From: Xanthobacter sp. YC-JY1 | Lineage (GTDB): Bacteria > Pseudomonadota > Alphaproteobacteria > Rhizobiales > Xanthobacteraceae | DNA: 64,000 bases | NCBI RefSeq assembly: GCF_021730305.1 | Contig: NZ_CP032674.1 | Span: 310,001 to 374,000 of the forward strand | Reading direction: 5' to 3' | Shown here: positions 1 through 64,000 of the stretch, one piece after another | Numbering within the stretch: the first letter of the stretch is position 1 | How the letters are laid out: the number at the start of each line of letters is the position of its first letter | The notes under the pieces: generated by a model | The model's input: only the letters and a program-made list of their open reading frames with translations | The model's database searches: none | What the model was told of the DNA's origin: nothing | Made by a program: the position numbers and the translations under genes

Positions 1-1095
1 ACCTCGCCGGCCGCGACCGAGCTGGAAGGCGTGGCGCTGGACTGGCTGCGCCAGGCGGTGGGCCTGCCGGCGGATTTCACCGGCGTCATCCAGGATTCCG
101 CCTCCTCCGCCACCCTCTGCGCCTTCCTCACCATGCGCGAGCGGGCGCTGGGCTTCACCGGCAACGCCACCGGCCTCGCCGGGCGCGAGCGGCTCAGGGT
201 CTATGCGTCGGCGGAAGTCCATACCTCCATCGACCGGGCGGCGTGGGTGTCCGGCATCGGTGCTGACAACCTCATCCGGATACCGACCAAGGGTCCGCTG
301 CGGGGCATGGACCCGGCCGCCCTGGAGGTCGCCATCGCCGCCGACCGCGCCGCCGGGCACCGGCCGGCCGGACTCGTTCTCTGCATCGGTGGAACCGGCA
401 CCGGCGCCATCGATTCCCCACCCGAACTCATTCGAATCGCGCATCGGCATGGCCTGTTCGTGCATGCCGATGCGGCATGGGCGGGCACGGCGATGATCTG
501 CCCCGAGTTCCGCGATCTGTGGGCGGGGGTGGAGGCGGCGGACAGCATCGTGCTCAATCCGCACAAATGGCTGGGCGTGCAGTTCGACTGCTCCGCCCAT
601 TACCTCAAAAGCGTGGACGACCACCTGCGCACCCTGTCCATCCAGCCGGAGTATCTGAAGACCCACGGCCACGACGACATCACCAATTACAGCGAATGGA
701 CGGTGCAGCTCGGCCGCCGCTTCCGCGCGCTGAAGCTCTGGTTTGTCCTGCGTGCGCATGGACTTAACGGGCTTCGGGAGATGCTGCGCAACCATGTGCG
801 CTGGTCGCAGGCCCTGGCCGGCAGGCTCGCGGCGGAACCGGGATTTGCGCTGGCGAGCACGCCGGTGCTGTCCCTCTTCACCTTCCGCCACGACCCCGGC
901 GACGGGCGCGACCTCGACGCCCACATGCTGGCGATTCTCACCGCCATTAATGACGGCGGCGCCCTCTATCTCACCCCCACCCGCATCGACGGGCATCTGG
1001 CCATCCGCTTCCAGGCGGGGGCAATTGAGACGACGGAAGGCGACGTGGACGCCGCCTTCCAAATCATCCGCGACACGGCCAGGGCCTTGTCCTGA
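1..1095 (+). CDS. PLP-dependent aromatic-amino-acid-type decarboxylase, 5' end cut off
   Basis: This is the C-terminal part of a group II pyridoxal-phosphate decarboxylase (the aromatic-L-amino-acid/tyrosine decarboxylase family). The reading frame is open from base 1 and begins with the family-typical SPAATELE, so the start codon lies outside the window and the GTG at 31 is internal. The PLP-binding lysine sits in NPHKW, near base 567, after an HADAAWAG segment that carries the pyridine-nitrogen aspartate. Product and family are clear, but the substrate cannot be read from sequence. It has no visible link to nitrogen fixation and is probably a chromosomal neighbour of the nif region. Confidence 0.9.
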   Translation, partial: TSPAATELEGVALDWLRQAVGLPADFTGVIQDSASSATLCAFLTMRERALGFTGNATGLAGRERLRVYASAEVHTSIDRAAWVSGIGADNLIRIPTKGPLRGMDPAALEVAIAADRAAGHRPAGLVLCIGGTGTGAIDSPPELIRIAHRHGLFVHADAAWAGTAMICPEFRDLWAGVEAADSIVLNPHKWLGVQFDCSAHYLKSVDDHLRTLSIQPEYLKTHGHDDITNYSEWTVQLGRRFRALKLWFVLRAHGLNGLREMLRNHVRWSQALAGRLAAEPGFALASTPVLSLFTFRHDPGDGRDLDAHMLAILTAINDGGALYLTPTRIDGHLAIRFQAGAIETTEGDVDAAFQIIRDTARALS

Positions 1096-1096
1096 C

Positions 1097-1675
1097 TTAA
1101 CTTTCGGCCTCCGCAGTCTCCGGCGCCTGCCACGCCCGCATCCTGGCCCGGTCGCGGCCGGTGGCCGAGGCGGAAATCCCGTAATGGGCGGCGAGGCGGT
1201 CGAGGGCGAGGCACAGTACCACCTTGGCGGTGCGCGCCGGCCATCGGCGCTCCCGCTCCACCGTCTCCAACCCCTTGAGAAAGCAGCAGACGTCCAGCAA
1301 TACGCCGGACAATTCCGGCCCCACCGCAGTGAGCGCGCGGGAGACCCGGAGCTTGGCCGCCAGCACCATGTCGGTGAAAGCTTCCGGTGTACCGGCCCCC
1401 GACACCTCGCTCCAGCGGCTGGTGACGCGGGGGGTAAGATTGGCCCGGGTGAAATCGGCCCGGAGCCGCTCTCCCGCCTGCAACTGGGCCGCATCCACCA
1501 TAGTCCGGCCGTCCTTGCCCTGCCGCCGCGCCAGCCAGGCGAGCGGGCTTTCCGCCGGGTTGAAGCCCGGTTTGTCCGCCGCCGGCTTGGCTGCGGCCCG
1601 GCGTCGGCCCCGACCGGAAGGGCGGGCGGAAGACGCTGATTTTACGCCGCTTTCGCCTGCAGATCCCGTCACCAT
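1097..1675 (-). CDS. DUF6456-type helical protein
   Basis: A 192-residue protein with a basic, Ala/Arg-rich N-terminus and a helical C-terminal half. The C-terminal half, around residues 70-190, resembles the alphaproteobacterial DUF6456 domain (SPLAWLARR, then a long helical stretch ending in ALDRLAAHYG). The ATG at 1675 lies two bases after the stop of the DnaA-domain gene, so the two are translationally coupled. The partner suggests a DNA-binding or regulatory role, but no function is established. The family assignment is from memory and moderate. Confidence 0.65.
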   Translation of the reverse strand: MVTGSAGESGVKSASSARPSGRGRRRAAAKPAADKPGFNPAESPLAWLARRQGKDGRTMVDAAQLQAGERLRADFTRANLTPRVTSRWSEVSGAGTPEAFTDMVLAAKLRVSRALTAVGPELSGVLLDVCCFLKGLETVERERRWPARTAKVVLCLALDRLAAHYGISASATGRDRARMRAWQAPETAEAES

Positions 1676-1677
1676 GG

Positions 1678-2061
1678 TCACGCCTCCGCCGCCCAGCGCA
1701 GGCAGGCTTCCAGCCGGCCGACCTTCTGGTCGAACGCCGTCGCGTCCCGCAATTCCTCGATGCGCCGGCAGGCATGGGCGACGGTGGAGCGATCCCGGCC
1801 GAACGCCGCCGCCACCGCCGCCTGAGGCAGACCCAGCCCCACATGGGCGAGATACATGGCGAGCTGCCGCGCGAGGGCCACCGGCGCGGTCGAGCGACTG
1901 TGCGCCAGCAAGGCGTCCACGGTCATTCCGGCATCGGCCGCCGCCACCGCGACGGCCAGATGCCAGCAGGGTTTCGGGCGGGTCGGACGGCACCCCCGGG
2001 AGGCGCGGACGGGGTCGGCGGAGGGGCGGGCGACCGAGGGGGCGGCGGGCAAAGGGCTCAT
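1678..2061 (-). CDS. DnaA domain IV-like helix-turn-helix protein
   Basis: A 127-residue protein whose C-terminal half matches the DNA-binding domain IV of the replication initiator DnaA. It has an Ala-rich helix followed by GRDRSTVAHACRRIE, which corresponds to the DnaA signature helix-turn-helix. No AAA+ ATPase domain is present, so it cannot initiate replication as DnaA does and is more likely a regulator that reads DnaA-box-like DNA. It is followed two bases later by a DUF6456 gene in the same operon. A TGTAGG/CCTACA inverted repeat lies 13 bases upstream of the ATG and could be an autoregulatory operator. Confidence 0.75.
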   Translation of the reverse strand: MSPLPAAPSVARPSADPVRASRGCRPTRPKPCWHLAVAVAAADAGMTVDALLAHSRSTAPVALARQLAMYLAHVGLGLPQAAVAAAFGRDRSTVAHACRRIEELRDATAFDQKVGRLEACLRWAAEA

Positions 2062-2074
2062 CGGGGACGCTCAC

Positions 2075-2094
2075 TGTAGGTAAAAATTCCTACA
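2075..2094. promoter_or_regulatory. inverted repeat upstream of the DnaA-domain gene
   Basis: TGTAGG and CCTACA are separated by eight A/T-rich bases, just upstream of the reverse-strand start at 2061. The position and dyad symmetry fit an operator. The binding protein is unknown. Confidence 0.35.
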
Positions 2095-2520
2095 TCAATC
2101 ATCCGCCCTTGCAAGGGGAGGGGGATAGAGAATGCAACCTGTGTTTGTGATGAAGGGGAATAAACGTCATTGAAAACAGACATATAGCTAAATTGTGGCA
2201 TGTCTTTGCCATGTTCGCGAAATAGGAATTTATCCTCCTGCCCCCAGCGCCGCTCCAGCATCGCCCGATATCCAGGGAGGAGCGGCATGGCCGGTACGGA
2301 TGGGAAGGGCAGACGGGCGCATGCCTTCGCGGCCGAGGCGGCCGAGATGCAGGTCGGGCGGCTGATGCGCGGGCTGGAGGTGTTCTGCGAGGGGCCGGCG
2401 GGCATCGCACGGGCGCTGCGCGCGGTGCGAAAGGCCGCGCGGGCCGGTGGCGCCGGCTATGATCCGGCCCGCCATGCGGCGCTGCTGCGGCTCCAGCGGC
2501 TTGGACAGAAAGCAGATTGC

Positions 2521-2552
2521 GCCCGCGCCCCGGCCGGTGCCGGGGCGCGGGC
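2521..2552 (-). terminator. cysK terminator hairpin
   Basis: A perfect 14-bp stem with a 4-base loop starts seven bases after the cysK stop codon. There is only a weak T-rich tail on the reverse strand (a short ttt after a few bases), so it may act as a bidirectional barrier. Confidence 0.6.
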
Positions 2553-2558
2553 AAAGGC

Positions 2559-3542
<984 letters not shown>

Positions 3543-3753
3543 GGGCGATCTCCTTCTTGTCTTGTCTCGTCTGCTCCGGGCGGGCCTCCCGGCGCGCCGC
3601 GCTGCGTCCGGCGCAAAAAGCGGGGCCTGTCCTCGCGGGTGGGGAACGCTCTACCTCGGGGGAACTCTCGAGCGCGGAAATAGAACCCTTTTCTGCCGCC
3701 GGGTCGATTCCGGCGTGAGTCCGGCCGGGCCGTCGCCGGCCCGGAGGCCGGAC

Positions 3754-4194
3754 TCAGATGGCGAAGTCGATCCTCTCGTGCTCCGAGCCGTGCCCCTTGT
3801 CGTCGGCGGCACGGCAGAGGTCCTCGAGGGTCACGCCATCGAGGGCGGTGTCGAACGTGTCCTCGGCAGCGGCCACGGCGGGCTGGACCACTTCCGTCAC
3901 CAGCGGCGGCAGGATGATCTCCTTTTCCTCCTCGGCGCCCTCGACCACCCGCACGATCTCGGCGACCGACACCCGGCGGCGTTCCCGCGCCAGCTCGTAG
4001 CCGCCGCGCGGGCCCCGCACGCCCTTGAGGACGCCGGCATGGACAAGCGCCTGCAGCACCGGCTCCAGCCGGCGGGGGGGAAGCCCGTGGCGGGCGGCCA
4101 GCGCCTTGGCGGCAACCGGAGCGCCACGGGCGTGGACGGCCACATCCACCACGGCGGCGATGGCGAGGAGGCTCTTGTCGGAAAGGCGCGGCAT
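3754..4194 (-). CDS. Rrf2-family transcriptional regulator, cysteine-ligand motif absent
   Basis: Rrf2 proteins are winged-helix regulators. Residues 1-75 show the family pattern, including LPPRRLEPVLQ in the recognition helix and the wing GVRGPRGGYEL. I chose the ATG at 4194 (MPRLSDKS) because it aligns with family N-termini and has AAAGGA upstream; an in-frame start at 4257 would add 21 unlikely residues. The three cysteines that bind a [2Fe-2S] cluster in IscR/NsrR are missing, and the only cysteine is near the C-terminus. Cluster-free Rrf2 proteins such as CymR control cysteine metabolism, and this gene sits beside cysK, so a CymR-like role is a reasonable inference. Confidence 0.85.
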   Translation of the reverse strand: MPRLSDKSLLAIAAVVDVAVHARGAPVAAKALAARHGLPPRRLEPVLQALVHAGVLKGVRGPRGGYELARERRRVSVAEIVRVVEGAEEEKEIILPPLVTEVVQPAVAAAEDTFDTALDGVTLEDLCRAADDKGHGSEHERIDFAI

Positions 4195-4268
4195 CGGAGG
4201 GACGGCTTCCTTTAAGGGCGGGCGTCTCGAAAGGTGAAACTGCTCCCAGCCGTCCACCGACGGCTAAA

Positions 4269-4733
4269 TCACGTGGAACCGAGGCCTGTGGATCCAAAAC
4301 CACCGGAACCGCGTGCAGTTTCGCTCAATTCTCCGATTTCTTCCAGCATTATTTGAACGACCGGCGCCACGACGAGCTGCGCGATCCGCATGCCGCGGCT
4401 GATTTCCAGGGGCTCGCGGCCGTGGTTGACGAGCAGGACGGCGATCTCCCCCCGGTAGTCGCAATCCACGGTGCCCGGTGCATTCAACACGGTGACGCCG
4501 TGGTTCTTGGCGAGGCCCGAGCGCGGCCGCACCTGCGCCTCGTAGCCGTCAGGCAAGGCGATGGCGAAGCCGGTGGGAATGGCGGCCCGCGCGCCCGGCG
4601 CCAGCAGGAGCGGCGCGTCGGCCGGCAGGGCGCAGGCGAGGTCCATGCCGGCGGCGCCGGGGGTGGCATAAGCGGGCAGGGGGAGGCCTGCGGCGTGTGG
4701 CAGGCGCTGGATCTTCACAGGGGGCGTTGTCAC
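4269..4733 (-). CDS. dut: deoxyuridine 5'-triphosphate nucleotidohydrolase
   Basis: Dut hydrolyses dUTP to dUMP and pyrophosphate, which keeps uracil out of DNA and supplies dTMP synthesis. The 154-residue trimeric-type enzyme shows the conserved motifs: [10 protein letters not shown] near the N-terminus, [10 protein letters not shown], the uracil-binding [13 protein letters not shown], and a glycine-rich C-terminal arm GSGGFGSTG. The GTG start overlaps the coaBC stop (GTGA), so the two are translationally coupled. The coaBC-dut order is common in alphaproteobacteria. Confidence 0.93.
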
Positions 4734-5959
4734 GGATGGGTTCCCGAAAGTTCGGCGGCGATGCGGGCGACGAGGTGGCGGGCGACCTCGGCCTTGGTGG
4801 CCGAGGGCCAATCCTCCACGCCGCCGGCGGTGACGAGGTGCACGGTGTTGCTGTCGCCGCCCATGATGCCGGTGGCGGGGGACACGTCGTTGGCGACGAT
4901 CCAGTCGCAGCCCTTGCGCAGGCGCTTGTCGCGGGCATGGGCCACCACCTGCTCGGTCTCCGCCGCGAAGCCGATCACCAGACGCGGACGCAGGGTGTGG
5001 TGGCGCGAGACCGAGGCGAGGATGTCGGGATTCTCCACCAGCGTCAGGGTGGGCGCGCCGCCGCCGTCCTTCTTGATCTTTTGCTCCGACGCGTCGGCCA
5101 CCCGCCAGTCGGCGACCGCCGCGGCGAAGACGGCGGCGTCCACCGGCAGGTTCTCTTCCACGGCGGCCAGCATGTCGCGGGCGCTCTCCACGTGGATCAC
5201 GCGCACGCCCGCGGGGTCCGCTGCCTCGGCCGGGCCGGAGACCAGCACCACCTCGGCGCCGGCGGCGCGGGCGGCGGCGGCGATCGCATGGCCCTGCTTG
5301 CCGGAGGAGCGATTGGCGATGTAGCGCACCGGATCGATGGGCTCGTGGGTCGGGCCCGAGGTGACGAGGATGCGGCGGCCCGCGAGCAGCCGCGACGCGC
5401 CGTCGTCGAAATGCGCCTCGATGGCGGCGAGAATCTCCATCGGCTCCGCCATGCGGCCCTCGCCGAACTCGCCGCGCTCGGCCATGGCTCCCGAATTGGG
5501 GCCGACCACGGAAACCCCGTCCGCTTTGAGCTGGGCGACGTTGCGGCGTGTGGCGGGGTGCGCCCACATGCGCGGGTTCATGGCGGGGGCAACCAGCACC
5601 GGCTTGTCGGTGGCGAGAAGGCAGGTGGTGGCGAGGTCATCGGCGAGACCGTGCGCCATGCGGGCGAGAAGATCGGCGGTGGCCGGCGCCACCACGAGGA
5701 GGTCCGCCTCCCGCGACAGCCGGATATGGCCGATGTCGTGCTCCGCCGTCAGATCGAACAAGTCGGTGAACACCCGCTCGCCGGTGATGGCCCCGACCGA
5801 CAGGGGTGTCACGAATCGCCCCGCCGCCTCGGTCATGATGGCGCGGACCGTGGCGCCGCGCTCCTTGAGGCGGCGCGCCAGATCGAGGCACTTATATGCG
5901 GCAATACCCCCTCCGATGAGGAGGAGGATGCGCTTGTCCTTCAGCATCGGCGGCTCCAT
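4730..5959 (-). CDS. coaBC: bifunctional phosphopantothenoylcysteine decarboxylase/phosphopantothenate-cysteine ligase
   Basis: CoaBC performs two consecutive steps of coenzyme A synthesis: CTP-dependent joining of 4'-phosphopantothenate with cysteine, then FMN-dependent decarboxylation. The 409-residue length is normal. The N-terminal flavoprotein domain has GGGIAAYK and the catalytic APAMNPRMW segment. The C-terminal CoaB domain has [24 protein letters not shown] and ends with a conserved K-rich region and ANDVS. The ATG at 5959 (MEPPMLKDK) begins at the family N-terminus; the much longer open frame upstream is a GC artefact on the antisense of the next gene. Confidence 0.94.
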
Positions 5960-6223
5960 TGCGTCGTCCCGCCGCAGTACAGCACGCAATGGCCGCCATG
6001 CAACGCGTCCGCCTTGGAATGCCGGCCAGATCGTACTCGCGGTATACGGAATTCCGTAGTGCATCCCAGAGTAGTTCCGAGGTGTATCGGTATCCGGCGA
6101 TTGCATTGCCGGACCCCATGAATTGTCGAGCTGTCCGGCCGCCAAGAAACGTTCGAAGAAAATCGTGGCCAGCGATACGATTACGCCCCGGCCGCGCGCC
6201 TCGCGTGCTGGCGCAGGGCGGGA

Positions 6224-8614
6224 ATGACCATTAGAATCCGTCTCATGAGAGGTATCACGGGGCAGGTCGGGAACTCTGATGGGCTCGGAGGCGCTGAGGA
6301 CGTTCGTCTCAGCGCGTTCGGCGGCGAATTCGTCGACAAGGCCACGGAGCAGCGGTTCCGTGTGGCCTGCCTGGAAGAGGCGCGGCGGCACGGGCGTTTC
6401 CTTTTCGCCGCCTCGGTCATCCTGAATGCCCTGTTCCTGATGAGCGACTGGCGATTCGCCGGGACTGCCCATTTCGTGGTGGCGGTGAGCGCGCGCTTCG
6501 CGGTGGTCGCGCTGTCGCTGCTCTGCCTGGTGGCGGTCCAGATCGCGACCACGCCCGGGCGTATGACCGCCATCTATCTCGTCTGGCTCTGGGGCATATC
6601 GGCGGCCATCGCGGTGCTGGTGAGTTCGCACAGCGACCTTGCCCTGTTCGTGGTGATGCTGCTGCCCACGGTCTTCTATCTGGCCGTCCCCATACCCTTC
6701 GGCTGGCTGGTCTCGGGAGGCTTCGGGGCGAGCGCCCTGTTGCTCTACGGCTATCTCGACCGGTCGGCGGGCTGGCAGGTGGGGGTGGGCCTCGCCCTCG
6801 CGGTCGCCGTGCTCAACACCATGCTGGCGCTCATCGCCGCCCGCGCCAACCGCACGGAGCGGCGCTTCTGGTCGGTGGTGCGGGCTGAGCGGGAGGCCAA
6901 CGAGAAGCTGCGCGCCAGCGAGGACATCCTGGAGAACACCTTCCAGGCCGTGCCGATTCCGCTGGTCGTGGCGCGGCTGGAGGACGGCCGGCACATCAAG
7001 TCCAACGAGGCCGCGCGCCGCTTCTATGGCGGGACGCTCGATCTGCCCGATGCCGGGGGCCTGTGCGAGGCGAGCCTCGGCGGGGAGGGGGGCCTGTCGC
7101 TTCGCGATCGCCTGCGCCGCGACGGCATCGCCACCGAGTTCGAGACCACGGTGACGCTCGCCGACGGCGAGGAGCGGCAGGTCGTGATGGCGGCCGCGGT
7201 GACGCGCTCCGGCCCCTCGCCCAATCTCGTCGCCGCTTTGGTTGATGTCACCGACCGCCGCGCCGCCGAGCGCCGGGCCCGCTATGCGGCCAGCCACGAT
7301 GCCCTCACCGGCCTGCCCAACCGCTCCGCCTTCCACGAGGGGCTGGAAGCCGCGCTGGCCCGTCGGAAGCCGGGGCAGGGCATCTGCGTGCTGCTCCTGG
7401 ATCTCGACGGACTCAAGGACGTCAATGACACCCTGGGCCACGATGCCGGCGACGCCGTGCTGATGGAGACGGCGCACCGGCTCGATGCCCTCGTCGACCA
7501 GCCGGCCCTCATCGCCCGGCTCGGCGGCGACGAATTCGTCTGCGCCATCGAGGGGCCGGACCCCATTGGGCTCGGCCGGCGTGTCGCCCAGAGCATTCTC
7601 GCCGAGCTGCGTCGGCCGCTGCTGCATGCCGGCCGCCACTTTTCCACCCGCGCGAGCGTTGGCATCGCCGTGTGTCCCGAGCACGATTGCTCGTATGGCG
7701 AGCTGATGAAGGACGCCGACCTCGCCCTCTATGCCGCCAAGCAGCAGGGCCGCAACCGCGTGGTCGTCTACGCGCCGGCCATGCGCCAGGCGGTGCTGGA
7801 GCGGGTGGCGCTGAACCGGGCGATGATCGGCGCCCTCGCCGACGACGAGATCGTGCCTTACTACCAGCCCAAGGTGTCGCTCGTGACCGGGCAGCTCGCC
7901 GGGGTGGAGGCGCTGGTGCGCTGGCGGCGCTCGCCGCACAGCATCCTCTCGCCCTCGGCCTTCGAGGCGGCGCTGTCGGATCCCGAACTCGCGGTGCTGA
8001 TCGGCGAACGCATGGTCCGCCGGGTGGCGAGCGACGTGCGCGGCTGGATCGAGCTCGGCTACGACTGCGGCCGCGTCGCCATCAATCTCGCGCCCGCCCA
8101 GTTCACCAACCGCGACCTCGCGCCCACTTTGCTGCGCCAGTTCCACGCCGCGGGCGTGGAGCCGTCGCATTTCGACGTGGAGATCACCGAGACCGTCTTC
8201 CTCGGCCGCAGCTCCGACCACGTGGCGCCGATTCTCGACGAACTGAACCGCGCGGGCGTGCGGGTGGCCCTCGACGATTTCGGCACGGGCTATGCCGGCC
8301 TCATCCACCTCAAGCAATTGCCCATCGACACCATCAAGATCGACCAGAGCTTCGTGAAGGACATCGAACGCGATGCCTTCGACACCGCCATCGTCTGCGC
8401 GGTGATCGAGCTCGGCCGCAAGCTCGGCATGCGGGTGGTGGCGGAGGGGCTGGAGACGGCGGGACAGGCCCGGTTCCTGCGCGACAATGGCTGCGAGCTG
8501 GCGCAGGGATTCCTCTTCTTCCGCCCCCTGGCCGCACCGGAGATGACGGACCTGCTGCGGGCCGAGCGCCCGGACACCGCCGCCGCGCGCCTCGCTTTGT
8601 TCGAGGCGAACTGA
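6224..8614 (+). CDS. membrane-anchored PAS-GGDEF-EAL protein
   Basis: A 796-residue c-di-GMP signalling protein. About five to seven hydrophobic segments between residues 60 and 205 anchor it in the inner membrane, followed by a short helix and a PAS-like region (about 230-340). A GGDEF domain follows with an intact GGDEF at about 434-438. The EAL domain starts near residue 562 with EAL, and keeps [29 protein letters not shown] and VVAEGLET, so both catalytic domains look competent. The inhibitory RxxD site that normally lies five residues before GGDEF reads DQPA and is missing. It is monocistronic and lies upstream of nifA. The start could also be the ATG at 6245. Confidence 0.88.
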
Positions 8615-8795
8615 ACGCGCCGGCGAACGGAAGGGAACGCCGTACCCGCGTCCTCTTCGCTGCACTGCGAAAGGCAGTGTGCGGAAAGTTGCGGCAAGAA
8701 GAGTCGGGATGATTTCGCAGCGCGAAATCTTTTTGCCGGCGAGACGGCCAATTCGTCCCTTCTCTGACAAGCGGATGCCCAACTCACGCCGGAAA

Positions 8796-8810
8796 TGGCC
8801 AAGTTGTCGC
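8796..8810 (+). promoter_or_regulatory. weak sigma-54-like promoter candidate for nifA
   Basis: TGGCCAAGTTGTCGC keeps the GG-N10-GC spacing but departs from TGGCACG-N4-TTGC elsewhere. It lies 165 bases before the chosen nifA start. The 8615-8960 gap otherwise holds a small CACTGC/GCAGTG hairpin near 8663-8679 and a TGT-N10-ACA site. Confidence 0.25.
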
Positions 8811-8902
8811 AGCAAAGACGACAATTGGTCAGCAGGTGCTCAAACAAGCATCAAATCTTGCCCTCACCTTGGGCACGACATGAGAATGAAACTAAATCAA
8901 AG

Positions 8903-8918
8903 TGTCGCTAATCAGACA
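8903..8918. promoter_or_regulatory. NifA-type upstream activator sequence in the nifA leader
   Basis: TGTCGCTAATCAGACA is a perfect TGT-N10-ACA NifA-binding motif. It lies 42 bases before the chosen nifA ATG, or inside the gene if translation begins at 8880. No good sigma-54 promoter follows at a usual distance, so it could serve autoregulation or be a chance hit. Confidence 0.4.
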
Positions 8919-8960
8919 AAAATGGGTGGGGACGGTGCCTGGGGTGATGGAGAGAGCACC

Positions 8961-10739
8961 ATGGTTCAGCAGGAAGCGTTGCAAATCGAGCGCGAGCAGC
9001 CTCGATCTCATGTGCCCCTCGTTTCACTGAGCGACGTGGCTCTGACCGGGATCTACGAGATCTCGAAGATTCTGACGGCCCCGAATCGTCTCGAAACCAC
9101 GCTGTCGAGCGTGGTTAATCTTCTGTCGTCCTTCATGCAGATGCGCCATGGCGTGATTTCGCTGCTCGAAGACGACGGCATTCCCGACATCACTGTCGGC
9201 GGCGGCTGGAACGAAGGCACCGATGCGCGCTACCGCGCGCGCCTGCCGGAGAAGGCCATCGGACAGGTGATCGCGACCGCCGTGCCGCTGATCGCCGAGA
9301 ATGTCGCCTCCCATCCCGCTTTCAGCGAGGCGGACGCGCAGGCGCTCGGCGCCAGCGAAGACTCGCGCGTGTCCTTCATCGGCGTGCCGATCCGCGTGGC
9401 GTCCCGGGTCATCGGCACGCTCACCATCGACCGCGTGTGGGACGGCCGCTCCGTGTTCCGGCTCGATTCCGACGTGCGCTTCCTCACCATGGTGGCGAAC
9501 CTCATCGGCCAGACGGTTCAGCTCCATCGCGTCGTCTCGCGCGACCGCGAGCGGCTGATGGCGGAAAGCGGACGCCTGCAGAAGGAGCTGTCGGAGCTGA
9601 AGCCGACAAGCGCCGGCCGCGAGCGCAAGCGCGTCTATGTGGACGGCATCATCGGTGACAGCCGCGAGATCCGCGGGCTGCTCGACAAGATCATGATCGT
9701 CGCCAAGTCCCATTCGCCGGTGCTGCTGCGCGGGGAATCGGGCACCGGCAAGGAGCTGATCGCCAAAGCCATCCACGAGCTCTCGCCCCGCGCCAAGGGG
9801 CCGTTCATCAAGCTCAACTGCGCCGCTTTGCCCGAATCCGTTCTGGAATCCGAGCTGTTCGGCCACGAGAAGGGGGCCTTCACCGGCGCCGTCGGGGCGC
9901 GCAAGGGCCGCTTCGAGCTCGCCGACAAGGGCACGCTCTTCCTGGACGAGATCGGCGAGATCTCCCCCTCCTTCCAGGCGAAGCTGCTGCGCGTGCTGCA
10001 GGAGCAGGAATTCGAGCGGGTCGGCGGCAGCCACACGCTGAAGGTGAACGTGCGCGTCGTCGCCGCCACCAATAAGAACCTCGAAGAGGCGGTGGCCAAG
10101 AACGAGTTCCGCGCTGACCTCTATTACCGCATCAGCGTCATCCCGGTGATCGTGCCCTCCCTGCGCGACCGGCGCGGCGACATCCCGCTCCTGGCCAACG
10201 AGTTCCTCGACCGCTTCAATCGCGAGAACGGCCGCGACCTGCACTTCAATCAGGACGCCATGGACGTGCTGATGGGCTGCGGTTTCCCCGGCAATGTGCG
10301 CGAGCTGGAGAATTGCGTGCAGCGGACCGCCACCCTCGCGCAGGGCGGCTCCATCGTCGGCGACGACTTCGCCTGTCGTCATAACGAATGCCTGTCGGCG
10401 CTGCTGTGGCGCAGCCCGGCGGACGCGCCGCAGACGCGCCGGCCTATGGAAATCCCCCTGCCGGTGATGCCGCCCTTGTCCGCCATCAGCGGCGAGGCGG
10501 CCAACTCCAACACGGTGCCGCGCCTGCCGCCGCTGACCGTGCCGGTTCCCACACCCGCCCCCGCCGTGCCCGTGCGAGCCACGGTCCTGGACGAGGAAAT
10601 GTCCGAGCGCGAGCGCCTGGTGGACGCTATGGAGCGGGCCGGCTGGGTTCAGGCCAAGGCCGCGCGACTGCTCGGCCTCACGCCCCGCCAGATCGGCTAC
10701 GCCCTCAAGAAGCACGACATCGAGATCAAGCGCTTCTGA
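8961..10739 (+). CDS. nifA: Nif-specific sigma-54-dependent activator
   Basis: NifA is the master activator of nif genes; it binds TGT-N10-ACA sites and remodels sigma-54 RNA polymerase by ATP hydrolysis. The 592-residue protein has an N-terminal GAF domain (about 25-185) and an AAA+ domain with Walker A GESGTGKE near 257 and GAFTGA near 304. The linker has CRHNEC, the C-x4-C motif of oxygen-sensitive alphaproteobacterial NifA. A Fis-type helix-turn-helix ends in [16 protein letters not shown] chose the ATG at 8961 because GGAGAG precedes it; in-frame ATGs at 8880 and 8886 would add up to 27 residues. A strong terminator follows. A weak sigma-54-like site and a NifA site lie upstream. Confidence 0.96.
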
Positions 10740-10786
10740 TCGGCCCCGGCCGCCGTCTTTACACCTTTGGACCTTGAACCGAAACA

Positions 10787-10817
10787 AGCCCTCTCCGCCC
10801 TGCGGGGAGGGCTTTTT
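10787..10817 (+). terminator. nifA rho-independent terminator
   Basis: A 10-bp stem (one G-U pair) closes on a GC-rich loop and is followed by five T residues, 48 bases after the nifA stop. Confidence 0.85.
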
Positions 10818-10876
10818 CGTGCCGGTTGGAAGCGGCCGCCGATCAGGCCCGGCGCCCTGGACACGGACGCGCGCGC

Positions 10877-10911
10877 TGTCGCACTTGCGACACCTTGTCG
10901 GGTGAACGACA
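10877..10911. promoter_or_regulatory. tandem NifA upstream activator sequences
   Basis: Two perfect TGT-N10-ACA sites, TGTCGCACTTGCGACA (10877-10892) and TGTCGGGTGAACGACA (10896-10911), lie 19 bases apart, about two helical turns. They are 57-76 bases upstream of the sigma-54 promoter of the ferredoxin-suf unit. Confidence 0.85.
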
Positions 10912-10967
10912 GCGGCCCGCGAGTCTGACCCGTAAGAATAACAATTAAAAATCAAGCTCTTGCCCGA

Positions 10968-10982
10968 TGGCACGGTGCTTGA
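10968..10982 (+). promoter_or_regulatory. sigma-54 promoter for ferredoxin-sufBCDS
   Basis: TGGCACGGTGCTTGA matches the -24 element perfectly and the -12 element except for the last base (TTGA instead of TTGC). The same TTGA variant occurs at the 28875 promoter. The ferredoxin ATG follows 45 bases later. Confidence 0.75.
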
Positions 10983-11026
10983 AAGAGGGTCTGCGCCTGC
11001 CAATCTGCACAGTGCGGAGCTAGCCC

Positions 11027-11221
11027 ATGGCCTACAAGATCGTCGCGTCCCAGTGCACCGTCTGCGGTGCCTGTGAGTTCGAGTGCCCGAATGCTGCCAT
11101 CAGCCTCAAGCGGGACATGTATGTGATCGACCCCAAGAAGTGCACGGAGTGCGAAGGGCATTTCGACAAGCCCCAGTGCGCCGTGGTCTGCCCGGTGGAG
11201 AATACCTGCGTCCCGGCATGA
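11027..11221 (+). CDS. 2[4Fe-4S] ferredoxin, FdxN-like
   Basis: A 64-residue cytoplasmic electron carrier. The first cluster motif is C-x2-C-x2-C-x3-C-P ([12 protein letters not shown]), and the second has the longer C-x2-C-x8-C-x3-C spacing typical of FdxN/NifB-linked ferredoxins. It is closely similar to the ferredoxin after nifB at 37775, including the KIVASQCT start and the ECxGHFDxPQC segment. It is the first gene behind a NifA/sigma-54 promoter, with sufB 240 bases downstream. That gap has no gene and ends in a strong GGAGG ribosome binding site. It could donate electrons to nitrogenase, to NifB or to cluster assembly. Confidence 0.92.
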
Positions 11222-11461
11222 CACCCGGCGGCGCCCGCCGTTTGCAGGCCTGGGGCCGTGCCTGAGGGTGCGGCGGGAGGGCCCGCTCCGGCGGCGCCGC
11301 GGTGGGGATGCCGGCCCGATCGGCTCCGCACGGACCCATCCTTGCTGGTCCCGGCGGGCATTCCCTCCACCGAATACGAGATCGGGGCCGTCCGGGCTCC
11401 GCTCCCAACCCCCCGCGCGCGGCGCCCGGCGCCGCAGCCTGACAGTTGAACGGAGGACCAG

Positions 11462-12946
<1,485 letters not shown>

Positions 12947-13011
12947 CGACGCCTTCCCTTCCTTGTGTTCAGGTCGCGTCGCCGGGCAACAATAACCAAA
13001 GGATCTTCACC

Positions 13012-13773
13012 ATGGCTCCCCTTCTCGAAATCAAGGACCTCCATGCCGAGATCGCTGGGGGGCGCAAGATCATCAACGGGATGAACCTCACCATCAATCC
13101 CGGTGAGGTGCATGCCATCATGGGGCCGAACGGCGCCGGCAAGTCCACCCTCTCCTATGTCCTCTCCGGCAAGCCGGGCTACGAGATCACCGGCGGCGAG
13201 GTCATCTTCCGGGGCGTGAACCTGCTCGATCTGTCGCCCGACGAGCGTGCAGCGCAGGGCCTGTTCCTCTGCTTCCAGTATCCGCTGGAAATCCCCGGCG
13301 TCTCCAACATGGCGTTCCTGCACACGGCGGTGAACAGCCAGCGCAAGAAGCGCGGCGAGGTGGAGCTGACCTCGCCCGAACTGGTGCGCAAGGTGCGCGA
13401 GCTGGGCAAGACGCTTGGCATCGACGCCGACATGCTCAAGCGCCCGGTGAACGTGGGCTTCTCCGGCGGCGAGAAGAAGCGCAACGAGACCCTGCAGATG
13501 ATGCTGCTGGAGCCCTATTTCTGCGTGCTGGACGAGGCGGATTCGGGCCTCGACATCGACGCGCTCAAGGTGGTCTCCAACGGCGTCAACGCGCTGCGCT
13601 CGCCGGAGCGTTCCATGCTGGTGATCACCCACTACCAGCGCCTGCTCGATTACATCGTGCCGGACGTGGTGCATGTGTTCAACGCCGGCCGCATCGTCCA
13701 CACCGGCGGCAAGGAGCTGGCACTGGAACTCGAGGCCACCGGCTACGCCCAGTACCAGAGCGAGGCCGCGTGA
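13012..13773 (+). CDS. sufC: Fe-S cluster assembly ATPase SufC
   Basis: SufC is the ABC-type ATPase that drives conformational change in the SufBCD complex. It is cytoplasmic, not a transporter. The 253-residue protein has Walker A GPNGAGKST, the Q-loop FQYPLEIPGVSN, the signature FSGGEKKRNE (with the extra KR typical of SufC), Walker B CVLDEADSGLDID and the H-loop histidine in VITHYQR. AAAGGATCTTCACC precedes the ATG. Its stop codon overlaps the sufD start by one base (TGATG). Confidence 0.96.
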   Translation: MAPLLEIKDLHAEIAGGRKIINGMNLTINPGEVHAIMGPNGAGKSTLSYVLSGKPGYEITGGEVIFRGVNLLDLSPDERAAQGLFLCFQYPLEIPGVSNMAFLHTAVNSQRKKRGEVELTSPELVRKVRELGKTLGIDADMLKRPVNVGFSGGEKKRNETLQMMLLEPYFCVLDEADSGLDIDALKVVSNGVNALRSPERSMLVITHYQRLLDYIVPDVVHVFNAGRIVHTGGKELALELEATGYAQYQSEAA

Positions 13774-15116
13774 TGGCTTCCCCAGCTCCGGCAATCGTCC
13801 GCCCCACGAAGACCGGCGCCGAACTGGCGCTGGCCGAGACCTTCGCCGCCGTGCGCGCCAGCTTGCCCGGCGGTCCCGACGTGGCGGCCCAGCGTACTGC
13901 GGCCTTCGACACCTTCGCCGATGCGGGCCTGCCGCATCGGCGGGTCGAAAGCTGGAAATACACCGACCTGCGCGCCCTGATGCGCGATGCCAAGCCCCTC
14001 GCGCCGCTGCCGGACGCGGATGCCAAGGCGAAGGCCGTGGCCGCCGGAAGCCTGTTCTCGACGCTCGGCTTCCGCCGCCTCGTGGTGGTGAACGGCACCT
14101 TCGTGCCGGAGCTGTCGGACCTTTCGGATCTGGAGCCCGGCGTCACCATCGCCTCCATGGCGGATGCGCTGGCCGATCCGGCGGGCCTTCCCGCAAGCTA
14201 CCTCGGCCGCACCGTTGCCTCGCCGGATGCCGTGCTCGCCCTCAACACCGCGCTCATGGGCGACGGCGTGGTGGTCCACGTTGCCGCCGGCGCGTCGATC
14301 CCGCGGCCGGTGGAACTGGTGTTCGTGACCACGGCCGAGACCCCGGTGGCCGCCTTCACGCGCTCGCTGGTGGTGGTGGAAGACGGCGCGAGCCTCTCCC
14401 TCGTCGAGAGTCACGAAGGACCTGCTGGCATCGCCTATCAGGTCAATACGGCGCTGGAGCTGGTGGTGGGCGCGGGCGCGACGTTCGAGCGCGTCAAGGT
14501 GACAACCGAAGGCAGCGACGCCGTGCATCTCGCCACGATGCTGGCGAAGGTGGGTGCCGACGCGCGCTTCTCCAACACCTTCTTCACCACCGGCGGCGCC
14601 GTGGTGCGCAACCAGCTTCTGCTGCATCTGGCGGGTGAGAATGTGAAGGCCCACATGGGCGGCGTGAGCCTGCTCGCGGGCAAGCAGCACGCCGACACCA
14701 TGCTGTCGGTGGATCATGCGGCGCCGGCCGGCGAGAGCCGGGAATCCTTCCGCGCCGTGCTGGACGGCGCGTCGCAGGACATCTTCCAGGGCAAGATCGC
14801 CGTGCGCCAGGCGGCGCAGAAGACCGACGCCCGCATGCTCAGCCGCGCGCTGCTGCTGACCGAAACGGCGGAATCCTGCAACAAGCCGGAGCTGGAGATC
14901 TTCGCCGACGACGTGCAGTGCGGCCACGGCTGCACCACCGGCACGCTCGACCAGCAGATCAAGTTCTATCTCATGGCCCGCGGCATTCCCGCCAAGGAGG
15001 CCGAGGCGCTGCTCATCCAGGCCTTCGTCGGCGAGGTGATCGACGCCATCGGCGAGGACGGCATCCGCACCGCCCTCGCCGAGGCGACGCGCGCCTGGTT
15101 GTTGGGTCGGGAGTGA
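13773..15116 (+). CDS. sufD: Fe-S cluster assembly protein SufD
   Basis: SufD pairs with SufB in the SufBC2D scaffold and is needed for iron entry. At 447 residues it is normal length. The N-terminus has the helical segment with RRVESWKYTDLRAL, and the C-terminal beta-helix carries DVQCGHGCTTG, the conserved Cys/His region, followed by FYLMARGIPAKEAEALL. The ATG at 13773 overlaps the sufC stop, so translation is coupled. SufD is the most divergent SUF member, but context and motifs leave little doubt. Confidence 0.94.
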   Translation: MASPAPAIVRPTKTGAELALAETFAAVRASLPGGPDVAAQRTAAFDTFADAGLPHRRVESWKYTDLRALMRDAKPLAPLPDADAKAKAVAAGSLFSTLGFRRLVVVNGTFVPELSDLSDLEPGVTIASMADALADPAGLPASYLGRTVASPDAVLALNTALMGDGVVVHVAAGASIPRPVELVFVTTAETPVAAFTRSLVVVEDGASLSLVESHEGPAGIAYQVNTALELVVGAGATFERVKVTTEGSDAVHLATMLAKVGADARFSNTFFTTGGAVVRNQLLLHLAGENVKAHMGGVSLLAGKQHADTMLSVDHAAPAGESRESFRAVLDGASQDIFQGKIAVRQAAQKTDARMLSRALLLTETAESCNKPELEIFADDVQCGHGCTTGTLDQQIKFYLMARGIPAKEAEALLIQAFVGEVIDAIGEDGIRTALAEATRAWLLGRE

Positions 15117-15120
15117 ACCA

Positions 15121-16386
15121 ATGACCGTCCCTCAGTCGGCCGCCCTTCACCCTGCGGTCTCGAACGGTTCCTACGATGTGATGCGCGTGCGCGAGGATTT
15201 TCCGATCCTCGACCTCAAGGTCAACGGCAAGCCGCTCGTCTATCTCGACAACGGCGCCTCGGCGCAGAAGCCGAAGGCGGTGCTCGACCGCATCCAGCAG
15301 GTCTACACGTCCGAATATGCCAACGTGCATCGTGGCCTGCACTATCTCGCCAATGCCGCGACCGAGGCCTATGAGGGCGGCCGCCACGCGGTGCAGCGCT
15401 TCCTCAACGCCGCGCGGCCGGAAGAGATCATCTTCACCCGCAGCGCCACGGAGGCGATCAACCTCGTGGCCGCCACCTTCGGCAAGGCCCGGATCAAGGA
15501 GGGCGACGAGATCGTCCTCTCCATCATGGAGCACCACGCCAATATCGTGCCGTGGCACTTCCTGCGGGAGAACCAGGGCGCGGTGCTGAAGTGGGCGCCG
15601 GTGGACGACGAGGGCAACTTCCTCCTCGACGAGTTCGAGAAGCTGCTCACGGACCGCACCAAGCTGGTGGCCATCACCCAGATGTCCAACGTGCTGGGCA
15701 CCACCGTCCCGGTGAAGGAGGTGGTGAAGATCGCCCACGCGCGCGGCATTCCCGTGCTGGTGGACGGCTCCCAGGGCGCGGTCCACCTCGATGTGGACGT
15801 GCAGGACATCGACTGCGACTTCTACATCATCACCGGCCACAAGCTGTATGGCCCCACGGGCATCGGCGCGCTCTACGGCAAGTATGAGCATCTCGAGGCC
15901 ATGCCGCCCTTCAACGGCGGCGGCGAGATGATCCGGGTGGTCCGGCAGGATTCCGTTACCTATGGCGACCCGCCCCACCGCTTCGAGGCCGGCACGCCGG
16001 CCATCGTGCAGGCCGCGGGGCTAGGTGCCGCGCTGGACTACATCCAGTCCATCGGCAAGGCGCGCATCCGTGCCCACGAGAACGAGCTGTGCCGCTATGC
16101 GCAGGAGCGGCTGGGCGAGCTGAACTCGGTGCGCATCATCGGCACGGCCAAGGAGAAGGGCGCCATCATCTCGTTCGAGATCGCCGGCGCCCATGCCCAT
16201 GACTTCGCGACGCTCATCGACAATGACGGCATCGCGGTGCGTGCCGGCACCCATTGCGCCATGCCGCTCCTGGAGCGGTTCGGCGTCGCGGCCACCTGCC
16301 GCGCCTCGTTCGGCCTCTACAACACCCGCGAGGAAGTGGACCGCTTCGTCGCGGCGCTGAGCAAGGCGCAGGACCTGATCGGCTGA
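15121..16386 (+). CDS. sufS: class II cysteine desulfurase SufS
   Basis: SufS removes sulfur from cysteine as a persulfide for SufBCD. The 421-residue PLP enzyme has the class II pattern: TRSATEAINLVA, DGSQGAVHLDVDVQ, the PLP lysine in TGHKLYGPTG, RAGTHCAMP and the active cysteine in TCRASF at about residue 393. It lies four bases after sufD. No sufE or sufU gene follows; the partner sulfur acceptor is not visible here. A rho-independent terminator closes the unit. A separate class I desulfurase (NifS) is at 33376, so the region has two desulfurases. Confidence 0.95.
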   Translation: MTVPQSAALHPAVSNGSYDVMRVREDFPILDLKVNGKPLVYLDNGASAQKPKAVLDRIQQVYTSEYANVHRGLHYLANAATEAYEGGRHAVQRFLNAARPEEIIFTRSATEAINLVAATFGKARIKEGDEIVLSIMEHHANIVPWHFLRENQGAVLKWAPVDDEGNFLLDEFEKLLTDRTKLVAITQMSNVLGTTVPVKEVVKIAHARGIPVLVDGSQGAVHLDVDVQDIDCDFYIITGHKLYGPTGIGALYGKYEHLEAMPPFNGGGEMIRVVRQDSVTYGDPPHRFEAGTPAIVQAAGLGAALDYIQSIGKARIRAHENELCRYAQERLGELNSVRIIGTAKEKGAIISFEIAGAHAHDFATLIDNDGIAVRAGTHCAMPLLERFGVAATCRASFGLYNTREEVDRFVAALSKAQDLIG

Positions 16387-16428
16387 GGCCGGCGCCGTCG
16401 GGCGCAGGGCCTCCGCTTCACGGACAGC

Positions 16429-16457
16429 AACGGGTCGGCTTCGCCGGCCCGTTTTGC
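16429..16457 (+). terminator. terminator of the suf unit
   Basis: An 11-bp stem with one G-U pair and a TTC loop is followed by TTTT, 43 bases after sufS. It separates the suf unit from the nifH promoter. Confidence 0.8.
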
Positions 16458-16557
16458 GTTGGGGGAGGCTCTCGTCGAGGGGCAAGGTCGAAAATGCGAC
16501 ATGCGGCCGGGAACGGCGATTGTCGGCTTTCGACAGGAGTGTGGGCGGGGCCGGCAG

Positions 16558-16624
16558 TGTCCTGTTTCAAACAGCCCTAAACTGGCATGTCGGCCGCCGA
16601 AACACCTGTGTCGGGTTCTGAACA
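16558..16624. promoter_or_regulatory. two NifA upstream activator sequences of nifH1
   Basis: TGTCCTGTTTCAAACA (16558-16573) and TGTCGGGTTCTGAACA (16609-16624) are perfect TGT-N10-ACA sites 51 bases apart. They lie 59 and 110 bases upstream of the nifH1 -24 element. The AT-rich stretch 16636-16680 between them and the promoter could allow bending. Confidence 0.9.
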
Positions 16625-16682
16625 TGCCTGTATGACGTCAGCAACATGTTGATTTTAATAAATAAAATCTCCCAAAAATCGC

Positions 16683-16697
16683 TGGCATAGACGTTGC
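16683..16697 (+). promoter_or_regulatory. sigma-54 promoter of nifHDKENX
   Basis: TGGCATAGACGTTGC has GG-N10-GC spacing and a perfect TTGC -12 element. About 157 bases separate it from the nifH1 ATG, so the leader is long. Confidence 0.88.
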
Positions 16698-16700
16698 TAG

Positions 16701-17739
<1,039 letters not shown>

Positions 17740-17761
17740 GCCGTCGCGTCGAGTGACACGG

Positions 17762-17787
17762 GGCCGGCCTCAATTGCGGGGCCGGCC
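17762..17787 (+). other. nifH-nifD intercistronic hairpin
   Basis: Two GGCCGGCC blocks 10 bases apart can form an 8-bp stem within the 85-base nifH-nifD spacer. No T-tract follows, so it is more likely an mRNA-stabilising or attenuating element than a terminator. Confidence 0.5.
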
Positions 17788-17823
17788 TGCCAAACGGCAA
17801 CCCAACGAGAGCGAGATTGCGAA

Positions 17824-19329
17824 ATGAGCTTGGCCCAACCGCAAAGCGTTGCTGAAATCAAGGCGCGGAACAAGGAACTCATCGCGGAAGTCCTCAAGGT
17901 TTATCCCGAGAAGACCGCGAAGCGCCGCGCGAAGCACCTCAACGTCCACGAGTCCGGCAAGTCTGACTGCGGCGTGAAGTCGAACATCAAGTCCATCCCG
18001 GGCGTGATGACGATCCGCGGCTGCGCCTACGCCGGCTCCAAGGGCGTGGTGTGGGGTCCGATCAAGGACATGATCCACATCTCCCACGGCCCCGTGGGCT
18101 GCGGCCAGTACAGCTGGGCCGCCCGCCGCAACTACTATATCGGCACGACCGGCATCGACACCTTCGTGACGATGCAGTTCACCTCGGACTTCCAGGAAAA
18201 GGACATCGTCTTCGGCGGCGACAAGAAGCTTGCCAAGATCATGGACGAAATCCAGGAGCTGTTCCCGCTCAACAACGGCATCACCGTCCAGTCCGAGTGC
18301 CCGATCGGCCTCATCGGCGACGACATCGAGGCCGTGTCCAAGGCGAAGTCCAAGGAATACGACGGCAAGACCATCGTTCCGGTCCGCTGCGAAGGTTTCC
18401 GCGGCGTGTCGCAGTCCCTCGGCCACCACATCGCCAACGACGCGGTGCGTGACTGGGTGTTCGACAAGCTGGACCCGAACAAGGCGCCTCCGTTCGAGCC
18501 GTCGCCCTACGACGTCGCGATCATCGGCGACTACAACATCGGCGGCGATGCCTGGTCGTCCCGTATCCTCCTCGAGGAAATGGGCCTGCGCGTGATCGCC
18601 CAGTGGTCGGGCGACGGCTCGCTCGCCGAGCTCGAGAACACCCCCCGGGCGAAGCTGAACGTCCTGCACTGCTACCGCTCCATGAACTACATCTCCCGCC
18701 ACATGGAAGAGAAGTTCGGGATCCCGTGGTGCGAGTACAACTTCTTCGGCCCCTCCAAGATCGCGGAGTCGCTGCGCAAGATCGCCGCTTACTTCGACGA
18801 CAAGATCAAGGAAGGCGCCGAGCGCGTCATCGCCAAGTACGCGCCCCTCATGGACGCGGTGATCGCCAAGTATCGTCCGCGCCTCGAAGGCAAGACGGTC
18901 ATGCTGTACGTGGGCGGCCTGCGTCCCCGTCACGTGATCGGGGCCTATGAGGACCTCGGCATGGAAGTGGTGGGCACGGGTTACGAGTTCGCCCACAACG
19001 ACGACTATCAGCGCACCGCCCAGCACTACGTCAAGGATGGCACGCTCATCTATGACGACGTGACCGGCTACGAGTTCGAGAAGTTCGTCGAGAAGGTCCA
19101 GCCGGACCTGGTCGGCTCGGGCATCAAGGAAAAGTACGTCTTCCAGAAGATGGGCGTGCCGTTCCGCCAGATGCACTCCTGGGACTATTCCGGCCCGTAC
19201 CACGGCTACGATGGCTTCGCCATCTTCGCCCGCGACATGGACATGGCCATCAATTCCCCCGTCTGGAAGATGACCAAGGCCCCGTGGAAGCAGGCTCCCG
19301 GCCAGGCGGGGCTGCTCGCCGCCGAGTGA
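17824..19329 (+). CDS. nifD: nitrogenase molybdenum-iron protein alpha chain
   Basis: NifD with NifK forms the alpha2beta2 dinitrogenase that reduces N2 at FeMo-co. The 501-residue protein has P-cluster cysteines in [21 protein letters not shown] and [10 protein letters not shown]. The cofactor cysteine is in the central region and the cofactor histidine in the C-terminal region near [17 protein letters not shown]. These are the molybdenum-type signatures; there is no VnfD/AnfD character. It is 85 bases after nifH with a hairpin in the spacer, and a second hairpin follows before nifK. Confidence 0.98.
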
Positions 19330-19357
19330 GGCGGATTTTCGAGCGCCTGAACCAGAA

Positions 19358-19381
19358 GCCCCTCCCTTCGCGGGGAGGGGC
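19358..19381 (+). other. nifD-nifK intercistronic hairpin
   Basis: A perfect 9-bp C/G-rich stem with a six-base loop lies 29 bases after nifD and 47 before nifK. It lacks a T-tract. It may tune nifD versus nifK mRNA stability. Confidence 0.5.
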
Positions 19382-19427
19382 ACCCGGGACGGGCTCCCAT
19401 ATTTGACCCACATATTAGGGGTTCGAG

Positions 19428-20987
19428 ATGCCACAGAATGCAGACAACGTGCTCGATCACTTCGAGCTGTTCCGCGGTCCCGAGTACCAGCAGATGCTGG
19501 CCAACAAGAAGAAGATGTTCGAGAACCCCCGCGATCCCGCCGAAGTCGAGCGCATTCGCGAGTGGGCCAAGACTCCCGAGTACAAGGAAAAGAACTTCGC
19601 CCGCGAGGCCCTGACGGTGAACCCGGCCAAGGCCTGCCAGCCGCTCGGCGCGGTGTTCGTGGCTGTCGGCTTCGAGCACACGATCCCGTTCGTGCACGGC
19701 TCCCAGGGCTGCGTCGCCTACTACCGTTCGCACCTGTCCCGTCACTTCAAGGAGCCCAGCTCCTGCGTGTCGTCTTCCATGACGGAAGATGCGGCGGTGT
19801 TCGGCGGCCTCAACAACATGATTGACGGCCTCGCCAACACCTACAACATGTACAAGCCCAAGATGATCGCGGTCTCCACCACCTGCATGGCGGAAGTGAT
19901 CGGCGACGACCTGAACGCCTTCATCAAGACGGCGAAGGAAAAGGGCTCGGTCCCGCAGGAATACGACGTGCCCTTCGCGCACACCCCGGCCTTCGTCGGC
20001 AGCCATGTCACCGGCTACGACAACGCCATCAAGGGCGTGCTGGAGCACTTCTGGGACGGCAAGGCCGGCACCGCCCCCAAGCTGGTTCGCGAGCCGAACG
20101 AGAAGATCAACTTCATCGGCGGCTTCGATGGCTACACCGTCGGCAACCTGCGTGAAGTCAAGCGCATCTTCGGCCTGATGGGCGTGGACTACACCATCCT
20201 CGGCGACAATTCGGAAGTGTTCGACACGCCGACCGACGGCGAGTTCCGCATGTATGACGGCGGCACCACCCTGGAAGAGGCGGCCAACGCCGTCCACGCC
20301 AAGGCCACCATCTCCATGCAGGAATACTGCACCGAGAAGACCCTGCCGTTCATCGCCAACCACGGCCAGGAAGTCGTCGCCTTCAACCACCCCGTGGGCG
20401 TGAAGGGCACCGACGAATTCCTGATGGCGATCGCGCGGATCTCCGGCAAGGAAATCCCGGAAGAGCTCGCCAAGGAGCGCGGCCGCCTCGTCGACGCCAT
20501 CGCCGACTCGAACGCCCACATCCACGGCAAGAAGTTCGCCATCTACGGCGATCCCGACCTCTGCCTGGGTCTCGCCAGCTTCCTGCTGGAACTCGGCGCC
20601 GAGCCCACCCACGTCCTTGCCACCAACGGCAACCAGAAGTGGGCGGACAAGGTCCAGAAGCTGTTCGATAGCTCGCCGTTCGGCCAGAACTGCAACGTCT
20701 ATCCCGGCCGTGACCTCTGGCACATGCGCTCCCTGCTCTTCACCGAGCCGGTGGACTTCCTGATCGGCAACACCTACGGCAAGTATCTCGAGCGCGACAC
20801 GGGCACCCCGCTGATCCGCATCGGCTTCCCGGTGTTCGACCGTCACCACCACCACCGTCGTCCGGTGTGGGGCTATCAGGGCGGCATGAACGTCCTGATC
20901 ACCATCCTCGACAAGATCTTCGACACCATCGATCAGAACACGATCGTGCCCGCGAAGACCGACTATTCGTTCGACATCATCCGTTGA
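19428..20987 (+). CDS. nifK: nitrogenase molybdenum-iron protein beta chain
   Basis: NifK is the beta subunit of dinitrogenase and shares the [8Fe-7S] P-cluster with NifD. The 519-residue protein has the long N-terminal extension normal for Mo-type NifK, P-cluster cysteine regions [25 protein letters not shown] and [13 protein letters not shown], and the conserved [11 protein letters not shown] near the C-terminus. GGGGTTCGAG precedes the ATG. It sits 98 bases after nifD and 132 bases before nifE, both spacers holding hairpins. Confidence 0.98.
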
Positions 20988-21009
20988 TCGCATAGGTGAA
21001 ATGTTCGAT

Positions 21010-21035
21010 CCGGCCCGGGGCCCCGCCCGGGCCGG
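21010..21035 (+). other. nifK-nifE intercistronic hairpin
   Basis: A perfect 10-bp stem (CCGGCCCGGG) with a six-base loop lies 22 bases after nifK. No T-tract and no sigma-54 promoter were found before nifE, so nifEN probably depends on read-through from nifH, and this hairpin may lower it. Confidence 0.55.
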
Positions 21036-21119
21036 CCCGACAGGGAGAGTGAAGTCCGCCCCCGATGTGATGTTCGCGCCCGCGATCTTTGCACAGCCCG
21101 TCCGCCGAAGGAGAGATCC

Positions 21120-23015
21120 ATGAGCTCGGTTTCCGCCACGATCCAGCAAGTGTTCAACGAGCCCGGCTGCGCGAAGAACCAGAACAAATCGGAAGCGGAA
21201 AAGAAGAAGGGGTGCACCAAGCAGCTCCAGCCCGGCGGCGCCGCCGGCGGCTGCGCCTTTGACGGCGCCAAGATCGCCCTTCAGCCGCTGACCGATGTCG
21301 CGCACCTGGTGCATGGCCCCATTGCCTGCGAGGGCAACAGCTGGGACAACCGCGGCGCGCGCTCCTCCGGCTCGCAGATCTGGCGCACTGGCTTCACCAC
21401 CGACATCAACGAGACGGACGTGGTGTTCGGCGGCGAGAAGCGCCTGTTCAAGTCCATCAAGGAAATCATCGAGAAGTACAATCCGCCGGCCGTCTTCGTC
21501 TACCAGACATGCGTCCCCGCCATGATCGGCGACGACATCGACGCGGTCTGCAAGGCGGCGAAGGAGAAGTTCGGCACGCCGGTGATCCCGATCAATTCGC
21601 CCGGCTTCGTGGGCCCGAAGAACCTCGGTAACAAGCTGGCCGGCGAGGCCATCCTCGAGCATGTCATCGGCACCGAGGAGCCGGAATACACCACGCCCTA
21701 CGACATCAACATCATCGGCGAATACAATCTTTCCGGCGAGCTGTGGCAGGTGAAGCCGCTGCTCGACGAGCTGGGCATCCGCATCCTCGCCTGCATCTCC
21801 GGCGACGGCCGCTACAAGGATGTGGCCTCCTCGCACCGCGCCAAGGCGGCGATGATGGTCTGCTCGAAGGCCATGATCAACGTGGCCCGCAAGATGGAGG
21901 AGCGCTACGACATCCCCTTCTTCGAAGGCTCCTTCTACGGCATCCAGGATTCCTCGGATTCGCTCCGCGAGATCGCCCGCATGCTCATCGAGCGCGGCGC
22001 CGATCCCGAGCTGATGGACCGCACCGAGGCGCTCATCGAGCGCGAGGAGGCGAAGGCTTGGGCGGCGATCGCCAAATTCAAGGATCGCTTCAAGGACAAG
22101 AAGGTTCTGCTCATCACCGGCGGCGTGAAGTCCTGGTCGGTGGTCGCGGCGCTGCAGGAAGCCGGCCTCGAGCTGGTCGGCACCTCCGTGAAGAAGTCCA
22201 CCAAGGAGGACAAGGAGCGCATCAAGGAGCTCATGGGGCAGGACGCCCACATGATCGACGACATGACGCCCCGCGAAATGTACAAGATGCTGAAGGACGC
22301 GAAGGCGGACATCATGCTCTCGGGCGGCCGCTCGCAGTTCATCGCGCTCAAGGCCGCCATGCCCTGGCTCGACATCAACCAGGAGCGCCACCACGCCTAT
22401 ATGGGCTATATCGGCATGGTGAAGCTCGTGGAGGAGATCGACAAGGCGCTCTACAATCCCATCTGGGAGCAGGTGCGCAAGCCCGCCCCGTGGGACAACC
22501 CGGCCAACAACTGGCAGAACCGCGCCATCGCCCAGATGGAAGCCGAGGCCGCCGCCCTCGCCGCCGATCCGGTCGCCGCCGAGAAGGCTCGCCGCGCCAA
22601 GAAGATCTGCAACTGCAAGAGCGTGGACCTCGGCACCATCGAGGACGCCATCACGGCGCACAGCCTCACCACGGTCGAGGGCGTGAAGACCCACACCAAC
22701 GCCTCCGGCGGCTGCGGCGCCTGCTCGGGCCGCATCGAGGACATCTTCGAGGCGCTCGGTGTCGCGGAGCCCGCGCCGGCTGATCCGGTGCTGGCCGAGG
22801 CCGCGCGCCGCGCCAAGAAGGTCTGCAACTGCAAGAGCGTCACCGTCGGCACCATCGAGGATGCGGTCGCCGCCGGCGCCTCCAACCTCGCCGAGGTGAC
22901 CGCCCGCACTGAGGCCGGTTCCGGCTGCGGCAAGTGCGGTGAGCGCATCGAGGACATGCTGGACGAACTCGTCGCCCCGCTCGGCACACCGGCCGCTCTC
23001 GTGGCCGCCGAATAG
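21120..23015 (+). CDS. nifE: FeMo-co scaffold NifE with two C-terminal BFD-like [2Fe-2S] domains
   Basis: NifE with NifN forms the scaffold on which NifB-co matures to FeMo-co. At 631 residues it is far longer than the roughly 470-residue classic NifE. Residues 1-485 are NifE, with CAFDGAKIALQPLTDVAHLVHGPIACEGNSWD-type landmarks. The extension has two similar units, about 490-545 and 560-620, each C-x-C followed some 30 residues later by C-x2-C (CNCKS...GCGACSG and CNCKS...GCGKCGE). This is the cysteine pattern of bacterioferritin-associated ferredoxin and of the NifU central domain. The units probably bind [2Fe-2S] clusters and could feed electrons or Fe-S units to NifEN. nifN follows nine bases later. 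Confidence 0.95.
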   Translation: MSSVSATIQQVFNEPGCAKNQNKSEAEKKKGCTKQLQPGGAAGGCAFDGAKIALQPLTDVAHLVHGPIACEGNSWDNRGARSSGSQIWRTGFTTDINETDVVFGGEKRLFKSIKEIIEKYNPPAVFVYQTCVPAMIGDDIDAVCKAAKEKFGTPVIPINSPGFVGPKNLGNKLAGEAILEHVIGTEEPEYTTPYDINIIGEYNLSGELWQVKPLLDELGIRILACISGDGRYKDVASSHRAKAAMMVCSKAMINVARKMEERYDIPFFEGSFYGIQDSSDSLREIARMLIERGADPELMDRTEALIEREEAKAWAAIAKFKDRFKDKKVLLITGGVKSWSVVAALQEAGLELVGTSVKKSTKEDKERIKELMGQDAHMIDDMTPREMYKMLKDAKADIMLSGGRSQFIALKAAMPWLDINQERHHAYMGYIGMVKLVEEIDKALYNPIWEQVRKPAPWDNPANNWQNRAIAQMEAEAAALAADPVAAEKARRAKKICNCKSVDLGTIEDAITAHSLTTVEGVKTHTNASGGCGACSGRIEDIFEALGVAEPAPADPVLAEAARRAKKVCNCKSVTVGTIEDAVAAGASNLAEVTARTEAGSGCGKCGERIEDMLDELVAPLGTPAALVAAE

Positions 23016-23024
23016 GAGGGCGCG

Positions 23025-24464
23025 ATGGCCAAGTTCGTCCAGGCGAAGAAGAGCTGCGCGGTCAACCCGCTGAAGATGAGCCAGCCCATCGGCGGCGCGC
23101 TCGCCTTCATGGGCCTTCGGGGCGCCATGCCGCTGCTGCACGGTTCGCAGGGCTGCACCTCATTCGGCCTCGTGCTGTTCGTGCGGCACTTCAAGGAGGC
23201 CATCCCGCTTCAGACCACGGCCATGAGCGAGGTGGCCACCGTGCTCGGCGGCTACGACAATGTCGAGCAGGCCATCCTCAATATCTACAATCGCACCAAG
23301 CCCGAGATCATCGGCATCTGCTCCACCGGCGTCACCGAGACCAAGGGCGACGACGTGGACGGCTACATCAAGCTGATACGCGAGAAGTATCCGCAGCTCG
23401 CCGACTTCCCGCTGGTCTATGTCTCGACCCCCGATTTCAAGGACGCCTTCCAGGACGGATGGGAGAAGACGGTCGCCAAGATCGTCGAGGTGCTGGTGAA
23501 GAAGCCCGAGCCGGACGCGCCCAAGAACCCCAAGCGCGTCAACGTGCTGCCCGGCTGCCACCTGCAGCCTGGCGACCTCGATGAGCTGCGCTGCATCCTG
23601 GAGGATTTCGGCCTTGAGCCGTCCTTCCTCCCGGACCTCGCCGGCTCGCTCGACGGACACATTCCCGACGACTTCACGCCCACCACCATCGGCGGTATCG
23701 GTGTGGATGAGGTCGCCACCATGGGCGAGGCGACCTGGACCATCGCCATCGGCAGCCAGATGAAGACGGCGGCCGAGGCGATGCAGAGGAAGACGGGCAC
23801 GCCCTACCGGCTGTTCGAGCGCCTCTGCGGGCTCGGTCCGAACGACGAGTTCTTCATGTTTCTGAGCGAGATCTCGGGCCGCGAGGTGCCGCGCCGCTAT
23901 CGCCGCCAGCGGGGCCAGCTGGTGGATGCCATGCTGGATGCGCACTTCCATCTCGGCGGTCGCAAGCTGGCCATCGGCGCGGAGCCGGATCTCCTGTTCG
24001 ATGTCGCCTCGGCTTTGCACGAGATGGGCACGCACATCACCGCCGCCGTCACCACCACCCAGTCGCCGGTGTTCGAGAAGCTGCCCTGCGACGAGGTGCT
24101 GCTGGGCGATCTCGAGGATCTGGAGACGCTGGCGAAGGAGCGCGGCTGCGACCTGCTGCTCACCCATTCCCATGGGCGCCAGGCGGCGGACCGGCTGAAC
24201 ATTCCCTTCTATCGCATCGGAATTCCCATGTTCGATCGCATCGGCTCCGGCCACAAGATGACGGTCGGCTATCGCGGCACGCGCGACCTCATGTTCACGC
24301 TGGCCAATATGTGCATCGCCGACCACGAGCAGAACCACGACGCGACCCCCGACACGTGGAAGAACCCGTGGGACGGCGATGGCCACGGCCATGGCACTAC
24401 CCATGTTGCCACCCCTGCCGGCGCGCCCGATCTCGGACCCGCACCCAGCACCGCCCACCACTGA
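23025..24464 (+). CDS. nifN: FeMo-co scaffold protein NifN
   Basis: NifN is the NifK-like partner of NifE. The 479-residue protein has CAVNPLKMSQPIGGALAFMG-type N-terminus, HGSQGCTSFG and FDRIGSGHKMTVGYRGT near the end. The last 45 residues are a low-complexity, His/Pro/Ala-rich tail containing GDGHGHGTTH, which might bind metal. GGAGGGCG precedes the ATG. nifX begins 40 bases after the stop. Confidence 0.97.
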   Translation: MAKFVQAKKSCAVNPLKMSQPIGGALAFMGLRGAMPLLHGSQGCTSFGLVLFVRHFKEAIPLQTTAMSEVATVLGGYDNVEQAILNIYNRTKPEIIGICSTGVTETKGDDVDGYIKLIREKYPQLADFPLVYVSTPDFKDAFQDGWEKTVAKIVEVLVKKPEPDAPKNPKRVNVLPGCHLQPGDLDELRCILEDFGLEPSFLPDLAGSLDGHIPDDFTPTTIGGIGVDEVATMGEATWTIAIGSQMKTAAEAMQRKTGTPYRLFERLCGLGPNDEFFMFLSEISGREVPRRYRRQRGQLVDAMLDAHFHLGGRKLAIGAEPDLLFDVASALHEMGTHITAAVTTTQSPVFEKLPCDEVLLGDLEDLETLAKERGCDLLLTHSHGRQAADRLNIPFYRIGIPMFDRIGSGHKMTVGYRGTRDLMFTLANMCIADHEQNHDATPDTWKNPWDGDGHGHGTTHVATPAGAPDLGPAPSTAHH

Positions 24465-24504
24465 AGTCCGCAAGGACCGAGACCGCGAGAGAGGCGAGCC
24501 TTCC

Positions 24505-24900
24505 ATGAAAGTCGCATTCGCAACCCAGGATCTCAAAAGGGTCGATGCCCATTTCGGCTGGGCGAAGAACATTGCCATCTACGAGGTCGGCCCGGAGGGC
24601 CATCATTTCATCGAGGCCATCGAATTCGACGGCGACCTGAAGGAAGACGGCAACGAGGACAAGCTGGCGCCGAAGATCGATGCGATCAAGGATTGCACCA
24701 TCCTCTATGTGGCCGCCATCGGCGGCTCCGGCGCCGCCCGCGTGGTCGCGAACAACATTCATCCCATGAAGGTCAGCCAGCCCGAGGAGATCTCCGATCT
24801 CATCGGCAAGCTGGAAGTCGTCCTTCAGGGCAACCCACCCCCGTGGCTGCGCAAGGTCATGTCGAAGGGCCAAGAGCGCACGTTCGATTTCGACGAGTGA
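24505..24900 (+). CDS. nifX: FeMo-co precursor carrier NifX
   Basis: NifX binds NifB-co and the VK-cluster and shuttles them in FeMo-co synthesis. The 131-residue protein is a single NifX/NafY-type domain beginning MKVAFATQDLKRVDAHFGWA, the characteristic N-terminus, with the cofactor-linked histidine in AHFG. I chose the ATG at 24505; a longer frame upstream overlaps nifN and has no support. The nifX-linked DUF269 gene follows after nine bases. Confidence 0.95.
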   Translation: MKVAFATQDLKRVDAHFGWAKNIAIYEVGPEGHHFIEAIEFDGDLKEDGNEDKLAPKIDAIKDCTILYVAAIGGSGAARVVANNIHPMKVSQPEEISDLIGKLEVVLQGNPPPWLRKVMSKGQERTFDFDE

Positions 24901-24909
24901 GGGATAGTC

Positions 24910-25380
24910 ATGGCCGAAGCAGCGCAAGTCATCGAGCCGACAGAGGCCGCTGACTCCCCGTTCATCAAGGAACTCATCAAGGTCTGGCGCGCCCAGGACA
25001 CCCACGGCGCGTGGGAAGGCAAGGCCGATCTCGATCTGATCGCGCCCTACATCGTCGACAAGGAGGCGCGCCGCGCGCTCCCGCTCATCGGCGATCCCGA
25101 CCCGGAGACCATCTGGCGCCTGGAGCTGTTCTTCAATGCGATCTGCCTGATGATCGAGAAGGAGACGCGGGTGATGATCTCGCCCATGCTCAAGATGAGC
25201 CATGAAGGCTTCGGCCGCATGGTGCTCATCGGCGGCCGGCTGATCGTCGTCAACAAGCAGCTGCGCGACGTGCACCGCTTCGGCTTCGACAATCTTGCGA
25301 AGCTCGCCGAAGAGGGCACCAAGTTCGTCCAGCAGGGCGTGGAGATGATCACCAAGTTCCCCGAAGTGGCGAAATACTGA
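24910..25380 (+). CDS. NifX-associated nitrogen fixation protein (DUF269)
   Basis: A 156-residue member of the family regularly found after nifX. Typical segments are [24 protein letters not shown]-to-LIMIEKETR-like helices and [22 protein letters not shown]. Its biochemical role is not established; co-occurrence places it in FeMo-co or nitrogenase maturation. It is in the nifENX operon with only short spacers on both sides. Confidence 0.93.
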
Positions 25381-25399
25381 CCAGACCCAAGGTGCACCC

Positions 25400-25600
25400 A
25401 TGAGCGACGTGGACGAACTCAAGGCCGAGATCAAGAAGCTGTCCGCCAAGGCGACACAGTCCAAAATGGACCTCCACGATCTGTCCGAAGAACTCCCGAT
25501 CAACTGGGAGCAGATCATGGTTGTGGCCAAGAAGGCGCACGACGCCTTTGCCGAGCTTGAGAAGAAGCGCGCGGACTTGAAGGGACTCGAGGCCGCCTAA
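25400..25600 (+). CDS. nif-linked small coiled-coil protein (DUF683/CCE_0567 family)
   Basis: A 66-residue, highly charged helical protein with LKAEIKKLSAKATQSKMDLHDLSEELP and a conserved NWEQIMVVAKKAHDAF. The family is known as a nif-linked putative metalloprotein with a helical hairpin fold. Function is not known. It lies between DUF269 and fdxB, the usual order in alphaproteobacterial nif operons. Confidence 0.9.
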   Translation: MSDVDELKAEIKKLSAKATQSKMDLHDLSEELPINWEQIMVVAKKAHDAFAELEKKRADLKGLEAA

Positions 25601-25622
25601 CATTTTGGAAGGCGATTTTCAG

Positions 25623-25919
25623 ATGTCTAACGAAACCAGGGATGGTCGAGCCTGGCAGCCAGACTACCTGCTCGACATCGACAAGGACAAGTGCATCGGC
25701 TGTGGCCGCTGCTACAAGGTCTGCGGCCGCGACGTCATGACCCTCAAGGGCATCAACGAGGACGGCGACATCGTCTCCCTCGATGATGACGAGGACGATG
25801 AGGTCGAGAAGAAGGTGATGGTGATGAACGACATGGGCGCCTGCATCGGTTGCGGTGCGTGCGCGCGTGTCTGCCCCGCCAATTGCCAGATCCACGGCCT
25901 GGAGAAGGCCGCCGCCTGA
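25623..25919 (+). CDS. fdxB: ferredoxin III, nif-specific
   Basis: A 98-residue ferredoxin with two C-x2-C-x2-C-x3-C motifs (CIGCGRCYKVC and CIGCGACARVC), so two [4Fe-4S] clusters. The insert between them is very acidic (an Asp/Glu run near residues 55-65), typical of FdxB. I chose the ATG at 25623; the TTG at 25605 would add six residues. It lies at the end of nifENX and probably serves electron transfer in cofactor synthesis. A hairpin follows. Confidence 0.94.
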   Translation: MSNETRDGRAWQPDYLLDIDKDKCIGCGRCYKVCGRDVMTLKGINEDGDIVSLDDDEDDEVEKKVMVMNDMGACIGCGACARVCPANCQIHGLEKAAA

Positions 25920-25934
25920 GGCGGCTGCGCCCGA

Positions 25935-25957
25935 GCGCGGGCCTTTTCGGCCCGCGC
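25935..25957 (+). terminator. hairpin between fdxB and nifQ
   Basis: A perfect 9-bp GC stem with loop TTTTC sits in the 60-base spacer. There is no T-tract, so it may be partial or regulatory. Confidence 0.5.
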
Positions 25958-25979
25958 GTGTCGCTCAAGGAGTGCCGCC

Positions 25980-26633
25980 ATGCGCGCCGAAGAGGTCTAT
26001 GACTGGTTGATCGCGTCATCGTCCTCCTCTGCTGCGGACGCGTTCGATGTTCACGTGGCGGCCTCCATTATCGGCCTCGCCTTCGCCGAGGCGGAGGAGG
26101 AGGGGCGGGACCGGCTCGATGCGGTCGGCCTCGATCGTGCGGCCTTCCTCGACCTCGCCGCCATCCTGTTCCCGGCCTGTGCCCCGGTGCTGGCTGCGCA
26201 GGTCGATCCGCGGGCGATCGAGGTGACGCCCGAAGAGCAGTCGGTGCGCGACATTCTCGGCATCTATTCTTCCGATGCCGGCCGGCTGCAGACCCATTTC
26301 ATTGCCATGATCTCCCGGCGCTGCCAGTCTCCCCACCATCTGTGGCAGGACCTGGGGCTGAGGAGCCGCGCCGAGCTGCGGGAATTGATGACCCGGCGCT
26401 TCGCCCCGCTCGCCCGCAAGAACAGCCAGGATATGAAGTGGAAGAAGTTCCTCTACCGCATGGTCTGCGGGTCTGAGGGCTTCACGCTGTGCGCGGCGCC
26501 CGTGTGCTCGGATTGCGATGAATTCCACATCTGTTTCGGCGCGGAGGACGGGGAATCCCGCCTCGCGCGCAATGCACGAGCCGTGGCCGCGAACGGCAAT
26601 GAGCCGATCGCGCTGCCCGAGGCCGCGGAATAG
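25980..26633 (+). CDS. nifQ: molybdenum donor protein NifQ
   Basis: NifQ is an Fe-S protein that supplies molybdenum to NifEN/NifH for FeMo-co. The 217-residue protein carries the family signature C-x4-C-x2-C-x5-C (CAAPVCSDCDEFHIC) starting near residue 171, preceded by KKFLYRMVC. AAGGAGTGCC precedes the ATG. It is the last gene of the forward nifH-to-nifQ run and is followed by a strong bidirectional terminator. Confidence 0.94.
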   Translation: MRAEEVYDWLIASSSSSAADAFDVHVAASIIGLAFAEAEEEGRDRLDAVGLDRAAFLDLAAILFPACAPVLAAQVDPRAIEVTPEEQSVRDILGIYSSDAGRLQTHFIAMISRRCQSPHHLWQDLGLRSRAELRELMTRRFAPLARKNSQDMKWKKFLYRMVCGSEGFTLCAAPVCSDCDEFHICFGAEDGESRLARNARAVAANGNEPIALPEAAE

Positions 26634-26656
26634 GGTGCTCTCACAGGCATCGAAAT

Positions 26657-26692
26657 GACGAAAGGGCCCCGGCATGCCAGGGCCCTTTCGTC
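26657..26692. terminator. bidirectional terminator after nifQ
   Basis: A perfect 13-bp stem (GACGAAAGGGCCC) with a 10-base loop lies between nifQ and the convergent gene at 26761. AAA/TTT within the stem serves either strand. Confidence 0.8.
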
Positions 26693-26760
26693 TTCATCCG
26701 ATCCGTGTTCACCGACACCCAGGCCTTGCGGCCGCCCGGAAGCGCCGGCGTCTCAGCCTT

Positions 26761-27078
26761 TCACTCGATGCCTTCGCTGCGGGCCCGCCACATCATGGCG
26801 ATGCGGAAGCGCTCGTTGATGGCGGCGGGGCTGGCGAGGATCTCCGCCTCGGCCTTCTTGAAGGCCGCCTCCACCGCTTCCGCCTCTTCCTTGGTGAGCG
26901 TCACCCGACCCGCGATGTGGGTCGCTTCGGGGTGCACCTCCCAGATCTTGCGGCGGTTGGGGTGCATCTTGACCTCGGTGAGGTCGAAGGCTTCGAGCTG
27001 GCCGTCGAACAGGATCGCGAGGCCGGAGACCTCGAGCTTGCGGCCGTCGGAAGTGGTCTTGATCAGCGTGGTCGCCAT
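26761..27078 (-). CDS. conserved hypothetical protein, nif-linked
   Basis: A 105-residue soluble protein, not recognised. The N-terminal half is beta-rich (TTLIKTTSDGRKLEVSG, LFDGQLEAFDL) and the C-terminal half is a long Ala/Glu helix. No cysteines, no signal peptide. GGGAGAAC precedes the ATG. It is the last gene of a four-gene reverse unit (28825 to 26761) that starts at a sigma-54-type promoter and contains a sulfurtransferase, so a part in sulfur or nitrogenase maturation is possible. Confidence 0.8.
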   Translation of the reverse strand: MATTLIKTTSDGRKLEVSGLAILFDGQLEAFDLTEVKMHPNRRKIWEVHPEATHIAGRVTLTKEEAEAVEAAFKKAEAEILASPAAINERFRIAMMWRARSEGIE

Positions 27079-27130
27079 GTTGTTCTCCCGTTGGCTTTCA
27101 CCGGTGTGTCATCTGCGCGCGGCGTGCGCC

Positions 27131-27385
27131 TCAGCCTTCCGGCGATGCGAGCCAGCTGTAGCCGCCCTGATCCCAGAGCTGAGCCAGGACCTGGTCCGAA
27201 CTCCAGCCCGGATACTGCGACCGGACCGTTTCATAGTCGCCGCGGAACCGCTCCGCGTCCTCTCCGGAAATGTCCGCAACCATGCCGTCCGGCTTGAAGC
27301 GCAGGACGAAATGGGTCTGGTCGTCGGCACCGTGCAGCGTGAATTCGTCGCCGTCGCCGAGGAGCGTGAGGTCGTCGGTGGCCAT
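27131..27385 (-). CDS. small conserved hypothetical protein, nif-linked
   Basis: An 84-residue acidic protein, not recognised. It begins with a beta-type segment (LTLLGDGDEFTLHG, HFVLRFKPDG) and ends with SQYPGWSSDQVLAQLWDQGG. No cysteines and no membrane segment. The ATG lies 13 bases after the sulfurtransferase stop, with GGGAGCGC upstream, so it is in the same operon. Confidence 0.8.
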   Translation of the reverse strand: MATDDLTLLGDGDEFTLHGADDQTHFVLRFKPDGMVADISGEDAERFRGDYETVRSQYPGWSSDQVLAQLWDQGGYSWLASPEG

Positions 27386-27398
27386 GGTGCGCTCCCGC

Positions 27399-28259
27399 TC
27401 AGGCCGCCGCCGCGATGGGCGTCTCGTCCTTCAGGCCCCATTCGGCCCACGAGCCGTCGTAGAGCGCGACGTCCGTCTTGCCGATGAGGTAGAGGGCGAG
27501 CATGACCACGCAGGCGATGGTGCCGGAGGCGCAGCTGACGACGATGGGCTTCGCCAGATCGACGCCGGCGGCAGCGAGACGCGCCTTGATGGCGTCGGGC
27601 TGAACCAGTTCCCCGCTCTCCTCGACGATCAGGTCGCCCCAGGGCAGGTTGATGGCGCCGGGGATGTGGCCCTTCTTCTTCGCCGGGAAGACGTCGTCCT
27701 GGCTGCCGGCGAATTTGGCGGGGCCGCGCGCGTCGATCACCTGCTCCGCGCCGGAGGCGACATTGGCCAGCATCTGGTCCAGCGAGCGCACGAGGGCCGG
27801 ATTGAGACTTGCGGTGAAGGTCTTGGGCTCGGGCCGCACCGGCGACATGTCGGAGGGGAGCTTCTCCTTCACCCATTTGCCGTAGCCGCCGTCGAGCATG
27901 GCCACCTCCTGATAGCCGAAGATGCGGAACATCCACCACACGCGGGCAGCGGCCGCGCCGCCGCACATGCGGTCGTAGACGATCACCTTGTCGCCGTCGC
28001 CGATGCCCAGCAGGCCCACCTTCTTGGCGAACTCCGCCGCCGGCGGCAGCATGTGGGGGAGGGGATTGGTCTTGTCGGCCACGGCGTCGATGTCGAAATG
28101 CACCGAGCCCGGCAGATGGCGGCCGCGATACTGGGTGCGGCCGTCCATGTTGGAGCTTTCATGCAGCCAGGTGCAGTCCAGAATCTTCACGTCCGGGGCC
28201 GACAGATGGTCCGCTAGCCATTGGGTGCTCACCAGCGGTCCGGGAAGAACGGTGGACAT
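27399..28259 (-). CDS. thiosulfate/3-mercaptopyruvate sulfurtransferase, two rhodanese domains
   Basis: A 286-residue tandem-rhodanese enzyme that transfers sulfur from thiosulfate or 3-mercaptopyruvate to an acceptor. The first domain (about 1-130) is the inactive type; the second carries the active cysteine in SCASGTIAC at about residue 243. DTHIPGAI-like HIPGAINLPWGDL is also typical. The loop CASGTIA is closer to mercaptopyruvate-type (CGSGVTA) than to bovine rhodanese, so the donor is uncertain. The operon has a sigma-54-type promoter, suggesting sulfur supply to Fe-S or nitrogenase cofactor assembly. Confidence 0.88.
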   Translation of the reverse strand: MSTVLPGPLVSTQWLADHLSAPDVKILDCTWLHESSNMDGRTQYRGRHLPGSVHFDIDAVADKTNPLPHMLPPAAEFAKKVGLLGIGDGDKVIVYDRMCGGAAAARVWWMFRIFGYQEVAMLDGGYGKWVKEKLPSDMSPVRPEPKTFTASLNPALVRSLDQMLANVASGAEQVIDARGPAKFAGSQDDVFPAKKKGHIPGAINLPWGDLIVEESGELVQPDAIKARLAAAGVDLAKPIVVSCASGTIACVVMLALYLIGKTDVALYDGSWAEWGLKDETPIAAAA

Positions 28260-28363
28260 GACGCAAGGCTCTCCTGTGGCTGTGGGGCGGTGTTGGGGCG
28301 ACGTCGCTTTGGGTGCAGTCGCGTCCCGGGGCGGGGTGCCCCGGGACGGCGTCGGGTGGGGGC

Positions 28364-28825
28364 TCAGCGCACCTTGGGCAGGCTGTAGCCGGGACGCGGA
28401 TGGGCGTCGTAATAATCGGGGCGCTCGGGCCAGCCGCCCTCGGGATTGAAGGTGAACTTGACCACCTTCACCGGCGCGCCAGGCGAGCAGGACACTTCGG
28501 CGAGCTTGATCTCGCGCGTGCCCGGACCGACCGAGAAGTCCGCGACGGTCTTGCCGTCGGCGGTCACGGCACGGGCGAAGCCGGGGGTGCCCACCTCGCC
28601 CGCCTTCACCGCCGCATCCACGAAGCTCGGCACTTCCGAGCCGTCTTCCGAGGGGGTCGCGAAGGCCGGGGTGGCGAAGGTGAAGGCCGCGAGCTTGCCG
28701 CTGCGGTCCACCGGATGGTCGGCATTCACGGGCCGGGCGACGGAATAGAAGGTGAGGGTGCCGCCGGCGAGGGCAGCCTTGATATCGTCAAGGGAGGACG
28801 AGGCGAATTCGGACGCGACGAGCAT
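28364..28825 (-). CDS. conserved hypothetical protein, first gene of a sigma-54 operon
   Basis: A 153-residue protein, not recognised. It has mixed alpha/beta content, one cysteine (VSCSPGAP) and a Pro/Tyr-rich C-terminus (RPDYYDAHPRPGYSLP). I chose the ATG at 28825 because GGAG precedes it by about seven bases; 28843 would add six residues. No signal peptide. It is the first gene after the TGGCACG-N4-TTGA promoter at 28875 and is followed 104 bases later by the sulfurtransferase. Confidence 0.8.
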   Translation of the reverse strand: MLVASEFASSSLDDIKAALAGGTLTFYSVARPVNADHPVDRSGKLAAFTFATPAFATPSEDGSEVPSFVDAAVKAGEVGTPGFARAVTADGKTVADFSVGPGTREIKLAEVSCSPGAPVKVVKFTFNPEGGWPERPDYYDAHPRPGYSLPKVR

Positions 28826-28874
28826 TTCCAATCTCCGGGGCACTATCGGTCAAACGAACTGTCCGCTGACGGGA

Positions 28875-28889
28875 TCAAGTTTCGTGCCA
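28875..28889 (-). promoter_or_regulatory. sigma-54 promoter for the reverse operon 28825-26761
   Basis: Read on the reverse strand the site is TGGCACGAAACTTGA, a perfect -24 element and a TTGA variant -12, as at the ferredoxin-suf promoter. It lies 50 bases upstream of the ATG at 28825. No perfect TGT-N10-ACA was found in the 28890-29208 gap; the closest is TGTCGGAAATCCGTCG at 29021. Confidence 0.65.
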
Positions 28890-29208
28890 GCCGCCGCGAG
28901 GGCCGGCGCCATGACTTCGGCTTGTCTTGTGAACGTGCTGGAAGTCTTGCGCCGATGCGGGTTCGCGGCCGTGGACGGACCGAAAGACGGCGGATCGCCC
29001 GGAGGTAAAGGCGGGCGTCGTGTCGGAAATCCGTCGCACCACGCGGGAAATGCGACGCTGCCGAGGTGGGCGATCCCACAGGGCGAGGCCCAAAGCCGAC
29101 CGTGCGCGCCGTCGCAGGGCGTGGGAAATGCCCGCAAGGCCATATTTCCCGGAACTGTGCGCGAATCTTGCAAGGGCTCCAATCAGCAAGATTTGCGAGG
29201 ACTGTTCC

Positions 29209-30837
29209 ATGCTGGATACGGCGATCATCGGCGGAGGGCTCTGCGGCCTCGCGCTGGCGCGGCAGTTCAAGAAACAGGAGCGCAGCTTCACCCTGTTCGA
29301 GGCGCGCCCCCGGCTCGGCGGTCGCATCCTCTCGGCCGTGGCCTCCAGTAACGGCGCGGCCTTCGATCTCGGTCCCACCTGGTTCTGGCCCGACACCCAG
29401 CCGCTCATTGCCGCCTTCGTCGCGGAACTCGGCCTCGCGTCGTTCCCCCAGCATGACGAAGGCACGGTGCTGCACCTCACCGAGGCGGACAAGAACCCCC
29501 AGGGCTTCGCGCAGGAGGTGCATGGCGGCGCGCGGCGGGTCGCCGGCGGCATGGCGCGTCTGGTGTCGGTTCTCGCCGAAAGCATCGGCGAGGATCGCCT
29601 GCGCCTCAACCACGTGCTCCACAGCGTGGAGGACAAGGGCGACCATGTGGTCCTGACCTTCCGGGTGGACGACGCCTTCTTCATCGTCGAGGCGCGCCAC
29701 GTGGTGGTGGCGCTGCCGCCGCGCCTCGTCGCGGAGACGGTGCGCTTCATCCCGGAACTCGACAGCGCGACCTTCGACGCCATGGGTGCCGCGCCCACCT
29801 GGATGGCGCAGCAGGCCAAGGTGGTGATGGCCTATCCCTCCGCCTTCTGGCGGGTCGCCGGCCAGTCTGGCAACGCCTTTGTCACCCACGAGCAGGCGGT
29901 GGTCGGCGAGATCTTCGACGCCTGCGACGTCACCGGCGCCAAGGCGGCCCTCGGCGGCTTCCTGAGCTTTCCCCCCGATCTGCGCGAAGCCTTCGCCGAC
30001 GGCCTGTCCATGCTGATGGACAGCCAGATGGTGCAGGTGTTCGGCTCGGCGGCGGAAGGCGGTGAGCAACTCTATCAGGACTGGGCCGGCGAGGCCTTCA
30101 CCTGCTCGGCCCGCGACAAGGCGGAGCCGAGGGGCGAGCACGTGGCCTTCTCCAATCCCCTGCTGCGGCGGCCACTGTGGGACGGGCGGCTGCATCTCGG
30201 CAGCTCCGAGACGGCGACGCAGGGGGCAGGCTACCTGGAAGGCGCGCTGGAGGCGGCGCGACGCATCGACCGTGCCCTGTCGCGCGAGCGGGCGGAGGAG
30301 ACGGGAGCCGTCATTCCCGAGGGCCTGCCGGTGAATGCCGCCAGCCTCGCCCGCTTCGCCAACTGGGTCGCCGGGCAGAACGATGCGGCGTTCGAGGCCT
30401 ATCGCATCCGCCTCAACCGGGCGCTCGCCAGCCAGGACCGCGAGCAGCTCACCCAGAGGGCGATGCTGGGCGCCATCGAGGACATCTACGAGCGCGCGGC
30501 GGATCTCATCGAGACGCTGCCCTTCGACATGAGCGACGTGCCGGTGGAGAAGGGCCGCTCCGCGCTGATGGGCGACGTGCAGCTGCCGTTCCGCGACTTC
30601 ATCCAGACGCTGCTCGACGATGTTGTCGCGTTCAACCGCACCTCCTGTGCGCTTTCCAACTTCCCCGGAGAGCATCACCTCTCGCGCGATTATGTGCAGA
30701 CCATCCTGCGCGACGTCGCCGCCGCCTGGCGGGACTTCTGCCTCGCCGCCAACCGGCGCCTGCTGGCCAAGGCCGAGGCCGGCGCTCCCCTGACCCCCGG
30801 TGCCGGCAGCGGCCCGGTCCTGACGCGTGCATCGTGA
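29209..30837 (+). CDS. FAD-dependent amine-oxidase-type flavoprotein
   Basis: A 542-residue protein with an N-terminal Rossmann motif GGGLCGLALA, the glutamate/arginine FEARPRLGGRI typical of the monoamine-oxidase family, and GPTWFWP for flavin contact. A C-terminal flavin motif (LHLGSSETATQGAGYLEGALEAARR, about 325-350) is also present. The last 150 residues are helical and outside the family core. I chose the ATG at 29209 directly before the dinucleotide fold; an upstream ATG at 29020 would add an unsupported 63 residues. The substrate is unknown. The Rieske gene 11 bases downstream suggests the pair is an oxidoreductase module. Its promoter is uncertain. Confidence 0.88.
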   Translation: MLDTAIIGGGLCGLALARQFKKQERSFTLFEARPRLGGRILSAVASSNGAAFDLGPTWFWPDTQPLIAAFVAELGLASFPQHDEGTVLHLTEADKNPQGFAQEVHGGARRVAGGMARLVSVLAESIGEDRLRLNHVLHSVEDKGDHVVLTFRVDDAFFIVEARHVVVALPPRLVAETVRFIPELDSATFDAMGAAPTWMAQQAKVVMAYPSAFWRVAGQSGNAFVTHEQAVVGEIFDACDVTGAKAALGGFLSFPPDLREAFADGLSMLMDSQMVQVFGSAAEGGEQLYQDWAGEAFTCSARDKAEPRGEHVAFSNPLLRRPLWDGRLHLGSSETATQGAGYLEGALEAARRIDRALSRERAEETGAVIPEGLPVNAASLARFANWVAGQNDAAFEAYRIRLNRALASQDREQLTQRAMLGAIEDIYERAADLIETLPFDMSDVPVEKGRSALMGDVQLPFRDFIQTLLDDVVAFNRTSCALSNFPGEHHLSRDYVQTILRDVAAAWRDFCLAANRRLLAKAEAGAPLTPGAGSGPVLTRAS

Positions 30838-30848
30838 ACGAGGATAAG

Positions 30849-31331
30849 ATGGAACCGACCGTCATCGACAACGAAGCCCCCCAGGATGCCCTCCCGGACG
30901 AGGCGGCCGCCGTCGCCTACGTCATCTGCTCCATGAGCGACATCCCCAGCCAGCGGGCCCGGGGTTTCGAGCTGATGCAGGTGGCGGAGGATGGCTCCGA
31001 GCAGCCGTTCAAGATCGTGGTTGTGCGGTGGGGCCGGCAGGTGTTCGGCTACATCAACCGCTGCCCGCACGACCAGGTGCAGCTGGACTGGGAACGCAAC
31101 CAGTTCCTCGATCCCAACGGCATCCGCCTGATGTGTGGAAAACACGGCGCCCTGTTCGAGCTCGGCACCGGCGTCTGCCTGGAAGGGCCGTGCAAGGGCA
31201 AGAGCCTCATCCCGGTGGCCCTTACCGTGCTCGACAACGACATCTGCGTGACCGGCGTGACGCTGGCCGAGGAGGCGGATGACGACGAGGAGGAGATCAC
31301 CTCCTGCTCGGACGAGGGCGGCGGCGTCTGA
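30849..31331 (+). CDS. Rieske [2Fe-2S] protein, copy 1
   Basis: A 160-residue soluble Rieske-type ferredoxin. Cluster ligands are C-x-H in NRCPHDQVQ and C-x2-H in LMCGKHGALF, separated by about 20 residues, followed by CLEGPCKGKSL. An acidic tail (DDDEEE) ends the protein. It has no signal or membrane anchor. I chose the ATG at 30849 with GAGG upstream; a GTG at 30834 overlaps the previous stop. It is the partner of the FAD protein and a clear paralogue of the Rieske protein at 46223. Confidence 0.92.
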   Translation: MEPTVIDNEAPQDALPDEAAAVAYVICSMSDIPSQRARGFELMQVAEDGSEQPFKIVVVRWGRQVFGYINRCPHDQVQLDWERNQFLDPNGIRLMCGKHGALFELGTGVCLEGPCKGKSLIPVALTVLDNDICVTGVTLAEEADDDEEEITSCSDEGGGV

Positions 31332-31353
31332 GCGGTGCGCACCTTATGGGAAT

Positions 31354-31384
31354 AAAAATGGCCGGGCTTGCCCGGCCATTTTTT
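31354..31384 (+). terminator. terminator of the FAD-Rieske unit
   Basis: A 9-bp GC stem extended by A/T pairs (AAAATGGCCGGG with its complement) and followed by a run of T residues lies 23 bases after the Rieske stop. It may also serve the convergent gene at 31461. Confidence 0.85.
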
Positions 31385-31460
31385 GTGTCGCGATGTGCTG
31401 ACGGAGACGGCCCGGCGTGCCACCCGGTCCTGCCGGGCGGCACGGGGCGCTGGCCCCGGA

Positions 31461-32048
31461 TCAGACCGGGCGGTTCTCGTTGCGGTTCTTCACCGGCTCC
31501 ATGATGGAGACGCCCTTTTCATAGGTGATGATCTCGTAGTCCTCGTGCCACGCCGCGGCGGCGTCGAGCACCACGTCGGTCTTGCCACCCGTGTCCATCT
31601 TCTTGATGTCGTTCTTGTCGATGGAGAGGAGGTCGGTCATCTCCTTCCACACGGTGCTCTCGTCGCAGGGCAGGACGTAGAAGGTCTTGCCGTTGTGGGT
31701 GACGCGATACTTCGCCAGCAGGTCGATGTTGTTGCAGAACAGGAAATACTTTCCGTCGGGCGCCAGCGCGTCGCCGAGCACGTCGACCACGTCGGAGAGG
31801 AAGGCGAAATTCTGCAGGTAGCCGGCGAGCACCGGGATGGTGGACTTGCCCTCCTCGGCGAAGGTCAGCACCTGCTCCATGGTGTACTCCGGCGGGCGCT
31901 TCTCGTCCGCGACCTGCTGCTGGAACTTCAGCGCAATGTCGCCGCGGAAATCGAAGCGGCCGGGCTTGGTGGGCTGCTTGAGCACGGCATTCAGGAGTCG
32001 CCCCTCTTTATCCAGCCGGCCCAGGGGGGTGTTCTCGATCGCGGTCAT
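31461..32048 (-). CDS. conserved hypothetical protein, nif-linked
   Basis: A 195-residue soluble protein, not recognised. It has an N-terminal region with NAVLKQPTKPGRFDFRGDI, a middle helical part, and an alpha/beta C-terminal part with FLFCNNIDLLAKYRVTHNGK and TFYVLPCDESTVWKEMTDLL. Two cysteines are far apart. I chose the ATG at 32048; the TTG at 32051 precedes it directly. A candidate sigma-54 site lies upstream at 32212, and the NifA site at 32419 could serve both this gene and iscA. Confidence 0.8.
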   Translation of the reverse strand: MTAIENTPLGRLDKEGRLLNAVLKQPTKPGRFDFRGDIALKFQQQVADEKRPPEYTMEQVLTFAEEGKSTIPVLAGYLQNFAFLSDVVDVLGDALAPDGKYFLFCNNIDLLAKYRVTHNGKTFYVLPCDESTVWKEMTDLLSIDKNDIKKMDTGGKTDVVLDAAAAWHEDYEIITYEKGVSIMEPVKNRNENRPV

Positions 32049-32211
32049 CAAAAAGGTCTCCGGTTCAGCACACGACTGTTCAGACGGGTCTTGGGTTCAA
32101 CACGGGCGCGAGCCGCGCTCGTCCCGGACAGGAGCGCCCGGGAGAGAGTGCCGCCCTCCGCCGAATGCCGTTCGGCGGGCCACCCGCGCAGGGGCAGGCG
32201 CTGCGCTTCAT

Positions 32212-32226
32212 GCAAGCCCTTTGCCG
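32212..32226 (-). promoter_or_regulatory. candidate sigma-54 promoter for the gene at 32048
   Basis: On the reverse strand CGGCAAAGGGCTTGC keeps GG-N10-GC and TTGC. It is 164 bases upstream of the ATG and about 190 bases from the NifA site at 32419. Confidence 0.4.
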
Positions 32227-32418
32227 CTTCGCCTGACGGGCGAGGCGAAACCCGCCGCCAGCGACAATCGGCCCCGTGCGGGCACCGGCCGAGGGCTGCC
32301 GGCAAGGCGCGGGAAGCCCGCAGGGGCACGGAAACGCGGGGCTCGCCTGGCCTCGCGGCGGGGTGCGCCTCGCCATTCCGGCGCGCCACGCGGGGGCGGC
32401 GGGAGTGGTCCGTGCCCA

Positions 32419-32434
32419 TGTCCGAAACCGGACA
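32419..32434. promoter_or_regulatory. NifA upstream activator sequence of iscA-nifS unit
   Basis: TGTCCGAAACCGGACA is a perfect TGT-N10-ACA with extra dyad symmetry (CCG/CGG). It lies 61 bases before the -24 element of the iscA promoter. Confidence 0.85.
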
Positions 32435-32494
32435 CGCGTCGCAAAGGCAACAGCTTCGATCCTGAAAATCGAAAGAAATCAGCCCGTTGCTGTC

Positions 32495-32509
32495 TGGCAC
32501 GAGGCTTGC
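32495..32509 (+). promoter_or_regulatory. sigma-54 promoter of iscA-nfu-nifS-nifT
   Basis: TGGCACGAGGCTTGC matches the consensus at every defined position. The iscA ATG follows 42 bases later. Confidence 0.92.
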
Positions 32510-32550
32510 TGCTGTCCCGGCAGACCAGTCTTTCAAGCGAAGGTCGAGCA

Positions 32551-32871
32551 ATGATCAATTTGACCGACAGCGCACTTCATGCGGTCCGCGACGCGATCCA
32601 TGATGCCGATCAGCCCGTCAGCGGCCTGCGCATCATGGTCGAGACCGGCGGCTGCGCCGGCTACCAGTACAAGATGGGCCTCGTCACCGATGCCGAGCCC
32701 GACGACACCGTGGTGGAGCGCGAGGGCGTGCGCGTCTTCGTCGATAACAAGAGCCACGAGCTGCTCGCCGGCACCACCATCGACTTCGTGGTGGCCCTGG
32801 AAGGCTCCGGCTTCACCTTCGAGAATCCGAACGCCACCTCCAGCTGCTCCTGCGGCAAATCCTTCGGCTGA
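32551..32871 (+). CDS. A-type Fe-S carrier, IscA/NifIscA
   Basis: A 106-residue A-type carrier that accepts and delivers Fe-S clusters. The three ligand cysteines are in place: GGCAGYQYKMG and the C-terminal SCSCGKSFG. The ATG at 32551 starts directly at the family N-terminus (MINLTDSALHAVRD). It is the first gene behind a consensus sigma-54 promoter and is followed by the NifU-C-terminal protein and nifS, so it is a nitrogenase-dedicated carrier. A more divergent relative is at 38011. Confidence 0.94.
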   Translation: MINLTDSALHAVRDAIHDADQPVSGLRIMVETGGCAGYQYKMGLVTDAEPDDTVVEREGVRVFVDNKSHELLAGTTIDFVVALEGSGFTFENPNATSSCSCGKSFG

Positions 32872-32933
32872 CCGCCATCCGCGCGCCGTCCTCTGATGGG
32901 CGGCAGAACAGAGAACACAGAGAGGATATTGCG

Positions 32934-33335
32934 ATGTTGGCCGAGACCGAAGCGCCCGCCCCGCTGAGCCGTGAAGCCCACCGCGAGGCGATCATCCGCG
33001 AGGTGATCGAGGAGATCCGCCCCAACCTCATCCGCGACGGCGGCGATTGCGAGCTGGTGGAAATCGACGGCACCAAGGTCATGGTCAAGATGACCGGCGC
33101 CTGCGTCTTCTGCAAACTGGCGAGCGAGACCATCGAGGGCATCCAGTCCAAGATCGTGGAGCGCCTCGGCGAGCTGATCCGGCTGATCCCCGTCGCCGGC
33201 GCGCAGAACAAGCCGCTGGTGAGCCTGAAGGGCCCCGGCCCGGCGCTTTCCGCTGCGCCCAAGCCCGCTGCCCCCAAGCCCGCCGCGGCTGCCCCGGCCG
33301 TTCCGGCGCCGGCGGCGCCGTCTCCCATCCGCTGA
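32934..33335 (+). CDS. NifU C-terminal (Nfu) domain protein
   Basis: A 133-residue protein with one Nfu domain (about 18-90), including the conserved IRDGGDCELVEIDG and the cluster cysteines in ACVFCKLASETI. The IscU-like and [2Fe-2S] domains of full NifU are missing. The C-terminal 35 residues are a Pro/Ala/Lys-rich tail, probably disordered. It lies 62 bases after iscA and 40 before nifS. It most likely carries [4Fe-4S] clusters to nitrogenase apoproteins; scaffold duty may be taken by SufBCD. Confidence 0.92.
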   Translation: MLAETEAPAPLSREAHREAIIREVIEEIRPNLIRDGGDCELVEIDGTKVMVKMTGACVFCKLASETIEGIQSKIVERLGELIRLIPVAGAQNKPLVSLKGPGPALSAAPKPAAPKPAAAAPAVPAPAAPSPIR

Positions 33336-33375
33336 CGGCCTGCCACACAGCAAGACGCCGCAGCCGACCCGAGGG

Positions 33376-34584
33376 GTGAGCGCCGTGCGCCCGGTCTATC
33401 TCGACAACAACGCGACGACGCGCACCGACCCTGCCGTCGTCGCGGCAATGCTGCCGTTCTTCTCGGAGCATTTCGGCAACGCCTCGTCCACCCACGCCTT
33501 CGGCGAGCATGTGGGCGAGGCGCTGAAGAAGGCCCGCAAGCAGTTGCAGGCCCTTCTCGGTGCCCAGTTCGACCACGAGATCATCTACACCTCGGGCGGA
33601 ACGGAATCCGACAACGCCGCCATCCTCTCCGCGCTGGAGACCCAGGAGGGGCGGGACGAGATCGTCACCACCACGGTGGAGCACCCGGCGGTGCTCACCC
33701 TCGTCGCCCATCTGGAGAAGACGCGCGGCATCAAGTTCCATCTCATCGGGGTGGACCGGCAGGGGCGGCTCGACCTCGACGCCTTCGCCGCGGCCTTGTC
33801 GCCGAAGACCGCGCTGGTCTCCGTGATGTGGGCCAACAACGAGACCGGCACGCTGTTTCCGGTGGCGGATCTCGCGCGACAGGCCCATGCGGCGGGCGCC
33901 CTGTTCCACACCGATGCGGTGCAGGCGGTGGGCAAGGTCGCCATCGATCTCAAGTCCACCGAGATCGACATGCTGTCGCTCTCCGGCCACAAGCTGCACG
34001 GCCCCAAGGGCATCGGCGCGCTCTATGTGCGCAAGGGCGTGAAATTCCGTCCCCTCGTCCGCGGTGGCCATCAGGAGCGCGGACGGCGCGGCGGCACGGA
34101 GAACGTGCCCGGTATCATCGGCCTCGGCGCGGCGGCCGAGCTGGCGCTCGCTTACATGGAGGAGGAGCGCACCCGCGTGAAGGCGCTGCGCGACCGGCTG
34201 GAGCAGGGCATCCTGCAGCAGGTCAGCCATACCCTCCTCAATGGCGATGGCGACAACCGCCTGCCCAACACTGCCAACGTCGCGTTTGAATATCTCGACG
34301 GCGAGGCGGTACTGCACAATCTCAACAAGGCCGGCGTCGCCGCCTCCACCGGCTCGGCCTGCACCTCCGGCTCCACCGAGCCCTCCCATGTGCTGCGCGC
34401 CATGAACCTGCCCGCGAGCGCGCTGCATGGTGCGCTCCGCCTCTCCTTGTCCCGCGAGAATACGAGCGACGACGTGGACCGGGTGCTGGAGGTTCTTCCC
34501 GACATCGTGGCCCGCCTGCGCGCCATGTCGCCGGCCTGGGCGGTGGCCACGGGCGAGGCATCTGCCGTCGCAGATCATGTTTGA
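33376..34584 (+). CDS. nifS: class I cysteine desulfurase NifS
   Basis: NifS provides sulfur for nitrogenase Fe-S clusters. The 402-residue PLP enzyme has YLDNNATT at the start, SGGTESDN, HTDAVQAVGK, the PLP lysine in LSGHKLHGPKG and the active-site cysteine in STGSACTSGS at about residue 329. The GTG at 33376 lies close to GAGG; the GTG at 33385 (VRPVYLDN) is better spaced and may be the true start. It is in the iscA-nfu-nifS unit. Confidence 0.95.
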   Translation: MSAVRPVYLDNNATTRTDPAVVAAMLPFFSEHFGNASSTHAFGEHVGEALKKARKQLQALLGAQFDHEIIYTSGGTESDNAAILSALETQEGRDEIVTTTVEHPAVLTLVAHLEKTRGIKFHLIGVDRQGRLDLDAFAAALSPKTALVSVMWANNETGTLFPVADLARQAHAAGALFHTDAVQAVGKVAIDLKSTEIDMLSLSGHKLHGPKGIGALYVRKGVKFRPLVRGGHQERGRRGGTENVPGIIGLGAAAELALAYMEEERTRVKALRDRLEQGILQQVSHTLLNGDGDNRLPNTANVAFEYLDGEAVLHNLNKAGVAASTGSACTSGSTEPSHVLRAMNLPASALHGALRLSLSRENTSDDVDRVLEVLPDIVARLRAMSPAWAVATGEASAVADHV

Positions 34585-34730
34585 CGCCGGACATGCCGGA
34601 CGTCCGGCGCCACACCCTTTCGTGCTCCGTGCGGTGCCCCGCGCCCGGCGCGCATCACCAGCGTCCCCGTTCGGGCCTTCGGTCCTGCCGGGTCACAGCG
34701 GCGAGTAAAGCCCGATCAAGGAGCCAATAA

Positions 34731-34946
34731 ATGAAAGTCATGATTCGCCGTTCCCCGGAAATCGGCCTGTCCATCTACGTCCCCAAGAAGGACCTGGAGG
34801 AGCCGATCGTCGAGTTCGAGCACGAGTCCCTGTGGGGTGGTTGGATCAAGATCGCCAACGGCTGGGTGCTCGACCTGCCCGAGATGGCCGAGGGAACCAC
34901 CCTGCCCATCACCGTCAACGCGAAGAAGCGTGGCGAGGAGGAGTGA
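34731..34946 (+). CDS. nifT: nitrogen fixation protein NifT/FixU
   Basis: A 71-residue protein with the family pattern MKVMIRRSPEIGLSIYVPKKDLEEPIV and GGWIKIANGWVLDLP. The function is unknown and mutants in model organisms show little effect. It is 146 bases after nifS, a spacer with a 14-base palindrome (34595-34608) and no promoter I can name. The SIR2-like gene starts six bases after its stop. Confidence 0.94.
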   Translation: MKVMIRRSPEIGLSIYVPKKDLEEPIVEFEHESLWGGWIKIANGWVLDLPEMAEGTTLPITVNAKKRGEEE

Positions 34947-34952
34947 ACTGAG

Positions 34953-35819
34953 ATGAACATTTCCGTCGCCAATATCGAGACGCTGAAGCTCGCCGACGCC
35001 GAAGCCGTCCTGAAGGACGTGGCGGCGGAGTTGCGTGCGGACAAGGTCGTGCCCTATCTCGGGCCCGGCCTCGTCGCCCTCGGAACGCCCGCCATCCCGG
35101 TGACGCCGGAAGACCTTTCGGTCTTCTTCGGCACCAAGGTGGCGCTGCCCAAGCGCGCCAAGGGCAATTGCTGGGCCGCGGCCCAGCACATCGAGAGCAT
35201 GAAGCACCGCAACACCGTCTCCGCTCTGATGGCGGAGGCGTTCGGGCCCGAAGTGGCGCCGCTGCCGTTCCACACTTTTCTCGCGGGCCTGCCCCTCGCG
35301 CTGATCGTGGACACCTGGTACGACGGCGCCATGCGCGGGGCCCTCGCCGGCCGTACGGACTGGGGCGAGGCGCAGGGCATCACCCGCGCCGGCATCGGCG
35401 AGGACCGCTGGTATCGCTTCTACGATCCGGCCGGCGCCGAGAGCGACCGCGCCACCGCGGAAGGCTGGAAGACCGTGCTCTACAAGCCGCACGGCAGTGC
35501 CGCCCCGGCGAAGAACTGGCTGATCTCCGACGCGGACTATGTGGAAGTCCTCACCGAGATCGACATCCAGACCCCCATCCCGGACGTGGTGAAGAACCGG
35601 CGCACCGAGCGCAGCTTCCTGTTCCTGGGCTGTCGCTTCCACGACCAGATGCTGCGCACCTATGCGCGGCAGATCTCCAAGCGCTCGCGCGCGCCGCACT
35701 TCGCCATCGTGGACGAGGCGACGCTCACCAAGAACGAACTGCGCTTCCTGCTGGGCCACGCCATCACGCCCATCGCCATGTCGCTGCCGAAGGCGCTCGA
35801 CGTCATCATGTCGGCCTGA
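34953..35819 (+). CDS. SIR2-like domain protein, nif-linked
   Basis: A 288-residue protein resembling the bacterial SIR2_2 group of NAD-binding Rossmann proteins. [14 protein letters not shown] stands where these proteins have a GAGxS nucleotide loop, and [20 protein letters not shown] matches the late loop-and-helix typical of the family (usually VGxGLRD). The polar residue of GAGxS is replaced, so NAD chemistry is uncertain. WYRFYDPAG and [17 protein letters not shown] are also conserved-looking. No membrane segment. It is tightly coupled to nifT and ends before a terminator, so it belongs to the nif unit, not to a defence island. Function unknown. Confidence 0.75.
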
Positions 35820-35849
35820 TGCGGGCTGCGGCCCGGCGTGAACACTGAG

Positions 35850-35885
35850 GGGGAGCATGTCCGACACCGGGCATGCTCCCCTTGC
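35850..35885 (+). terminator. terminator after the SIR2-like gene
   Basis: A perfect 10-bp stem (GGGGAGCATG) with a 12-base loop is followed by a T-rich tail, 30 bases after the stop codon. Confidence 0.8.
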
Positions 35886-35943
35886 TTTTGGGATTGTCGC
35901 CTTCGCCCGGGAGGTGGTGGCGGGCTGGCTTTCGGGCTTCGCA

Positions 35944-35957
35944 TTGATCTCGATCAA
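35944..35957. promoter_or_regulatory. FNR/FixK-type box upstream of nifB
   Basis: TTGATCTCGATCAA is a perfect TTGAT-N4-ATCAA palindrome, the binding motif of FNR/FixK/Anr regulators. It lies 39 bases upstream of the first NifA site of nifB. Confidence 0.7.
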
Positions 35958-35995
35958 TTGCGCGCAGGGGCGGGCCGGAATTCGACGCCGGAGCA

Positions 35996-36049
35996 TGTAA
36001 CTTTTCCAACATGTCAGTCGTGTCGCGGCTCGATGTTCACAAGCCGACA
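35996..36049. promoter_or_regulatory. two NifA upstream activator sequences of nifB
   Basis: TGTAACTTTTCCAACA (35996-36011) and TGTTCACAAGCCGACA (36034-36049) are perfect TGT-N10-ACA sites 38 bases apart, 58 and 96 bases upstream of the -24 element. Confidence 0.88.
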
Positions 36050-36072
36050 GCCTGTCGGTCGCTCCTAGTCTC

Positions 36073-36086
36073 TTGATATATATCAG
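36073..36086. promoter_or_regulatory. FixK-like or IHF-like site in the nifB promoter
   Basis: TTGATATATATCAG differs from a FixK box in one base and sits between the NifA sites and the sigma-54 promoter. An AT-rich IHF-type bending site is the main alternative, since IHF often binds there in nif promoters. Confidence 0.45.
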
Positions 36087-36106
36087 CTATTTTGTCTCTG
36101 ATGGGC

Positions 36107-36121
36107 TGGCACGGCTGTTGC
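36107..36121 (+). promoter_or_regulatory. sigma-54 promoter of nifB
   Basis: TGGCACGGCTGTTGC is a full consensus match. The ATG follows 55 bases later. Confidence 0.92.
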
Positions 36122-36175
36122 TCTTCCTTGGGCCAAGGATTTATCGGGATCCTGCTGCAAGCGAGGAGCAGATAG

Positions 36176-37750
36176 ATGCACGCGTCGACACAGCAAGAAA
36201 ACGCGGTTGGCCTGAACGCCGTCGGAATGGACGAGAAGCTGGCCGAGGTCATGCAGGCCAAGGCCGAGCACCAGGGCTGCGGCACCTCGGGTGGTTCGGG
36301 CAAGGCGAGCTGCGGCTCGTCGGCCGGACAGGGCGACCTGCCCACCGAGATCTGGGAGAAGGTGAAGAACCATCCCTGCTACAGTGAAGAAGCCCACCAC
36401 CACTATGCGCGTATGCATGTTGCCGTTGCCCCGGCGTGCAACATCCAGTGCAACTACTGCAATCGCAAGTATGACTGCGCCAACGAGAGCCGCCCCGGCG
36501 TGGTCTCGGAGAAGCTGACGCCCGAGCAGGCCGCGAAGAAGGTGCTGGCGGTGGCCTCCACCATCCCGCAGATGACCGTGCTTGGCATCGCCGGCCCCGG
36601 CGACCCGCTCGCCAACCCCGAGAAGACCTTCAAGACCTTCGAGCTGATCGCGAAGACCGCGCCGGACATCAAGCTCTGCCTGTCCACCAACGGCCTTGCC
36701 CTGCCGGACCACGTGGACACCATCGCCGGCTTCAACGTGGACCACGTGACGATCACCATCAACATGGTGGACCCCGAGGTCGGCGCGAAGATCTATCCCT
36801 GGGTGTTCTGGAAGCACAAGCGCTACACCGGCTATGAGGCGGCCAAGCTCCTCACCGACCGGCAGATGCTCGGCCTCGAGATGCTCACCGAGCGCGGCAT
36901 CCTGTGCAAGGTGAACTCGGTGATGATCCCCGGCATCAACGACAAGCACCTTGTCGAGGTGAACCGTGCCGTGAAGTCGCGCGGCGCGTTCCTGCACAAC
37001 ATCATGCCGCTCATCTCCTCCCCCGAGCATGGCACCGTGTTCGGCCTCAACGGCCAGCGCGGCCCGACCGCCCAGGAGCTCAAGGCGCTCCAGGACGAGT
37101 GCGAGGGCGAGATGAACATGATGCGTCACTGCCGCCAGTGCCGCGCCGACGCCGTGGGCCTCCTCGGCGAGGACCGCTCCGCCGAGTTCACCACCGACAA
37201 GATCATGGCCATGGAGGTCAATTACGACCTCGACAGCCGCAAGGCCTACCAGGCCCTCGTCGAGGAAGAGCGCGTCGCCAAGGTGGCGGCGAAGCAGGAG
37301 GAGCTGGAGGCTCTCGCCGGCGAGCAGAGCGACATCAAGCTGCTCACCGCTGTCGCCACCAAGGGCTCGGGCCTCATCAACGAGCACTTCGGCCACGCCA
37401 AGGAGTTCCAGGTGTGGGAACTCTCCACGGCGGGCGCCAAGTTCGTCGGCCATCGCCGCGTCGACCTGTACTGCCAGGGCGGCTACGGCGAGGAGGACAG
37501 CCTCGAGACCATCATCCGCGCCATCAACGACTGCCATGCGGTGTTCGTGGCGAAGATCGGCGGCTGCCCGAAGGCGGACCTCATCAAGGCCGGCATCGAG
37601 CCCGTCGACACCTTCGCCCACGAGTTCATCGAGAAGTCGGCGATCACCTGGTTCAAGGAATACCTGAACAAGGTGAAGACCGGCGAGATCGTCCACACCG
37701 CGCGCGGCGACGCCGAGATCCGGCAGGGCGCGCTCATCAACGCGGCCTGA
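36176..37750 (+). CDS. nifB: FeMo-co core synthase NifB
   Basis: NifB is the radical-SAM enzyme that fuses two [4Fe-4S] clusters with a carbide and sulfide to NifB-co. The 524-residue protein has the radical-SAM C-x3-C-x2-C in [14 protein letters not shown] near residue 88. The C-terminal NifX-like domain begins about residue 385 ([22 protein letters not shown]). The N-terminus has a Cys-containing linker ([18 protein letters not shown]). GCGAGGAGCAG precedes the ATG. fdxN follows after 24 bases. Confidence 0.97.
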
Positions 37751-37774
37751 CCGGCGAAGTAAAGGAGCATCGCC

Positions 37775-37999
37775 ATGACCCTCAAAATCGTCGCGTCGCA
37801 GTGCACGAGCTGCTCGGCCTGTGAGCCGGAATGCCCCAACGTGGCCATTTCGGAGAAGAACGGGACGTTCGTGATCGATCCGAAGAAGTGCACCGAGTGC
37901 ATCGGCCACTTCGACGTGCCGCAGTGCGCGGCGGTCTGCCCGGTGGACGATACGTGCGTGATCGACAACGCGTATCCCCGCTACCAGCCCACCGCCTGA
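37775..37999 (+). CDS. fdxN: 2[4Fe-4S] ferredoxin FdxN
   Basis: A 74-residue ferredoxin directly after nifB, the normal place of FdxN, which donates electrons to NifB. Motifs are [11 protein letters not shown] and [17 protein letters not shown]. It is a close paralogue of the ferredoxin at 11027, with a ten-residue longer C-terminus. AAAGGAGCATCGCC precedes the ATG. Confidence 0.94.
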
Positions 38000-38010
38000 G
38001 GATCTGCGCG

Positions 38011-38325
38011 ATGAACTTCACCATGACCCGCTCCGCCGCCCGCTTCATGCGCATGATGATCATGGCGGACGGCGGCCCCACCGCCGGCTTCCGCATGCAT
38101 GTGACGCCCGGCGGATGCTCCGGTCTCAACGCCGACATCTCCGTGCTGCCCGAGCCGCAGCCCGGCGATGTGGTGGTGGAGAAGGACGGGGTGAAGCTGT
38201 TCCTGCCGGCGGAAAGCCGCCTGCTGCTCGATGGCGTGACCATCGACTTCACCGACACGGCCGCCAAGACCGGGCTCGTCTTCAACGATCCCAAGGCGAC
38301 CACCTGCTCCTCCCACGCCCATTGA
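38011..38325 (+). CDS. HesB/IscA-like protein with degenerate C-terminal cysteine motif
   Basis: A 104-residue A-type carrier-like protein. The first ligand cysteine (PGGCSGLN) is present, but the usual C-terminal C-x-C is TTCSSHAH, with one cysteine followed by Ser-Ser and two histidines. The N-terminus (TMTRSAARFMRMMIMADGG) matches nif-linked HesB-like proteins. It starts 11 bases after fdxN, so it is co-expressed with nifB. It may bind a cluster with a different ligand set, or iron. Confidence 0.88.
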   Translation: MNFTMTRSAARFMRMMIMADGGPTAGFRMHVTPGGCSGLNADISVLPEPQPGDVVVEKDGVKLFLPAESRLLLDGVTIDFTDTAAKTGLVFNDPKATTCSSHAH

Positions 38326-38432
38326 GGGCGGGGAGGGCGGCAACGTCTGATCACGACCCGGGGCGGCCTGGCGCCGTCCCGGCATTTCCGGGCCGGATTT
38401 CCGCCGGCACCAGGACAGGACGGGGACAGGGA

Positions 38433-38984
38433 ATGGACGGGATCGTGGGTTCCGCGCAGGTCTCCGGCGAGCCCGATTTCCTGACCCCCGAAGCGCTCCT
38501 TGCGAGCGCGGTGATGGGCGGAGGGTTGCCGGAAGACGCACAGTTTCATCTGTGGGAAGCCGGCCTCTCCTACCAACAGTACGACGTTGCGGAAGCGCAT
38601 CTTCGCAAGGCCGAGGCCATCGCCCCCGGTCATGCGGCGGTGCTGATCGGGCTCTACCGCTTCTACTTCTACAAGGGCCGCCTGCGGGAGTGCCTCGGGG
38701 TGGCGCGGGAGTGTCTCGCCAAGGCGCAGCGGGAGACCAATCTCCCGGCCGACTGGCGGGACGTGCGGGCGGAGGACGCGGAATTCTCCCGCTATGACCG
38801 CCTGATGCCGCGCTTCTTCCTGTTCACGCTGAAGGGCTACGCCTACCTCAACATGCGCCTCGGGGATCTCGACGAGGGGCGCGCCGCGGTGATGAAGCTG
38901 CTCGAGCTCGATCCGTCCGACAAGATCGGCGCGAAGCTCTTGCTCGACGTGCTGAACAGAGCGGGGCAGGACGATGATGACTGA
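38433..38984 (+). CDS. TPR-type protein, nif-linked, copy 1
   Basis: A 183-residue helical protein with two or three tetratricopeptide-like pairs (YDVAEAHLRKAEAIAPGHAAVLIGLYRF, GRLRECLGVARECLAKA, GDLDEGRAAVMKLLELDPSDKIG). I chose the ATG at 38433; a long upstream frame overlaps the previous gene. It shares order and motifs with the protein at 45085 (LYxFxxYxGxLxE, DWRxW/V, FxLYTLK-like FTLKGYAYL, LDP). It overlaps the LRV gene by 11 bases. Probably a protein-protein adaptor in nitrogenase maturation. Confidence 0.85.
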   Translation: MDGIVGSAQVSGEPDFLTPEALLASAVMGGGLPEDAQFHLWEAGLSYQQYDVAEAHLRKAEAIAPGHAAVLIGLYRFYFYKGRLRECLGVARECLAKAQRETNLPADWRDVRAEDAEFSRYDRLMPRFFLFTLKGYAYLNMRLGDLDEGRAAVMKLLELDPSDKIGAKLLLDVLNRAGQDDDD

Positions 38985-39756
38985 CGACGACATCGAGGAT
39001 GCCAAGACCTGGCTCGGCGAAGACGTCGACTGCCGGAGCTGCGCTCATGCGGGCGACCTTCTGCCCGCCGGCAAATGCCAGCTGCGGCGCGCCTGCGTGA
39101 ACGACCGGTACGCCCGACGCATCGACCGCTTCTTCAACTGGAATCCGAAGCTCGCCAATTCCTATGTGGGCCACGAGCATTTCGAGGTCCGTGCCATCGC
39201 GGCGAAGCATGCCGACGTGTTCTTCCTGAAGCCGCTCCTCAACGATCCCGAGGAGACCGTGCGCTGGAACGCGGCGCGCCGGTTGCCCAAGCGGCTCATC
39301 CTGCCGCTGCGCAACGATCCCCATCGCGAAGTGCGCATCCGCATCGTCTCGCTGCTGGAGGATGCGGAACTGGCGCCCATGCTGGCGGATGACGATTACT
39401 ACGTGCGCCTCGTGGTGGCCCGCCGCATCGCGCCGCCGCTGCTGTCGCGCCTCGTGGACGATCCGGAGCCGGAGGTGCGCAAGGTGGTGGCCCAGCGGCT
39501 GCCGGCCGAATGGCTGATGTGCATGGCGAAGGATCGCAGCGCCGCCGTCCGCCTGGAAGTGGCGCAGCGCCTTGCCCCGGACCTGCTCCCGGCGCTCGCC
39601 GGCGATGCGGACTGGCGGGTGCGCTACGAGGTGGCGGGCCGCGTGGCGCCGTCCCAGCTCGCCCGTTTCCTGGATGACGACGACGACTTCGTGCGCGAGG
39701 TCGCCCGCTCCCGCATGGAGGCGGGCGGGCCGCTCTTGAGGGAGATGCCGCTATGA
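38974..39756 (+). CDS. Fe-S leucine-rich-repeat-variant (LRV) protein, copy 1
   Basis: A 260-residue protein of the LRV family first described next to nif genes in Azotobacter. The N-terminal cysteine cluster C-x2-C-x11-C-x5-C (CRSCAHAG to CQLRRACV) should hold a [4Fe-4S] cluster. Residues 60-250 are about eight LRV repeats of some 24 residues, each with a pattern like DDPEPEVRKVVAQRLP. Overlaps with both neighbours (11 bases with TPR, four with nifZ) show tight coupling. A paralogue is at 50695. Function unknown; a binding platform is likely. Confidence 0.93.
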   Translation: MMTDDDIEDAKTWLGEDVDCRSCAHAGDLLPAGKCQLRRACVNDRYARRIDRFFNWNPKLANSYVGHEHFEVRAIAAKHADVFFLKPLLNDPEETVRWNAARRLPKRLILPLRNDPHREVRIRIVSLLEDAELAPMLADDDYYVRLVVARRIAPPLLSRLVDDPEPEVRKVVAQRLPAEWLMCMAKDRSAAVRLEVAQRLAPDLLPALAGDADWRVRYEVAGRVAPSQLARFLDDDDDFVREVARSRMEAGGPLLREMPL

Positions 39757-40070
39757 GCAACATCGTCCGCGACAGTGATGTGGTTGAGATTTCCGAGCCG
39801 CCCTACTTCAATTTCGGCGAGAAGGTGAAGGCGAAGCGGGTGATCCGCAACGACGGAACCTATGCCGGCAAGGAGATCGGCGAGATTCTCGCGAAGAAGG
39901 GCGAGATCGGCTACGTGGTCTCCATCGGCACCTTCCTCCAGCAGTTCTACATTTACGGCGTCGAGTTTACCGAGAGTGGCAACCGCGTCGGCATGAAGCG
40001 CAAGGAACTGGAGAGCGCCGTTCCGCGCGAAGAACAGGACATCCCGCTGCCCCCCGCCCCCGGAGTTTGA
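39753..40070 (+). CDS. nifZ: nitrogen fixation protein NifZ
   Basis: NifZ helps form the second P-cluster of the MoFe protein. The 105-residue protein has EPPYFNFGEKVKAKRVIRNDGTY and GEIGYVVSIGTFLQQFYIYGVEF, the family core. It overlaps the LRV gene by four bases (ATGA) and is followed by a second NifZ-like gene. Confidence 0.94.
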   Translation: MSNIVRDSDVVEISEPPYFNFGEKVKAKRVIRNDGTYAGKEIGEILAKKGEIGYVVSIGTFLQQFYIYGVEFTESGNRVGMKRKELESAVPREEQDIPLPPAPGV

Positions 40071-40075
40071 CTGCC

Positions 40076-40318
40076 ATGATGCTCGAACCGCGCCTGCCCA
40101 AGTATGACTGGGGCATGAAGGTCAAGACCCTCATCGATCTCTACAATGACGGGTCCTATCCAGACATGCCGGAGGAGGGGCTTCTGGTCGGCGTCGGCAC
40201 GGTCGGCGAGATCGTGCAGGTGGGCCAGCACACGGATACCAACACGCCCATCTACCTCATCGAATTCAACGAGCGCCTGGTCGTGGGTTGCCTCGAGGAA
40301 GAGATCCAGCCGCTCTGA
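40076..40318 (+). CDS. second NifZ-like protein
   Basis: An 80-residue protein with the NifZ-type beta-barrel pattern: YDWGMKVKTLIDLYNDGSYPDMP, GTVGEIVQVGQHTDTNTPIYLIEF and GCLEEEIQPL. It parallels the preceding nifZ and probably arose by tandem duplication. ATG codons at 40076 and 40079 are both possible. It starts six bases after the nifZ stop. Confidence 0.88.
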   Translation: MMLEPRLPKYDWGMKVKTLIDLYNDGSYPDMPEEGLLVGVGTVGEIVQVGQHTDTNTPIYLIEFNERLVVGCLEEEIQPL

Positions 40319-40373
40319 TCCCTCGATGCGGGGCATCGGCGCCGCGCGAGACACAGCCGCGAGAGATAGGACG

Positions 40374-40703
40374 ATGAGGCTGCCCGCTCATCCGAACGAT
40401 CTCGACAGGAAGCGCATCGAGCGCGCCATCCGGGCGCGCAAGCGCTATCGCTATGTCACGCCCCGCGTCCTGGCCACGGAAGGCGGCTACCGGATCGAGA
40501 GCGCGTGCTGCTCGCGCAATATCGATCCCGAAGGCGGGGTGGTCGACATCGCCCTGATGATCTTCGATCCGGAGCAGGCCGCGTGGCAGCTGTTCCGCAA
40601 GAACCACGGCAAGCGCCTCTGGGAGCTCGACAGTATTCACGAGCGGCTGAAGGAATTGCTGGAGCTTCTGAACGACGACACCGAGCGTCGATTTTGGCAG
40701 TGA
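40374..40703 (+). CDS. conserved hypothetical protein, nif-linked (possibly DUF3024)
   Basis: A 109-residue basic protein. ERAIRARKRYRYVTPRV, GGYRIESACCSRNIDPEGGVVDIALMIFD and WELDSIHERLKELLELLNDD suggest a small alpha/beta domain with a vicinal Cys-Cys. The DUF3024 name is from memory and weak. I chose the ATG at 40374; a longer frame overlaps the NifZ-like gene. It lies in the nifB-to-43063 run and has no own promoter that I can see. Confidence 0.75.
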   Translation: MRLPAHPNDLDRKRIERAIRARKRYRYVTPRVLATEGGYRIESACCSRNIDPEGGVVDIALMIFDPEQAAWQLFRKNHGKRLWELDSIHERLKELLELLNDDTERRFWQ

Positions 40704-40791
40704 TCCAAACTGGCAATGATCCTGCATGGCATGGGATGGACCGCGACAAAGCCGCCGGTCGTGTCTCATTCCGGCACGGGAGAGTAAGGTT

Positions 40792-41055
40792 ATGGCCCTG
40801 AGCGACAGCGACCTCACCGAGATCGAGAAGGTGCTCACCGCCGAGGAGCCGGCGGGCCCGGTCTTCGCCGAACTGCGCAAGCGCTTTCCGGCCCTCTCCT
40901 GGACCCAGTGCGACGCCTCCGACGTCACCGAGGCGCCGTTCCGGACCTATCCCCGGTACGACGTGCATCTGCTCGACACCGCGGATCACTGCGCCCACAT
41001 CACCTCCGATCCCGGCGCCGCCACCGGCGTGATCCTCGCACGGCGGAGCGCGTGA
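40792..41055 (+). CDS. small conserved hypothetical protein, nif-linked (DUF6129-like)
   Basis: An 87-residue acidic protein. FAELRKRFPALSWTQCDASDVTEAPFRTYPRYDVHLLDTADHCAHITSDP forms the apparent core, with two cysteines and several histidines. I recall DUF6129 proteins of this type in nif clusters, but the assignment is not certain. Its stop overlaps the next start (TGATG), so it is translationally coupled to the DegT-like gene. Confidence 0.75.
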   Translation: MALSDSDLTEIEKVLTAEEPAGPVFAELRKRFPALSWTQCDASDVTEAPFRTYPRYDVHLLDTADHCAHITSDPGAATGVILARRSA

Positions 41056-42254
41056 TGAGCGACGCCGATTTCCTGGACGATTTCGATCTCGGCGAGGGAG
41101 AAGGTGGCGAGGCCACCAATATCCTTCTGTCGGATCCCGACATCACCGTCATCGAGCTGCAGGCGGTGGCCGAGGCCATGCAGGCGCCGCGCCTGTCCAG
41201 CGGTCCCCTGGCGGAGCAGTTCGAGGCGGAGTTCGCGGCCTATCTCGGCCGCAAATATGCCGTCGCCGTGCCGAGCGGCACCCTCGGCCTGCTCTACACG
41301 CTGAAGGCCTACGGCATCGGCCCGGGGGACGAGGTGATCGCCTCGCCCTATTCCTTCCGCGAGACGGTGCACGCCATCAGCCTCTCCGGCGCGCGCCCGG
41401 TGTTCGCCGACATCGACTATTGGGCGGGAACCCTCGTGCCGGAGAAGGCCGAGGCGAAGATCACCGACAAGACCAAGGCCATCGTCGCCGGCAACACCAA
41501 TGGCCATCCCGCGCCCTGGACCGCCTTCCAGGAGCTGGCGCGCAAGCACAAGCTGGCGTTGATAGAGGATTCCACCGAGGCCATCGGTTCGCGCTACAAG
41601 GGTGCGCTGGTGGGGACGTTCGGCGACACGTCCGTGTTCGATTTCTCACAGCCCTTCCCCATCGTGTGCGGCGAGGGCGGCATGGTGGTGACGGACGACA
41701 TCGACGTCGCCGTGGCGCTGCGGCGCTTCCGCTCTCACAAGCTGGAGGAGCGGTCCTCCGTCGTCGTCAGCATGAGCGCGCCCTACCAGGGCGCCATGAG
41801 CGATATCACCGCCGCGCTGGGCCTCACCCAGCTGCGCCGGCTCGAGGAAATCCTCGAGCAGCGGCACACGGTGGAGCACCTCTACCAGAAGTACGTCCAG
41901 TCCTTCGAGGGCATCAAGGATCCCTTCATCGGGCCGGACGTGACGGAGGTGAACTGGTTCCTCTACGTGGTCCATCTCGGCACCCGTTTCTCCAAGTCGA
42001 GCCGCGATTCCATCGTCGAGGATCTGAAGGTGGAGAAGGTCGAATCCGCCGGCTACAGCACCCCGCTGCATGTGCAGCGGCACTATTTCGACCTCGGCTA
42101 TCGCCGGGGCGATTTCCTTGTGACGGAGAAGGTGGCCGACCGCGCGGTGGCGCTGCCGTTCCACACCCACCTGAACGAGGAGGAGATCGAGTTCATCGTG
42201 GCAACGATGAAGGATGCCTCGGTCAATGTAGGGGCGGGCGCCGCCATCTACTGA
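41055..42254 (+). CDS. DegT/DnrJ/EryC1/StrS-fold protein lacking the PLP lysine
   Basis: A 399-residue protein with the fold-type I aminotransferase pattern of the DegT family: SSGPLAEQFEAEFAAYLGRKYAVAVPSGTLGL at the start, GDEVIASPYSF, ALIEDSTEAIGSRYKG around the cofactor-binding aspartate, and CGEGGMVVT. The Schiff-base lysine normally stands five residues before GEGG; here the segment is DFSQPFPIVCGEGG, with Phe at about residue 201 in that place and no lysine nearby. Normal transamination is therefore unlikely. It may be a dehydratase-like variant, a binding protein or a structural pseudoenzyme. It lies between two small nif-linked genes and just before a cysteine-free ferredoxin-like gene. 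Confidence 0.9.
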   Translation: MSDADFLDDFDLGEGEGGEATNILLSDPDITVIELQAVAEAMQAPRLSSGPLAEQFEAEFAAYLGRKYAVAVPSGTLGLLYTLKAYGIGPGDEVIASPYSFRETVHAISLSGARPVFADIDYWAGTLVPEKAEAKITDKTKAIVAGNTNGHPAPWTAFQELARKHKLALIEDSTEAIGSRYKGALVGTFGDTSVFDFSQPFPIVCGEGGMVVTDDIDVAVALRRFRSHKLEERSSVVVSMSAPYQGAMSDITAALGLTQLRRLEEILEQRHTVEHLYQKYVQSFEGIKDPFIGPDVTEVNWFLYVVHLGTRFSKSSRDSIVEDLKVEKVESAGYSTPLHVQRHYFDLGYRRGDFLVTEKVADRAVALPFHTHLNEEEIEFIVATMKDASVNVGAGAAIY

Positions 42255-42306
42255 AACGCAACAAGATCGCACCCCAAACACTAAGACGAAACGACAGGAG
42301 TTGTTG

Positions 42307-42621
42307 ATGTCCACGGTTACGCTGAAGGTCCTCCCCATGGGCAAGACCATTGAAGTCGCGGAAGGCACGAACCTCCTCGAGGCGCTCATCACCGTCGAGC
42401 CGGGGCTCGCCGAGCGCCAGAAGAGCGACAAGGACGGCAGCGCGTCCCACGTGTTCGTCCAGGAAGGCCGCAAGGGCCTGTCCAAGACCACCCGTGAGGA
42501 GAACGAGAGCCTCGACGCGATCGTCGGTGTCGGCTCCAAGTCCCGCCTCGCCAAGCATGTCACCGTGCTCGGCACCGAGAACGTGACCATCGAGCTGCTC
42601 GGCGAGTTCTCGGGCTTCTGA
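42307..42621 (+). CDS. [2Fe-2S] ferredoxin-fold protein without cysteines
   Basis: A 104-residue protein with the sequence frame of adrenodoxin-type ferredoxins: GTNLLEALI, then HVFVQEGRKGLSKTTREENESLDAI, and SKSRLAKHVTVLG. In active family members the loop before HVxVxEG has three cysteines and the late segment reads SRLACQ. Here the loop is SDKDGSAS and the late residue is lysine, so all four ligands are gone and no cysteine remains in the protein. I chose the ATG at 42307; TTG codons at 42301 and 42304 precede it. It follows the lysine-free DegT-like gene by 52 bases, so a joint role is likely. Confidence 0.85.
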   Translation: MSTVTLKVLPMGKTIEVAEGTNLLEALITVEPGLAERQKSDKDGSASHVFVQEGRKGLSKTTREENESLDAIVGVGSKSRLAKHVTVLGTENVTIELLGEFSGF

Positions 42622-42705
42622 TGGCGGGGAGCGGCGCTTCCGCGGGGGCGCCGGGGCTGTCGGCGACGGGAAGGGCGGAGCCTTCCGGTCGCGGCTGAAG
42701 ACACA

Positions 42706-42733
42706 AGCTTCCGGTGGCGCGCTGCCGGAAGCT
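42706..42733 (+). terminator. hairpin after the ferredoxin-like gene
   Basis: A perfect 9-bp stem (AGCTTCCGG) with a 10-base loop lies 84 bases after the stop. An A-rich stretch follows, so termination strength is uncertain. Confidence 0.5.
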
Positions 42734-42838
42734 CAACAAAAAGCGTGCCGGGTAATCAAGTCGTCGTGCGGGTTTGCGGTGAAACGTCGGTTTCGCTCCG
42801 GGCCTGCGCCAGTGAAGAGCTTTGAGAGGAGAGACGAG

Positions 42839-43063
42839 ATGAGCGACGAGACTGTGATCATTCACGCCCGCTTTGCCGCCAACGGCACCATCGCGGAGAT
42901 CAGCGAGCGGCCTCAGGGACTGAATCCCCAGGAGTGGTTCGACTTCCTGTCCTACCGTTCCGCCGACAAGTACCAGGCGCTGGCCGGCGGTCGCGGCGTG
43001 TTCCGCCTCACCCGCGCCGAGGTCGAGGCCTCCAAGGTCGACGCGACCACCAAGGCGGCGTGA
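42839..43063 (+). CDS. small conserved hypothetical protein, nif-linked
   Basis: A 74-residue protein, not recognised. TVIIHARFAANGTIAEISERPQGLNPQEWFDFLSYRS suggests a beta hairpin and helix. No cysteines. GAGAGGAGAGACG before the ATG at 42839 is a strong ribosome binding site and decides this start over 42779. It lies between a hairpin and a strong terminator and could be its own unit or the end of the nifB run. Confidence 0.75.
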   Translation: MSDETVIIHARFAANGTIAEISERPQGLNPQEWFDFLSYRSADKYQALAGGRGVFRLTRAEVEASKVDATTKAA

Positions 43064-43220
43064 GCCGACGTTTGCCGCGGCGTATCCCGGCCGGGTTTGT
43101 GGTCGGCGCGCCGCTGCATCCGGCCCGTACCGGGCCGATGCCGTGATCGTTTTGCGAATACTTGAGGGCCGACTGGTTCATCCGGCCCGACGTGTTTTCG
43201 AGGTCGTTCCATAGTGCAGC

Positions 43221-43256
43221 AAAAGGGCCCGGATGCGCGCGCATCCGGGCCCTTTT
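43221..43256. terminator. strong bidirectional terminator
   Basis: A perfect 16-bp stem (AAAAGGGCCCGGATGC) with a 4-base loop and flanking A/T runs separates the forward nifB run from the convergent glutaredoxin gene. Confidence 0.92.
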
Positions 43257-43273
43257 TTGTGGGTCGATCCCTG

Positions 43274-43603
<330 letters not shown>

Positions 43604-43692
43604 GGGGCAGTCTCCTGATTGAAACGAAGCGGATGAAAATGGGAATTTGAAATGGTCCTGAACTCGCCGCGCGGATCGCGCTGCGGACGATC

Positions 43693-43926
43693 TCACTTGG
43701 GGATCAGCGTCTCCAGCTTCAGGGCATGGAGCGTGCCGCCCATGTGCTCCCCGAGCGCCGCATAGACCATCTGGTGCTGCTGGACGCGGCTCTTGCCCTT
43801 GAAGGCCTCCGAGGTGATGCGGGCGGCATAGTGGTCGCCGTCGCCGGCGAGATCGATGATCACCACCTGACTGTCTGGAAGAGCCTCCTTCACGAGGCGC
43901 TCGATTTCATCTGCGGCCATGGCCAT
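43693..43926 (-). CDS. BolA-family protein
   Basis: A 77-residue BolA-like protein, the partner of CGFS glutaredoxins in Fe-S trafficking. [55 protein letters not shown] contains the invariant histidine and the FKGKSRVxxHQMVYxAL helix-turn-helix-like segment. AAGGAGATAGCGCG precedes the ATG at 43926. It is the first gene behind the reverse sigma-54 promoter at 43960. Confidence 0.93.
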
Positions 43927-43959
43927 CGCGCTATCTCCTTCGATATACGACGCCCCCAT

Positions 43960-43974
43960 GCAAGCCCGGCACCA
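43960..43974 (-). promoter_or_regulatory. sigma-54 promoter of bolA-grx
   Basis: On the reverse strand TGGTGCCGGGCTTGC has GG-N10-GC spacing and a perfect TTGC. The bolA ATG is 34 bases downstream, and the shared NifA site is 41 bases upstream. Confidence 0.7.
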
Positions 43975-44014
43975 CTCGCCATTGCAGCAAATGCAGCCGT
44001 AGCGGTGGCTGGGC

Positions 44015-44030
44015 TGTCGCGAATCTGACA
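44015..44030. promoter_or_regulatory. shared NifA upstream activator sequence between bolA and the YqeB-like gene
   Basis: TGTCGCGAATCTGACA is a perfect TGT-N10-ACA site. It lies between two divergent sigma-54 promoters, 41 bases from one and 84 from the other. Confidence 0.8.
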
Positions 44031-44113
44031 GCGCGGCCGGCCGGGGAGGTTGGATGCCGCCGGACGGCGCGCGCATGACGGGATGCTGGGGGTGACCCTG
44101 GGGCCGTTCCAAA

Positions 44114-44128
44114 CGGCCCGCCTCTTGC
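44114..44128 (+). promoter_or_regulatory. sigma-54 promoter of the YqeB-like gene
   Basis: CGGCCCGCCTCTTGC keeps GG-N10-GC and TTGC. The ATG follows 36 bases later. Confidence 0.6.
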
Positions 44129-44163
44129 TTACGCCTTGTCGCCCCGGGGAAACGAGAACCGTT

Positions 44164-45027
44164 ATGAGCGATTTGCTACAGCAGGGACGCGGTGCGCCGC
44201 GCAACGGCTTTGCGACCATACTCGGAACCAACGAGATCGCATCGGCCGTGGCCATTGAGCTGCATCGCGGCGGCTATGGCGTCGTGCTGTCCCATGATCC
44301 GGCCCCGCCGGTGATCCGGCGCAAGATGGCGTTTCACGACGCCCTTTATGAGGACGATGTGCGCGTGGACGGCGTGCGCGCGGTGCGGGCCGATACCGGC
44401 ATCCATGTCCGCAAGGGGCTGGCGCGCGGCGATGTGATGGTCACCACCCTCGGGCTGCTCGATCTCATCGTCCTCGGCCCCATCGAGCTGCTCGTCGATG
44501 CCCGCATGAACAAATATCAGGTGACGCCGGACCTGCGCCGTCTCGCGCGCCTCACCATCGGCCTCGGGCCGGGGTTCAGCGGCGGCACCAATTGCGATCT
44601 CGCCATCGAGACACGCCCCGGCAAGGAGGGGCAGGTGATCCAGCACGGCCCCACGGACGAGCCGGACCACATTCCCCGGGATCTCGGCGGCGTGACGACC
44701 GAGCGCTTCGTGCATTCCGCCGCTCCCGGTCGCTGGCACACGGCCATCGAGATCGGCACCCGCGTCTACAAGGATTTCCATATCGGCTTCCTCGGCAACG
44801 AGCCGATCCGCGCCCCATTCGACGGCGTGGTGCGCGGCGTGGTCCGCGACGGCACGGAAGTGCCCGCCGGGGTGAAGCTTCTGGAGATCGATCCGCGCGG
44901 CCGCGGCGCCGACTGGACCGGGCTCGATGCCCGCGCCCTCGTCATCGCCAAGGCGGTGAGCCGGGCGCTGACCTTCCGTGGCGCCCGGCTCACCGAAGCC
45001 GCGGCCAATCCCCATCTGGTGAAATAG
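44164..45027 (+). CDS. YqeB-like molybdenum-hydroxylase accessory family protein
   Basis: A 287-residue protein resembling the YqeB/EF2563 family linked to selenium-dependent molybdenum hydroxylases. It has an N-terminal Rossmann-like start (ATILGTNEIASAVAIELHRGGYGVVLSHD), RRKMAFHDALYEDDVRVDGVRA, a conserved LLVDARMNKYQ, and TIGLGPGFSGGTNCDLAIETRPG. Family members are thought to help insert or handle the molybdenum site, but the reaction is unknown. Here it stands under a NifA/sigma-54 promoter in a nif cluster, so a role in molybdenum supply to FeMo-co is a good inference. I chose the ATG at 44164, before which no strong Shine-Dalgarno is visible. Confidence 0.8.
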   Translation: MSDLLQQGRGAPRNGFATILGTNEIASAVAIELHRGGYGVVLSHDPAPPVIRRKMAFHDALYEDDVRVDGVRAVRADTGIHVRKGLARGDVMVTTLGLLDLIVLGPIELLVDARMNKYQVTPDLRRLARLTIGLGPGFSGGTNCDLAIETRPGKEGQVIQHGPTDEPDHIPRDLGGVTTERFVHSAAPGRWHTAIEIGTRVYKDFHIGFLGNEPIRAPFDGVVRGVVRDGTEVPAGVKLLEIDPRGRGADWTGLDARALVIAKAVSRALTFRGARLTEAAANPHLVK

Positions 45028-45084
45028 GCGCGCGAACGAGGCAATTGGCGGCGCCCTTCGCCGGCCCCACCGAAGGGTAGAAAC

Positions 45085-45567
45085 GTGAGCGTCGATCTTT
45101 TCCCCAACACCGATGTCATCAATTTCGGCGAGGTCTCCGGCCCGGTGAACGCCCTGCTGCAGCAGGGCGTCATCGCCTATCGCAAGGACCGCAAGCGCGC
45201 GGACGAATTGTTCCGCCAGGCGCTCGCGACGGCGCCGTCCGAGCTGCCGGTCTATTTCTGCCTCTACAAGATCCACACCTACCAGGGCAATCTGGACGAA
45301 GCTGAAGCCGCGGCACGGGGTGGGCTCATCGAGGCGGCGACCCAGGCGGGCTGGGACACGGACTGGCGCAATTGGGTGCCCTACGACCTCCTGCCCGACG
45401 GGCCGGGCCGGTTCGCCCTCTACACGCTCAAGGCGCTGGCCTTCATTCACCTGCGCCAGAACCAGCCGGAGCTGGCGGTGGAGAAGCTCGAGGCGCTCAA
45501 GGTGCTCGACCCCACCGGCGCGGTAGGGTGGCCAGTTGTCGCGGCCCTCGCCGAGGGTCTGGATTGA
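45085..45567 (+). CDS. TPR-type protein, nif-linked, copy 2
   Basis: A 160-residue helical TPR protein (VIAYRKDRKRADELFRQALATAPSELPVYFCLYKI, GNLDEAEAAARGGL, FALYTLKALAFIHLRQNQPELAVEKLEALKVLDPTGAVGWPVV). It parallels the protein at 38433 in repeat order and motif positions, so the two are paralogues. The GTG start at 45085 is preceded by GAAGGG. It is 57 bases after the YqeB-like gene and 73 before the SufT-like gene. Confidence 0.85.
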   Translation: MSVDLFPNTDVINFGEVSGPVNALLQQGVIAYRKDRKRADELFRQALATAPSELPVYFCLYKIHTYQGNLDEAEAAARGGLIEAATQAGWDTDWRNWVPYDLLPDGPGRFALYTLKALAFIHLRQNQPELAVEKLEALKVLDPTGAVGWPVVAALAEGLD

Positions 45568-45640
45568 AGAGCCCGGCCATCGTTGGCATCGTGCTTGCTA
45601 CGTTATCGGGTACGATGAGGGGGCAGGAGGCATTGGTCCC

Positions 45641-46036
45641 ATGACTCACCCTGTGGAGCACGGCCTTGCCGCACCGACGACCATGATCGTCCACGGTGAG
45701 GTGCGCAGTTTCGAAGAATTCGCCGAGGATGATGCCGTTCTTCTCGAAGGCATCGTTGCGGCGCTGAGAACCGTCAACGACCCGGAAATTCCGGTGAACA
45801 TCTATGATCTTGGCCTGATCTATCGGATCGAGGTCAAGGACGAGGGCGCGGTCGAGATCGACATGACGTTGACCGCCCCGGGCTGCCCGGTTGCCGGGCA
45901 GATGCTCGGCTGGGTGCAGGAGGCCGTGGTGGTGGTGCCCGGCGTCAGCGACGTGAAGATGAAGCTGGTGTTCGATCCGCCATGGGACAAGTCGCGCATG
46001 AGCGACGAGGTCCAGCTCGAGCTGGGCCTCCTCTGA
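45641..46036 (+). CDS. SufT-like DUF59 Fe-S maturation protein
   Basis: A 131-residue MIP18/DUF59 protein. The core is VAALRTVNDPEIPVNIYDLGLIYRIEVKD, MTLTAPGCPVAGQM with the conserved cysteine, and VSDVKMKLVFDPPWDKSRMSDE, all typical of SufT. SufT-type proteins help mature Fe-S proteins at high cluster demand. AGGAGG lies 12 bases before the ATG at 45641. The gene sits at the end of the YqeB-TPR unit, away from sufBCDS. A terminator follows. Confidence 0.9.
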   Translation: MTHPVEHGLAAPTTMIVHGEVRSFEEFAEDDAVLLEGIVAALRTVNDPEIPVNIYDLGLIYRIEVKDEGAVEIDMTLTAPGCPVAGQMLGWVQEAVVVVPGVSDVKMKLVFDPPWDKSRMSDEVQLELGLL

Positions 46037-46057
46037 GACACCTCGACAGAAGCGGAG

Positions 46058-46082
46058 TGGCCGGCCCTGCGCCGGCCATTTT
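46058..46082 (+). terminator. terminator after the SufT-like gene
   Basis: A perfect 8-bp stem (TGGCCGGC) with loop CCTGC is followed by TTTTC, 22 bases after the stop. Confidence 0.8.
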
Positions 46083-46098
46083 CGTTGGCGCCGGAGTT

Positions 46099-46113
46099 CG
46101 GCACGCTTCCTGC
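46099..46113 (+). promoter_or_regulatory. sigma-54 promoter for Rieske copy 2
   Basis: CGGCACGCTTCCTGC keeps GGCACG and TGC with exact GG-N10-GC spacing. The Rieske ATG is 110 bases downstream. Confidence 0.65.
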
Positions 46114-46169
46114 TAATCCCGGAGGGTTTCACGCCGGCCGCGGGACTGCTGCCACGGTCGGACAGGGAC

Positions 46170-46185
46170 TGTTTCATTTGCGACA
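46170..46185. promoter_or_regulatory. NifA-type site downstream of its promoter
   Basis: TGTTTCATTTGCGACA is a perfect TGT-N10-ACA site. It lies 57 bases downstream of the sigma-54 promoter at 46099, inside the expected leader, the reverse of the usual order. Confidence 0.55.
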
Positions 46186-46222
46186 GGGGCCGGCGCCTCC
46201 GGGAGGGGCGGGCGGAAAATTG

Positions 46223-46702
46223 ATGTCTGCCGAACAATCTGCCGAGCAACAGGATGCCGATGCCGGGATCGAGGTCTTCGCCATCTGCGGGACGCACGAG
46301 CTGCCGCCCGGCGAGGCGAAGGCGTTCGATCTGTCCCGTCTGACCCCGGAAGGGGACGCGCGGCCGTTCCGCATCGTGGTGGTGCGCACCGGTGCGCGCG
46401 AGGTGGTGGGCTATGTGAATGCCTGTCCGCACAAGGGCGCGTGGCTCAATATCGGCGGCGGCCAGTTCTTCAATGCCGAGCGCACGCATCTGCGCTGCGG
46501 CCGCCATGGCGCGCTGTTCGACATCGAGAGCGGGGCCTGCACAAAGGGCGAGTGCGAGGGCGCGCACCTGGAGCCGGTGGCGGTGGCCATCGTGGGCGCC
46601 GACGTGTGCCTGTGTGGCGTGCCGCTGGTGGAGGCGGAGGTCGCCGGCTTTCCCTATGACGATTTCGACGAGACCATGGAAATCATGATTTCTCCCGACT
46701 GA
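46223..46702 (+). CDS. Rieske [2Fe-2S] protein, copy 2
   Basis: A 159-residue soluble Rieske protein with NACPHKGAWLN (C-x-H) and LRCGRHGALFD (C-x2-H), followed by CTKGECEG. FRIVVVRTGAREVVGYVNACPH parallels FKIVVVRWGRQVFGYINRCPH of the copy at 30849, so they are paralogues. This copy has no FAD partner next to it. The ATG at 46223 lies at the right distance from the family core. It heads a run of small nif-linked genes to 47734. Confidence 0.9.
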   Translation: MSAEQSAEQQDADAGIEVFAICGTHELPPGEAKAFDLSRLTPEGDARPFRIVVVRTGAREVVGYVNACPHKGAWLNIGGGQFFNAERTHLRCGRHGALFDIESGACTKGECEGAHLEPVAVAIVGADVCLCGVPLVEAEVAGFPYDDFDETMEIMISPD

Positions 46703-46747
46703 TCGGCAGTCGTGATGGTGAAAATGCGGGTGTCGGGAGACGTGCGA

Positions 46748-47080
46748 ATGAGTGCAGGGGCCGCGAGTGCTGTGCCGCCGGAGATGCCGGGCGAGTGCCG
46801 CTTCTATATAACCTATACCGGCGTGAAGATGCCGTTCCGGCTGGTGGAGCCCATCCCCGAGGCGCAGCTCACCCACCGCAACACCTTCATCCGGGCTTGG
46901 TTCGACGCGGCCGGCCAGCTGACCGGCTTCGACAAGATGGTCTATGGCGAGGTCGAGCTGGCCCATCGCTACAGCTACCATGGCAACGGGGCGCTGAAGC
47001 GTGCCGAGGTGCGCATGGTGGATGAGGACACGGTGATCGTCGCCTTCGACGAGGCGGGATCGCCGATACGGCCGGAATAG
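46748..47080 (+). CDS. DUF6156-type nif-linked protein
   Basis: A 110-residue protein with ECRFYITYTGVKMPFRLVEPIPEAQLTHRNTFIRAWFDAAG, then KMVYGEVELAHRYSYHGNGALKRAE, which I recall as DUF6156 from nif clusters. No function is known. I chose the ATG at 46748 because GGGAG precedes it; ATG or GTG codons from 46712 are also in frame. It is 45 bases after the Rieske gene and 27 before a 55-residue gene. Confidence 0.75.
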   Translation: MSAGAASAVPPEMPGECRFYITYTGVKMPFRLVEPIPEAQLTHRNTFIRAWFDAAGQLTGFDKMVYGEVELAHRYSYHGNGALKRAEVRMVDEDTVIVAFDEAGSPIRPE

Positions 47081-47107
47081 CCCGGCGCCGACAGGAGGGC
47101 AGGACGG

Positions 47108-47275
47108 ATGACGGTGGCTCAACTGGTCGAGGCGCTCGGCAGGATGCCGCCGGACGCCGTGGTGCTGATGGAGGCCGACGGCGGACTTTCGCTGGTGTCG
47201 GCCCTCGACTTTGTCGAGGCGCAAGGCGCCGGTGCGCCGGCCGAGGTCATCCTGCTGCCCAACATGGACGAATAG
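47108..47275 (+). CDS. 55-residue small protein
   Basis: A short gene with ribosome binding bases GGAGGGCAGGAC before the ATG and a TAG at 47273. The predicted protein begins MTVAQLVEALGRMPPDAVVL and ends EVILLPNMDE, a plausible beta-alpha-beta mini-domain. Codons show the same G/C third positions as neighbours. It lies between DUF6156 and the haemoglobin gene with spacers under 30 bases, so it is probably translated. Function unknown. Confidence 0.7.
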   Translation: MTVAQLVEALGRMPPDAVVLMEADGGLSLVSALDFVEAQGAGAPAEVILLPNMDE

Positions 47276-47299
47276 GGGCCGAGCCCGAGGGGACAGATC

Positions 47300-47734
47300 A
47301 TGTCGGACGTCGCCGAGACCACAACCATGTATGAGCGCCTGGGCGGCGCCGTCGTCATCGATCGGCTGGTGGAGGCCTTCTATGCGCGCATGGATCGGCT
47401 GCCGGAGGCGGAGGGCATCCGCGCCATGCATGCCGACGACCTCGGCCACACCAAGCAGGTGCTGAAGCGCTATCTCAGCGAGTGGACGGGCGGCCCCAAG
47501 CTCTATTCGCCGGAAAAGGGCCACCCCCGCCTGCGGCAGCGGCACATGGGATTCTCCATCGGCAATGCGGAGCGCGACGCTTGGCTGCTGTGCATGCAGG
47601 GCGCGTTGGAGGAGACGGTGGCGGATGCCGCCGCGCGTGCCGCCATCTACGATGCCATGGCGAAGCTCGCCGACTGGATGCGCAACACCGCCGGCAATCC
47701 GCACGACACCGTGGGCCACGCCGCGCGGCCCTGA
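47300..47734 (+). CDS. group II truncated haemoglobin
   Basis: A 144-residue 2-on-2 globin. YERLGGAVVIDRLVEAFYARM is the A-B helix region with the B10 tyrosine. RLRQRHMGF carries the proximal F8 histidine, and ERDAWLLCM has the G8 tryptophan typical of group II. Group II globins bind O2 and NO tightly. The gene is the last of a small nif-linked run, so it may scavenge O2 or NO for nitrogenase. Family identification is secure; the role is inference. Confidence 0.93.
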   Translation: MSDVAETTTMYERLGGAVVIDRLVEAFYARMDRLPEAEGIRAMHADDLGHTKQVLKRYLSEWTGGPKLYSPEKGHPRLRQRHMGFSIGNAERDAWLLCMQGALEETVADAAARAAIYDAMAKLADWMRNTAGNPHDTVGHAARP

Positions 47735-47748
47735 AAAGGGCGGCGCGG

Positions 47749-47988
47749 CTAAAGCGGCACGCCGAAGAAATCCTCGTCGGATCCGCCCCAGGCCTGGTGC
47801 AGCGCCAGGGCATTCTTCCACTTGGCCATCTCGTCCTCGGAGGCGGTGCGGTGGGTGATCTTCCCCTCCGGCTTTTCGGCGAGGAGGAAGTCCTTGGCGT
47901 TGCGCAGGAAGCGGTTGAGGGCCTTGGTGTCGTTGGGGCGGACGACGCAGCGGGGGGCTTCGTCGATGAGAATCGTCGTCGGGAGCAT
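47749..47988 (-). CDS. small conserved hypothetical protein
   Basis: A 79-residue protein, not recognised. PTTILIDEAPRCVVRPNDTKALNRFLRNAKDFLLAEKPEG and ALHQAWGGSDEDFFGVPL are the apparent conserved parts. One cysteine. GGAG lies eight bases before the ATG at 47988; a TTG at 47994 is also possible. It is 92 bases after the gene at 48081 on the same strand, probably under the sigma-54 promoter at 48427. Confidence 0.75.
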   Translation of the reverse strand: MLPTTILIDEAPRCVVRPNDTKALNRFLRNAKDFLLAEKPEGKITHRTASEDEMAKWKNALALHQAWGGSDEDFFGVPL

Positions 47989-48080
47989 CGCCAATTCTCC
48001 AGTGCTGTGTCAGCTGTGCGGGGGCGGCAGGCCGGCGCCGAGGACGGCCACGGACCGGCCGCCGGCACCGGCCTGAAGGC

Positions 48081-48326
48081 TCAGAAGCCGTCCTGCTTGG
48101 AGCCCCACGGATGGGAGCCCGGCACGAAGCCGGCCTTGATGCCGGCTTTCGCGATGTCTTCCATGGTCTTGTAGAAGGTGCCCTCGTGCACCAGCGTGCC
48201 GGTCTTGGTCGTCACCGCCACGTATTTCGCGACGCGGTCGGTCTCGCACAGATATCCGCCGCCGGGATCATCGACGCTGCGGGCGTTGCCGTCCCAGTCG
48301 ATGAAGAAGCCTTCGCTCGTCGACAT
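48081..48326 (-). CDS. small conserved hypothetical protein behind a sigma-54 promoter
   Basis: An 81-residue protein, not recognised. FFIDWDGNARSVDDPGGGYLCETDRVAKYVAVTTKTGTLVHEGTFYKTMEDIAKAGIKAGF looks like a compact beta-rich domain with one cysteine. GGAGTGAGGC precedes the ATG at 48326. It is the first gene after a consensus-like sigma-54 promoter and a NifA site, so it belongs to the nif regulon. Confidence 0.8.
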   Translation of the reverse strand: MSTSEGFFIDWDGNARSVDDPGGGYLCETDRVAKYVAVTTKTGTLVHEGTFYKTMEDIAKAGIKAGFVPGSHPWGSKQDGF

Positions 48327-48426
48327 GCCTCACTCCAATGGACGCGCTCCGGGAAAAAGACTTTCCGGAGGCCGGGGCTCCAAACAGGTTTGGCGGGGCG
48401 ATCGCTGCCCCCGCGTATTGCGCGCA

Positions 48427-48441
48427 GCAAGGTTCTTGCCA
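48427..48441 (-). promoter_or_regulatory. sigma-54 promoter of the 48326-47749 unit
   Basis: On the reverse strand TGGCAAGAACCTTGC has GG-N10-GC, TGGCA and a perfect TTGC. It is 101 bases before the ATG at 48326. Confidence 0.75.
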
Positions 48442-48472
48442 AGAGGCGCCGGCGGCCGCACGCGGCCCGGGG

Positions 48473-48488
48473 TGTCGCGCATCGCACA
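48473..48488. promoter_or_regulatory. NifA upstream activator sequence
   Basis: TGTCGCGCATCGCACA is a perfect TGT-N10-ACA site, 32 bases from the reverse -24 element and 155 bases before the forward gene at 48643. The remaining gap 48489-48642 is AT-richer; I see no sigma-54 site there. Confidence 0.7.
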
Positions 48489-48642
48489 TCTGCCGGATGA
48501 GGACGTATGCTTCATGACACTGTCGTGCGGTAAGATGAAATCATCGACTTATGATCGGATCATGATCGGTAATTATTGAATTTACTAGTCTTTGAACTAA
48601 GATGTCGACGTTGTTTTTCTGTCTGCTCCGGAGATACATTTC

Positions 48643-49128
48643 ATGGCTGAATTGACTCGCCGTATGGCGTCCCTCAGCGACGTCCAAGGCCTGTGGGGGC
48701 TGCTGCGGCAGGCCGCCGCCGCTGTCCCCTTCAACGCGGAAGACGAGGCCGACCAGGAGACGCTTCTGTCCGAGCTCGTCGCCTGCTGCACGTCCGGCCT
48801 GTCGCCGGTGGTGGTGGACCATGAGAAGGGCATCGTGGGCGCGCTGCTGGCGCGACGCGACACATTCGAGTGGGGCTTCCGCAACAGCGAAGCCATCCAT
48901 GTGACCTATGCCGCCGTCGCCCCGGCTGCCAAGGGTGACGAAGTGCTCCCCGCGCTCCTCGGCGAATTGCAGGGTCGGAAGGTGCCGCTGCTCGCCAGCG
49001 TGAAGAGCGGCGAGCAGCTGGGCTTCGCGGCCGCGCTGGGCGATCTCGGCTTCACCCACGAGGTGAAGGCGCTCAACGGCTGGGGCGACCTCTATCAGTG
49101 GACCCCGCCGCCCTCCGTCCACAATTGA
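48643..49128 (+). CDS. GNAT-acetyltransferase-like protein
   Basis: A 161-residue protein that looks like a GNAT fold: a first helix after MASLSDVQGLWGLLRQA, a central strand SPVVVDHEKGIVGALLAR, and AIHVTYAAVAPAAKGDEVLPALLGEL. FAAALGDLGFTHEVKALNGWGDLYQW resembles the GNAT C-terminus. The usual acetyl-CoA loop (Q/RxxGxG/A) is not clear, so activity is doubtful. CTCCGGAGATAC precedes the ATG. It lies between nif-linked genes; its role is unknown. Confidence 0.65.
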   Translation: MAELTRRMASLSDVQGLWGLLRQAAAAVPFNAEDEADQETLLSELVACCTSGLSPVVVDHEKGIVGALLARRDTFEWGFRNSEAIHVTYAAVAPAAKGDEVLPALLGELQGRKVPLLASVKSGEQLGFAAALGDLGFTHEVKALNGWGDLYQWTPPPSVHN

Positions 49129-49179
49129 ACAATGCGCCGTGGGCGCGTCCGCGCGCTCACGGGTTTTCGGGGCGGCGCT

Positions 49180-49515
49180 TCAGCGCGGCTTGTCCTCCTC
49201 CGGCCGCGCCTGGATCTCGGCGAGGGCGGAATCGACGATGGCGCGGCAGGCGAGAAGACGGTCGTATTCCGCCTTGCTGAGGGTCACGGACGGGCCCTTG
49301 TCGTCGGCCTCGGCGCCGAAGGCCGGCCGGGCGGCCAGCGCCGCCTCGAAGATGGTCTTCTCGAGCTGGTAGATGCGCTCGCTCGCCCGTTCCAGATAGG
49401 GCAGGGGATTGGCGCGCACATTCTGCTCATGCAGGGCGTCGAGGTTCAGGAGGTCGCGGAAGCGCTTTTCCGTTCGCCGCTTGCCCGCCCCGAAATCATG
49501 CTCGATCACGCTCAT
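49180..49515 (-). CDS. hypothetical helical protein
   Basis: A 111-residue, mostly helical protein, not recognised. It begins MSVIEHDFGAGKRRTEKRFRDLLNLDALHEQN and continues YLERASERIYQLEKTIFEAAL, which may form a coiled coil. One cysteine. I chose the ATG at 49515; the frame extends 19 codons further without support. It converges with the gene at 48643 and is probably part of the nif neighbourhood only by position. Confidence 0.7.
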   Translation of the reverse strand: MSVIEHDFGAGKRRTEKRFRDLLNLDALHEQNVRANPLPYLERASERIYQLEKTIFEAALAARPAFGAEADDKGPSVTLSKAEYDRLLACRAIVDSALAEIQARPEEDKPR

Positions 49516-49669
49516 GTCCGACGCTCCGGCGGATGTGCGCCCCCATGATCCGGGGTGATGAACCGGACCCATCGCCCGTCATCAAGATGAAACGTCCGGG
49601 CCGGCGGCGCGTCAAGGGGGACGGCCGCCGGCACGCGGATAGGGAAGGCCGAAGCTTGGCCCCCACAGG

Positions 49670-50434
49670 TCAATCCATGGGCGGGCCCATGTCGTTGCCC
49701 TCGGACTTCTTCTTGCCCTTCTTCTCGGTCTTCGCGAGGGCATAGGCACCGGCATTCTTCAGCTGCACGGGGCCTTGCCCGACCACGAACTGAGAGATCC
49801 AGAAGAGGGTGCGCTCCATGGCCTGGTCGGCCGCGGCGGCGTCATAGGCCGGGTTCGCCTTGTAGCTGAAGCCGCGATTGGCGCCGGGGTAGGAGAAGGC
49901 CGACACGTCGGGCCGGCGTGCGCGGAACTGGATCATGTCCGCTTCGGCGATGGCGGGGTCGGCCTCGGCGAAGTGCATGAGGGTGGGAATGCGGCGCTTC
50001 TCCGATATGCCGTCGAGGATGCCCTCCTCGGCGTGATAGCCGATGGCGCAGGCGAGGCCCTTCACCTTGTTGGCGGCCGTGTAGGCGAGGAAGCCGCCCC
50101 AGGCATAGCCGACGAGGGCCACCTTGCCGGCGTCCTTCACCGCATCGACGGTGGCCTGGATGGCTTCCAGCGACCAGTCGGTGCCGACTTCCTCGGTGAG
50201 GGCCTTGCCTTCGTCGGTGGCGGCTGCGTCGAGTTCGATGTCGGACTTCACTTTGTCGAACAAGGACGGCGCAATGGCGACATAGCCGGCGGCGGCGAAG
50301 CCGTCGGCGATCTGGCGGATGTCCGAATTGACGCCGTAGACGTCCTGCAGGACCACCACCGCACCCTTGGGCGCGCCTTCGGGATCTGCCCGATAGGCGG
50401 AGAATTTCACGTTGCTTGCTGTGACTTCGACCAT
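49670..50434 (-). CDS. dienelactone-hydrolase-fold protein lacking catalytic Cys and His
   Basis: A 254-residue alpha/beta-hydrolase of the dienelactone hydrolase family (GAVVVLQDVYGVNSDIRQIADGFAAAGYVAIAPSLFD). The nucleophile motif, normally GxCxGG, reads GYAWGG with Ala at about residue 111. The histidine of GAxHGF is Arg in PGANRGF at about residue 187. The acid region AEADPAIAEAD is partly kept. Hydrolase activity is therefore very unlikely. The C-terminus is Lys-rich (TEKKGKKKSEG). GAGGATGCC precedes the ATG at 50434. A sigma-54-type promoter lies 74 bases upstream. It may be a ligand-binding or scaffold pseudoenzyme in the nif regulon. Confidence 0.88.
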   Translation of the reverse strand: MVEVTASNVKFSAYRADPEGAPKGAVVVLQDVYGVNSDIRQIADGFAAAGYVAIAPSLFDKVKSDIELDAAATDEGKALTEEVGTDWSLEAIQATVDAVKDAGKVALVGYAWGGFLAYTAANKVKGLACAIGYHAEEGILDGISEKRRIPTLMHFAEADPAIAEADMIQFRARRPDVSAFSYPGANRGFSYKANPAYDAAAADQAMERTLFWISQFVVGQGPVQLKNAGAYALAKTEKKGKKKSEGNDMGPPMD

Positions 50435-50507
50435 GGCATCCTCGATTTCCGAGCGGCTGAAAAGGGGCAGGGCCGCTCGCTCTGCCAGTCTGAAACAGCT
50501 TCCACAT

Positions 50508-50522
50508 GCAAAATGGACGCCA
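50508..50522 (-). promoter_or_regulatory. sigma-54 promoter of the dienelactone-hydrolase-like gene
   Basis: On the reverse strand TGGCGTCCATTTTGC keeps TGGC, TTGC and GG-N10-GC. No perfect NifA site was found upstream to 50640. Confidence 0.55.
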
Positions 50523-50643
50523 GAGGGCGGGAAATACGTGCGGTGCAGCGCGGTTTGTGCGTCATGATCAAGTAAATATCGCGTCGCAGCAAAATATACT
50601 TCGCGAGCGCCAATCATTCGCGTCATGACGTGCGCAAACGAAA

Positions 50644-50669
50644 ATGGCCGGCCCTGGGAGGCCGGCCAT
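50644..50669 (-). terminator. terminator of LRV copy 2
   Basis: A perfect 10-bp stem (ATGGCCGGCC) with a six-base loop is followed on the reverse strand by TTTT, 26 bases after the LRV stop. Confidence 0.8.
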
Positions 50670-50694
50670 TGGATCGTCGGACAGGAAGCGCGCC

Positions 50695-51498
50695 TCAGCC
50701 GGCGGCAAGGCGCTCCCGCGCCACCTCGGCGATGGGCGGCACGTCGTCATGGGTGAGCGGGGCGAGGAAGGCGGGGGAGATCCGCTCGGCGACGACGAAA
50801 CGCACGCGCATGTCGGGATCGCCACGCAGGGCGACAAGACGCTCGGGATCGAGATGTTCGGCCACCACCACGCGTACCAGCGGATCGGGGTCATCCGCCA
50901 TGCGGGCGAGAGGCACCTGCGGCAGGCGCGCGGCAATGATGCGCCGCACGTCCACTTCCGGGTCGTGCATCAGATAGACCAGCGCATCCGCCGGCGCGCG
51001 CCGGGCGGCCGCCATGCGCACGCTGTAGTCCACGTCCGACATGAGGGCGACGAGATCGCTGCCTTCGAGACGGCGCGCGACGGCGATGCGCACCCGCGGC
51101 TCGGGGTCGAACCGCATGTCCCGCACGCGGGCGATGGGCAGGCGCTCGGCGCAGACCATCCGCACGTCCGGCTCGGGATCGTCCTTCAGCGGGGTAAGGA
51201 GGAAGACGCTGGCATGCCGGGCGGCCAGCGCCCGCACCTCGAAATAGGGATGGTCGAGATAGCGCGCGGCGAGGGCCGCATTGTTGGCGAAGAAGCGATC
51301 GATGCGCTTGCGCCGCCGGTCGAGGACGCATGCCTTGCCGAGGTCGCAGCGCCCTTCGGCCTTGATGTCCTCGTGCGGACAATCCTGGCAGCGCAGCGGC
51401 CGCCCCTGCCAGTCCAGCGCCTCGACGGCGAAGTCGGATGCGAAGCCTTCGGCGAACCCCGGCTCTCCGGCCGTTGATCCTGACGAAAATGCGGACAT
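50695..51498 (-). CDS. Fe-S leucine-rich-repeat-variant (LRV) protein, copy 2
   Basis: A 267-residue LRV protein, paralogous to 38974. The cysteine cluster is C-x2-C-x10-C-x5-C (CQDCPHED to CDLGKACV) at about residues 37-58, after a longer N-terminus. It is followed by KRIDRFFANN as in copy 1 (ARRIDRFFNWN) and about eight repeats such as DDPEPDVRMVCAERLP. It lies downstream of fixX on the same strand but 116 bases away and beyond a hairpin. No sigma-54 site was found in that gap. Confidence 0.92.
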   Translation of the reverse strand: MSAFSSGSTAGEPGFAEGFASDFAVEALDWQGRPLRCQDCPHEDIKAEGRCDLGKACVLDRRRKRIDRFFANNAALAARYLDHPYFEVRALAARHASVFLLTPLKDDPEPDVRMVCAERLPIARVRDMRFDPEPRVRIAVARRLEGSDLVALMSDVDYSVRMAAARRAPADALVYLMHDPEVDVRRIIAARLPQVPLARMADDPDPLVRVVVAEHLDPERLVALRGDPDMRVRFVVAERISPAFLAPLTHDDVPPIAEVARERLAAG

Positions 51499-51557
51499 GA
51501 AATCGTCCTCCCGACCCCTAATCTAGGGGCGAAGGCGATTGGATGCCAGATGGCGTA

Positions 51558-51582
51558 TCGGAAGCCGTGCGCCGGCTTCCGA
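51558..51582. terminator. hairpin after fixX
   Basis: A perfect 10-bp stem (TCGGAAGCCG) with a 5-base loop lies 33 bases past the fixX stop. No clear T-run on the reverse strand, so read-through into the LRV gene is possible. Confidence 0.6.
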
Positions 51583-51614
51583 TCGCTATTTTGTTACCTC
51601 TGGGGCCGAATGCC

Positions 51615-51911
51615 TCAGCCGAACTTGAACAGCACGCCGTAGCCGCCGCGGGGATAGTTCCACTCGATGTCACCGGTGGGCTCGCCGATGATGCGGCAGG
51701 TGCCGCACTCGACGCAGCCGTCGGCGGTGATCTCCACCTGGCCCTTGTCATTCAGCTCGTAGCAGCGGGCGGGGCAGGTGGTGAGCAGGGTGCGCAGTGC
51801 GGCGGACGGGGTGGTGTGAGGCCGTACCTTGATGTGCGCGCGCCCGGCATCCACCAGGTAGCGGTTCTGGAAAAGCTTGTCCTCGACGCGGAAGGCGGTT
51901 TCGGTGGCCAT
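51615..51911 (-). CDS. fixX: ferredoxin-like protein FixX
   Basis: FixX is the Fe-S partner of FixC. The 98-residue protein has a single C-x2-C-x2-C... type cluster region ([15 protein letters not shown]) plus the upstream cysteines in CPARCYEL, and the C-terminal [15 protein letters not shown]. It ends the fixABCX operon. Together FixABCX bifurcate electrons from NADH to quinone and to a low-potential carrier that feeds nitrogenase. Confidence 0.95.
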
Positions 51912-51991
51912 GAAAAATCTCCCGGAAATCGGCGACGGGCGAGGCCCGCCGCGCAAGGTGGGAAAACAGGATGCGCTGAGCTGAAAGCTCC

Positions 51992-53299
51992 TCAGCGCCA
52001 GGCGCGGGCGAGTTTGAAGGCGTCGCCGAAAAGGCCCGCCCACGACCGCGCGGAGGTGAAGGACTTCACCGTCATCTTCTCCTTCTCCTTCTTCGGCGTG
52101 CCGTCGACGCGCACGAAGTTCTGCATGGCCTTGTTGACCAGCTGGGGGTAGGTGAGGAAGAAGTTCTGCGACTGGATGTGCAGAAGCTGCGGCATGTCCT
52201 TGTACTTCTTGAGGTCTTTTATCACGAAGCTGTCGTCGAGCATCTTCTTGTAGAGCGAGAGGTTCGACGCGGTCATGGGGTCCTTGCGGGACTTGACCTG
52301 GAAGATGGCCTCGCCGGCGATGCGGCCGGAGGTCATGGCGAGGTTCGAGCCCTCGCGGTGGATGGCGTTGTTGAGCTGGGCGGCATCGCCCACCACCACC
52401 CAGCCCTCGCCATAGAGCTGCGGGATGGACTTGAACCCGCCCTCGGGGATGAGGTGGGCGGCGTATTCCTTCACCTCGGAGCCTTCCAGCAGCGGGGCGA
52501 TGGAGGGGTGGCGCTTGAACTTCTCGAGCAGCGTGTAGGGGGATTCCCCGCTCTTCTGGAAGTCCGACACAAGGCAGCCGATTCCCACCGACACGCATTC
52601 GCGGTTGGTGTAGAGGAAGCCCATGCCGGTCATGCCTTCCGAGATGGTCCCGGCGGCCTCGATGACGGCGCCCTCATTGCCCTTCACGTTGAAGCGCTGC
52701 TCGATCACCTCCTGCGGCATGAAGTGCATTTCCTTCACCGCCAGCGCCACCTCGGTGGGCTTGGGGATCTTGCGCAGGCCGGCGCGGGCGCCCAGCAGAC
52801 CGGTGACGCCTTCCGCCAGCACCACCACGTCCGCATGAATCTGGCCGCCGCCACGATCGGTCTTCACGCCGATCACCTTGCCATAGGCGTCCTGCACCAG
52901 CTCGGTCACCGTGGTCTCGCACACCACCAGGGCGCCGGCTTCGCGCACCTTGGAGGAGAACCACTTGTCGAACTGCGCGCGGATGATGGTGTAGCGGTTC
53001 GGCTTCTCCTCGTTGAAGTCGTCGGACCGGTAGTGCAGGCCGGTGTGGGAGTTCTCGCCCATCATCCAGAAGCGCTGCTCGATCAGGTGACGCTCCAGCG
53101 GGGCATCCTCCCGGAAGTCCGGGATGATCTTTTCCATCATGTCGGCGTAGAGGATGGCGCCCTGCACGTTCTTGGAGCCGGAATATTCGCCACGCTCCAG
53201 CTGCAGCACCTTCAGGCCGCGGGAGGCCATGGTGTAGGCGGCGGCATTGCCGGCCATGCCGGCGCCGACGACAATCGCATCGAACCTTTCGTCGATCAT
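51992..53299 (-). CDS. fixC: electron transfer flavoprotein-quinone oxidoreductase FixC
   Basis: FixC is an ETF-QO-like flavoprotein that passes electrons to quinone. The 435-residue protein starts with the FAD dinucleotide fold [20 protein letters not shown], then [43 protein letters not shown] is the C-terminal FAD motif. It is 22 bases after fixB and 80 before fixX. Confidence 0.96.
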
Positions 53300-53321
53300 C
53301 GGATGTTCCTTTCGCTGGCTG

Positions 53322-54431
53322 TCAGCTGGCGAGCTTGTCGCTGGAGTGGGCCGAGAGGCGCTTGGCGAAGGCCTCCGTCAGGGCCGGGAGAAGGCGGATG
53401 GCATCGGTGACGATGCCCACATGGGCAAAGTCGAAGATCGGCGCGTTCTTGTCGGTGTTGATGGCGACGATCAGGTCCGCGCCCTCGACGCCCACCCGGT
53501 GCTGGATGGCGCCCGAGATGCCGGCGGCGATGTAGAGGCGGGGGCGGATGGTCTTGCCGGTCTGGCCGATCTGCCGGTCCGAGGAGACCCAGCCCTTCTG
53601 CACCAGCGGGCGCGAACAGCCATATTCGGCGCCCATGGCCACGGCGAGGTTGCGCACCAGCTGGAAGTTCTCCGGCGAGCCGAGGCCCATGCCGCCGGCC
53701 ACCACCACGTCCGCATAGGCGAGGTTGGCCTTGTTGGAATCGCGGTCGGGGATGAAGTTCAGGATCTTGGTGACGATGTCGGCTTCCACCACGCCGAGCT
53801 TGTGCTCGATGACCCGGCCGATGGGCTTCTCCACGCGGATCGGCATGGGCATGACACGCGGGCGCACCGTCGCCATCTGCGGGCGATAGTTCAGCGTGTA
53901 GATGGTGCAGAGCAGGGAGCCGCCGAAGGTCGGGCGGGTGGCGGCGAGCGAGCCGTCGGCGTCCACGTCCAGCTCGGTGGAATCGGCGGTGAGGCCGGTG
54001 AGCAGGGTGGTCGCCACGGCGCCGGCGAGGTCGCGGCCGAGCGTGGTGGCGCCCAGCAGCAGGATTTCCGGCTTGTAGGTGTTCACGAGGTCGGTCATCG
54101 CGGCCGTGTAGGCCTCGTTGCGATAGTCGGTGAGCACCGGGTCTGCCACGACATAAGCGAGGTCGGCGCCGTAGCAGAAGGATTCAGCCACCGCGCCGCG
54201 CACGGTCTCGCCCTCGGCGCCGACCACCACGGCTGCAAGCTCGACACCCAGCTTGTCGGCGAGCTTGCGGCCCGCGCCCATGAGCTCCCAGGACACGGGA
54301 TGGACCTGGCCACGCTCCTGCTCGATGAACACCCAGACGTGCTTGTACGCCTTGAAGTGTTCCGGCAGCTCTTTCTTGGTGGACGCGCGTCCACCGGCGG
54401 CGGGGGCTTTGGGGGTGGTTGGCTCGCTCAT
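53322..54431 (-). CDS. fixB: electron transfer flavoprotein alpha subunit FixB
   Basis: FixB is the large ETF subunit. The 369-residue protein has [32 protein letters not shown] at the start, [41 protein letters not shown] as the FAD-binding C-terminal domain, and [24 protein letters not shown] Pro/Ala-rich N-terminal extension of about 20 residues precedes the domain. It is 59 bases after fixA. Confidence 0.96.
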
Positions 54432-54490
54432 GATGGTCGGCTCTTTAATCTTGAGTCACGAAGGGCGCGCGGGCTCTGCGGCGGGGGCCG

Positions 54491-55339
54491 TCAGAAGCCG
54501 CGCGCCAGCGCGGTCAGGTCGGCTTCCAGGCTGGGCTGGCGGGAGAAGATTTCGGCGATCAGCGCCTCGGAGAGGTTGCCGCCGTCGCCGGCCTCGATGA
54601 ACTTGGCCTTCTCCGAACGCGCGCTCGGTGCGAACACGCGCTTGACGATGGTGGGCGAGCCCTTGAGGCCGCACATGTTGAGATCGGTGACGCCGGCGTC
54701 CTTGGCATTCCACTTCACCACCTCGGCGCGGGCGGCGCGCAGGGCATCCACCATGGTGCCGCGGCGGATCTCGTTGGTGGCTTCCAGCATGGCGACGAGG
54801 CAGGGCAGGCGGGACTTCAGCACCTGCGTGCCGCCCTCGGCGCGCCGCTCCAGGGTGATGGTGCGGTCGGCGGGATCGAACTCGGCGATCTTCGCCACAT
54901 AGGTGATCTGCATCAGGCCGAGGCGCTTGGCGATGCCGGGGCCGACCTGGGCGGTGTCGCCGTCGATGGTCTGCTTGCCGGTGAAGACCAAGTCCGGCAC
55001 GCCCCAGGTCTCGCCGATCTTGGTGATGGCGGTGGCGAGGGCGAAGCTGGTGGCCAGCGTGTCCGAGCCGGCGAAGAAGCGGTCGGTCAGCAGCACGGCG
55101 CGGTCGGCACCGAAGGTCAGCGCCTTGCGCAGGGAGTCTTCCGCGGAGGGCGGGCCCATGGTGAGCACCGTGACTTCGCCGCCGAACTTGTCGCGCAGGC
55201 GAAGCGCTTCTTCCAGCGCGAACAGATCATAAGGGTTGATGATCGTCGGCACGCCCTGCCGCATGATCGTGTTGGTGACGGGATGGACGCGGATCTGCGC
55301 CGAATCCGGAACCTGTTTGATGCAGACGACGATGTGCAT
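54491..55339 (-). CDS. fixA: electron transfer flavoprotein beta subunit FixA
   Basis: FixA is the small ETF subunit and likely site of flavin-based bifurcation. The 282-residue protein starts MHIVVCIKQVPDSAQIRVHP, has NPYDLFALEEALRL, and VFTGKQTIDGDTAQVGP. I chose the ATG at 55339; the frame extends 20 codons upstream into the promoter. It heads fixABCX behind a sigma-54 promoter 45 bases away, with a NifA site further upstream. Confidence 0.96.
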   Translation of the reverse strand: MHIVVCIKQVPDSAQIRVHPVTNTIMRQGVPTIINPYDLFALEEALRLRDKFGGEVTVLTMGPPSAEDSLRKALTFGADRAVLLTDRFFAGSDTLATSFALATAITKIGETWGVPDLVFTGKQTIDGDTAQVGPGIAKRLGLMQITYVAKIAEFDPADRTITLERRAEGGTQVLKSRLPCLVAMLEATNEIRRGTMVDALRAARAEVVKWNAKDAGVTDLNMCGLKGSPTIVKRVFAPSARSEKAKFIEAGDGGNLSEALIAEIFSRQPSLEADLTALARGF

Positions 55340-55383
55340 GAATTCGCTCCGAGCCAAACCCAACGGCTCCTGAGCCATGACTA

Positions 55384-55398
55384 GCAAGCGGCGTACCA
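55384..55398 (-). promoter_or_regulatory. sigma-54 promoter of fixABCX
   Basis: On the reverse strand TGGTACGCCGCTTGC has GG-N10-GC, TGG-ACG and TTGC. The fixA ATG is 45 bases downstream. Confidence 0.85.
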
Positions 55399-55504
55399 AG
55401 CCGGCGTCACTTGTGAATCGCTCGCATTTTCAGTGATTTGTCATGCCGATCGGTCGATTGTCGGGTCTCGACGACACACGAATACATGGAACAACGCGTG
55501 TCCG

Positions 55505-55520
55505 TGTCGGGAAGGTGACA
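55505..55520. promoter_or_regulatory. NifA upstream activator sequence of fixABCX
   Basis: TGTCGGGAAGGTGACA is a perfect TGT-N10-ACA site, 107 bases upstream of the fixA -24 element, a usual distance. Confidence 0.85.
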
Positions 55521-55891
55521 GGTGGGCGTCGCTGGGTGGTGGTGCGCGGAGTGTCGTATTTGCGCGCATCGGCGGCGCGTCGCGAACGCGACGTCGGGGC
55601 TCACAGGCGATGTGTCGGGGAGGGGACGATGCGGCCGGCGCCCATTGGGGGTGACAGGGCCGCGGCGCGTGGGGGATGGTTTTGAAGTATTCGGCGTCGC
55701 TGATGGGAGGTTCTCGCAAAAGGTCCCCCGCCTTGCGGCGAGGGACCGGAACCTAAAATAGTCTTCAGCGTACGGTGTGTGAAAAGGCGTATTCGCAAAG
55801 GTCACGCCCTGCCCCGTTCAAATGTGCGCGGCAAGCCGCGGGGGTGGACGTCGGGTGGACGGGCCGGCGGGGGCCGGCCCGTCGATCCTCG

Positions 55892-55892
<1 letters not shown>
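55521..55892. other. non-coding stretch between the fixA NifA site and nifH2
   Basis: No gene is supported. It holds two hairpins: 55722-55746 (GGTCCC-type stem with small mismatches) and 55858-55883 (below). The rest has no feature I can name. Confidence 0.6.
55858..55883 (-). terminator. terminator hairpin of nifH2
   Basis: A perfect 11-bp stem (GACGGGCCGGC) with loop of four G/C bases starts nine bases after the nifH2 stop. No T-tract; the second hairpin at 55722 may complete termination. Confidence 0.65.
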
Positions 55893-56873
<981 letters not shown>

Positions 56874-56950
56874 TTACGGGAAGGAGCGCATCGCTGGCAG
56901 CCGGCCTAGGCGTGCACTCAGCCCTCACTCGCTGTTGCGCCATGGCAGGA

Positions 56951-56965
56951 GCAACCAGCGTGCCA
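56951..56965 (-). promoter_or_regulatory. sigma-54 promoter of nifH2
   Basis: On the reverse strand TGGCACGCTGGTTGC is a full consensus match. The ATG is 174 bases downstream, so the leader is long as for nifH1. Confidence 0.92.
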
Positions 56966-56989
56966 GTCGCCTCCATTCCCCGCAGGCCT

Positions 56990-57003
56990 TTGATCTCAAT
57001 CAA
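56990..57003. promoter_or_regulatory. FNR/FixK-type box between NifA sites and nifH2 promoter
   Basis: TTGATCTCAATCAA is a perfect TTGAT-N4-ATCAA palindrome, 25 bases upstream of the nifH2 -24 element. Confidence 0.7.
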
Positions 57004-57045
57004 ATTCCCGGGGTGTGAGGGGGCTTTCCTTGGCCTTTCGGATGG

Positions 57046-57090
57046 TGTGTCGAACCCGACAGGTGGGTCTTGTGTGTCGGGATTTGGACA
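57046..57090. promoter_or_regulatory. two NifA upstream activator sequences shared by divergent genes
   Basis: TGTGTCGAACCCGACA (57046-57061) and TGTCGGGATTTGGACA (57075-57090) are perfect TGT-N10-ACA sites. They lie 81-110 bases from the nifH2 promoter and 63-92 bases from the forward promoter at 57153. Confidence 0.88.
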
Positions 57091-57152
57091 CATCCCGTGC
57101 GCCCCGTGCGCCGTGGCCGGAGCAATCCCCTCCAAACCTGTCGTTGCCGGGG

Positions 57153-57167
57153 AGGAACGGAACTTGC
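57153..57167 (+). promoter_or_regulatory. sigma-54 promoter of the 57295 operon
   Basis: AGGAACGGAACTTGC keeps GG-N10-GC, ACG and TTGC. The first gene begins 128 bases downstream. Confidence 0.7.
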
Positions 57168-57294
57168 TTGACGGTCAATCAACCCGCTCGCGCGCGGATG
57201 GCCGTGGTCCCGAACCCGGTCCGCTGCAGCAGGCGGGCCGTGCCGACGACGGGGATCGGCGCGCGATAAACGCAAGTAATGAGCGAGGCGACAG

Positions 57295-57729
57295 ATGCAG
57301 ATCGGCGTTGAGACGTCCAAGGCGGTGGACCAGCGGCGTGTCTTCGTGGTGGACGAAGACGAGATCACCCGCGCGGCGCTCCAGTTCATGCTGCACGACG
57401 AGATCGAGACCCACGAGCTCGCCACCCCCGAGGAGGCCTATGAGAAGGGCCAGGGCTGGCTAGTCCCGCATGTGATCCTGCTCGGCGTCGGGCTGCTGAA
57501 GGCCCGCGGCGATGCGCTGATCGCGGAGATGAAGGCGAAGTTTCCCGGCGTGCGCATCCTCATCGTCACCGACAAGTCGGAAGAGGCGGTGGCGGTGAGC
57601 GGGCTCAAGGCCGGCGCTCATGGCGCGGTGGTGAAGCCGCTGACGCTGGAGAGCGTGCGCAAGAAGGTGGATACGGTGCTCGGCCGCGACGGCGGCGCGC
57701 AACTCGTCCAGCTGTCCGTGATGAAGTAG
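57295..57729 (+). CDS. receiver-like protein without the phosphoacceptor aspartate
   Basis: A 144-residue single-domain response-regulator fold. The acidic pair is in VFVVDEDE, the T/S in ILIVTDKS and the Lys-Pro in GAVVKPLT, all as in active receivers. The phosphorylated Asp at the end of the third strand, normally LLDxxLP, is Gly here (VILLGVGLLKARG) at about residue 64. Phosphorylation is therefore not expected. No output domain. It heads a NifA/sigma-54 operon with a NifO-like and a nitroreductase gene, so it may bind a partner constitutively. Confidence 0.88.
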   Translation: MQIGVETSKAVDQRRVFVVDEDEITRAALQFMLHDEIETHELATPEEAYEKGQGWLVPHVILLGVGLLKARGDALIAEMKAKFPGVRILIVTDKSEEAVAVSGLKAGAHGAVVKPLTLESVRKKVDTVLGRDGGAQLVQLSVMK

Positions 57730-57736
57730 GCCGGCC

Positions 57737-58174
57737 GTGGCCCACGTCACCTTCTGGGAGAAGCCGGGCTGCGGCACCAATGCCCGGCAGAAGCTCGCCC
57801 TTGCCAATGCCGGCCACACGCTGGACGTCCGCAGCCTCCTGACCGAGGCGTGGACGGCCGAGCGGCTGAAGGAGTTCTTCGGCGCGACGCCGGTCGCCAC
57901 CTGGTTCAATCCGGCGGCGCCGAAGGTGAAGTCGGGCGAGGTCAAGCCCGAGGCGGTGGAGGCTGAGGCGGCCATCGCGCTGATGCTGGCGGAGCCGTTG
58001 CTGATCCGCCGCCCCTTGGTGGAGGTGGAGGGCGCCCGCTGCGCCGGCTTCGACCGCGAGCCCGTCACCTCCCTGCTGGGGCCGGCCGCGCCGGGGGCGA
58101 GGCCCCTGGAAGGCTGCTCCCATCCCGGCGAGGCCCATCCCTGTCCGGACCCCGGCGAACGGAAGGCATCCTGA
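57737..58174 (+). CDS. NifO-like nitrogenase-associated protein, ArsC/Spx fold
   Basis: A 145-residue protein of the nitrogenase-associated ArsC family. VTFWEKPGCGTNARQKLALANAGHTLDVRSLLTEAWTAERLKEFFG has the thioredoxin-fold start with one cysteine in the ArsC position. The C-terminal part, with ARCAGFDREPV and CSHPGEAHPCPDP, is Cys/Pro-rich and could bind metal. In Azotobacter NifO was linked to molybdenum partitioning between nitrogenase and nitrate reductase. The GTG start lies seven bases after the previous stop. Confidence 0.88.
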   Translation: MAHVTFWEKPGCGTNARQKLALANAGHTLDVRSLLTEAWTAERLKEFFGATPVATWFNPAAPKVKSGEVKPEAVEAEAAIALMLAEPLLIRRPLVEVEGARCAGFDREPVTSLLGPAAPGARPLEGCSHPGEAHPCPDPGERKAS

Positions 58175-58176
58175 AC

Positions 58177-59841
58177 ATGAACGCGCTGCTGCCCCCCGCG
58201 CGTCCCTTCGAGGCGGCGCTGGCCTACCACGCCCGCACCAAGCACAGCCTGAAGGCCTATGCCGCCGGCCCCGAGACGCTGGACTGGGACATGCAGCCCA
58301 ATCCGTTCCGGGAGTATGAGGGCGCGCCGCGCACCGCTTTGCCGCTGGCGGCGGAAAGGCTCGACGTCTCCTTTGCCGAGATGGTGTCGGGAACGGTGGC
58401 GCCCGCACCTTTGGACCTTGCCGGCGTCGCCTTGCTGCTGGAACTTTCCTTCGGCCTCGCCGCCTGGAAGCAGCTCGGCCCCGATCGCTGGGCGCTGCGC
58501 TGCAATCCTTCCAGCGGCAATCTGCACCCCACCGAGGCCTATGTGATCGCCGGGCGCATCGCCGGTCTCGACGATGGCGTGCACCACTATGTCAGCCGCG
58601 ACCATGTGCTCGAGCATCGCTTCGCACCTCCGGGGCCGGACGTGGTGGCGGTGGCGAGCGCCTCCGGTTTCGCCATGGAGCAGAGGTTCGGCCCGACCGG
58701 CGGCGTGCCGTCTTTGTTCCTCGCCCTGTCGTCCATCCATTGGCGCGAGGCGTGGAAATATGGCGAGCGGGCCTTCCGCTATTGCCAGCTGGACCTCGGC
58801 CACGCGCTGGCCGCCGTGCGCTACGCCGCCTCCTGCCTCGGCTGGACCGCGCGACTGGTGGAGACCATCCCCAGCGCCGACATCGCCCGCCGCATCGGCC
58901 TCGACCGGGCGGTGGACTTTGCGGGGGCAGAGCGCGAGGATCCCGACATCCTAATCGCGCTGGCTCCTGTCGGCGGCGATCTGCCGGCCTTGCCGGCGGT
59001 GCCGTTTGGCGGGCGCTGGATGGGGCGGGCCAATGTGCTCGACCGGCATCCGCTCTATCGCTGGCCGGTGATCGATCAGGTGAGCCTTGCCACCCATCGC
59101 GCCGGCGTCGATGCGGGGGAGGTGCTGACGGCTCCGGCCCTCCCCGCGCGTGATGTCTCCGGCGAGGCGCGGGCGGCGTCGGTCATCCTCGGCCGGCGCA
59201 GCGCGCAGCGCTTCACCGCCAAGGGCAGCCTCATGCCCCGCGAGGTCTTCCTTGGCCTCATGGATGCGCTGATGCCGCGCGCCTTGGCGCCGTTCGATGC
59301 CGCTCCCTTCGAGGCGCGCGTCCATCCGCTCCTGTTCGTCCACCGGGTGGAGGGGCTGGCTCCCGGCCTTTATGCCCTGCCGCGCCGGGATGGTGTGATC
59401 GCGGATCTCAAGGCCGCGCTCCGCTCCGACTTCACCTGGGAAAAGCCGGAGGGCGTGCCCGCGCACCTGCCGCTCTACCGGCTGGTGGAAACCGACTGCC
59501 GGGGCATCGCCCGCACCGTGAGCTGCCATCAGGCCATCGCCAGCGACAGTTCCTTCGCCCTCGCCATGCTGGCGGAGTTCGAGCCGCTGGTGACGGCTGA
59601 GGCGTGGCGCTACCGCCAGCTCCATTGGGAGGCGGGCATGGTCGGCCAGTCGCTCTATCTGGAAGCGGAGGCGGCGGGCTTTCGCGGCACCGGCATCGGC
59701 TGCTTCTTCGATGATGACCTGCACCAGCTCCTGGGGCTCGAAGGCGGGGCCTTCCAGTCCATCTACCACTTCACCGTCGGGCGCGCCGCCGTCGACGACC
59801 GCATCACCACCGAGCCGGCCTATCTCGGCCGGGGCGCTTGA
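58177..59841 (+). CDS. tandem SagB-type nitroreductase
   Basis: A 554-residue flavoprotein with two nitroreductase-like halves. The first (about 1-300) has RCNPSSGNLHPTEAYVIAG, typical of SagB/ThcOx oxidases. The second (about 330-545) has VILGRRSAQRFTAKGSLMPREVFLGLM and WEAGMVGQSLYLEAEAAGFRGTGIGCFFDDDLH. SagB-type proteins form an FMN enzyme. Its substrate in nif clusters is not known. It starts two bases after the NifO-like gene. A REP-like palindrome pair follows. Confidence 0.88.
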   Translation: MNALLPPARPFEAALAYHARTKHSLKAYAAGPETLDWDMQPNPFREYEGAPRTALPLAAERLDVSFAEMVSGTVAPAPLDLAGVALLLELSFGLAAWKQLGPDRWALRCNPSSGNLHPTEAYVIAGRIAGLDDGVHHYVSRDHVLEHRFAPPGPDVVAVASASGFAMEQRFGPTGGVPSLFLALSSIHWREAWKYGERAFRYCQLDLGHALAAVRYAASCLGWTARLVETIPSADIARRIGLDRAVDFAGAEREDPDILIALAPVGGDLPALPAVPFGGRWMGRANVLDRHPLYRWPVIDQVSLATHRAGVDAGEVLTAPALPARDVSGEARAASVILGRRSAQRFTAKGSLMPREVFLGLMDALMPRALAPFDAAPFEARVHPLLFVHRVEGLAPGLYALPRRDGVIADLKAALRSDFTWEKPEGVPAHLPLYRLVETDCRGIARTVSCHQAIASDSSFALAMLAEFEPLVTAEAWRYRQLHWEAGMVGQSLYLEAEAAGFRGTGIGCFFDDDLHQLLGLEGGAFQSIYHFTVGRAAVDDRITTEPAYLGRGA

Positions 59842-59848
59842 GCACGCG

Positions 59849-59942
59849 CCGATCTGATTGCGAGGCAATCAGATCGGATAACGCGTTCTCTTTCTTAGAG
59901 TTGGAGGGCGATTCACCGATCAAGTTGTTTCAACTTGATCGG
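59849..59942. repeat. pair of REP-like palindromes
   Basis: Two perfect inverted repeats: a 13-bp arm (CCGATCTGATTGC) with 3-base loop at 59849-59877, and a 12-bp arm (CCGATCAAGTTG) with loop TTT at 59916-59942. Both begin with CCGATC, spaced by 38 AT-richer bases. I recall similar palindromes scattered in Azorhizobium/Xanthobacter genomes, which needs checking. They may also act as terminator or mRNA end. Confidence 0.7.
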
Positions 59943-59974
59943 ATCGCGCTCTGAGCGGGACGGGAGAGACCATC

Positions 59975-60772
59975 ATGAGACAGCGCACGCCCTTCCGCCG
60001 CATCGGCGTCGCGGAGGCGGTGGCCATCGTCGGCACGGGCAAGGCCCTGCTGCTCGATGTGCGTGACGCCAATTCCTACGCCGCCGGCCATGTGGAGGGC
60101 GCGCGGAACATGGCGTTCGGCAATCTCGGCGACATTATCGGCACCACGCCGAAGGCGCAGCCGGTGGTCATCTATTGCTATCACGGCAATGCCAGCCAGG
60201 AGTACGCGCAGGCCTTGTCGGATTTCGGCTTCTCCGACGTGACGAGCGTCGACGGCGGCTATGAGGCCTGGTTCAACCACGCGCAGGCGCAAAAGCCCGC
60301 CGCCGCGCTCGACCCCGCGCTCTCGGCCTGGATCGCCAGCCGTGGCTTTCCCCCGGATGGGCTGAACGCCACCGCCGAGAACGGCATGACGCCGCTGATG
60401 AAGGCCTGCGCCGAAGGGCTTCCCGAGACCGTCGCCGCCCTCATCGCCGCCGGTGCCACCCTCGACATCCGCAATGCGGACGGCAACACGGCGCTGTGGA
60501 TCGCCTGCGTGGGCGATCATCTCGACATCATCGACGCGCTGGTGGATGCGGGCATCGCCATCGACAGCGCCAACGACAATGGCGCTACGGCCCTGATGTA
60601 TGCGGCCTCCGCCGGCAAGGCCGGCGTGGTGGAGAGGCTGCTCGCCCGCGGGGCCGATCCAAGGCCGGAGACGCTGGACGGCTTCTCCGCGCTTGATCTC
60701 GCCTCCACCATCGAATGCCTCACGCTGCTGCGGCGCGCGACCAAGGAGGCCAGGGTCGCCACCCCGGCCTGA
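59975..60772 (+). CDS. rhodanese-ankyrin repeat fusion protein
   Basis: A 265-residue protein. Residues 1-105 form a single rhodanese domain with LLLDVRDANSYAAGHVEGARNM and the active cysteine in YCYHGNAS at about residue 68 (GlpE/PspE-type loop). Residues 125-260 form four ankyrin repeats (ENGMTPLMKACAEGLPETVAALIAAGA, NADGNTALWIACVGDHLDIIDALVDAG, and two more). Sulfur transfer directed by a protein-binding ankyrin array is the natural reading. It lies in the run from the NifO-like gene to modD. Confidence 0.9.
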   Translation: MRQRTPFRRIGVAEAVAIVGTGKALLLDVRDANSYAAGHVEGARNMAFGNLGDIIGTTPKAQPVVIYCYHGNASQEYAQALSDFGFSDVTSVDGGYEAWFNHAQAQKPAAALDPALSAWIASRGFPPDGLNATAENGMTPLMKACAEGLPETVAALIAAGATLDIRNADGNTALWIACVGDHLDIIDALVDAGIAIDSANDNGATALMYAASAGKAGVVERLLARGADPRPETLDGFSALDLASTIECLTLLRRATKEARVATPA

Positions 60773-60921
60773 TGCCCGATTGTCGCATTGCGCCTTGCCC
60801 GGTGGCCCCTTCGGCCTACCCGCGCGAGAGGCAGGCATTTTCTTCACGCGAACCGGTATCCACTTCGCTCGAAAATGTTTTATGCCTCCTGCTGTATCGG
60901 GACTGAGCGAGGATACGGCGC

Positions 60922-61764
60922 ATGACCTACCGCTGGTGGACGCAGGCCATGGTGGACGCCCTCCTCGCCGAGGACGCGCCCTATGGCGACCTCACGACCG
61001 AGAGCCTCGGCCTCGCCGGGCGCGACGCGCGCCTCTCCATGGCCGTGCGCGGCGATACCACCCTGTGCGGGGTGGAACTCGCGCGCGATCTGTTCCTCAC
61101 GGCTGGCGCCAAGGCCGACCTGCTGGCGGCGAGCGGGGCGCGGGTGCCGAAGGGCGACACCTTCCTCCTCGCCGAAGGCGCGGCCGGCCCCATCTTCCGC
61201 GCCTGGAAGGTGGCGCAGACGCTGGTGGAATATCTCTCCGGCATCGCCACCCTCACCGCCGACATCGTGGCCGCCGCGCGGGCGGTGTCGCCCGAGGTGG
61301 CGGTGGTGACCACGCGCAAGACTTTGCCCGGCGCCAAGGCGCAGATGATCGCCGCCATCCGCGCCGGCGGCGCCTTCCCGCACCGGCTCGGCCTCTCCGA
61401 GACGCTGCTGCTTTTCCCCGAACACGCCGCCTTCCTCGCCGATCCCGCCGAGGGCATCGCGCGGCTGCGCCGGCAGGCGCCGGAGAAGAAGGTGGTGGTG
61501 GAGGTGAAGACGCCGGAGGAGGCTGAGGCCGTTCTCCCCGCGCGGCCGGACGTGCTCCAGTGCGAGAAGATGACACCGGACGACATCCGACAGGTGGTCG
61601 CCATCACCGCGCAACGCTCGCCCGGCACGAAGGTCGCGGCGGCTGGCGGCGTCAATCTCTCCAACGCCGCCGCCTATGCCGCGGCTGGCGCCCATGTGCT
61701 GGTGACGTCCGCGCCCTATTGGGCGAAGCCCGCCGACGTGAAGGTGGTGATCGGCCCGGCCTGA
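60922..61764 (+). CDS. modD: ModD, molybdenum-linked quinolinate phosphoribosyltransferase homologue
   Basis: A 280-residue relative of NadC (quinolinate phosphoribosyltransferase) of the ModD type, found with molybdenum transport and nif genes. It has EDAPYGDLTTESLGL at the start, SGIATLTADIVAAAR, TRKTLPGAKAQMIAAIRAGGAFPHRLGLSETLL and the TIM-barrel C-terminal half with AAAGGVNLSNAAAYAAAGAHVLVTSAPYWAKPADVKV, the ModD signature. Its reaction is not established. The nif setting supports a link to molybdenum use. It has no sigma-54 site that I can see. Confidence 0.9.
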   Translation: MTYRWWTQAMVDALLAEDAPYGDLTTESLGLAGRDARLSMAVRGDTTLCGVELARDLFLTAGAKADLLAASGARVPKGDTFLLAEGAAGPIFRAWKVAQTLVEYLSGIATLTADIVAAARAVSPEVAVVTTRKTLPGAKAQMIAAIRAGGAFPHRLGLSETLLLFPEHAAFLADPAEGIARLRRQAPEKKVVVEVKTPEEAEAVLPARPDVLQCEKMTPDDIRQVVAITAQRSPGTKVAAAGGVNLSNAAAYAAAGAHVLVTSAPYWAKPADVKVVIGPA

Positions 61765-61927
61765 GCGGCGCCTGCCGCCGGCTCTCGCGCCGGATGATCT
61801 GCCCTCACCTGTGAATTCGTCCGGCTCCGGCAAGAAATGACGGGACGGGAACGGGCGGCTACGTAGTTATACGTATGTTCGATACCGACAAGGCGGCGTG
61901 TCGCACGTGTCTCGTCTGTCGTGATCC

Positions 61928-61970
61928 TGTCGAACCTCGGACAAGCTTGCCGGCTGTCGGCTTTGCGACA
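61928..61970. promoter_or_regulatory. two NifA upstream activator sequences of nifV
   Basis: TGTCGAACCTCGGACA (61928-61943) and TGTCGGCTTTGCGACA (61955-61970) are perfect TGT-N10-ACA sites 27 bases apart, 48-75 bases before the -24 element. The upstream gap 61765-61927 holds no gene. Confidence 0.88.
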
Positions 61971-62017
61971 GTTTCGCAGCCCACGATTTTCATCGATTTC
62001 AGAATGGCTTGCGGCAA

Positions 62018-62032
62018 TGGCACGCGGTTTGC
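62018..62032 (+). promoter_or_regulatory. sigma-54 promoter of nifV
   Basis: TGGCACGCGGTTTGC matches the consensus at every defined base. The nifV ATG is 113 bases downstream. Confidence 0.92.
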
Positions 62033-62144
62033 GTGATCCCTGTCAGGCGCTGCTGGCTCAAGTGGGCGGTTTCGATGCTCCGGCTCACCACAGGCGCGGT
62101 TCAGGGCCAAGGGACTTAGGGTCACGGGACTTGAGGAAGACACC

Positions 62145-63392
62145 ATGCTCGCGAAGTCTCCATCGGTGACATCTGGGCGCTCCGGCCGGGCCTCGGCGGA
62201 GGTCGGCGGTTCGGCGAAGGGGGCTGCGGCCACCCGCACGGTCTTCCTGAACGACACAACGCTCCGCGACGGGGAGCAGGCGCCCGGCGTCGCCTTCACC
62301 CGCAAGGAGAAGATCGAGATCGCCGAGGCGCTCGCCGCCGCGGGCGTGCCCGAGATCGAGGCCGGCACGCCGGCCATGGGCGACGAGGAGATCGAGACCC
62401 TTCGCTCTATCGTCTCGCTCAAGCTGCCCCTGCGCGTCGCGGCCTGGTGCCGGATGAGCGAGGAGGACCTGTTCGCGGCGGTCTCGGCCGGGGTCAATTA
62501 CGTCAATCTTTCCATTCCCACCTCCGATCGCCAGCTTCAGGGCAAGCTGAACCGGGATCGCGAGTGGGCGCTTGCGGCGATCAAGCATGTGGCGACCCTC
62601 GCCACCAAGCTCGGCTTCACCGTCGCCATCGGCTGCGAGGACGCCTCCCGCGCCGATCCGGATTTCCTGTGCCGCGTGGCCGAGGCGGCGCGGGAGGCGG
62701 GGGCCTTCCGCCTGCGCCTCGCCGACACGCTGGGCGTGCTCGATCCCTTCTCCACCTATGCGCTGGTGCGGCGCGTCGCCAATGCGACGGACCTCGAGAT
62801 CGAGTTCCACGCCCACGACGATCTCGGCCTTGCCACCGCCAACACGCTCGCCGCCGTCACCGGCGGCGCCCGCCATGCCAGCGTGACCGTGGTCGGGCTT
62901 GGCGAGCGGGCCGGCAATGCGGCGCTGGAGGAAGTGGCCATCGCCCTGCGCCAGACCGCCCGCGCCGAAAGCGGCATCGACCCGCGCGCCCTGCGCCCGC
63001 TGGCCGAGAAGGTGATGGCCGCGGCCGGCCGCGCCATGCCGCGCACCAAGGCCATCGTGGGCGAGGACGTGTTCACCCACGAGAGCGGTATCCATGTTTC
63101 CGGCCTGCTGAAGGATCGCGGCACCTACGAGGCGCTGAACCCGGAACTGCTCGGCCGCTCCCACCGCGTGGTGCTGGGCAAGCATTCGGGCCTTGCCGCC
63201 ATCTCCAAGGCGCTCGCCGACGAGGGGCTGGCGGTGGACGAGGCGCGCGGCCGGGCCATCCTCGCCCGGGTCCGCGACTTCTCGGTGCGCACCAAGGAGA
63301 CGGTGACGCCCCAGGTGCTCCGCCGCTTCTACGAGGACAGCTTCACCGAAGAAGCGCTGAAGCGCCGCCACGCAGCCGTGATGGGAGCCTGA
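62145..63392 (+). CDS. nifV: homocitrate synthase NifV
   Basis: NifV condenses acetyl-CoA with 2-oxoglutarate to R-homocitrate, the organic ligand of FeMo-co. The 415-residue protein has an Ala/Gly/Ser-rich N-terminal extension of about 30 residues, then FLNDTTLRDGEQAPGVAFTRKEKI (DmpG/LeuA family), HAHDDLGLATANTLA for the metal, and GERAGNAALEEV. Free-living diazotrophs need NifV; many rhizobia lack it and obtain homocitrate from the host. The gene is under a consensus sigma-54 promoter and precedes cysE by three bases. Confidence 0.96.
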   Translation: MLAKSPSVTSGRSGRASAEVGGSAKGAAATRTVFLNDTTLRDGEQAPGVAFTRKEKIEIAEALAAAGVPEIEAGTPAMGDEEIETLRSIVSLKLPLRVAAWCRMSEEDLFAAVSAGVNYVNLSIPTSDRQLQGKLNRDREWALAAIKHVATLATKLGFTVAIGCEDASRADPDFLCRVAEAAREAGAFRLRLADTLGVLDPFSTYALVRRVANATDLEIEFHAHDDLGLATANTLAAVTGGARHASVTVVGLGERAGNAALEEVAIALRQTARAESGIDPRALRPLAEKVMAAAGRAMPRTKAIVGEDVFTHESGIHVSGLLKDRGTYEALNPELLGRSHRVVLGKHSGLAAISKALADEGLAVDEARGRAILARVRDFSVRTKETVTPQVLRRFYEDSFTEEALKRRHAAVMGA

Positions 63393-63395
63393 CCC

Positions 63396-64000
63396 ATGAT
63401 CATGGGAAGTCCGAAGTGGCATGGTAGCGAAGTGCCCCTCGCCGCAGCCGTCGCGTCGGATGCGCCGGCGGCATCCTTCTCGGTCTGGCAGCTCATCCGC
63501 GAGGATGTGAACTGCGTGAAGGCGCGGGACCCGGCGGCGCGGCACACGTTCGAGATCGTGCTCACCTATCCTGGCGTCCACGCCATCATCTGGCACCGCC
63601 TCGCCAGCCGGCTGTGGCGGCGGGGGGTGAAGTTCCCGGCCCGCTTCCTGTCCTGGCTGGGCCGCTTTCTGACCAATGTGGACATCCACCCCGGCGCCAC
63701 CATCGGCCGGCGCTTCTTCATCGATCACGGCGCCTGCGTGGTGATCGGCGAGACCGCCGAGATCGGGGACGACGTAACCCTGTACCATGGCGTGACCCTC
63801 GGCGGGACGTCCTGGACGTCGGGCAAGCGCCATCCCACCTTGCGTAACGGCGTTCTCGTCGGGGCCGGGGCGAAGATCCTCGGGCCGATCACGGTCGGGG
63901 CGGGCTGCCGCGTGGGCGCCAATTCCGTGGTGATCGAGGACGTTCCCCCCGCCATGACGGTGGTGGGCATTCCCGGCCGGGTGGTGAAGCCCACCTCCGA
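63396..64000 (+). CDS. cysE: serine O-acetyltransferase, 3' end cut off
   Basis: CysE acetylates L-serine with acetyl-CoA to make O-acetylserine, the CysK substrate. About 201 codons are seen, open to the window end. The N-terminal part has [32 protein letters not shown]. The left-handed beta-helix has [33 protein letters not shown] and [23 protein letters not shown] codons at 63396 and 63402 are possible. It starts three bases after nifV, so it is NifA-controlled and likely boosts cysteine for NifS/SufS. Confidence 0.94.

Follow-up and report, generated by a model that had tools for sequence, protein, structure and literature searches.

The window, the whole 64,000-nucleotide stretch analysed here, carries at 42307..42621 (+ strand) a gene for a ferredoxin-like protein that has no cysteine among its 104 amino acids, as seen in the open reading frame and in profile and homologue comparisons. 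The 104-codon frame of this gene, hereafter fdx, begins with ATG at 42307 and ends with TGA at 42621, and an AGGAG lies upstream of the start at 42296-42300. Alignment places the former three-cysteine cluster loop, now KSDKDGSAS, at residues 39-47 (42421..42447, + strand); the loop of the product is ERQKSDKDGSASH, the fourth ligand site is SRLAKH, and a conserved segment, VFVQEGRKGLSKTTREENESLDAIVGVGSKSR, occupies residues 49-80 (42451..42546, + strand). The neighbouring gene (41055..42254, + strand) encodes a 399-residue member of the DegT/DnrJ/EryC1/StrS family, recognised by profile matches and alignments, in which the PLP-binding lysine is missing: where 7b0d has K, the window protein has F. 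An earlier note had described a cysteine-free protein with these changes in the loop and at SRLAKH, lying beside a lysine-less DegT protein, and sequence and alignment bear out both descriptions.

Both genes belong to a nif block, in which every position given here lies on the + strand. Its first gene is nifB (36176..37750; NCBIfam and gene-order comparison), and the gene after nifB we take to be SufA/HesB-like. There follow genes for a TPR protein (38406..38984), an LRV protein with an FeS4 domain (38974..39756) and NifZ (39753..40070), all three assigned by Pfam; a second small frame that is NifZ-like by inspection and has no NCBIfam match at E ≤ 0.1 (40067..40318); a DUF3024 protein (40275..40703; Pfam); a conserved small hypothetical protein (40788..41054; 89 amino acids in the part scanned); then DegT, fdx and a 74-amino-acid hypothetical protein (42839..43063). 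Gene-order comparison finds the last of these 3' of fdx in many relatives, and it has no match in Pfam (E ≤ 1) or NCBIfam (E ≤ 0.1). A SufA-like gene is also named with these genes in the excerpt of PMC3899966. Alphaproteobacterial diazotrophs have the block order in common, among them Azorhizobium, Bradyrhizobium, Nitrospirillum, Niveispirillum, Methylocapsa and Acidiphilium, with gaps: nifB, TPR or LRV genes are not alongside in several Methylocystis, DUF3024 is missing in two loci (L100 and L103), and the TPR gene is missing in several Bradyrhizobium. A conserved place in the nifB-nifZ block, our test for a nif accessory gene, was found for fdx.

The block running from nifB to DegT and fdx is likely under nif control, because a pattern search places a sigma-54-type -24/-12 match (36107..36121, + strand) and two TGT-N10-ACA sites (35996 and 36034), presumably of the NifA type, upstream of nifB; we infer that nifB to fdx forms one transcript. 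Profile searches of the wider window revealed a NifH match (16866-17678, + strand), four NifDKEN-type matches (18022-24314, + strand) and a second NifH match (55953-56765, − strand), the two NifH matches scoring equally (433.8 bits) on opposite strands and thus marking a duplicated nifH. Across the window, TGT-N10-ACA, which reads alike on both strands, was counted 20 times where 3.7 were expected, and the sigma-54-type pattern 11 times (at most one mismatch) against 4.4 expected; this excess of both promoter-type patterns fits a nif region.

The ancestry of the window protein is traced by several searches. The NCBIfam model fdx_isc (TIGR02007) matches it at E = 1.1e-9 and 38.4 bits, below the equivalog cut-off of 132.1 bits, which the four-cysteine orthologue L015 also misses (66.4 bits). 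A phmmer search of the PDB returned 3ah7, a [2Fe-2S] ferredoxin that is presumably that of P. putida (E = 2.6e-4). The family profile, built from the window protein and 41 relatives (41 of the 47 fdx genes above 100 bits), found its best PDB match in the ferredoxin 1i7h, which we take to be E. coli Isc Fdx (E = 1.3e-13; positions 6-95 of the 102-position profile). Searched alone against Pfam, the window protein matched no family at E ≤ 1, and its gene is absent from the 24 matches of a Fer2 search of its own genome. The fdx_isc, 3ah7 and 1i7h matches confirm the kinship with adrenodoxin-type ferredoxins proposed in the earlier note. Judged by these matches, which are not chance, descent from Isc/adrenodoxin-type [2Fe-2S] ferredoxins is clear, and it is further backed by orthologues with four, three, two and no cysteines within one family. 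By its sequence the protein is without the four defining cysteine ligands, and it is not classed as a functional [2Fe-2S] ferredoxin. The GRKG, SKSR and LGTEN stretches of its family are not seen in the 1i7h and 3ah7 alignments. The family profile also hit MoFe alpha chains of nitrogenase weakly (E 0.4-0.8), which was put down to chance.

Named DegT matches and the tree identify the genus of the window as Xanthobacter, with X. aminoxidans as the nearest named species. Each of the 14 genomes of this genus has a single homologue at E ≤ 0.001, and the protein is cysteine-free in 12 of them, the two others being the most divergent: X. tagetidis (L013/L054), with two cysteines, and the MAG HJP_bin50 (L014/L048), with three. 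Sequencing error as the source of the cysteine-free gene is ruled out by its presence in these 12 genomes, its own included. The five matches outside the genus but within the family all keep four cysteines. The earlier note had named close four-cysteine homologues as a refutation; these orthologues (52-64% identity) are such homologues, but they bear on ancestry and leave a docking role unrefuted.

Among the named loci, which are the best 80 of 332 candidates, fdx has four cysteines in 35, none in eight and one to three in four; it is decayed or absent within the stretch compared in 32, all of them Bradyrhizobium, and in one (L102) it is cut off by the end of the contig, although that locus is labelled absent in the DegT tree. 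A quick DegT tree of 86 rows, computed without L095, whose DegT frame is broken, unites the zero-cysteine rows in one group (support 97); it does not settle the placement of L048 and L054. Two Methylocystis MAG loci (L097 and L109) retain the fourth cysteine alone, and they fall in a fully supported clade with five four-cysteine relatives, so ligands were lost there separately. The very divergent L120 (G344), whose cluster loop is shortened to HKCGDACH and which has a total of three cysteines, is probably a third separate case.

In the Bradyrhizobium loci where the place of fdx is decayed or empty (L072-L077, L079-L084, L086, L088-L096, L098, L099, L107, L108, L111, L112, L117 and L118), DegT is still there, often with the 74-amino-acid gene as well. 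It is broken in L095 (Bradyrhizobium pachyrhizi PAC 48), where the DegT frame, from 10001, breaks after 223 residues.

The cysteine-free genes bear a clear evolutionary signature. Nine of the 12 were compared, three near-copies being left out, and dN/dS (Nei-Gojobori) lies at 0.067-0.385 over all 36 pairs; such ratios argue strongly for purifying selection, and on them a pseudogene is rejected. Mean identity between 29 four-cysteine and nine zero-cysteine rows (four rows with one to three cysteines left out) is 0.086 in the cluster loop, 0.331 in the fourth-cysteine region and 0.432 in the N-terminal part, against 0.786 over residues 49-80 and 0.682 at the C-terminus. The segment after the loop is preserved as EGRKGLSK..REENE.LD.IVGVGSKSR, and DKDG stands in the loop in all nine aligned zero-cysteine rows and all 12 cysteine-free genomes. 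Read from the alignment, the cofactor site is rewritten and the remaining C-terminal half is spared. The cysteine-free Xanthobacter protein is real, conserved and unusual.

The DegT neighbour has a different history. Its Schiff-base lysine is missing in all 99 DegT rows (80 named loci and 19 relatives, with overlapping genomes), whether fdx has four, one to three or no cysteines or is gone, and the residue at that position varies (F, S, L, G, A, V). The comparison indicates that lysine loss is an old trait of the DegT family and cysteine loss a younger trait of fdx. Coordinated degeneration is rejected because the lysine is missing in every row and the cysteines in few lineages; the earlier view of a matched degenerate pair is not supported, since DegT has lost its lysine beside four-cysteine ferredoxins too. 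Only one DegT cysteine column is invariant, Cys205, near the missing lysine. Another, Cys335, was considered as a residue tracking the ferredoxin cysteines and rejected on row counts (17/38 four-cysteine, 0/11 zero-cysteine, 1/5 rows with one to three cysteines and 20/31 decayed rows).

The two genes are linked, though not in every genome. Of 101 related genomes (own included), 19 have DegT and the same 19 have fdx, adjacent in each, and fdx takes the same place after DegT in 47 of 47 named loci with fdx above 100 bits (best 80 of 332). Among 385 genomes drawn from across the class, its own among them, fdx was found in three (E ≤ 1e-15) and DegT in four (E ≤ 1e-100). One genome (G151, L119/L137) has a four-cysteine fdx relative and DegT 1.67 Mb apart on one contig, and another (G448) has a DegT match with no fdx match at E ≤ 1e-15. 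These two cases, together with the 32 Bradyrhizobium loci, show that DegT does not need fdx.

The DegT sequences offer a hint of contact between the two proteins. Among 249 DegT columns conserved in the other rows, five are changed throughout the zero-cysteine clade and four throughout the fdx-decayed Bradyrhizobium clade, with two (41 and 43) common to both against 0.08 expected, an overlap of two clades only that was sought post hoc and is confounded by descent. Position 43 is R in 36/38 four-cysteine rows and 4/5 rows with one to three cysteines, Q in 11/11 zero-cysteine rows and C in 29/32 rows labelled absent or decayed; under stricter cut-offs column 43 alone is still common to both clades. 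Other clade pairs also overlap, by up to five columns for the one-cysteine Methylocystis against the L100/L103 rows, in which 24 and 20 columns respectively are changed. The overlap at columns 41 and 43 hints at a contact of DegT with the fdx product.

The distribution of fdx within Bradyrhizobium runs mostly opposite to that of NodA. In a comparison made without L061, NodA above 300 bits was found in 29 of the 31 genomes whose fdx is decayed or absent, against two of nine with four-cysteine fdx, a contrast confounded by descent, as 29 of the fdx-less rows form one clade. A third of the nine has a weak partial NodA match (29.8 bits). As for the two that have both, CCBAU 51765 carries two DegT loci, with a four-cysteine fdx at L105 and none at L082, and B. 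sacchari (L071), which has NodA, a four-cysteine fdx and one DegT match, truly departs from the pattern. The opposite exceptions, L065 and L084, have neither NodA nor fdx. In photosynthetic Bradyrhizobium, the excerpt of PMC3899966 describes BRADO5410/BRADO5411, a [2Fe-2S] ferredoxin and a DegT aminotransferase, with NifZ, LRV, TPR and SufA-like genes, and assigns the pair no function. According to the same excerpt, the operon, including BRADO5414, 5416, 5418 and 5424, is conserved in nod-independent strains and in A. caulinodans and is not conserved in rhizobia incapable of free-living nitrogen fixation; genes of the BRADO5414/5416/5418/5424 group are up-regulated in A. caulinodans bacteroids, and such expression in nodules sits less easily with a role confined to the free-living state.

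With modest confidence, we lean towards reading the Xanthobacter protein as a former nif-region [2Fe-2S] ferredoxin that has given up its cluster and is maintained for a protein-binding face and not for electron transfer. All four ligands have been lost in one Xanthobacter clade; the fold would be retained and no cluster bound. The preserved face would dock on a partner from the Nif pathway; the ancestral redox role would have been dispensable and lost more than once, and the docking role would be needed mainly in free-living nitrogen fixation. The earlier note had proposed a new complex or docking mimic; docking appears to be the best remaining reading, shorn of the matched degenerate pair.

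Two candidate partners are suggested by analogy. Given a docking role, the first would quite possibly be the lysine-less DegT protein, a pseudo-enzyme platform with fdx as its small subunit, by analogy with Isc ferredoxin on IscS/Nfs1, which is a PLP enzyme. The second, which we put forward slightly more tentatively, would be nitrogenase or a NifB/NifEN maturation step, by analogy with the binding of FeSII to nitrogenase. A bolder extension, which we regard as speculative and somewhat unlikely, is that the fdx product and DegT form an unrecognised two-part pseudo-enzyme complex that serves free-living nitrogen fixation and joins an inactive PLP-fold scaffold to the ferredoxin. Its Xanthobacter form would be cluster-free, perhaps O2-proof, and would hold or guard a Nif component; redox activity of the ferredoxin would be optional, and Methylocystis and one further lineage would have taken similar steps independently.

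The docking protein we propose resembles several known systems in part. Isc ferredoxin (TIGR02007, 1i7h) is the best sequence match and docks on a PLP protein (excerpt of PMC8888459), whereas the window protein is without cysteine ligands and its gene lies in a nif block next to that of a DegT protein lacking the lysine. FeSII (Shethna protein II) of Azotobacter is likewise adrenodoxin-type and linked to nitrogen fixation, and it acts by binding (PMC12585515; excerpt of PMC11301756), but it has four cysteines (excerpt of PMC3045800) and is switched by oxidation. In plant mitochondrial complex I, the ferredoxin C1-FDX serves as a structural subunit, which its authors conclude stabilises the complex; it still coordinates one iron ion, and it belongs to another complex (excerpt of PMC9873573). 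BRADO5410/BRADO5411 are annotated as the same pair with the same kind of neighbours, the ferredoxin as [2Fe-2S] (excerpt of PMC3899966). Among the papers listed by a search that reached few subscription journals, we found no published description of a cysteine-free nif ferredoxin, and the available portions of PMC3169532 and PMC3912193 name nothing as an fdx gene. That one gene, at a constant place, exists with four, three, two, one or no cysteines and also as a ruin amounts to a natural separation-of-function experiment. Comparing its cysteine variants would tell electron transfer from binding for a nif-linked ferredoxin, and it bears on FeSII-like protection and on the choice of genes for moving nitrogen fixation into aerobic hosts.

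Oxygen protection of the FeSII/FdxD kind is an unlikely alternative, in which the ferredoxin binds and shields nitrogenase and the cysteine-free form is a lock that needs no oxidation. The nifH and nifDKEN-type genes lie within the same window. Nodules limit O2, and Bradyrhizobium retain fdx mostly without NodA and have lost it with NodA. The operon is also kept in nod-independent strains and A. caulinodans (excerpt of PMC3899966), and FeSII, itself adrenodoxin-type, joins the two nitrogenase components in a complex that resists O2 (PMC12585515; excerpt of PMC11301756). However, activation of FeSII is induced by oxidation (PMC12585515), which is impossible in that way for a cluster-free protein. 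The best PDB match of the 42-row profile is 1i7h, and the FeSII entries 5ffi and 6yav are absent among its 48 PDB sequences at E ≤ 10, an indirect and weak test of FeSII kinship; 9iey, a 122-residue 'Ferredoxin' matched over residues 6-50 only (E = 0.047), could be related to FeSII. Moreover, fdx shares its block with nifB and nifZ, whereas the nifHDKEN matches lie 18-25 kb away.

It is less probable still that the four-cysteine ancestor was an electron donor for Fe-S or NifB-cofactor assembly and that the cysteine-free copy acts as a regulator or competitor at the same docking site. The closest families are indeed Isc ferredoxins (TIGR02007; 1i7h). Frataxin carries no cluster. The Isc-type Yah1 binds Nfs1, a PLP cysteine desulfurase, at a site that frataxin uses as well (excerpt of PMC8888459). 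Against this, the scores of 38.4 and 66.4 bits stay far under the 132.1 bits of the TIGR02007 cut-off, and with one homologue at E ≤ 0.001 per genus genome there is no close four-cysteine twin to compete with.

It seems very unlikely that DegT and the ferredoxin together make up a PMP-dependent redox enzyme like CDP-hexose dehydrase (E1/E3). DegT-family E1 and ColD proteins are also without the lysine, and the DegT profile matches 3bb8 and 3gr9, but the RfbH model gives 152.6 bits where its cut-off is 423, several different residues take the place of the lysine, and a single invariant cysteine column leaves DegT with no cysteine set for a cluster of its own, while the Xanthobacter ferredoxin has no cluster to carry electrons. 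Most improbable of all, a gene heading for loss and open by chance would accord with the decay or absence of fdx in 32 of the 80 named loci, but not with the low dN/dS of all 36 pairs, the lack of stops in the 12 cysteine-free genomes or their new common loop motif, DKDG.

A minor observation concerns the loop at 42421-42447. D-x-D-x-S is a metal-binding turn motif, and the DKDG(S/G) common to the cysteine-free proteins resembles such a turn; the loop may conceivably have exchanged its Fe-S cluster for another ion.
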